Under the pieces are notes generated by a model, which was not told where the DNA came from, did not search any database, and worked only from the letters and a program-made list of their open reading frames with translations. From a virus: 25,258 bases of DNA. A program made the position numbers and the translations under genes. Positions 1 to 25,258 of the stretch are shown here, piece by piece (the first letter of the stretch is position 1; every line of letters starts with the position of its first letter). The DNA is taken from positions 1 through 25,258 of IMG/VR virus record IMGVR_UViG_3300030389_001948; one strand, 5' to 3'.

Positions 1-9
1 TATTTTTCT

Positions 10-17
10 TATATTTG
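10..17 (+). promoter_or_regulatory. -7 box of a promoter cut by the window edge
   Basis: TATATTTG fits the Bacteroidota -7 element TAnnTTTG and lies 17 nt before the ATG at 35. The matching TTG -33 element would fall before base 1, so only half of the promoter can be seen. Confidence 0.45.
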
Positions 18-34
18 CCAAAACATAACAGCAA

Positions 35-787
35 ATGAAACAATACAGACCAAGACTAAGCCAAAAAGAATTTGACATCATCCAACAACACAGAAATGGC
101 GGCGGTGTAGGCATCATCGGAGATACACACGAACCATTTTGCCACCCTAATTACAGAGATTTTTGCTACGAAGTATTCGACAGATTCGGAGTGTCACACA
201 TAGTCCACATCGGAGATGAGGTTGACAATGCGGCGTTGTCTTATCATGAGAAAATGGCTGAGATGCCCAATGCTGAAAGCGAAGCTGAAACTGCTCAAAG
301 AGCAATGGAAAGATGGTACGCCACTTTTCCTGATGTAAAGGTATGCGTGGGTAATCATTCGGCACTACCGTTTCGTCAAGCCACCTCAGCAGGAATACCC
401 AAGAGATTCATCAAGTCCTATGAGGAGATATGGAACGCACCTAAAGGTTGGAAGTGGGAGATGCAATGGGAGATTGATGGTGTACTGTATGAGCATGGCA
501 CAGGAAGTAGCGGCGCTATGGCTCATAAGAACAGAGCGATAGCCAACAGGCAGTCAACAGTTATAGGTCATTGCCATTCCTTTGGTGGTGTAAACTATAT
601 GGCATCACGCAACGATTTGATATTCGGAATGAATGTAGGGTGTGGTATTGACGTAGATGCTATGGCGTTTTCCTATGGCAAGAACTTTCCTAAGAAACCT
701 ACATTGGGCTGCGGTATTGTTTTGGATGGTGGTAAAACTGCTATATTCATACCAATGGATTTAGGCAGTAGAGTTTCTATAATCTAG
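35..787 (+). CDS. calcineurin-like metallophosphoesterase
   Basis: A 250-residue protein with the motif series of the calcineurin-like phosphoesterase superfamily: GDTH at residues 29-32, GDE at 60-62, GNH at 107-109, a His at 154 (YEHGTG) and GHCHS at 178-182. These residues normally bind two metal ions, and the family hydrolyses phosphomonoesters or phosphodiesters in the cytoplasm. The substrate cannot be read from sequence; phage members are variously proposed to act on nucleic acids or nucleotides. It is a single-domain protein of typical family length, with no signal peptide. It has its own -7 box 17 nt upstream and is followed by a 98-nt gap holding the next promoter, so it looks like the last gene of a separate transcription unit. 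Confidence 0.9.
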   Translation: MKQYRPRLSQKEFDIIQQHRNGGGVGIIGDTHEPFCHPNYRDFCYEVFDRFGVSHIVHIGDEVDNAALSYHEKMAEMPNAESEAETAQRAMERWYATFPDVKVCVGNHSALPFRQATSAGIPKRFIKSYEEIWNAPKGWKWEMQWEIDGVLYEHGTGSSGAMAHKNRAIANRQSTVIGHCHSFGGVNYMASRNDLIFGMNVGCGIDVDAMAFSYGKNFPKKPTLGCGIVLDGGKTAIFIPMDLGSRVSII

Positions 788-824
788 TAAACAAACTTTT
801 TTTACATTTTTTTTACTTTTATTG

Positions 825-854
825 TTGTATATTGTAAAAATTATTTTATCTTTG
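825..854 (+). promoter_or_regulatory. Bacteroidota-type promoter for the 886 operon
   Basis: TTG at 825-827, 19 nt spacer, then TATCTTTG at 847-854. This matches the TTG-N19-TAnnTTTG consensus of the primary sigma factor of Bacteroidota. The bases after the -7 box (CCTAAG-ATTA and an A-rich leader) are nearly the same as those after the promoter at 3390-3420. Confidence 0.75.
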
Positions 855-885
855 CCTAAGATTATTAATTAAAACAAATTGAATT

Positions 886-1119
886 ATGCAAGATTTAAAA
901 GTAGAAACTATCAAAAAAGGCGATGTCCTTTTCTTCCTAGACCAAGAGATTGAACTGTTAGAAAGAATGTTACTAACAGATGAAGAAGAAGAAGTCAAAT
1001 GGAAATGTAATCACAACAAATTCATCACCCTAGATGAATGGTATAATGGCAGACTTAACGCTAGAAAGTTTGACCTAAACTCATTCAAAGAACTAAGAAA
1101 AATAATCACTAAATTGTAA
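886..1119 (+). CDS. small hypothetical early protein
   Basis: A 77-residue protein I do not recognise. It is highly charged, with an acidic stretch (DEEEEV, residues 32-37) and a basic C-terminus ending in a predicted helix. There is no membrane segment or signal peptide. It is the first gene after the promoter at 825-854 and ends 4 nt before the next start, so it is co-transcribed with the recombination/replication genes downstream. Position suggests an immediate-early gene; function is unknown. Confidence 0.75.
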   Translation: MQDLKVETIKKGDVLFFLDQEIELLERMLLTDEEEEVKWKCNHNKFITLDEWYNGRLNARKFDLNSFKELRKIITKL

Positions 1120-1123
1120 AACT

Positions 1124-1534
1124 ATGACAGAAGTAAAAACAGAAACTAGAAAAGAAGCATTAGGTAGATTGTTCAAGACCAACGGTCTAGTACAGGAAGA
1201 TGTTTACAAAGATAAACGTGGGTTTGTAATTATCACTAGGTCAGGTATTGACAAGATTATCAGTAATCGAAATATACAATTACAGTATGAGCCAATCGTT
1301 ATGGAGAAAGATTGGGTTGTGTTGAGGTGTACTGCTAAGATGATAAAGAATAAGGACATAGGTCAAACTGTTGTCGAGTCTTTTGGCGAATCATCTAAAG
1401 AAAATACTATGGGTCTTGCAGGTAAGTTTCCTGTGGCTATGGCTGAGAAACGTGCCAAATCAAGAGCAGTATTGATGCTTACAGGATTTTATGAGCAGGG
1501 AGTATTTGGTCAAGATGAAATGCTAGATGAGTAA
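1124..1534 (+). CDS. hypothetical protein, possible DNA recombination/annealing role
   Basis: A 136-residue protein with a beta-rich N-terminal half (GFVIITRSGIDKI at 33-45; WVVLRCTAKM at 64-73), then a GES motif (88-90) and a basic helix, MAEKRAKSRAVLMLTGF, at 106-122, followed by an acidic tail. A basic (M)AEKRAk.RAvLkL.G helix preceded by a GE(A/S) motif recurs in phage proteins found beside SSB and recombination genes, and it resembles the C-terminal part of some annealing proteins. The context here (SSB-like and nuclease genes downstream) fits a role in recombination or replication, but that is inference; no catalytic motif is seen. It overlaps the next gene by 8 nt. Confidence 0.8.
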   Translation: MTEVKTETRKEALGRLFKTNGLVQEDVYKDKRGFVIITRSGIDKIISNRNIQLQYEPIVMEKDWVVLRCTAKMIKNKDIGQTVVESFGESSKENTMGLAGKFPVAMAEKRAKSRAVLMLTGFYEQGVFGQDEMLDE

Positions 1535-1775
1535 GGATTTAGAATGGATAGATGAACTGCTTGAAGGTGAACCCATCAGTAATATGCAGATAGCAGTTAT
1601 TGAGGGTTTGCTATCAAGTGTTCCTTACGAACTTGAAGTAATTAGAGATATTGATAGCGGTCTTTTGTACCTCACCTACAACGAAGCTAATCAGCTTATT
1701 GCAAAGTTAAGAGAGGACTACGTTGAGAAAGACCCTAGAGAACAATTTAAAAAAATGTTTAAAAATGGCAATTAG
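1527..1775 (+). CDS. small hypothetical protein
   Basis: An 82-residue acidic protein. The pattern M-Q-x3-IEGLLSS at residues 20-31, followed by a Leu-Thr-Tyr-Asn-Glu-Ala segment (49-54) and LIAKL (57-61), resembles short helical modules found in phage early proteins, where a Q-I-LL helix precedes an (L/S)-x-EA-x2-LI-x2-L helix. No function can be assigned. It overlaps the preceding gene by 8 nt and the following gene by 11 nt, which indicates translational coupling within the early operon. Confidence 0.75.
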   Translation: MSKDLEWIDELLEGEPISNMQIAVIEGLLSSVPYELEVIRDIDSGLLYLTYNEANQLIAKLREDYVEKDPREQFKKMFKNGN

Positions 1776-1971
1776 AAAACACGCACTAACAAAAGAGGGT
1801 GCTATTGTAGCAATCACTAGAAGCCAAATAGGAAAGATAGATGGCGGCAAAGTGCCTTCAGCAATAAGACAAACTTTTATAGATTTATATATGCAGCAGT
1901 CAGATGAAAAGATTAAAAGTGCATATTTAGCAGAGTTTGAAATAGAATTAGAAATTGTAGAACTAAAATAA
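1765..1971 (+). CDS. small hypothetical protein
   Basis: A 68-residue protein of unknown function, from the ATG at 1765. That start is preferred over an in-frame ATG at 1723 because it follows an A-rich stretch and gives an 11-nt overlap like the other junctions here, whereas 1723 would overlap by 53 nt. The N-terminus is basic and the C-terminus acidic (FEIELEIVELK). No domain is recognised. It is followed after 2 nt by an HTH gene. Confidence 0.7.
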   Translation: MAIRKHALTKEGAIVAITRSQIGKIDGGKVPSAIRQTFIDLYMQQSDEKIKSAYLAEFEIELEIVELK

Positions 1972-1973
1972 TT

Positions 1974-2195
1974 ATGAAAAAGAAAAGTAAATTTGAGAAG
2001 TATTTACGCCTGAACGGTGTAACTAAGAGAAGATTCAGCGAAATAACAGGGTTGAAAGGTCAGAGTATAAATAAGTACATTGACAACCCTACTCTTCTTA
2101 GGTTGAGTCACCTGAAACTGCTATCTGAAAGCGATGAGGGTAAGTATCACGAAATGGATGAAGTTAAATTAGTAAATCAAATAAACAAATGCTAA
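1974..2195 (+). CDS. small HTH DNA-binding protein
   Basis: A 73-residue basic protein. Residues 16-37 (VTKRRFSEITGLKGQSINKY) read as a helix-turn-helix of the Cro/XRE general type: a helix, a turn at TGLKG, and a recognition helix SINKYI. There are no other domains. It lies directly before the DnaA-domain gene and overlaps it by 7 nt, so it may regulate the early operon or assist replication initiation. Neither role is shown by sequence. Confidence 0.75.
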   Translation: MKKKSKFEKYLRLNGVTKRRFSEITGLKGQSINKYIDNPTLLRLSHLKLLSESDEGKYHEMDEVKLVNQINKC

Positions 2196-2611
2196 ATAGT
2201 GTTGATAGAGAGGAAGCTCTTAAAAAGGCAATATGCGTAACGTATAACGTCAGTTACGAAGATTTGTTGGGCAAGAGCAGAAAGATGAGTATAATGAATG
2301 GCAGGAGAATGTTTTTCTACTTTATGCGTAAACATTTCGGTGGCACGTATTGGGGTATGGGCAAAAGGTACAAGGTACACCACGCCACAATAATGCACCA
2401 CGTAAAAAGTATGGAGGGTTATTTGAGCTTCAACAAAAGAGAGATGATAAACTACATAAAAGTAAGAGATTATGTCTTTGAACAAAATAGTGAAGTAACA
2501 CTATCTGAGGAACTTGACCTCCTAAAACAAGAGCAGTCTTTGATTAATGATAGAATCAATGACATACAAAACGAATTAGAATTATTAAAATTGTTAGAAA
2601 ATGGAAATTAA
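2189..2611 (+). CDS. stand-alone DnaA domain IV-like protein
   Basis: A 140-residue protein whose first ~80 residues match the duplex-DNA-binding C-terminal domain (domain IV) of the initiator DnaA: YNVSYEDLLGKSRKMSI (19-35), an R-rich helix (MNGRRMFFYFMRK, 36-48), and the signature HHATIMHHVK at 64-73, equivalent to the DnaA box-reading D-H-(S/T)-T-V. DnaA itself is about 450 residues with an AAA+ domain; here that domain is missing and the rest (95-140) is a charged, Leu-rich probable coiled coil. It could bind DnaA-box-like sites in the phage genome to recruit or block host initiation. Such sequences occur at 2930-2938, 7034-7053 and 8838-8860. It sits beside HTH and SSB-like genes. Confidence 0.8.
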   Translation: MLNSVDREEALKKAICVTYNVSYEDLLGKSRKMSIMNGRRMFFYFMRKHFGGTYWGMGKRYKVHHATIMHHVKSMEGYLSFNKREMINYIKVRDYVFEQNSEVTLSEELDLLKQEQSLINDRINDIQNELELLKLLENGN

Positions 2612-2921
2612 TGGAACTTTAGAAGCTAAATTCGACACAAAAGAATTTAAAAGTGGATTTAAGAAAAAGGAATTTGTAGTTAACACAGGCGGTGAATACC
2701 CACAGTCAATTAAGATGGAGGTCGTAAAGGACAATATTGATAAGCTAGAAGGAATACCTGTTGGAACTGAGGTAACCTGCAAGATTGATATTAGAGGTCG
2801 CCTGTATGAAGGTAACTACTACAACAACATTTTGGCTTGGGCAGTAAACACAGGAACGTTTACAAAGTCTGAGGACAAAGCTGTTGAGGTGGGTGCTGAC
2901 GATAATGACTTACCCTTTTAA
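2601..2921 (+). CDS. DUF3127 SSB-like protein
   Basis: A 106-residue protein matching the DUF3127 family of Bacteroidota and their phages: an MEINGTLEAK start, FKKKEFVV at 20-27, YPQSIKMEV at 33-41, and a GTEVTCKIDIRGR strand pair at 55-67. The order of beta strands suggests an OB-like fold. The C-terminus is acidic and ends DNDLPF, the same layout as the protein-interaction tail of bacterial SSB (DDDIPF). It probably binds single-stranded DNA during phage replication and recruits partners through the tail; this is inferred from family and tail. It overlaps the DnaA-like gene by 11 nt. Confidence 0.85.
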   Translation: MEINGTLEAKFDTKEFKSGFKKKEFVVNTGGEYPQSIKMEVVKDNIDKLEGIPVGTEVTCKIDIRGRLYEGNYYNNILAWAVNTGTFTKSEDKAVEVGADDNDLPF

Positions 2922-2972
2922 GGTAAGAATGTTGATAAAAGCATTTGATTGCGAAGTAATTGAAACTGCCAA

Positions 2973-3398
2973 ATGAAATTTGAAACCCCAAAAGATAGAC
3001 GTAGGCAAGAGAGGGCAGTAAAGCTATTCTGCGATACTTTCAATCTTGTTTACGTTGACAAGGGGGAATATTCCAAAGTGGACTTCGACCTACAAAACCA
3101 AAACCTAATTCACATTGGTGCATTGGAGGTGAAGGGATGTCCTGACAGGAAGATTGAAGATGGTTTGACAGTACAAGTAGCCATGAGAAAACTTATCGAC
3201 CTCCAACAATACCAAAAGGAAATAAAGCATCCTGTGGCTATTTGTTGGGCATTTGATGACGGTATAGTCTATGAACGACTAGATAATTTAGAAGGTAGAT
3301 TTTATTTGGGGGGTAGAAATCCTAGAGCAGGTTCGTACTTTGACGTAGAGATGATGACAAGTATTGAAATAAAAAAATTAAAAAAAGTTTTGTTTTAA
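2973..3398 (+). CDS. PD-(D/E)XK nuclease-like protein
   Basis: A 141-residue protein. The arrangement KVDFDL (35-40) followed after a strand by ALEVKG (50-55) is the D...(D/E)-x-K core of PD-(D/E)XK nucleases, with candidate residues D37 or D39, E52 and K54. A basic N-terminal helix (RRRQERAVK) precedes the core and a Gln-rich helix (LIDLQQYQKE, 74-83) follows it. A DNA-processing nuclease or resolvase role fits the neighbouring SSB-like and DnaA-like genes. Substrate and activity are not shown. It is the last gene before the promoter at 3390-3420. Confidence 0.7.
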   Translation: MKFETPKDRRRQERAVKLFCDTFNLVYVDKGEYSKVDFDLQNQNLIHIGALEVKGCPDRKIEDGLTVQVAMRKLIDLQQYQKEIKHPVAICWAFDDGIVYERLDNLEGRFYLGGRNPRAGSYFDVEMMTSIEIKKLKKVLF

Positions 3399-3420
3399 TA
3401 AAAAAAGTTATTTATCTTTG
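3390..3420 (+). promoter_or_regulatory. Bacteroidota-type promoter for the 3451 operon
   Basis: TTG 3390-3392, a 20-nt spacer, TATCTTTG 3413-3420. The leader to the ATG at 3451 ends with ACTAAAACAA, the same A-rich sequence found before the starts at 6240, 7185 and 8541. It overlaps the 3' end of the nuclease gene. Confidence 0.75.
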
Positions 3421-3450
3421 CCTAAGTATTAACAATTAAAACTAAAACAA

Positions 3451-3657
3451 ATGACTAAAGAAACTAAAAATTATGATATCGATTTATTTGCTTGCGTAGA
3501 GTTTGGAGATGTCTGCCATTGGGATTATCCTGAGTATTGTGATGCTTTCATTGAAGAAGCTGAGTACGATGGCAGGGAGTTATCAGAAGAAGAACTAGAT
3601 GAGGTGAACAAAGATAGTGCTTTGGTTCACAAATTATTAATGAATTATTTATACTAA
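3451..3657 (+). CDS. small acidic hypothetical protein
   Basis: A 68-residue strongly acidic protein (E/D-rich at 35-53) with the conspicuous aromatic segment CHWDYPEYCDAFI at residues 22-34. This pattern occurs in small phage early proteins of unknown function. It is soluble, with no membrane segment. It is the first gene of the second early operon, after a leader with the conserved ACTAAAACAA. Acidic size and position would allow a DNA-mimic or host-inhibitor role, but nothing in the sequence demonstrates it. Confidence 0.75.
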   Translation: MTKETKNYDIDLFACVEFGDVCHWDYPEYCDAFIEEAEYDGRELSEEELDEVNKDSALVHKLLMNYLY

Positions 3658-3661
3658 GACA

Positions 3662-4327
3662 ATGGCAAAAAGAATGACAGATACAGACAAGTGGAAGAAA
3701 CGCTTTTTAAGAGAGCTAAAGCCACAACACAAGTTACTATGGTTCTACATATTAGACGACTGCAATCACGCAGGAATTTGGGAAGTAGATTTAGAAGTAG
3801 CTTCTATTAGAGTAGGCTTTGAATTATCACACGATAGCCTACCATCATCATTTGGAGAAAAAGTTATATCGTTTGACAATGGCGACAAGTGGTTTATACC
3901 TGACTTCATTAACTTTCAATATGGCGAACTAAATCCAAACTCTAATGTTCACAAATCAGTAATTCAGTTATTGGAAAGATATAACCTTGAAGGGTATGTG
4001 AAGGGTTTACAAACCCTATCTAATACCGTACAAGATAAGGATAAAGATATAGTTAAGGTTAAAGCTAAGGTTAAAAGGTTTAAAAAGCCAACAGTCGTAG
4101 ATATTGCTGAATACTGTATTGAAAGAAACAACTCTGTTGATGCCGAAAAGTTTTACGACTACTATTCTTCTAATGGTTGGAAAGTTGGAAAGAACCCCAT
4201 GAAAGATTGGAAGGCATCCGTAAGGACTTGGGAGAAAAACAACACCCAAGAGAAAGAAAATGTATCGCAACCAAAAAAAGTATTAACTGCTTGGGAACAA
4301 GCTAGAACACAAATAAATAATGGCTAA
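3662..4327 (+). CDS. replication initiation/helicase-loader-like protein
   Basis: A 221-residue basic protein. Residues 1-115 are rich in aromatic residues (WKKRFLRELKPQHKLLWFYI, 11-30) and read like the winged-helix N-terminal domain of phage replication proteins of the DnaD/gpO type. A charged linker with K-V-K and D-K repeats (125-142) follows. A C-terminal domain (146-192) contains FYDYYSSNGWKVGKNPMKDW (164-183), a motif typical of Bacteroidota phage replication proteins. The likely role is origin binding and loading of the replicative helicase. The codons for EGYVKG (109-115) are matched almost exactly by a decayed fragment at 9102-9145. It overlaps the next gene by 8 nt. Confidence 0.75.
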   Translation: MAKRMTDTDKWKKRFLRELKPQHKLLWFYILDDCNHAGIWEVDLEVASIRVGFELSHDSLPSSFGEKVISFDNGDKWFIPDFINFQYGELNPNSNVHKSVIQLLERYNLEGYVKGLQTLSNTVQDKDKDIVKVKAKVKRFKKPTVVDIAEYCIERNNSVDAEKFYDYYSSNGWKVGKNPMKDWKASVRTWEKNNTQEKENVSQPKKVLTAWEQARTQINNG

Positions 4328-4535
4328 TTACACAAAACAATTTTGGATTGAATACAACAAAAAACGTAAAGGTGCAACTAAAGAAACCAAGCAATTCATC
4401 AAGGAGATGTTTGAGAATAAGACCCTGCAACGTAGAAGTTTAAATTGGAATAACTTTTATATGGTCACAGGAATGGTTCTTAATGATAAAGATGATTTAA
4501 GAAGATTACAGAACTACGATAACTACATATACTAA
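4320..4535 (+). CDS. small hypothetical protein
   Basis: A 71-residue, basic, Asn/Lys/Tyr-rich protein (MANYTKQFWIEYNKKRKG start; NYDNYIY end). No domain is recognised. The overlaps on both sides (8 nt with the replication gene, 1 nt with the next) suggest it is a dedicated partner in the replication operon. Function is unknown. Confidence 0.7.
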   Translation: MANYTKQFWIEYNKKRKGATKETKQFIKEMFENKTLQRRSLNWNNFYMVTGMVLNDKDDLRRLQNYDNYIY

Positions 4536-4930
4536 TGGATAAGCAAAGACAAATTTGGTATAGATTTACCAACGATAGAGAGCAGTTAAATGTTGACTGC
4601 GTAGATATTCTCAGCAAGTGTTACCTGATGTTGGGTCAGAAACCTGACACAGAGCAGATAGTAATGATGTCGAAACTGCTTGTGGATGACCTCTCAAGAT
4701 ACTATGGCTCAATGGAGATGGAGGAGGTTATGTTTGCCTTCGAACAGGGAATCAGGCACTCCGATAGTGGTGGCTTTGTCAATGTACGTAATTGGAATAT
4801 ATGGCTAAAGGAGTACAAAGCTAAGTCCGCCCTCAAAAGACAACAAAGGTTAATGACTGATTATGAGAAAGATAAGCAGAACCAAAAACTAATAAGTGAA
4901 ACTATTAACAAAGCTAAAAGATTGAAGTAA
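4535..4930 (+). CDS. hypothetical protein of the replication operon
   Basis: A 131-residue helical protein. Residues 20-95 hold a pattern common in phage replication operons: YLMLGQKP (30-37), a Leu-rich helix MMSKLLVDDLSRYYG (44-58), EEVMFAFEQGIR (63-74), then a NVRNWNIWLKEYK helix (83-95) and a long basic coiled C-terminus. The architecture (a short helical domain followed by a variable basic tail) resembles small helicase-loader or loader-inhibitor proteins such as G39P, but similarity is too weak to name it. It starts on the stop codon of the previous gene (TAATG). Confidence 0.7.
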   Translation: MDKQRQIWYRFTNDREQLNVDCVDILSKCYLMLGQKPDTEQIVMMSKLLVDDLSRYYGSMEMEEVMFAFEQGIRHSDSGGFVNVRNWNIWLKEYKAKSALKRQQRLMTDYEKDKQNQKLISETINKAKRLK

Positions 4931-5313
4931 TGGAAACGATATTATTTACGCTCTTGATTATTTCTATTTTATATCTTATATTTGCAATGAGAGATATGAG
5001 GGATGACATTGCTGACCTAGAGTATCGGTTGGAACTGCTAACCGAAGTATGCAACAGCAATAAAGATAGAATCAAAGTTTTAGAGTATGCCGAAGCAAGA
5101 CAGACTAACAGAAGAAAGGGTGCAAATAAATATCGTAGATTACTTGAAACTGCAATATCCAAGTGCGTTATATACTGCTACGATGGGTGGACAGTTTCAA
5201 AGGCATTACTCTCAAAGACTAAAAGCAAAGCGTACAGGATATTTGAAGGGCGTATCAGACCTGCTTATCTTCGAGCCAAACGAAACGTACTACGGACTGT
5301 TTATAGAGCTTAA
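4930..5313 (+). CDS. membrane-anchored coiled-coil protein overlapping the nuclease gene
   Basis: The ATG at 4930 sits on the preceding stop. Residues 3-20 (TILFTLLIISILYLIFAM) form an N-terminal transmembrane segment; residues 21-54 form a charged heptad-like helix (MRDMRDDIADLEYRLELL). From about residue 53 on, the reading frame runs for 227 nt through the VRR-NUC gene in another frame, and the encoded residues are basic and look like a shadow. A short membrane-anchored coiled-coil protein seems real; the C-terminal half may be extra sequence without function. It could act as a spanin-like, holin-like or anchoring protein, but no assignment is justified. Confidence 0.55.
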   Translation: METILFTLLIISILYLIFAMRDMRDDIADLEYRLELLTEVCNSNKDRIKVLEYAEARQTNRRKGANKYRRLLETAISKCVIYCYDGWTVSKALLSKTKSKAYRIFEGRIRPAYLRAKRNVLRTVYRA

Positions 5314-5455
5314 AAAGGATAAGAAGTCATATCCCACCAAAGAGCAAAAGATATTCATTGAGAACGCTTTAAAAAGGGGTTATTACGCAATATGCTGTAA
5401 GGGTTTTGACCATTGCAGGGAGGTAATTGATAAATACTTTAACAACAAACTATAA
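5087..5455 (+). CDS. VRR-NUC domain nuclease
   Basis: A 122-residue protein matching the stand-alone VRR-NUC fold of the PD-(D/E)XK superfamily: LTEERVQINIVDYL (7-20), KGVSDLLIF (54-62) with catalytic D58, and LFIELKKDK (71-79) with E74 and K76, followed by the conserved T-x-EQ-x-IF helix (84-90). Family members cut branched or structured DNA and are common in phage replication modules. The length is typical of phage copies. It begins inside the upstream ORF (227-nt overlap) and ends on TAATG with the DUF3310 gene. Confidence 0.9.
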   Translation: MPKQDRLTEERVQINIVDYLKLQYPSALYTATMGGQFQRHYSQRLKAKRTGYLKGVSDLLIFEPNETYYGLFIELKKDKKSYPTKEQKIFIENALKRGYYAICCKGFDHCREVIDKYFNNKL

Positions 5456-5751
5456 TGGATAAGAGTAAATACTACTACGACTACAAGAGGAATGTAGATG
5501 ATTCAGCATTGGAAACTGCCAAGGAAAGAAACATACCGAACTACTACATTGGCTCTGTGTACGGCTACGAAGCTAGGAAGGTGGTCGAGGATTGGAGTTT
5601 GTCGTACAACATTGGAACTGCTGTCACCTACCTCCTGCGTTGTGGCAAGAAAGCTGAACAGGGTATGTCGAGCAAGGAAAAGCATATTGACGACATTAAA
5701 AAAGCTATTAACCATCTCAAGTTTGAGATAGAAACATTGGAAAACAAATGA
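5455..5751 (+). CDS. DUF3310 domain protein
   Basis: A 98-residue protein. Residues 50-65 (SYNIGTAVTYLLRCGK) and 77-88 (KHIDDIKKAINH) match the DUF3310 pattern (f-x-lGnaikYilRagkK ... edlkKA-x-yL), a short helical domain seen alone or fused to nucleotide kinases in many phages. The two helices carry the invariant Arg-x-Gly-Lys and Asp-x2-Lys-Ala. Biochemical role is unknown; it is suspected to bind nucleotides or nucleotide-metabolism enzymes. It is coupled to the genes on both sides. Confidence 0.85.
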   Translation: MDKSKYYYDYKRNVDDSALETAKERNIPNYYIGSVYGYEARKVVEDWSLSYNIGTAVTYLLRCGKKAEQGMSSKEKHIDDIKKAINHLKFEIETLENK

Positions 5752-5969
5752 TGAATGAAAGAATAACAGACAGGCACATTCAGGTACAAGCGTTACAACA
5801 TTTGCTTATTCACTACGAAAAGAAACGTGATAGGTATTCTGATGATGGCAGAGAGGATATATTGAATACTCTTGACACATACATTGCAAAGATAAGAAGA
5901 ACAATGATAAGGTTGTTGCAGGACAAAAAAGAAGATACTGATACTGATAATGTAATTAAATTCTACTAA
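5748..5969 (+). CDS. small hypothetical protein
   Basis: A 73-residue helical protein (HIQVQALQHLLIHYEKKRDR at 10-29, then DILNTLDTYIAKIRRTMIRL at 37-56), likely a helical hairpin. An alternative start is the ATG at 5751, which would drop one residue. No known domain. It lies between DUF3310 and an HTH gene in the same operon. Confidence 0.7.
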   Translation: MMNERITDRHIQVQALQHLLIHYEKKRDRYSDDGREDILNTLDTYIAKIRRTMIRLLQDKKEDTDTDNVIKFY

Positions 5970-6167
5970 ATGAGCATAAATATATACGACAGAAAAGATA
6001 TGAGGGGTGGCGGATATGCCAAACGCAAATTCACACTTGAGGAAGCCGATTTAATACGCAAGGAATATGATGCAGGTGGCATAAGTCAAACAAAGTTAGC
6101 CAAAAAGCATGGGGTATCTCAGCCAATAATCAATATGATTCTACGAGGGAAAACTTATAAAAATTAA
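5970..6167 (+). CDS. small HTH DNA-binding protein (resolvase-type HTH)
   Basis: A 65-residue basic protein. Residues 21-63 (FTLEEADLIRKEYDAGGISQ onward to ILRGKTY) match the HTH common in phage proteins and in the C-terminus of resolvases: helix 2 at TKLAKKHG, turn at VSQ, recognition helix PIINMILRGK. This form usually binds DNA as a small regulator. It is the last gene of the operon that starts at 3451, so it could act on the accessory promoters immediately downstream. Confidence 0.8.
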   Translation: MSINIYDRKDMRGGGYAKRKFTLEEADLIRKEYDAGGISQTKLAKKHGVSQPIINMILRGKTYKN

Positions 6168-6186
6168 TTTTTTTTTTAAAAAAAGT

Positions 6187-6216
6187 TTGGCATATTAAAA
6201 AATAGTTTTATCTTTG
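6187..6216 (+). promoter_or_regulatory. Bacteroidota-type promoter (accessory unit 1)
   Basis: TTG 6187-6189, 19-nt spacer, TATCTTTG 6209-6216. Bases 6192-6219 are identical, except for one base, to 8489-8516 at the promoter of the 8541 gene, so this is a duplicated promoter cassette. The leader ends in ACTAAAACA before the ATG at 6240. Confidence 0.8.
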
Positions 6217-6239
6217 TATAGAATTTAAAAACTAAAACA

Positions 6240-6410
6240 ATGAAACCAATAGAATTAAAACTAACACAAAAAGAACTACAACTTTTACTTTCAAAATTAG
6301 TTCAATCAACAAGTGATGAAAATTTAGAAAACCCTAATTTATTAGTAAGTAAATTATATAACAAATTATACGATACTTTAAAAGAAAATAAATCAAAAAA
6401 GACAGATTAA
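6240..6410 (+). CDS. small hypothetical protein
   Basis: A 56-residue Leu/Lys/Asn-rich protein (starts MKPIELKLTQKELQLLLSKL). The start at 6240 is chosen because it follows the conserved promoter-leader cassette directly. It is very AT-rich relative to the replication genes, a pattern shared with other genes of the 6.2-8.7 kb accessory region. It is probably helical, with no membrane segment. Function is unknown. Confidence 0.65.
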   Translation: MKPIELKLTQKELQLLLSKLVQSTSDENLENPNLLVSKLYNKLYDTLKENKSKKTD

Positions 6411-6430
6411 TAAATGAAGTTTGTCTTTTT
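6396..6430 (+). terminator. weak AT-rich hairpin, possible terminator
   Basis: AAAAAGACA (6396-6404) pairs with TGTCTTTTT (6422-6430) across a 17-nt loop, overlapping the end of the 6240 gene. The 3' arm contains T5 but no longer T-run follows, so termination would be partial at best. Confidence 0.3.
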
Positions 6431-6489
6431 CTTGAAAAATGTAAAGAACTAAAATAAAAATCAAAAACAATGGGACATGGAGGTCGTCA

Positions 6490-6534
6490 GGGGGATAAGG
6501 GGGATAAGGGAGTAGGGGGGTGCTTCGGCACTCC
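6490..6534 (+). promoter_or_regulatory. G-quadruplex-type tract overlapping a UUCG hairpin
   Basis: G-runs at 6490-6494, 6499-6503, 6508-6510 and 6515-6520, separated by ATAA, ATAA and AGTA, satisfy the G3+N1-7 rule for a quadruplex. Bases 6517-6523 can instead pair with 6528-6534 (one G-T wobble) around a C(TTCG)G tetraloop. The two structures compete for the last G-run. The element lies 44 nt before the ATG at 6578, in an otherwise AT-rich region, and could control that gene at the RNA level. Confidence 0.5.
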
Positions 6535-6577
6535 ATTGATAAACAAATTGAATAATAACCACTTTAACTATAACAAA

Positions 6578-6856
6578 ATGATTACAAAGAAAGAAGCAAA
6601 GCACTTATTAGAAAAGATGAAAGAGGACAACAGAATGTTCTCACTTGAGTTCATCAAGAAGGATGGAACTAGAAGAACTATGTTGGCTAGGTTCAACGTA
6701 ACAAAGTATCTACTAGGCGAAGGCAGAAGGTATGACCCTGCCAACTACAACCTCATGACTGTGTTCGATATGAACAAGAGTGCATACAGAACAATACCAT
6801 TGGATAGACTCCTGTGGATTAGAACAAAAGGCAAAAGATACTATGTAAGTCCATGA
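6578..6856 (+). CDS. SH3 beta-barrel-type small phage protein
   Basis: A 92-residue basic protein from the ATG at 6578. Residues 22-33 (SLEFIKKDGTRR), a central strand block, FDMN-x5-YRTIPLDRLLWIR (62-81) match the small SH3-barrel-fold proteins of Bacteroidota phages, where F-x-x-KKDG-x-R and (w/y)R-x-(f/i)-x3-l-l-x-I are typical. Function is unknown. An in-frame ATG at 6470 would add 36 residues of odd Gly/Lys/Asp-rich composition encoded by the G-rich tract; the 6578 start is preferred because it follows the A-rich TAACAAA context and begins the recognisable domain. A strong terminator follows. Confidence 0.7.
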   Translation: MITKKEAKHLLEKMKEDNRMFSLEFIKKDGTRRTMLARFNVTKYLLGEGRRYDPANYNLMTVFDMNKSAYRTIPLDRLLWIRTKGKRYYVSP

Positions 6857-6890
6857 TTGAATTGTTTTTAGTTAATATTTGTTTGTTAAT

Positions 6891-6926
6891 AGGGTGGTCG
6901 ATAAATTTGACCACCTTATTTTTTTT
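6891..6926 (+). terminator. intrinsic terminator after the SH3-type gene
   Basis: A 9-bp stem 6891-6899/6909-6917 (GGTGGTC/GACCACC core with one G-T wobble), a 9-nt loop and T8 at 6919-6926. It lies 35 nt after the stop at 6856. Confidence 0.85.
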
Positions 6927-6932
6927 GTGACC

Positions 6933-6980
6933 ACGAAACTGCTACCGTTGAAACTGCCACCGAAACTGCCCTGAAACTGC
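6933..6980 (+). repeat. four GAAACTGC direct repeats in a gene-free stretch
   Basis: GAAACTGC occurs at 6935-6942, 6950-6957, 6962-6969 and 6973-6980, with starts 15, 12 and 11 bp apart. The same octamer occurs at least seven more times on this strand elsewhere in the window and I found no copy on the other strand. Confidence 0.6.
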
Positions 6981-6984
6981 CATT

Positions 6985-7002
6985 GACCTGCCATATCAGG
7001 TC
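6985..7002. repeat. 18-bp inverted repeat
   Basis: GACCTG-CCATAT-CAGGTC is a perfect 6-bp dyad with a 6-nt centre, placed directly after the GAAACTGC repeats and before a C-rich tract (C4 runs at 7012, 7017 and 7023). It could be an operator or a small hairpin. Confidence 0.5.
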
Positions 7003-7031
7003 TTATGACGACCCCTCCCCTACCCCACCTC

Positions 7032-7053
7032 TTTGTTAATAACTTGTTGATAA
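7032..7053 (-). other. DnaA-box-like pair in the gene-free stretch 6857-7184
   Basis: On the minus strand TTATTAACA (7034-7042) and TTATCAACA (7045-7053) resemble the DnaA box TTATCCACA; the starts are 11 bp (about one helical turn) apart. The 17-mer at 7032-7048 is repeated at 8850-8866. The rest of the 328-bp stretch holds a terminator, the octamer repeats, a dyad and the promoter at 7121. Confidence 0.4.
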
Positions 7054-7120
7054 CTTTTATTCGCTGTTTGTTTGGATATTAAAAAAGTTTATTGCATGGG
7101 GTTGAAAAAAATTAAATTAT

Positions 7121-7152
7121 TTGTTTTTTGTATTAAATTATTTGTATATTTG
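7121..7152 (+). promoter_or_regulatory. Bacteroidota-type promoter of the accessory operon
   Basis: TTG 7121-7123, 21-nt spacer, TATATTTG 7145-7152. The leader ends with ACTAAAACAAA before the ATG at 7185. It drives the five-gene operon that ends at the terminator 8437-8463. Confidence 0.7.
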
Positions 7153-7184
7153 TCGAAACAAAATATTAATTAAACTAAAACAAA

Positions 7185-7418
7185 ATGAATCTAACAACAA
7201 AACAAATAAACGACTTAAAAAGTAAAAATTCTTCATTTATATTTCGAAATTCTTTTGACGGTGATGGTGATATTTTTTTACTATGGTTTAATACTATTTT
7301 TAACACTTTTGTGTTGGAGAAAAACGGCCAAATAATAAAAAGCACAAAAACCATAAAACCAATACTTAACAAGTTAGAACTTGACAAAGTTATAGAAGAA
7401 TTAACCGAAATAAACTAA
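7185..7418 (+). CDS. small hypothetical protein (accessory operon)
   Basis: A 77-residue protein, AT-rich. It opens with a TKQINDLKSK helix, has a central hydrophobic block (DIFLLWFNTIFNTFVLEKNG, 29-48) that looks more like buried beta/alpha structure than a membrane helix because of its Asn and Glu, and ends in an acidic helix. No family is recognised. First gene of the operon that includes the glycosylase-like protein. Confidence 0.65.
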   Translation: MNLTTKQINDLKSKNSSFIFRNSFDGDGDIFLLWFNTIFNTFVLEKNGQIIKSTKTIKPILNKLELDKVIEELTEIN

Positions 7419-7434
7419 TTTAAAACAAAACAAA

Positions 7435-7539
7435 ATGAAACACTCAAAAAAACACTTTACACTTGACAACTTTATTTTTCACGCTTGGAAAATATTAGTA
7501 GTAATTTTAGTCACTAACTTTTTAATAAATCTAATCTAA
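7435..7539 (+). CDS. 34-residue single-pass membrane microprotein
   Basis: An ATG at 7435 after the leader AAAACAAAACAAA gives MKHSKKHFTL followed by a hydrophobic helix (residues 16-34, HAWKILVVILVTNFLINLI). The basic N-terminus and C-terminal membrane helix predict N-in topology. The stop overlaps the next ATG (TAATG), which supports real translation and coupling. Possible roles are membrane targeting of the neighbouring protein, superinfection exclusion, or a toxin-like microprotein; none is established. Confidence 0.6.
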   Translation: MKHSKKHFTLDNFIFHAWKILVVILVTNFLINLI

Positions 7540-8141
7540 TGAGAAAGCAAACGACAAACGAACTAAGAAAGATTAGTCGTAATTTAGACTACTTTTTTAA
7601 TCTAGCCACCCCTGAACAAATAAAAGAGGGGCGGCAATGGTATAAAGAGGCAAACAAATTTTGTCAAGAGGTAGCAAAGGAATACAACACCGACCCGTTA
7701 AAAGTCGCTTCGGTTGTTTCCGCCTTGAGTCCCCGCAACAAATGGAGTCAAAACCTCAAAGACGCAAAGAAAGTATTTCAAGCGATTAAAGATGGCAAAG
7801 AGGCAAATGATATTAAAGTATGCACTTTCAATAAAAATAAGTTCAAAGCGTTTGAACTAGCAAAGGGTAGCACGTTTATAACTGAAGACAGCCCAAAAAC
7901 ATATAATTTTGTGCGAAATATTGCCCACTTAGATCCCGCAGCCGTTACGGTTGATATATGGCACTTGAGAGCCTGTTTAAAGCAGTTTAAGAGCATTAAG
8001 AACTCTAACATAGGTAAAGTAGCATATCAGCAAATAAAAGCTCTTACAATCAAAAAAGCTCATAAATTAGGGTTGACAGGTTTTGAATATCAGGCCATCA
8101 TATGGATAAGCGCACAAAATAATATTGAAAAATTAAGATGA
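7539..8141 (+). CDS. conserved phage protein, faint HhH-GPD glycosylase-like signature
   Basis: A 200-residue, wholly helical basic protein. A conserved N-terminal block has WYKEANKFCQEVAKEYN (34-50) and VASVVSALSPRNKWSQNLKD (56-75). A central Lys-rich region leads to a segment at 136-145 (TVDIWHLRAC) that resembles the xVDxHxxRv motif of HhH-GPD DNA glycosylases, followed by a terminal helix EYQAIIWI. Phages of many hosts carry a family with the same vxAalSP...N and vD-h-R patterns, function unknown. A DNA-repair or base-excision activity is my inference. It is coupled to the membrane microprotein upstream (TAATG) and to the next gene (ATGATGA). Confidence 0.75.
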   Translation: MRKQTTNELRKISRNLDYFFNLATPEQIKEGRQWYKEANKFCQEVAKEYNTDPLKVASVVSALSPRNKWSQNLKDAKKVFQAIKDGKEANDIKVCTFNKNKFKAFELAKGSTFITEDSPKTYNFVRNIAHLDPAAVTVDIWHLRACLKQFKSIKNSNIGKVAYQQIKALTIKKAHKLGLTGFEYQAIIWISAQNNIEKLR

Positions 8142-8314
8142 TGAAAAATAGATATAGAATAAACACTAAAATTAGTTTTGGCAGTCGTTATTACTTCTCC
8201 GCGTGGTGCTATGCTAAGAGCATGAGAGGAGCAAAACAAACAAAAGTATTCAAGCACTATTTAAACGAGCTTAAAACGTCTAAAATAGTAGGATTACAAA
8301 TAGAAGAATTTTAA
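8141..8314 (+). CDS. small basic hypothetical protein
   Basis: A 57-residue protein starting on the stop of the glycosylase-like gene (ATGATGA). It is basic and aromatic (FGSRYYFSAWCYAKSMRG at 13-30). No domain recognised. Tight coupling argues that it is real. It may bind nucleic acid or the upstream protein. Confidence 0.6.
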   Translation: MKNRYRINTKISFGSRYYFSAWCYAKSMRGAKQTKVFKHYLNELKTSKIVGLQIEEF

Positions 8315-8317
8315 ATC

Positions 8318-8413
8318 ATGAGCAATAAGAAACGACTTGAGGACACAAATTTAAGTACATTTTGGCTAGTCATTACATTCATTTTGGCACTCATAAAAAG
8401 CTGTTTCAGCTAG
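8318..8413 (+). CDS. 31-residue single-pass membrane microprotein
   Basis: ATG 8318, 3 nt after the previous stop. The product is MSNKKRLEDTNLS followed by a membrane helix, TFWLVITFILALIKSCFS. It has the same plan as the 34-residue protein at 7435: short basic N-terminus, one C-terminal hydrophobic helix. It is the last gene before the terminator 8437-8463. Function unknown. Confidence 0.5.
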   Translation: MSNKKRLEDTNLSTFWLVITFILALIKSCFS

Positions 8414-8436
8414 TATTTAAAGCTAATTTTTAAGAG

Positions 8437-8463
8437 AAGCACCTATAAAAAGGTGTTTTTTTT
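8437..8463 (+). terminator. intrinsic terminator of the accessory operon
   Basis: AAGCACCT pairs with AGGTGTTT (one G-T) across ATAAAA; T8 follows the G at 8455, then a second T-run. It shares the AGAAGCACCT stem sequence with the terminator at 8718-8746. Confidence 0.8.
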
Positions 8464-8482
8464 ACTTTTTTTTGTTTTTTTG

Positions 8483-8513
8483 TTGTGTATATTAAAAAAT
8501 AGTTTTATATTTG
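8483..8513 (+). promoter_or_regulatory. Bacteroidota-type promoter (8541 gene)
   Basis: TTG 8483-8485, 20-nt spacer, TATATTTG 8506-8513. The core 8489-8516 is a near copy of 6192-6219. The leader ends AACTAAAACA before ATG 8541. Confidence 0.8.
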
Positions 8514-8540
8514 TATCATATTAATTCAATAACTAAAACA

Positions 8541-8696
8541 ATGAACCAAACAAGAGTACAAAAATTAGAACAAAGAATCTTAACACTAGAAAAAATCTTG
8601 CAAAAGTTTATTCTTGAAACTAAAGATGAAAAAGCAATGAGAGACCTTTTGTCTGAAACTAAAAAAGAGTACAAGATGCAAATGTACCAAGACTAA
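8541..8696 (+). CDS. small coiled-coil protein
   Basis: A 51-residue protein from the ATG at 8541, which follows the conserved leader; a longer frame opening at TTG 8511 would start inside the promoter. The N-terminal half has a clear heptad pattern (VQKLEQRILTLEKILQKF, 6-23). It forms a one-gene transcription unit with its own promoter and terminator. Function unknown; small coiled-coil proteins of this kind may bind a partner protein. Confidence 0.65.
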   Translation: MNQTRVQKLEQRILTLEKILQKFILETKDEKAMRDLLSETKKEYKMQMYQD

Positions 8697-8717
8697 AAAA
8701 CATCAAATAACACTAAA

Positions 8718-8746
8718 GAAGCACCTCGAAAGGGGTGTTTTTTTTT
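8718..8746 (+). terminator. intrinsic terminator after the coiled-coil gene
   Basis: CACCTC (8722-8727) pairs with GGGGTG (8732-8737, one wobble) closing a GAAA tetraloop, followed by T9 (8738-8746). Confidence 0.85.
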
Positions 8747-8837
8747 GGCTAAATGTGTTATTTTTTTGTTTTATTGTGGGTGCAAAATGCTCATATTTGT
8801 GCAAATTTTCAATTTTCAACCTATATTTTAGGCCAAT

Positions 8838-8866
8838 TTATCAACATTTTTTGTTAATAACTTGTT
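8838..8866. other. DnaA-box-like sites in the gene-free stretch 8697-9204
   Basis: TTATCAACA on the plus strand (8838-8846) and TTATTAACA on the minus strand (8852-8860) form a divergent pair; 8850-8866 repeats the 17-mer of 7032-7048. The surrounding 508-bp stretch otherwise holds a terminator, a CA-rich tract, the inverted repeat at 9036, a decayed gene fragment and the late promoter. I see no gene in it. Confidence 0.35.
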
Positions 8867-9035
8867 TTTTGCATTCCGTCAATATATATACTCATATTCT
8901 TAGCCACATCCACACAACCACACAAATTTTAAATCCAATTTTATAAGCAGTATGTTTTAAGAAATAGTTTTATTGGAATACGTTTATTCAACGTTGATAG
9001 GAAAGGTACGAAGTTAGTGAAAATAATTGACAATC

Positions 9036-9056
9036 TTTCGCAAAAGTAGTGCGAAA
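9036..9056. repeat. inverted repeat TTTCGCA-N7-TGCGAAA
   Basis: Perfect 7-bp arms (9036-9042 and 9050-9056) around a 7-nt spacer, centred about 160 bp upstream of the terminase start. It suits a dimeric DNA-binding regulator. TGCGA sequences also appear at the late promoters at 11067, 22422 and 22778. Confidence 0.45.
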
Positions 9057-9101
9057 AGTGCTTATGGGGCAAAAAAAATTACAAAAAAATTTTAAAGTCC
9101 T

Positions 9102-9145
9102 ATTTTATAGATTGAAGGGTACGTGAAGGGTATAATATACCCTAC
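9102..9145 (+). pseudogene. decayed fragment matching the replication gene
   Basis: Bases 9112-9131 match 3987-4006 of the replication gene at 19 of 20 positions; the single change is TAT to TAC, silent for Tyr. In frame it still reads I-EGYVKG, with a TAG just before (9108-9110) and TAA codons soon after. The following ACCCTA and ATAATA segments also match. This fits a remnant of a related replication gene. It contains the palindrome GGGTATA-A-TATACCC (9128-9142), which may now serve as an operator. Confidence 0.4.
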
Positions 9146-9169
9146 ATAATAAAGCTAAAGATAAAGCTA

Positions 9170-9200
9170 TTGTATATAATTATTATTTTTTTTAGTTTTG
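9170..9200 (+). promoter_or_regulatory. late promoter giving a near-leaderless terminase mRNA
   Basis: TTG 9170-9172, 20-nt spacer, TAGTTTTG 9193-9200. The ATG of the small terminase is at 9205, only 4 nt after the box, so transcription should start at or next to the start codon. The 15-bp palindrome at 9128-9142 lies just upstream of the -33 element. Confidence 0.6.
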
Positions 9201-9204
9201 TATA

Positions 9205-9615
9205 ATGAGTGACGAAAAAGATGAAATGCCAAATCCTGACAACTATACACCAAAAAGGGTGTTCGGTCATCACAACGGAACAGGCAGGAAAAAAGGCAGT
9301 ATCGCTAAAAGCACAAAGATAACAAGAGAGATAATCGCTCATGCACTTAGTGGACAAGAAGTCAATATTATGGATGCCTTAGAAAAGCTGTCATCCAAAA
9401 ACCCTGAAGCATACATCAACGCCATAGCCAAACTGCTCAACTATGCAGTTCCAAAACTTCAGTCAACGGAAATCAAATCCGAGAACAGCAGAAAGATTGA
9501 GATTAACTTAGACGACAATGTTAGCATTGATGAGCTAAAACTAAAAATGGAAAGTCTAAAGAATGAAGGTGACGATGATGACGACTTAGCCGACTACGTT
9601 GAGGTAAATGAATAA
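9205..9615 (+). CDS. terS: putative terminase small subunit (DUF5681-like N-terminus)
   Basis: A 136-residue protein. Residues 20-33 (FGHHNGTGRKKGSI) follow the GN-x-GR-x-KGs pattern of DUF5681-type phage packaging proteins. A helical region follows (REIIAHAL at 42-49, NIMDALEKL at 54-62, PEAYINAIAKLLNYAVPKLQ at 67-86) and then a Lys/Glu-rich oligomerisation-like helix and an acidic tail. Small terminases bind pac or cos DNA and load the large subunit. The assignment rests on these features plus position directly before, and 8-nt overlap with, the large subunit. First gene of the late region. Confidence 0.75.
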   Translation: MSDEKDEMPNPDNYTPKRVFGHHNGTGRKKGSIAKSTKITREIIAHALSGQEVNIMDALEKLSSKNPEAYINAIAKLLNYAVPKLQSTEIKSENSRKIEINLDDNVSIDELKLKMESLKNEGDDDDDLADYVEVNE

Positions 9616-11035
9616 AGAAGAAAGAAAACAGCTCTTACAAGCAATGGAGAAAGCCATTTGCGAGAAGTCCTTTTACGAGTTCTTCGTTAGAGCGTTTGAA
9701 ATTGCCGAACCATCAGTACCCATATCAGTAAACTTTCACCATAAATACCTTTGCGATATATTACAAGCCGAAGCCGAGAGGATAAGGGATAACAAGCCAA
9801 AGGATAAAGACATAATCATAAACATACCCTTCCGTAGCACAAAGTCACTACTCGTGACGGTTCTCTTTCCTGCTTGGTGTTGGGCAGTGCATCCAAAGAT
9901 GAGGTTCATCACAGCATCATACTCTGCCGACATTAGCATAGAACACGCAACCAAGTCAAGGGATATAATACAAAGCGAGTGGTTTCAGAAACATTGGGGT
10001 GACAGGTTTCACATCAAAAAAGACCAAAACCTAAAAGCTAGATATGAAAATAACTTCTTAGGTTCAAGACGTGCCACGTCAGTTGGAGGTTCGGTTACAG
10101 GACAAGGTGGCGACATAATACTTGTTGACGACCCAACCTCACCAAAAAATGCAGCATCCCAGATAGAAAGAGAAAACGCAAACGAATGGTATAAGTCCAC
10201 CTTGTATTCAAGGTTAAACAACCCAACAACAGGGGTTAGAATTATTATTATGCAAAGGGTACATGAAGATGACCTTAGCGGCTATCTACTATACACCTCA
10301 CCCGACAAGCATAGGCACATATGTATTCCTGCCGAACTTTCGGATGACTTGAAGCCAAAAGACCTATCAGAGCATTATGAGGACGGTCTTTTTTGGAAAG
10401 AAAGATTCAGTAGAGAGATTTTAGACGATTACAAGTCGGCACTCGGCTCTTATGGCTACGCAGGACAGCTACAACAGCGACCTACACCTGCAAATAGTGG
10501 GATGATTAAAAAAACGTGGTTCAAGATAGATAATGAAAAAAAAGAAGGGGTAGTCAATTTTATAATCGACCCTGCATACACAGCTAGTGAGAAAAATGAC
10601 CCATCAGCACTACTTGCATACGTCTTTGCAGACAATACTTGGCAAATAACAGAAGTTCAGAATGTAAGATTGGAATTTCCTGACCTCATCAAGCATATAA
10701 TCAAGTTTGTTGAGAAGAATGGGTATGGTAGCCAATCAAGGATATTCGTTGAGCCAAAGGCGAGTGGTAAGTCAATAGTGCAAACTCTAATAAGAGAAAC
10801 TTCTCTAAACATAAGAGAAGATAAACCACCCACCAAAGATAAGATGGCTAGGGTGCAAGATATTAGTCCAACATTAGAAACAGGAAGGGTGAGTTTGCTC
10901 AAGGGTGCTTGGAATGATGAGTTTTTGATGCAATGCCAACAATTTCCTGCTGCAAGGCATGATGATATGGTCGATTGCCTTGTTATGGCACTAAATCAGC
11001 ACTTTAGGGGTAAAAAAATAGTATTCTTTGGATAA
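9608..11035 (+). CDS. terL: terminase large subunit (ATPase-nuclease)
   Basis: A 475-residue packaging motor of normal length. The N-terminal ATPase has a variant Walker A (NIPFRSTKSLL, 72-82), an adenine/strand region ITASYSAD (101-108), Walker B IILVDDP with D174 and D175 (170-176), and the coupling region RIIIMQRVHEDDLSG (211-225). The C-terminal RNase H-like nuclease has IIDPAYT with D321 (319-325), IFVEPKASGKS with E382 (379-389) and RHDDMVD with D452, D453 and D456 (450-456). It cuts concatemeric DNA and pumps it into proheads through the portal, powered by ATP. It overlaps terS by 8 nt. Confidence 0.97.
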   Translation: MNKEERKQLLQAMEKAICEKSFYEFFVRAFEIAEPSVPISVNFHHKYLCDILQAEAERIRDNKPKDKDIIINIPFRSTKSLLVTVLFPAWCWAVHPKMRFITASYSADISIEHATKSRDIIQSEWFQKHWGDRFHIKKDQNLKARYENNFLGSRRATSVGGSVTGQGGDIILVDDPTSPKNAASQIERENANEWYKSTLYSRLNNPTTGVRIIIMQRVHEDDLSGYLLYTSPDKHRHICIPAELSDDLKPKDLSEHYEDGLFWKERFSREILDDYKSALGSYGYAGQLQQRPTPANSGMIKKTWFKIDNEKKEGVVNFIIDPAYTASEKNDPSALLAYVFADNTWQITEVQNVRLEFPDLIKHIIKFVEKNGYGSQSRIFVEPKASGKSIVQTLIRETSLNIREDKPPTKDKMARVQDISPTLETGRVSLLKGAWNDEFLMQCQQFPAARHDDMVDCLVMALNQHFRGKKIVFFG

Positions 11036-11066
11036 ATGACTTATAAAATTGAATTTTACAACGAAA

Positions 11067-11101
11067 TTGCGACAAAGTACTGATATTAATAATTAATTTT
11101 G
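11067..11101 (+). promoter_or_regulatory. candidate late promoter, near-leaderless
   Basis: TAATTTTG at 11094-11101 is 5 nt before the ATG at 11107. The nearest TTG (11067-11069, in TTGCGAC) gives a 24-nt spacer, longer than usual, but the same layout (TTGCGA, N24 after TTG, TTAATTTTGCA) recurs at 22778-22812, which supports it. Confidence 0.45.
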
Positions 11102-11106
11102 CAAAA

Positions 11107-11499
11107 ATGGAACAACTTGTCTATATAAACGATGAACACAAGAGGATAATCGAAGATTATATGACTTTTGTTCAAAAAGAGGTCTATGAGGTTACTGAAA
11201 CTGCTAAATGTGGCAAGTTTGGTGATTTTCAAGAGCTTTTACATGACATAAAGCAGTATCACAATGATTTTTTTGATATTGCAATGAAAGAAAGTGGAGT
11301 TGGTGAATGGATATTTTCTATTCCTAATTTATGTATGTTTATGGTGATGGGGTTTTTTGCAGGGTTAAAAACTGAAGAAAACGAAGATTTAATAGAATCT
11401 CACGCAAATGACATCCATGAGATGACAATGAACACAGTTGCTGTGCTTTCTGACTTTCTCAAGGATATGGAGGTAATAATAAACGAATCACAATGTTAA
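11107..11499 (+). CDS. hypothetical late protein
   Basis: A 130-residue acidic helical protein of no recognised family. A moderately hydrophobic stretch (WIFSIPNLCMFMVMGFFAGL, 61-80) could be a buried helix; Pro and Asn make a classic membrane helix less likely. It has its own near-leaderless promoter and overlaps the tail-chaperone gene by 7 nt, suggesting a tail or connector function. No evidence beyond context. Confidence 0.7.
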   Translation: MEQLVYINDEHKRIIEDYMTFVQKEVYEVTETAKCGKFGDFQELLHDIKQYHNDFFDIAMKESGVGEWIFSIPNLCMFMVMGFFAGLKTEENEDLIESHANDIHEMTMNTVAVLSDFLKDMEVIINESQC

Positions 11500-12137
11500 A
11501 CATAGAAATAAATAATAAGGAGTACAATATACCTAACAAATGGGAGGAGATGACTCTCGACTACTATTGTGGTATATATGAGATAATAAAAAAGTATCAA
11601 ATCACAGAAGATGAGGAAAATAGTGAGAATGACCTCACAAAGTACATCGCCAATCAGGAAAACAAGATGTATAGAGATTTATTCATCTATATGACCAAGA
11701 TTGACGAGAAAACGATGAAAAATGTGCCAATTAGCGATGTATTCGCAGTAATTGAGTGCTTAGAAGAAATAATGGAGGAATATAAGCCAAAAGGTTTAGA
11801 TTACTTCGAGTTTGAGGGTGACGTGTACTATTTTCCTCTTGATTTTCTAAGAACAGGCACATTTGGTGATTACATAGAGAGTCAGCAGTTGGAAATGAAC
11901 ACACAGTACCTAAAAAATGGTAGGTTTGACATTTTGCCTGAGCAAATGGCAATTTTGTGTAAAAAAGTGGATGAGGAGGTCGATTTAGACGATATTGACG
12001 AAAAGGCGAAGAAATTTCGTGGTTTGACAATGGACATCGTTTGGGAGTTCAGTTTTTTTTTGAACAAACGAACTTTGGCATCTCTAAACGTTATAAAAAC
12101 CTTTTCAGAAATGGTGGAACAAAAAGTATCGCAGTAG
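11493..12137 (+). CDS. tail assembly chaperone, zero-frame product (gpG-like)
   Basis: A 214-residue acidic protein. The opening, INNKEYNIPNKWEEMTLDYY (6-25), is a pattern I associate with Bacteroidota phage tail-chaperone genes (short beta strand, then iP-x2-W-eemTl-x-y), and the remainder is helical. Tail assembly chaperones coat the tape measure during tail building and are typically made in two forms by frameshifting. Here codons 187-189 run into T9 (12053-12061) read AGT TTT TTT, a canonical T-TTT-TTT slippery heptamer, and an open -1 frame continues to 12352. Without a shift translation ends 25 residues later. Confidence 0.7.
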   Translation: MLNIEINNKEYNIPNKWEEMTLDYYCGIYEIIKKYQITEDEENSENDLTKYIANQENKMYRDLFIYMTKIDEKTMKNVPISDVFAVIECLEEIMEEYKPKGLDYFEFEGDVYYFPLDFLRTGTFGDYIESQQLEMNTQYLKNGRFDILPEQMAILCKKVDEEVDLDDIDEKAKKFRGLTMDIVWEFSFFLNKRTLASLNVIKTFSEMVEQKVSQ

Positions 12138-12352
12138 CGAAGGCGAGTAGGATATTGAAGCCATTTGGTTGGCTAAACACCCTGTACGACCTATCACTTG
12201 ATGGAGTATTTACAAAAGAAGGTAAAGATGCCATGCAAAGTGTAAAAGACGAAAGGTTGTATAAGGTTTTAACATACCTGTCTTGGAAAACTGCAAAACA
12301 AGATTATGAACTAGCTGTCAACGAAGAACAGCGAAAAAGTATAAAACAATGA
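12041..12352 (+). CDS. -1 frame extension of the tail assembly chaperone (gpGT-like)
   Basis: This open frame (limits as an ORF) has only a TTG at its 5' end and no ATG before 12229, so independent initiation is unlikely. A -1 slip on the T9 run at 12053-12061 would join residues 1-189 of the 11493 product to 97 residues from 12059 on, giving about 286 residues. The extension is basic (NLFRNGGTKSIAVAKASRIL) with a C-terminal charged helix, as expected of a tape-measure-binding T domain. It ends on ATGA with the next gene. Confidence 0.65.
   Translation: MGVQFFFEQTNFGISKRYKNLFRNGGTKSIAVAKASRILKPFGWLNTLYDLSLDGVFTKEGKDAMQSVKDERLYKVLTYLSWKTAKQDYELAVNEEQRKSIKQ
12053..12061 (+). promoter_or_regulatory. 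T9 slippery site for -1 frameshift
   Basis: AGT TTT TTT TTG in zero frame contains T_TTT_TTT followed by TG. A ribosomal -1 slip or transcriptional slippage on the homopolymer would reach the downstream frame. I saw no obvious strong hairpin directly after it. Confidence 0.6.
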
Positions 12353-13521
12353 GTTTTAACAGACTTAAAGATTTACGAGATAGGTTTGAGCAGCAATGGA
12401 TAAACGGTGGATTTATTTTTGGATATGAGAACGAAATAAACGAAAATCACAACAACGACTACCCACTTTTACTTGTTCTACCGCCAACATCGGAACTTCC
12501 ATCTACGGAAGGTGGCAGTAGAGAAGAATATACCTTTGAGTGTCTTGTAGTCAAGCCATATTACCAAAATCAATCAGGTTCTCTTGATGTAGTGCTTTCT
12601 TTGCTAGAGCAAGAGGGTTTGACTTGGATTCAAAGGGTTTTAGACAGTTATGGGAATAAAGAGGTGATACTAAGTCCTGACAGTATATCTGTCGAACGAG
12701 AAAAAGAGTTATATAATGACAAGTTAATACAAGTCAGACTTACGTTCACTCTCGATTGCTTCTCGCATAACTTCTCATTCATGGATGAGCTATTCATATC
12801 AAATCTAAGTCCTAGAGTGTGGCTTAGAAGTGATTTAGGCGTAAAGACAACGTATAATGGTGGTAATGAGGTTGTGAGCAAGTGGATTGACCAAAGTGGA
12901 AACGGAAATCACTTTCAGCAAACTACCGCAACAAAAATGCCATTATATGAATATGAACTGTCAGATAACGGAAAACCATGCCTTTCATTTGATGGAAAGG
13001 ATGATTTTATGAGTTGTGTAAACGATGGTATATCTTCAGGAGGTAGTGGAATAGCTCATGACCACACTATATTCTTTGTTTTTAAAGCTATGTCAGATTC
13101 AGAACAGGGTATTATACTTTCTAAAAACAGCGAGACAAATAATGCTAATAAGTTTTTAATTTTTGCGAGACTCACATTATCAGGTTATGTTCTTAACGTA
13201 GCATATATAGATGATGATAGTGAAGCTGCTACTGCCGCAGATACTAACGTTTTAGGCGATGTTGTTGTTTATGCAGTTAAATTTCACGAAAAAACATTTA
13301 AAGTTTTTAGAAATGGCACTCAAACCTTTAGCGACACAGAATCTTTCTACGACGCTTTTGATTTTTATCCTGCCAAACCATTGGTGATTGGAGCGAATGC
13401 AGCAGGTGATGATTTTCATTTAGAGATGAAAATGCAGGAGATAATAATTTTCAATGACGATTTTACAGAAGACCAAATAATTAAGGTAAACACATACCTA
13501 CAACATAAATACAATATATAA
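12349..13521 (+). CDS. tail-terminator-like protein fused to a LamG-like lectin domain
   Basis: A 390-residue two-part protein. Residues 1-145 form a compact alpha/beta domain with YPLLLVLPP (38-46), an EYTFECLVVKPYY strand pair (60-72) and VRLTFTLDCF (128-137), resembling phage tail-completion/terminator proteins. Residues 150-390 match a concanavalin/LamG-like jelly roll: PRVWLRSDLGV (155-165), VSKWIDQSGNGNHFQQ (175-190), LSFDGKDDFM (212-221), with a closing QEIIIFNDDF strand. LamG-like folds bind glycans. The fusion would put a carbohydrate-binding domain on the tail, near the head-tail joint if the N-terminal call holds. Confidence 0.7.
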   Translation: MSFNRLKDLRDRFEQQWINGGFIFGYENEINENHNNDYPLLLVLPPTSELPSTEGGSREEYTFECLVVKPYYQNQSGSLDVVLSLLEQEGLTWIQRVLDSYGNKEVILSPDSISVEREKELYNDKLIQVRLTFTLDCFSHNFSFMDELFISNLSPRVWLRSDLGVKTTYNGGNEVVSKWIDQSGNGNHFQQTTATKMPLYEYELSDNGKPCLSFDGKDDFMSCVNDGISSGGSGIAHDHTIFFVFKAMSDSEQGIILSKNSETNNANKFLIFARLTLSGYVLNVAYIDDDSEAATAADTNVLGDVVVYAVKFHEKTFKVFRNGTQTFSDTESFYDAFDFYPAKPLVIGANAAGDDFHLEMKMQEIIIFNDDFTEDQIIKVNTYLQHKYNI

Positions 13522-15662
13522 TGCCAACAGTAGAACTAATAGACAGACCCACAAACACCTTTGTAAGCGTATATGAGCCAATAAAGTTTAGTGCTAGGTT
13601 GGAGAGTACCGACAGAGAATTATATCCAAGTTGTCGAGTTATAATAATACCTTTTGACTCTGTGAATAATGTTTCTGAGTTTGACAACGAGGTTCAAATA
13701 AGAGTTCAAGTACAGCCGAAAAGTCCAACCAACATCGACCAAGATGGTTTTGCTGCAATTTCAATGATACACTACTCGGCTGATTTAAGCTCTATATGCA
13801 GAGATTTTGTTTCCGTTGACCTTAGACCATGTAATCAAGATACAACAGAAGGAGTAAAGAGAGATATAACTCAAGGTGCTATGATGCTTAACACGCAGAA
13901 ATTATTTACCGTAAAGGTCAATATTGAAAAGATAAATACTAGCGGTCAGTTGGTGGATGCTGATGACGTTGATGAATTGACTTTTAATTTTACAGCAATA
14001 AATTCAGCGTTATCAAATGAAGAGCAACACGCATCATATATTGATAATGAGCTAGCGCTAGGTGTCGGTGGTGATAATTTTGTTAATGGTGGATTTTTTC
14101 GCAGATATTTACATGGTAATACTTCGGATAGAAACAGACTATCAAAGTATCTAACATTAAAGCCAACGAATAAGAGATATATTGGAGAAGATGAGTGCGA
14201 GTATCTAAGTATGCTTGTAGAAAGAAATGGTGGCGACTTTCCATACCTTCAGGTTACATTCTTTGATTTAAGCGGAAATCAAATATCAGGCACTATAATT
14301 AACCTTAGAGGTATAGCACTTGGTGATGGAACATATTCAGACACTCCACTTGAACATGGAGTGGTTGGTGTTGCTCAAGAAACGAAAGTGATGGTTCAGT
14401 TTGGTGTTGGAACAAGGAATATAAAAGAAACTACCGAAGGACTTTTGAATGTTGATGATGGCATTGCACCTCTTGTTGGTGATTTTAGACACATTTCAAA
14501 ATATGAAATAGAATCTTACTTTTCCATAGACGGAACTGACCCACAAATCGGTGAAACTGTTACATACCACATCAATCATGATACAACAAATATTGGGAAA
14601 ACACGATTTCATTGGCAAAACAGATTGGGTGGCATTGATAGTTACACTTTTGAAGATACCATGATAAAGTCGCTGATAACATCATCAAGCACCTTTGAGC
14701 AGACCATATACCCTAAGTTTGGAGACCAACTTGGGGAATCTCCTTCCACAAACTTTTACTTCAACAAAGCAAACGAGCAAAGAACAGGGGGTATCACATC
14801 TGACCAATACCATTCTGTTGCAAAGTCGAATATCAAATCATACAGAAACGGTCAGGCAGTATCAAGACCCATAAGCAGTAGCGAAATAACAATGATGGAA
14901 GATTTGCTTTCATCACCAAGAGTATGGATTGAAGGTGGTTGGATAGGCAGAGAGGTGTTTAGAGATAACTTTGATGTTGTTTTAAGCTCAGATAATTGGG
15001 AGGGTTTCTCAGGCGGTGGGTATTCTGATGGTGACTTTGGTGTTACAACATCCAACAATCATATAGCAGGTTCAGGAAATCTTTTCTTTGGAGACAACTC
15101 AGGTAATGATGAATTTTCAGCAGCTAGTAGAAAAAGAATACCATACGACCCAAACAAGATATATGAGATTGAGATAAGAATTAAAAAAGCACAGGGTAGT
15201 GATGCTTCTATATATTGTGGTTTTAGACGATACAATTCGAGTAACACTCTTATAGACACAAGTTGGACTGCCTTAAATAATTACGACATGGAGCATGATG
15301 ACGAGTGGGAGACTTGGAGGGGTTATGCTTCAGGTTTGGGAGAGAATACCACTGATGATGTTAGTGGTCAAAGAAATGATGTAAATAATCCTGCGTATTA
15401 CGGAAGTAATACTGCTTTTATATCTCCAAGATTTTTAGTCAATCATGATAATGAAGCAGGAGTTACACATATAGACTACATCAAGGTTACTGAGTATGAA
15501 TCAGACCTTCCTAATACCGAGAGATGGTATTCTACATTGAACAGAAACTACTACATTCCTGTTGTGATAAAAGATTCAACAACTACAATGTTTGACAGTA
15601 ATAATGTTCAGAAAATCACCGTAGATTATATGCACAGTAAAGAGCAAAAAACACTTAAATAA
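13521..15662 (+). CDS. large tail/baseplate structural protein with a C-terminal carbohydrate-binding-like domain
   Basis: A 713-residue protein, beta-rich throughout, starting one base before the previous stop (ATAATG). It opens with MPTVELIDRPTNTFVSVYEP, an arrangement seen in tail proteins of Bacteroidota phages. Residues about 474-630 (REVFRDNFDVVLSSDNWEGF, then a Gly/Asp/Ser-rich section and KIYEIEIRIKKAQGS) read like a jelly-roll carbohydrate-binding module followed by a short C-terminal domain. It lies between the lectin-fused protein and the tail-hub protein, so it is probably a baseplate or distal-tail protein contacting the cell surface. Exact role not assignable. Confidence 0.65.
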   Translation: MPTVELIDRPTNTFVSVYEPIKFSARLESTDRELYPSCRVIIIPFDSVNNVSEFDNEVQIRVQVQPKSPTNIDQDGFAAISMIHYSADLSSICRDFVSVDLRPCNQDTTEGVKRDITQGAMMLNTQKLFTVKVNIEKINTSGQLVDADDVDELTFNFTAINSALSNEEQHASYIDNELALGVGGDNFVNGGFFRRYLHGNTSDRNRLSKYLTLKPTNKRYIGEDECEYLSMLVERNGGDFPYLQVTFFDLSGNQISGTIINLRGIALGDGTYSDTPLEHGVVGVAQETKVMVQFGVGTRNIKETTEGLLNVDDGIAPLVGDFRHISKYEIESYFSIDGTDPQIGETVTYHINHDTTNIGKTRFHWQNRLGGIDSYTFEDTMIKSLITSSSTFEQTIYPKFGDQLGESPSTNFYFNKANEQRTGGITSDQYHSVAKSNIKSYRNGQAVSRPISSSEITMMEDLLSSPRVWIEGGWIGREVFRDNFDVVLSSDNWEGFSGGGYSDGDFGVTTSNNHIAGSGNLFFGDNSGNDEFSAASRKRIPYDPNKIYEIEIRIKKAQGSDASIYCGFRRYNSSNTLIDTSWTALNNYDMEHDDEWETWRGYASGLGENTTDDVSGQRNDVNNPAYYGSNTAFISPRFLVNHDNEAGVTHIDYIKVTEYESDLPNTERWYSTLNRNYYIPVVIKDSTTTMFDSNNVQKITVDYMHSKEQKTLK

Positions 15663-18235
15663 TGGCTGAGATAAGGGTAGAGATAAGGCATTACAACACC
15701 TCAACATCATCCTTTGATGTTCATGGAGATTTGGATATTGTTTCAAGTGATGACTTTCCGTTGTCATTGACATTTAAAAACTTTGATGTTAGAGATTTAA
15801 ACTCAAGGGGTGGTAGCTTTAGTAAGTCTTTTAAAGTTCCTGCCACCAAAAACAACAACAAGATATTTGGTCACATACACAAAGATGGTAACATAGATAC
15901 AAAAGGTATTAAGCGTGATTTAGACTCTATAATTTACTTAGACAACTCTCCTATAATATCAGGAACTATTAGAATGTCAAAGATTATAAGCAATAAAGAT
16001 GTTATAGAGTATGAGTGCATTTTTCTTGGCGACAATATGAATTGGGCATCAAACATAAAAAACTTAGACTTGAAAGAGCTTAAATTTAGTTCTCAAGCAT
16101 ACACAAGTTACCCACCAACTGAAGTTCCTTTTACCTTTGAAAATCCTAGAACAACTTGGGGTGCTTACATATTTAATCAAGACCAACTAATATATCCTTT
16201 GATTACTATTGGTGAGAGTGATTCAAGTGCTAACGCTACAATAGACAGCGATTATATTCCTTGTGTTTACATAAAGAATGTTTGGGATAAGATATTTCAA
16301 GCACAGGGTTATACTGTTGATTCAACATTTTGTGGTAGTAGGTTTTTTAGAAACCTTATAATGCCACTTATATTCCAAAAGCCAAAGGAGATTACAGACC
16401 TTTCTTTTGGTAGGGTTTCTTCTAGTGTTGAAGAAACGATATTTACTTTGGATTACGGTGAAACTGATGAGGGGGTTGCCTACGAAGTGCCACGCTCAAT
16501 GGAAAATCAATCATTCACAATAGACGAATACGGATATACAGATAGCGATTTCTTTCTTGATTTTGTGGCTTCTGCCGACACCCTGCAAGATGACGCACCA
16601 CTACAACAAGGCGAAGATACTGACGACTATGGAAACGCACAGTTGGGGGTTGAGCATACAGGAGGTTTCAAGAATGGCTTAGTGGTGGCTGCTCAAGGTA
16701 GTGGAACTTTTAACTTAAACGCAGAAGTATCTGTTGAAGTTTCTAACGATGGTGATTCTAATGCAGGTTCATTTATTTTTATGAGTTACATAGTTGAAGC
16801 AGCAATAACAAGACTTACAGGTAGTGGTGATGACGACAGAACTTCTGAAAATGTCATTCAACTTGCAACAGAGTCGCAAGCAATGAATTTAACTTCAGCA
16901 ATTACAAAAAACCACTCATTTACTTTAGAAGCTCTTGATGTTCCTGCTGAATCAGGTGATATTTTTGTCTTAAAAATAAAATTTACACATAATCTTGCCA
17001 TAAACACCGCACAAGCCGTTAATACATCCACAGTAACTTTAAAAACTAAAGCAAACAGTTATTTACAAATAGAGCAAACAGGTTCTTACTTTAATGGTGA
17101 AGAAATAAAGGGTATTCAAAATATGCTTCCAAAAGGAACTCAAGCTGATTTCGTAAAAGGTTTATCTCAACTGTTCAACCTTCAGTTTAAAACTGACCCA
17201 ATATCAAAAATTGTATATGTAGAACCTTACGACCACTTCTATAAATCAACATCAGAAGCCGTTGATTGGTCTGATAAGATAGATTATTCAAAAGATATAG
17301 AGAATGAGTTTTTGCATGACATAAAATCAAAGATATTATTCAAGTATAAAGATGCTAGTAATGATGGGTTGATAAATAGATATAACAAAAGAAATAATGT
17401 AGATTGGGGTGCTTACCAAGAGATTGACGATAGTGGCAAGTTTGCCACAGGTGAGTTTAAGGTTGAAAATGCTTACTTTTCACCCACGTTTAATTGGGTA
17501 GAGCCAAACTATGTTAAATCAGACAAAATTGCTCAAAGTCCTTTGATACCAATGTATTTTAGTGAATATAGCGACTTATCAATATCTAGTGCTATCGAAA
17601 GACCTGAAAAGCAGTTTGAGATAGGTGCTAGAATACTTATTAGGGTAGATGACCACAAGGGTTTGTATTCATCATCAAATGGAAAGAGAATGAGGATGTA
17701 TTACAATATAGATAACATTGACAATGATAATACAGCGAGTTATTACTCTTGGAAAAAGGCATCTTTTTGTGCTTTTGACAACTTAAACTCAACAGAACCA
17801 TACGACGTAAATAACACAGCACCATATAACCAACCTGCAATAAGTACCCTTTCTGAACATACAGTATCAGATGGTTATAATGACTTGAAATATAATCTAT
17901 CATTTTCGGACATATCTCATGAAACTGTTATAAGCACATCAAGAGAGGTTAAGAAAGGACTGTATAGTTTATACTACTCCAAAATGATTGAGCAGTTAAA
18001 ACAAAATCCTAGATTAAAAATAGTTTATCTTAATCTAAAAGTTTCTGATATGATGCTGTTAGATTTTCAGAAGTTAGTATATATAAATGGGGTTTATTAC
18101 AGAATAAACAAAATAATAGACTTTCAGCCACATAAACAGCAATCAACAAAGGTTGAGTTGCAGGAGTATGTTTTTTTAGGAGATACAACAACACCAACCG
18201 CATTACATATTGATGCAGAAAATATAAATCTTTAA
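15662..18235 (+). CDS. tail hub/baseplate structural protein
   Basis: An 857-residue protein. The N-terminus is characteristic of a tail-protein family I associate with Bacteroidota phages: FPLSLTFKNFDVRDLNSRGG at 32-51, SFSKSFKVPATKNNNKIFGH at 52-71, then an II-x-GTIRM strand. That segment resembles the entry domain of gp27/Tal-like hub proteins. The rest is beta-rich, with a late segment VSDMMLLDFQKLVYINGVYY (795-814) recalling the closing domain of these hubs. No peptidase motif seen. Likely part of the tail tip that opens on host binding. Confidence 0.7.
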   Translation: MAEIRVEIRHYNTSTSSFDVHGDLDIVSSDDFPLSLTFKNFDVRDLNSRGGSFSKSFKVPATKNNNKIFGHIHKDGNIDTKGIKRDLDSIIYLDNSPIISGTIRMSKIISNKDVIEYECIFLGDNMNWASNIKNLDLKELKFSSQAYTSYPPTEVPFTFENPRTTWGAYIFNQDQLIYPLITIGESDSSANATIDSDYIPCVYIKNVWDKIFQAQGYTVDSTFCGSRFFRNLIMPLIFQKPKEITDLSFGRVSSSVEETIFTLDYGETDEGVAYEVPRSMENQSFTIDEYGYTDSDFFLDFVASADTLQDDAPLQQGEDTDDYGNAQLGVEHTGGFKNGLVVAAQGSGTFNLNAEVSVEVSNDGDSNAGSFIFMSYIVEAAITRLTGSGDDDRTSENVIQLATESQAMNLTSAITKNHSFTLEALDVPAESGDIFVLKIKFTHNLAINTAQAVNTSTVTLKTKANSYLQIEQTGSYFNGEEIKGIQNMLPKGTQADFVKGLSQLFNLQFKTDPISKIVYVEPYDHFYKSTSEAVDWSDKIDYSKDIENEFLHDIKSKILFKYKDASNDGLINRYNKRNNVDWGAYQEIDDSGKFATGEFKVENAYFSPTFNWVEPNYVKSDKIAQSPLIPMYFSEYSDLSISSAIERPEKQFEIGARILIRVDDHKGLYSSSNGKRMRMYYNIDNIDNDNTASYYSWKKASFCAFDNLNSTEPYDVNNTAPYNQPAISTLSEHTVSDGYNDLKYNLSFSDISHETVISTSREVKKGLYSLYYSKMIEQLKQNPRLKIVYLNLKVSDMMLLDFQKLVYINGVYYRINKIIDFQPHKQQSTKVELQEYVFLGDTTTPTALHIDAENINL

Positions 18236-19221
18236 TGAGGAGAGTAAAAAGAAGTATAAAACAGTTAGCTGTTATAAGTCAAGACACAAAAAAAGATGTC
18301 ATCTACGCAACGATTGACAATGTGCTTCAACCTATTGTTTATGATAGAACTTTAGACAATCAGAATGTTATAAAGCAAAATGTTTTTATGACACCTGAAA
18401 GAAGGTTAGCTAGAAGAATTAAGGCATCTAATACGGCATCTACTGTTATTTCTCAGTTTGAAGGTGATAACATTATAAATCCAATAATTTCATTTGACTA
18501 CAACAAAGGTTTTGCAACGGTTACAAGTGCAAATAATATACAGGTTTGGAATCCATCTTTTGGAGATTCATCTTTAAGACAAGGAACAGAATCAAACGCA
18601 CCTAGCATAGGCTTTGAAGGTAGGGGTGTAAACGGAAAATACCCTGCTTATTTTAACAGAGATAACTCTGAATTTATGGATTTTAGTGGGTCAGCTTTGC
18701 AATTAATAGGAGATTTTACTATGTTTTTTTTCATAGAGCCAATAGCTTCACCATTTAACACAAAGCAAAGGTTGCTTGGACAAAGTTCTAATAGTGATTC
18801 TTTTTTGTCAATAGGAGAAAATACTTTTCACTCTTACAGAATACAATTTAGTCCTTCTACTTTTACAGATGTTGACATAGCGACCACAACGTATGTTCCA
18901 TCATCAAAACAGATATTGGCAACTATACAAAGACATAACGACAAGTTTATAGTTAGAGAAAACTCAGTTGAAATTGCTAGAGAAACTGTTTCCGTTGAGC
19001 CTTTTATTTTTGACCAATTTGGAAAAATAGGAAGTCTTGACCCTGACACTTTTAATGGTCGTCTTTATCATTTTTCTATTTTTGATGGGTTTATTTCTAC
19101 TGAGTTAGAAAAATTAGAAAACTCCATAATTAAAAGAGCTGAACAAGCAGGTAGAGTTGGTGGCGTTCAAGTTGATTATTCGTTTGAAGGAGATGAAATT
19201 GTAGATGTTGAGCCGATATGA
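18235..19221 (+). CDS. LamG-like tail protein
   Basis: A 328-residue protein. A basic N-terminal 60 residues (MRRVKRSIKQLAVISQDTKK) may anchor it to the tail. Residues 80-300 follow a LamG/concanavalin pattern: a FDYNKG start, PAYFNRDNSEFMDFSGS (139-155), a GDFTMFFFIEP strand (159-169), ILATIQRHNDKFIVREN (222-238) and GRLYHFSIFDGF near the end. It parallels the lectin domain at 12784-13521 but is a different sequence. Probable receptor or glycan-binding tail accessory protein. It starts on the stop of the hub gene and overlaps the next gene by 4 nt (ATGA). Confidence 0.65.
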   Translation: MRRVKRSIKQLAVISQDTKKDVIYATIDNVLQPIVYDRTLDNQNVIKQNVFMTPERRLARRIKASNTASTVISQFEGDNIINPIISFDYNKGFATVTSANNIQVWNPSFGDSSLRQGTESNAPSIGFEGRGVNGKYPAYFNRDNSEFMDFSGSALQLIGDFTMFFFIEPIASPFNTKQRLLGQSSNSDSFLSIGENTFHSYRIQFSPSTFTDVDIATTTYVPSSKQILATIQRHNDKFIVRENSVEIARETVSVEPFIFDQFGKIGSLDPDTFNGRLYHFSIFDGFISTELEKLENSIIKRAEQAGRVGGVQVDYSFEGDEIVDVEPI

Positions 19222-19739
19222 AAAATATACTAAAGACATTTGACAGGACAATAAATAAGATTGGCAAGACCTATGTTGAGTCATTCAAGAATGAAGTCTT
19301 ACAGCAAAATCACTCTGCTTCAGGAAAGCTAGTCAACACAATGAAGTATAGCTTGAAAGAGAGCAAAGACTCTGTTGATTTAGTTGTGCAAACACTTGCT
19401 CAATACTTTATGGAGGTTAATGACGGTGTTCCTCCAAAACAATGGGATTTAGATGATGTATTGCAATGGATGGACGACAGAGATTCCAACCCAAACAACA
19501 GATTTAAGTTTCCTAGTGCTAGAGGCGACAGATATATAATGGCAATAAACATTGCTAGAAAAATAGCAAGAGAAGGAACTAAAAACAGCAAAACAGAGTA
19601 TTTATCCTACAATGGATTTAGAAAAGGATTTATTGATAGAGTTGTAAAGTTTCACGAAAAAAACTTTGAAAAAGATATACACAACGCAATACAACAAGAC
19701 ATAGATAACATATTTAAGCAACTACCAAAACAAGCATAA
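19218..19739 (+). CDS. HK97 gp10-like tail/connector protein
   Basis: A 173-residue protein. Residues 28-41 (LQQNHSASGKLVNTMKYS) show the aSGrL-x-ns segment of HK97-gp10-like and related minor tail proteins, followed by a beta section (DSVDLVVQT), GVPPKQWDLDDVLQWM (70-85) and a basic helical end. These proteins sit at the head-tail joint or tail terminator complex and help stop tail polymerisation. Directly precedes and overlaps (TAATG) the tape measure gene. Confidence 0.65.
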   Translation: MKNILKTFDRTINKIGKTYVESFKNEVLQQNHSASGKLVNTMKYSLKESKDSVDLVVQTLAQYFMEVNDGVPPKQWDLDDVLQWMDDRDSNPNNRFKFPSARGDRYIMAINIARKIAREGTKNSKTEYLSYNGFRKGFIDRVVKFHEKNFEKDIHNAIQQDIDNIFKQLPKQA

Positions 19740-22444
19740 TGGCAAAGAAACAACAAACAGTACATTCAATTAAAGTATTAGGTCTTAATGATATTAAGGC
19801 ATTAAACGTTGAGATAAGCAAGTTAGCAGGAAGCTACGAGGAATTAAAGAAATCAGCAGATGATGCTAAAAAACCTTTAGATGATACAGGCAAGGGTGCA
19901 ACAGATACAAGTGGTGGATTGTCTAAAATTGCAAAAGGTGCTACGATAGCAACTGCATCCTTGATTGCTTTTGACAGAGCAGCTAGAGCTTTGTCTGATG
20001 TTATGAGAAAAGGATTCAAAACATTTCAGAACTTTGAATTTGGGATGGCTAAAGTAAAAGCAATATCAGGTGCTAGTGAGAAAGAGTTTAAAAAGCTAGA
20101 AGCATCTGCTAAGAACTTAGGTAGAACCACGTTTTTTACTGCTTCACAAGTTGCTGAATTACAATTAAACTTATCAAAGTTAGGGTTTAGGACTGATGAG
20201 ATATTGCAATCTCAAGAAGCTATACTGATGCTTTCGACAGCAATGGGTGAAGATTTAGGAAGAACTGCCACTGTTGTTGCTGCATCTATTAGGGGTTTTG
20301 GTGAGTCGACAGACCAAACAGCTAGGTTTGCTGATGTAATGGCTGCTGCCTTTGCAAATTCTGCATTAGACATTGAGAAGTTTCAAACATCAATGACAAA
20401 GGTTTCGGCTATTGCTGCCACAGCAGGATTTAGCTTTGAAGAAACGACAGGTCTTTTAGGTTTGCTTACGGATAGAGGTATTGAAGCATCTATTGCAGGT
20501 ACATCACTTCGTAATATATTACTACACTTACAAGACCCAACGTCTGACCTCTCTGAAAGACTAGGGAGAACAGTTCATTCAGGAGAGGACTTAATAGTTG
20601 CCCTAAGAGAGCTTGATGCTTCAGGAATAGATGTTGCAGGTGTTATGGGTATTGTTGAAAAAAGACAAGTTCAAGCTATGGAGTCTTTCATTAGAAGTGC
20701 TGATGCTCTTGAAGATTTTAACTTGATATTAAACAATTCGGCAGGTGCAGGTGAGAAAATGGCAAAAATTATGGAGGGAACTGTGCTAGGTGCAATAAAA
20801 AGGATGCAAAGTGCATATGAAGGTCTTGTTTTGGCAATAACAACAGGTTCTAGTTCATTCTCTAATTTAATGCAATCAGGGTTTGATGCTGCTGCTCAAG
20901 CGTTAAATTTTTACGCTAACTCATTATCAAACACAGAGGAAAAAACTAACATTGTTCTTGCAAACATTCAGTCATCTGCTCAAAAAGCGTTATCAGGAAA
21001 AGAAAGTCCTTTCGGTTCACTATCAGAAGCGTTAAAAAGTGAGAAGTTGGTTCTTGAGGGCGAGATAATTCTCTATGAAAGAACCTTAAAGGAAATGTCT
21101 AACGCTATATTTCAAGGTGCGTTTACTAAAAATAGCAAAAAAAGACAAGAAAATTTAGAGGATGACATCGAAGCTAGAAAGAATGCCCTTGCTCAACTTG
21201 AGTCAATTATAAACAAGCAAATAGAAGATGAAAAGAAGGCTGCCGACAAGCAAAAAGAATTAGATAAACAAAATAAACAAAGACTACTAGATGAAGCTAA
21301 GTTACAGGCTTCTTTAATACAAATTCAAAAAGACAAACTTGAACAAGCCAAATCATTACCTGAAAGCACAGAATTAGAGCTTATTTCAAAAAATAAGATT
21401 ATCAGAGCTATTGAGTTAGAAATAAAAAGATTGAAAGAGCTTGGTGTTGAAAAACAAAAGCAAGGTCTAGGTCTTGAGTCAACTATTGATGATGATTTTA
21501 GTGTTGACCTGAATACTCAGCTAGTAGTGCAAGATGCTCAAAATGAAGCTAGAAGAAAGTTTAATGAAGGGATTATAGAAACAGAGGAAGCCTTACAAGC
21601 AGAGCTGTTAAGCATTGAGTTGAATGCAGTACAACAAGCATTAGAGTTTAAAAACTTATCGGTAGAAGATGAAGTAGCTCTTAATAACAGACTAACTGAT
21701 TTAACTATAAAAAACAATGAAAGAATAGCTAAGTCAGAAGAAGAAAAAAGAAAAAAACAAGATGAAGCTGTTAACAAAATGAAAGAAACAGGTCAGCTTC
21801 TTATGCAGATTGGTGAAGCTGAAGGTGAGAATAGTAAAATAAGGAAGATGGGTATTAAAATTACTCAAGCTGCTGCTATTGCTGAGGGTTTGTTAGGACT
21901 TACTAGAGGTTTTGGCTCTATAACCAAGCAAGGTGTTTCAGGTGACCCATTTACTGCTTTCGCTAGAGTTGCAGCTATGGCAGCACAATTAGCATCTGTA
22001 ATAGCCAACTTAAAAGCGTTGACAAGTAGTGGTGGTGAGTCTGTTAGTGGAGATACCGAGCAGGAAGTAAGTGTTCAGTTTGAGAAGGGTGGACTTACAA
22101 GAGGTGGAATGTTTCATGGTGCATCACACGCAAATGGTGGTGTGAAGTTTAGAGTAGGTGGAACGATACACGAAGCTGAAGGTGGTGAAGCTATAATTAA
22201 TAAGAAGTCAACTGCAAGGTTTAGACCAATACTATCAGCGATAAACTCCTATAATGGAAATGGCGTTAAGTTTGCTGATGGAGGTATTATATCTCAAGGA
22301 GAGAAGTTTGCAATGGGTGGTGAGCTGAGAAGCGTACAGTCAATGGTTAGTGGCTCAACAACTCAAAAGGTTGTCTTAGTTGAAAGTGATGTTACTGAAA
22401 CTCAAAACAGAATATCAGCACTTGAAAGTCAATCCTCTTTTTAA
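19739..22444 (+). CDS. tail tape measure protein (TP901 type)
   Basis: A 901-residue protein. Residues 95-310 form the PhageMin_Tail/TP901 core: FENFEF-like QNFEFGMAKVKAISGASEKE (97-116), LGRTTFFTASQVAELQLNLS (127-146) and the MSTAMGEDL-like block LMLSTAMGEDLGRTATVV (163-180), then GTVLGAIKRMQSAYEG (349-364). Residues 470-690 are a long Lys/Glu/Gln coiled coil, and 725-770 are hydrophobic (AQLASVIANLKAL). The C-terminus is Gly-rich. At roughly 1.5 angstrom per residue the tail would be near 135 nm, typical of siphoviruses. A promoter for the next gene overlaps its 3' end. Confidence 0.92.
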   Translation: MAKKQQTVHSIKVLGLNDIKALNVEISKLAGSYEELKKSADDAKKPLDDTGKGATDTSGGLSKIAKGATIATASLIAFDRAARALSDVMRKGFKTFQNFEFGMAKVKAISGASEKEFKKLEASAKNLGRTTFFTASQVAELQLNLSKLGFRTDEILQSQEAILMLSTAMGEDLGRTATVVAASIRGFGESTDQTARFADVMAAAFANSALDIEKFQTSMTKVSAIAATAGFSFEETTGLLGLLTDRGIEASIAGTSLRNILLHLQDPTSDLSERLGRTVHSGEDLIVALRELDASGIDVAGVMGIVEKRQVQAMESFIRSADALEDFNLILNNSAGAGEKMAKIMEGTVLGAIKRMQSAYEGLVLAITTGSSSFSNLMQSGFDAAAQALNFYANSLSNTEEKTNIVLANIQSSAQKALSGKESPFGSLSEALKSEKLVLEGEIILYERTLKEMSNAIFQGAFTKNSKKRQENLEDDIEARKNALAQLESIINKQIEDEKKAADKQKELDKQNKQRLLDEAKLQASLIQIQKDKLEQAKSLPESTELELISKNKIIRAIELEIKRLKELGVEKQKQGLGLESTIDDDFSVDLNTQLVVQDAQNEARRKFNEGIIETEEALQAELLSIELNAVQQALEFKNLSVEDEVALNNRLTDLTIKNNERIAKSEEEKRKKQDEAVNKMKETGQLLMQIGEAEGENSKIRKMGIKITQAAAIAEGLLGLTRGFGSITKQGVSGDPFTAFARVAAMAAQLASVIANLKALTSSGGESVSGDTEQEVSVQFEKGGLTRGGMFHGASHANGGVKFRVGGTIHEAEGGEAIINKKSTARFRPILSAINSYNGNGVKFADGGIISQGEKFAMGGELRSVQSMVSGSTTQKVVLVESDVTETQNRISALESQSSF

Positions 22445-22452
22445 TAACTTTG
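22422..22452 (+). promoter_or_regulatory. promoter inside the tape measure 3' end, near-leaderless
   Basis: TTG 22422-22424, 20-nt spacer, TAACTTTG 22445-22452. ATG at 22457 follows after CGAA. The last codons of the tape measure gene encode both elements. Confidence 0.6.
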
Positions 22453-22456
22453 CGAA

Positions 22457-22774
22457 ATGATAAGACAAAACAGCGTTGAGGTAGTAAACGAGTTTATAGA
22501 TATTATCTACAAAGAAGTTAAAACAAAATACTCTGAAGAAGCAGGAATAAAAAACGTGCTTAACCATCTTGCTGAAAGAGGTCTTATCGAGCCGAGAAAA
22601 CTTAGGGATTTTATGATAATCAAAGACTTTGACAAGATGTTGGAGTCAAACGATGGAAACTACACCTATACCTACATGGATATATCCATAAAGTATGATG
22701 TTTCTGAAAGAACAATACAGAACATAATCTACAAGCATAAAAGGAAGTACAACAAGGATTACAACATTAGATGA
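22457..22774 (+). CDS. small HTH protein in the late region
   Basis: A 105-residue protein. N-terminal helices (EVVNEFIDIIYKEVK) precede a C-terminal helix-turn-helix at about 72-100 (TYMDISIKYDVSERTIQNII followed by a basic YKHKRKY). Sigma-70 region-4 and HTH_psq-like proteins share this D-I-A-x-x-x-x-V-S-x-x-T-V-x-x-I pattern. It has its own near-leaderless promoter and is followed at once by another promoter with a TTGCGAA element, so it may regulate capsid-region transcription. It could also be a morphogenesis DNA-binding factor. Confidence 0.7.
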   Translation: MIRQNSVEVVNEFIDIIYKEVKTKYSEEAGIKNVLNHLAERGLIEPRKLRDFMIIKDFDKMLESNDGNYTYTYMDISIKYDVSERTIQNIIYKHKRKYNKDYNIR

Positions 22775-22777
22775 CTT

Positions 22778-22812
22778 TTGCGAAGATTTACTATTTTAAT
22801 TAATTAATTTTG
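22778..22812 (+). promoter_or_regulatory. candidate late promoter of the capsid genes, near-leaderless
   Basis: TAATTTTG 22805-22812, ATG at 22818 five nt later. TTG 22778-22780 (in TTGCGAA) gives a 24-nt spacer, the same unusual spacing and flanks as at 11067-11101. Confidence 0.45.
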
Positions 22813-22817
22813 CATTT

Positions 22818-23816
22818 ATGAATAATTGGTACAATATAAAAAATACAGATGAATCTGCTGAAATATCTATCTTTGACGAGATAGGTGACTACGGTACATC
22901 TGCAAAAGATTTCGTTGAGCATATATCAAGTATCGGCAAGAAGGACATTACACTAAGAATCAACTCTGTTGGTGGAAGTGTTTTTGATGGTCTTGCCATA
23001 TACAATGCTTTGCGTTCACATAGTGGTTATGTGCAAATAAAGATTGAAGGTTTGGCTGCTTCTATCTCTACTGTTATTGCAATGGCAGGAGATAGTGTAG
23101 AAATGGCTGAAAACGGATTCTTTATGATACATAACCCATTCGGACAATCGGCAGGGGAAGCTACTGACTTCCGTAAAACTGCTGATTTGCTTGACAAGAT
23201 AAAAGATGAAATCATCGAGATATATCAAAGAAAAACAAAACTACCTTATGATGTTTTGTCTAAAATGATGGATGAGGAAACTTGGTTGTCTAGTCAAGAA
23301 GCACAGGAATTTGGTTTCATTGATGATATTACTGAGCCAATGAGAGTTGCTGCTAAGTTTGATTTATCTAAATTTACTAACGTAGACGAAAGAAAAGTCA
23401 AAGATGTTTTAGAATTAAATAATAATAAAAAACTTTTTAAAATGACCGAAGAATTAAAAACTTGGTTTAACAGTCTTAAAGAGGAAATCGTTATGGCTGT
23501 TAAGGGAGAGGATGCTACTACTCCTAGTGAAGTTTCCGTTGTTCTTTCTGATAATGAAGATGTTGTAAACAAGTTCACCGAGCTTGAAGAGAATGCACAA
23601 TCTTTGAGAGAAGAAAAAGAAGAACTAGCAGGTCTTGTTGGTGAAAAGGAGAGCATTATTGCTGACCTAAAAAACAAGGTTGCTGATATGGAAGCTAAAC
23701 TAAACAAAAGTGAAGCTACTGAAACTGTTGTAGAAGCAGAACAAGAACCAACAATTACTCCAACTGAGGAAGTTGTTAACGAGTGGGATGCTTTTGCTAA
23801 ATCAATCTTAAAATAA
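22818..23816 (+). CDS. ClpP-like prohead protease with scaffold-like C-terminus
   Basis: A 332-residue protein. Residues 12-180 are a ClpP/S49-type serine protease: ITLRINSVGGSVFDGLAIYN (44-63), nucleophile S82 in EGLAASIST (77-85), His105 in FMIHNPFG (102-109), and probably D152 before EETWLSSQEA. Residues 209-332 are acidic and coiled coil (TELEENAQSLREEKEELAG), as in protease-scaffold fusions. The protease trims the scaffold and capsid in the prohead. An in-frame ATG at 23442 (residue 209) preceded by AACTTTTTAAA resembles the leaders of the capsid and following genes and may yield free scaffold of 124 residues. Confidence 0.9.
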   Translation: MNNWYNIKNTDESAEISIFDEIGDYGTSAKDFVEHISSIGKKDITLRINSVGGSVFDGLAIYNALRSHSGYVQIKIEGLAASISTVIAMAGDSVEMAENGFFMIHNPFGQSAGEATDFRKTADLLDKIKDEIIEIYQRKTKLPYDVLSKMMDEETWLSSQEAQEFGFIDDITEPMRVAAKFDLSKFTNVDERKVKDVLELNNNKKLFKMTEELKTWFNSLKEEIVMAVKGEDATTPSEVSVVLSDNEDVVNKFTELEENAQSLREEKEELAGLVGEKESIIADLKNKVADMEAKLNKSEATETVVEAEQEPTITPTEEVVNEWDAFAKSILK

Positions 23817-23838
23817 TTAACTTTTAAAATAATATAAA

Positions 23839-24846
23839 ATGGCTTATGCAAGTGCGAGTTTACCTACTGTAAATCAGTATGATGTAAACAAAACAATACT
23901 TGAACCTTTATTTTTAGGTCAAGACTATATGCAATATATGGATGTTATGCCAAATGTTGCAGGAACTATCGTATTGGATAGATTCCAAGCGTTAAGTGGT
24001 ATTACTAAAGAATTTACTTCAGGTGCTTTCGAAGCTGAAACAGGCGAGAAGGGTGCTGCTGTAACTATCACTCCAAAAAGAATGGAAGCTGAAATCGCTT
24101 TCTCAGGTAACTCTTTATTCAACAAGATGAAAGGTCAGTTGATGAGAGGTGGACACGACTTCGACAATATTGATGGAACTGTTGTAAAAAACATTCTACT
24201 TGACTTAATCGGACAAGGTGTTCAGTCTGACTTTAATCGTCAGTTATGGTTATCTGATAGTGGTGCTTCAGGAGACTTCGGTATCTATGATGGTATCTTC
24301 CAAGCTGCTTTTGTAGCTAATTCAAACAAAATCAACAGAGGAACTATTGACCCTGAACAAGCTTCTGATTCTGCTTTAGGTACAGGTAATGCTATCAAAA
24401 TCTTCCGTGCTTTATATGACAATGCTTCTCCTGAGCTACTAGGTGCAGGAAATCACGTATTATTCGTGTCAGGCGACATCGCTGATGACTATATGGTAAC
24501 TCTTGAGGGAACAGGGTTTACCACTTCAGGTTACGGAACTTTAGTTAATGGTATGCCACAACTAATGTTTAGAGGTATTCCTGTTGTTGTTCGTAGAGAT
24601 TGGGATATTGCTATTGCTGCTAATGTTGATAACATCAACGGTGCATCAAACGCTGCTGAAACTCACAGAGCAATTCTAACTACTAAAGATGCTTTTGCTG
24701 TTGCAACTGACTTTAGTAACAACTCTGTTGAGCAATGGTACTCTAACGATAACAAAGAATATCGTTTCCGAGTGGCTTACTCTGTTGGTTGTGCATTGAA
24801 AGATGCTAAACTAGCTGTTTATTACACTCCTGATAACATGGCTTAA
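23839..24846 (+). CDS. major capsid protein
   Basis: A 335-residue protein with the plan of HK97-fold capsid proteins of Bacteroidota phages: an N-arm (NQYDVNKTILEPLFLGQDYM, 12-31), a strand-rich P-domain block with RMEAEIAFSGNSLFNKMKG (81-99), a long spine helix TVVKNILLDLIGQGVQSDFN (114-133), then A-domain strands with GIPVVVRRDW (246-255) and the terminal FRVAYSVGCALKDAKLAVYY (309-328). Codon use (many TCT, GCT and GGT) and the leader TTAACTTTTAAAATAATATA suggest high expression. It directly follows the protease-scaffold gene and is followed by a terminator-like hairpin. Confidence 0.88.
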   Translation: MAYASASLPTVNQYDVNKTILEPLFLGQDYMQYMDVMPNVAGTIVLDRFQALSGITKEFTSGAFEAETGEKGAAVTITPKRMEAEIAFSGNSLFNKMKGQLMRGGHDFDNIDGTVVKNILLDLIGQGVQSDFNRQLWLSDSGASGDFGIYDGIFQAAFVANSNKINRGTIDPEQASDSALGTGNAIKIFRALYDNASPELLGAGNHVLFVSGDIADDYMVTLEGTGFTTSGYGTLVNGMPQLMFRGIPVVVRRDWDIAIAANVDNINGASNAAETHRAILTTKDAFAVATDFSNNSVEQWYSNDNKEYRFRVAYSVGCALKDAKLAVYYTPDNMA

Positions 24847-24856
24847 TCAAATTAAT

Positions 24857-24890
24857 TAAGGGGGATGAAATACTCCCCCTTATATTTTTA
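24857..24890 (+). terminator. terminator or attenuator after the capsid gene
   Basis: TAAGGGGGA (24857-24865) pairs perfectly with TCCCCCTTA (24874-24882) around an 8-nt loop, followed by TATATTTTTA. It begins 11 nt after the capsid stop. The next gene starts 20 nt further on, so read-through or partial termination may set the capsid-to-downstream ratio. Confidence 0.75.
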
Positions 24891-24910
24891 ACTTTTAATA
24901 TAATAATAAA

Positions 24911-25258
24911 ATGGCAATAGAAAAAATCATGGTGGCTCATGGAGACATGGAGAACAGAGGAGGTCTTAAAGCTCTAGGTGTTTATGAGTTTGGTGATATT
25001 ACTAATATCGCTTTTGATACTGATGGAAATCATCATATTGACTCTTTGACCGATACAGGTGGTGTGTTGTTTGAATTGAAGCAAGGAACAGGGTCTTTGT
25101 CGTCAACAGGAACTAAGGAGGGTGGAACTATTATGTTTGAACACACTGTTACAGCATATATTCCAAAACTTTCTGACGCACATTTAAGTGCGATAGATGC
25201 TTTGTCTGATAAAAACTTAGTTGTTATGTGTTTAGATTACAACGATGTAACATATGCT
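24911..25258 (+). CDS. putative tail-tube/virion structural protein (3' end cut by window)
   Basis: The open frame runs for 116 residues to the window edge without a stop. Opening residues GGLKALGVYEFGDITNI (17-33), a Gly/Thr-rich strand region and HTVTAYIPKLSDAHLSAIDA (79-98) then LVVMCLDYNDVTYA resemble Bacteroidota-phage virion proteins of tail-tube type, where a (v/i)-D-xNG turn follows a LSxxxxLsAl helix. Its leader copies that of the capsid gene. Identity as major tail-tube is inferred from pattern and position only. Confidence 0.6.
   Translation, partial: MAIEKIMVAHGDMENRGGLKALGVYEFGDITNIAFDTDGNHHIDSLTDTGGVLFELKQGTGSLSSTGTKEGGTIMFEHTVTAYIPKLSDAHLSAIDALSDKNLVVMCLDYNDVTYA

Follow-up and report, generated by a model that had tools for sequence, protein, structure and literature searches.

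The lambda-type replication origin, which lies within gene O, combines iterons with adjacent AT-rich DNA in a replication gene region. Bacillus phage SPP1 has two origins, oriL and oriR, which consist of direct repeats with an AT-rich DUE and are bound by gp38 (PMC6316719). At mitochondrial CSBII, a hybrid RNA:DNA quadruplex involving the non-template strand stabilises an R-loop and anchors replication priming (PMC6317783), and hybrid quadruplexes have been described in their own right (PMC3905843). Here we report a tract of G-runs and a direct-repeat array in an uncultured phage which look like the two halves of one undescribed control element. The open-access literature yielded no paper on such a tract–array element, which is weak evidence of absence.

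The window, meaning the whole stretch of DNA that was analysed, covers 25,258 nt (25.3 kb) of viral record IMGVR_UViG_3300030389_001948. Relatives of its terminase occur in Croceibacter and Cellulophaga phages (39–43% identity) and, together with the Bacteroidota-type promoters, they make a Flavobacteriia-like candidate host likely. No isolate or host bearing the two-part element was found in three checks: a search of phage records, isolated flavophages included, with WYL_2 returned only distant matches in proteobacterial phages, Croceibacter phages P2559Y and P2559S have neither G-tract nor array, and one scan of genome contigs gave no close WYL_2 in Bacteroidota prophages. The features of the window are as follows.

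2189–2611, plus strand: gene for a DnaA domain IV (DNA-binding) protein, candidate initiator (PF08299, E = 2e-12)
6470–6856, plus strand: WYL_2 (SH3/Sm-like) gene with a glycine-rich N-terminal extension from the G-tract; 6470 is the probable start
6490–6520, plus strand: G-tract with runs of 5, 5, 3 and 6 G, the putative 5' half of the two-part element
6517–6534, plus strand: C(TTCG)G hairpin of 7 bp, unconserved in relatives and judged incidental
6888–6920, plus strand: predicted intrinsic terminator, a hairpin with a T run after it, conserved in position in relatives
6935–6983, plus strand: direct-repeat array GAAACTGC(C/T), with copies at 6935, 6950, 6962 and 6973, the putative 3' half of the element
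7012–7026, plus strand: C-rich island, G-rich on the minus strand, present in several close relatives and absent from clade 2
7033–7054, plus strand: two tandem 11-mers TTGTTRATAAC, DnaA-box-like on the minus strand
7111–7153, plus strand: two tandem AT-rich 21-mers inside the AT-rich stretch past the array
7145–7152, plus strand: Bacteroidota-type -7 promoter element TATATTTG (TAnnTTTG), a motif enriched after arrays

As in SPP1, short direct repeats and an AT-rich stretch lie side by side, within early genes or close to them; some members of the present group have two copies per genome, and one SPP1 origin is within a gene (PMC6316719). For SPP1, no G-tract 400 bp upstream is reported and the two origins are approximately 13 kb apart (PMC6316719), and the initiator here is a candidate. 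With vertebrate CSBII and the heavy-strand origin, the locus shares G-runs that lie in a transcribed region, on the non-template strand, and could plausibly anchor an R-loop at an origin (PMC6317783). However, CSBII is mitochondrial, is without an iteron array and has its tract in the primer transcript, close to the start site, whereas the tract described here is 400 bp from the repeat array. In contrast to the lambda-type origin, the array is not in an initiator gene, its spacing is mostly 9–13 bp and there is a distant G-tract. Finally, RNA G-quadruplex leaders also have G-runs upstream of a coding core, but the tract of the window is inside coding sequence and follows the array, not the gene.

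The four G-runs on which the initial annotation was based are present as it described them (6490–6494, 6499–6503, 6508–6510 and 6515–6520, with 4 nt spacers), and they are rare: a Markov model predicts 0.003 occurrences of at least three runs of at least 4 G, and 0.017 of four runs of at least 3 G, per 25 kb strand. This is the sole tract of its kind in the window and its top G4Hunter peak (2.2). The last run is indeed shared with a 7 bp hairpin (GGGGTGC-TTCG-GCACTCC, including one G-U pair; -12.3 kcal/mol), the 3' end of which is 43 nt upstream of ATG 6578. Both structures are predicted, but they do not strictly exclude one another, since the best fold of 6484–6545 with quadruplex energies retains a two-layer quadruplex together with six of the seven hairpin pairs. 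Comparison with relatives separated the two components, the G-runs being conserved and the perfect UUCG stem being private to the window and nearly unique. The folds at this position in relatives (-3.6 to -7.0 kcal/mol) mostly contain a hexaloop, a mismatch or another stem, distant relatives have no UUCG-type hairpin, and no Rfam family scored above its gathering threshold. In the window, the tract offers the four short-looped runs, each of 3 G or more, that an intramolecular quadruplex requires. Several relatives have only three runs, of 5–6 G each, at the corresponding position, so that an intramolecular three-layer quadruplex is impossible for them. A hybrid quadruplex should need fewer G-runs per strand than an intramolecular one and would fit the three-run tracts.

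The gene downstream, previously called SH3-type, encodes the SH3/Sm-like domain WYL_2 (PF10902, E = 4e-10; 40.3 bits against a Pfam cut-off of 26.7). The tract had been placed ahead of this gene, but it is actually inside it: the frame is open across the tract to an upstream start in 28 IMG/VR relatives, and the alternative that the same annotation had raised, an in-frame coding extension from ATG 6470, is correct for both the window and the relatives closest to it. Across 19 distinct 39 nt clade-1 tracts, the WYL_2 frame contains 2 stops, both upstream of an ATG, and the other two frames contain 17 and 39. Over the 20 codons preceding ATG 6578, changes are mostly at third positions (237, 269 and 521 for codon positions 1, 2 and 3). 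Tract-free relatives begin M-Y-Y-D-T-P or M-H-Y-N-T-P followed by LINKLNDNEFNYIK, giving the start pattern M(Y/H)Y(D/N)TPLINKLN. On the basis of the conserved frame, these starts and the third-position bias, ATG 6578 is internal, and in the clade of the window the tract codes for a glycine-rich N-terminal extension.

These observations bear directly on the idea that the tract and the hairpin form a leader RNA switch for WYL_2, with quadruplex and UUCG hairpin as alternative states. The predicted structures and their common G-run are what speak for it. Against this, the frame is conserved through the tract with ATG 6578 internal, the perfect hairpin occurs in the window alone, and tracts are found at sites without WYL_2 just as WYL_2 is found without a tract. 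On these grounds of frame, hairpin and gene independence we reject the switch, its probability being close to nil. A purely coding explanation, in which the extension (GDKGDKGVGG) has a role in the protein, is supported by the bias in stop codons but is also very improbable. Among glycine codons in long ORFs, GGG accounts for 9% in the window and 5% in a clade-2 contig, yet it dominates in the tracts. The clade-2 tract is noncoding with respect to WYL_2, which contradicts coding as the sole cause, and coding does not account for the spacing of approximately 400 nt to the array. It had been argued that relatives keeping the frame, with synonymous changes breaking the G-runs, would indicate a coding role; in fact the frame is kept and so are the runs. 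The view that the G-runs are unusual and important at the nucleic-acid level is borne out.

The tract and the array occur together, on the same strand, at a near-constant spacing and independently of the gene that lies between them. In AT-rich phage contigs, the distance from the end of the G-tract to the array is 402 ± 23 nt (median 404), and in the window it is 414 nt (6520 to 6935). Among the matches listed there are 80 distinct AT-rich arrays, a set retrieved in part through WYL_2 or the tract, and in 66 of them a tract lies on the same strand no more than 700 nt upstream; none of the 80 has a tract downstream or a C-tract upstream. An IMG/VR scan seeded only with the array gave, among the matches listed, a tract at 21 of 31 AT-rich arrays (24 if two-run tracts are counted), compared to 2–3% at random places. 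After clustering of related loci, 8 of the 15 clusters among the matches listed have a tract against an expectation of 4% (binomial p ~3e-8), or 10 of 15 with two-run tracts counted (expectation 4–6% overall). No tract accompanies the same heptamer arrays in GC-rich contigs among the listed matches of the array scan. Plain G-run scans of IMG/VR returned mostly unrelated or collagen-like sequences among the matches listed.

The two halves also tend to be present or absent as a pair. At the WYL_2 site, 34 sequences have array and tract, 6 the array only, 1 the tract only and 44 neither; at the VRR-NUC site the equivalent numbers are 37, 2, 4 and 39. Pooled, there are 71 with both, 83 with neither and 13 discordant, although related sequences are among those counted, so that the events are not independent. 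Of the four tract-only VRR-NUC loci, at least three are of one type (that of L035), in which the array comes after the HTH gene at a distance of 500 nt. When 24 records were scanned whole, 22 had matches. The tract was confined to one or two places and lay on the coding strand; the other strand gave few matches, and these came from the C-rich island. Some arrays are tract-free (L016, L019, L022, L025, L455, L549 and L535), so the tract is not essential everywhere. That the two-part element itself is real is, in our assessment, very probable.

We found the tract in five settings: N-terminal coding sequence of WYL_2, a WYL_2 leader, inside the HTH gene, at the HTH/VRR-NUC junction and inside VRR-NUC. 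In clade 1, tract and array are both found at WYL_2 and both missing from VRR-NUC, and in clade 3 (L440, L445, L447 and L449) both are found at VRR-NUC and missing from WYL_2. Clade 2 (L442 and L450) has two arrays and two tracts, one pair per site, with spacings of 415 and 403. In distant phages (WYL_2 approximately 40–44% identical, GC 26–28%), the G-tract ahead of WYL_2 is a noncoding leader, and a second tract is within an HTH gene homologous to 5970–6167 of the window. In loci whose array directly adjoins the stop of VRR-NUC, the tract falls inside the HTH gene by means of G-rich codons while keeping the protein alignment (EGIRGEYHRGG, compared to LIRKEYDAGG in the window). Across 13 clade-2 segments, 2 of 34 sites are variable within this HTH tract, whereas the flanks vary at 11 of 75 sites on the upstream side and at 19 of 91 on the downstream side. 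The segments were picked by their tract, however, which favours a low count inside it. Two loci (L175 and L194) retain a two-run remnant in the HTH gene, and the array there in the L175 contig has two copies. In L035, the tract lies in frame within VRR-NUC; translational bypassing at this insertion was considered and rejected because the frame passes straight through the tract as RGVEGDKGDGGG.

A different account of this distribution is that the tract serves in recombination, in the joining of modules or in packaging, with G-run homology allowing genes upstream of the WYL_2 or VRR-NUC cassette to be swapped. It would suit clade 1, where the sequence upstream of the tract is wholly different between locus groups and the protein downstream is 75–98% identical. 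However, it predicts neither the 400 nt spacing nor the paired presence and absence with the array, and the clade-2 HTH tract is within a conserved gene with no junction. We consider this account improbable.

Several observations concern the genes around the element. The gene for a small HTH protein (5970–6167), a candidate DNA-binding partner, adjoins the element in module-bearing phages. Between it and WYL_2, clade-1 loci have differing small cargo sequences, joined to WYL_2 through the G-tract. The window has a 56-aa ORF (6240–6410) of which no counterpart was seen in L001 on the upstream side of its tract.

The array consensus is (T)GAAACTGC(C/T), containing the heptamer GAAACTG, and is conserved in the 80 distinct arrays among the matches listed. 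There are 4 copies in the window and 3–7 in relatives, as direct repeats of the iteron type. From 60 to 180 nt past the array, the AT content is 0.80–0.86 (65 loci), compared to about 0.6–0.7 in most flanking sequence, providing the adjacent AT-rich region in which unwinding would be expected at an iteron-type origin. A TAnnTTTG promoter follows 123–144 nt (about 120–145) past the array in most clades and often 160–210 nt past it in clade 1. The motif TTGTTRATAA, picked after being noticed, is found in 4 of 18 clusters against an expectation of 0.1. Homologues of the phage-encoded DnaA domain IV protein, a candidate binder of the array, are present in those module-bearing contigs that cover the region, as would be expected of an iteron-type origin. 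The C-rich island, quadruplex-prone on the minus strand, lies between array and AT-rich stretch in several clade-1 phages (the window, L004, L006, L010, L016 and L020), and is present in L016 though the G-tract is absent. Pairing of the G-tract with this island was rejected: the island is missing from some clade-1 loci and from clade 2, and so cannot be the common partner of the tract. Inverted repeats TTAGTGT-n-ACACTAA follow the array in many clade-1 phages (L004, L010, L013, L016, L019, L025 and L026); the window is without them and has the TTGTTRATAAC repeats at the corresponding place.

As to function, we infer either a replication origin or a control site. Given the architecture of the SPP1 origins and the R-loop precedent of CSBII, we favour, tentatively and with somewhat less than even confidence, an iteron-type origin in which the G-tract, forming the 5' part of a bipartite cis element, contributes an R-loop or quadruplex. 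The order would be a sense-strand tract of G-runs, about 400 bp, the GAAACTGC(C/T) array, an AT-rich stretch and a promoter, and the element would presumably act on DNA or nascent RNA in early transcription. A phage initiator or regulator, for which the DnaA-domain protein is a candidate, would bind the array, the AT-rich stretch would melt, and the transcribed G-tract would form a quadruplex or R-loop on the non-template strand, helping to open or prime the DNA. Where the tract lies inside a gene, it would be a tolerated glycine-rich stretch. In seven sequences, namely the window and six longer contigs, GC and TA skew at third codon positions does not switch clearly at the element, and two arrays in one small genome region are unusual for an origin.

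The main rival to an origin is a site controlling transcription, with the GAAACTG array as an operator or activator array for the promoter approximately 140 nt downstream and the G-tract as a further site, acting by protein binding, by looping or by pausing of RNA polymerase, for the transcription unit whose end lies there. In keeping with this are the position of the TAnnTTTG promoter at 123–144 nt in most clades, the location of the array mostly between the end of a transcription unit and the next promoter, and a G-run period of mostly 9–13 nt, near one helical turn. The array-to-promoter distance is long for a Bacteroidota activator, however, and the window has a promoter at about 6208 without an array. 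Transcription control alone would also leave unexplained an AT content of 0.85 over approximately 100 nt and the DnaA-box-like repeats. We hold this explanation to be possible but doubtful.

Beyond the question of function, the locus may represent a new class of viral element in Bacteroidota-type phages, in which G-run and iteron arrays are required approximately 400 bp apart on the same strand, with the G-half imposed on whatever sequence, coding or not, occupies that distance; we put this forward as a possible and still speculative generalisation. Quadruplex-prone sequences in phages are usually just counted, whereas here the position of the tract is fixed relative to a second motif. The tract is found again in several lineages and holds its place even at the cost of altered protein sequence, and such evidence for function is rare. 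If the element is an origin, initiation in Flavobacteria-type phages would be tied to G-tracts or R-loops, and there would be a simple rule for finding origins in uncultured viral genomes. The case also cautions against assigning an odd sequence to a gene simply because it lies ahead of it.

Related motifs were seen elsewhere. A three-copy heptamer array lies far from WYL_2 and without a G-tract at L448:1048–1075 and L446:9388–9414, and also in L476, L522, L232 and L242, in exact 9 nt tandem where read (GAAACTGCT x3); in the contig of L001 it is approximately 8.5 kb from the main array. This distant array may be a second site. In an AT-rich phage group that is apparently unrelated (L292, L320, L321, L354, L381 and L399), there is one conserved block made up of CCCCC/GGGGGG hairpins and G-runs and ending in GTGTTGATAACTT.
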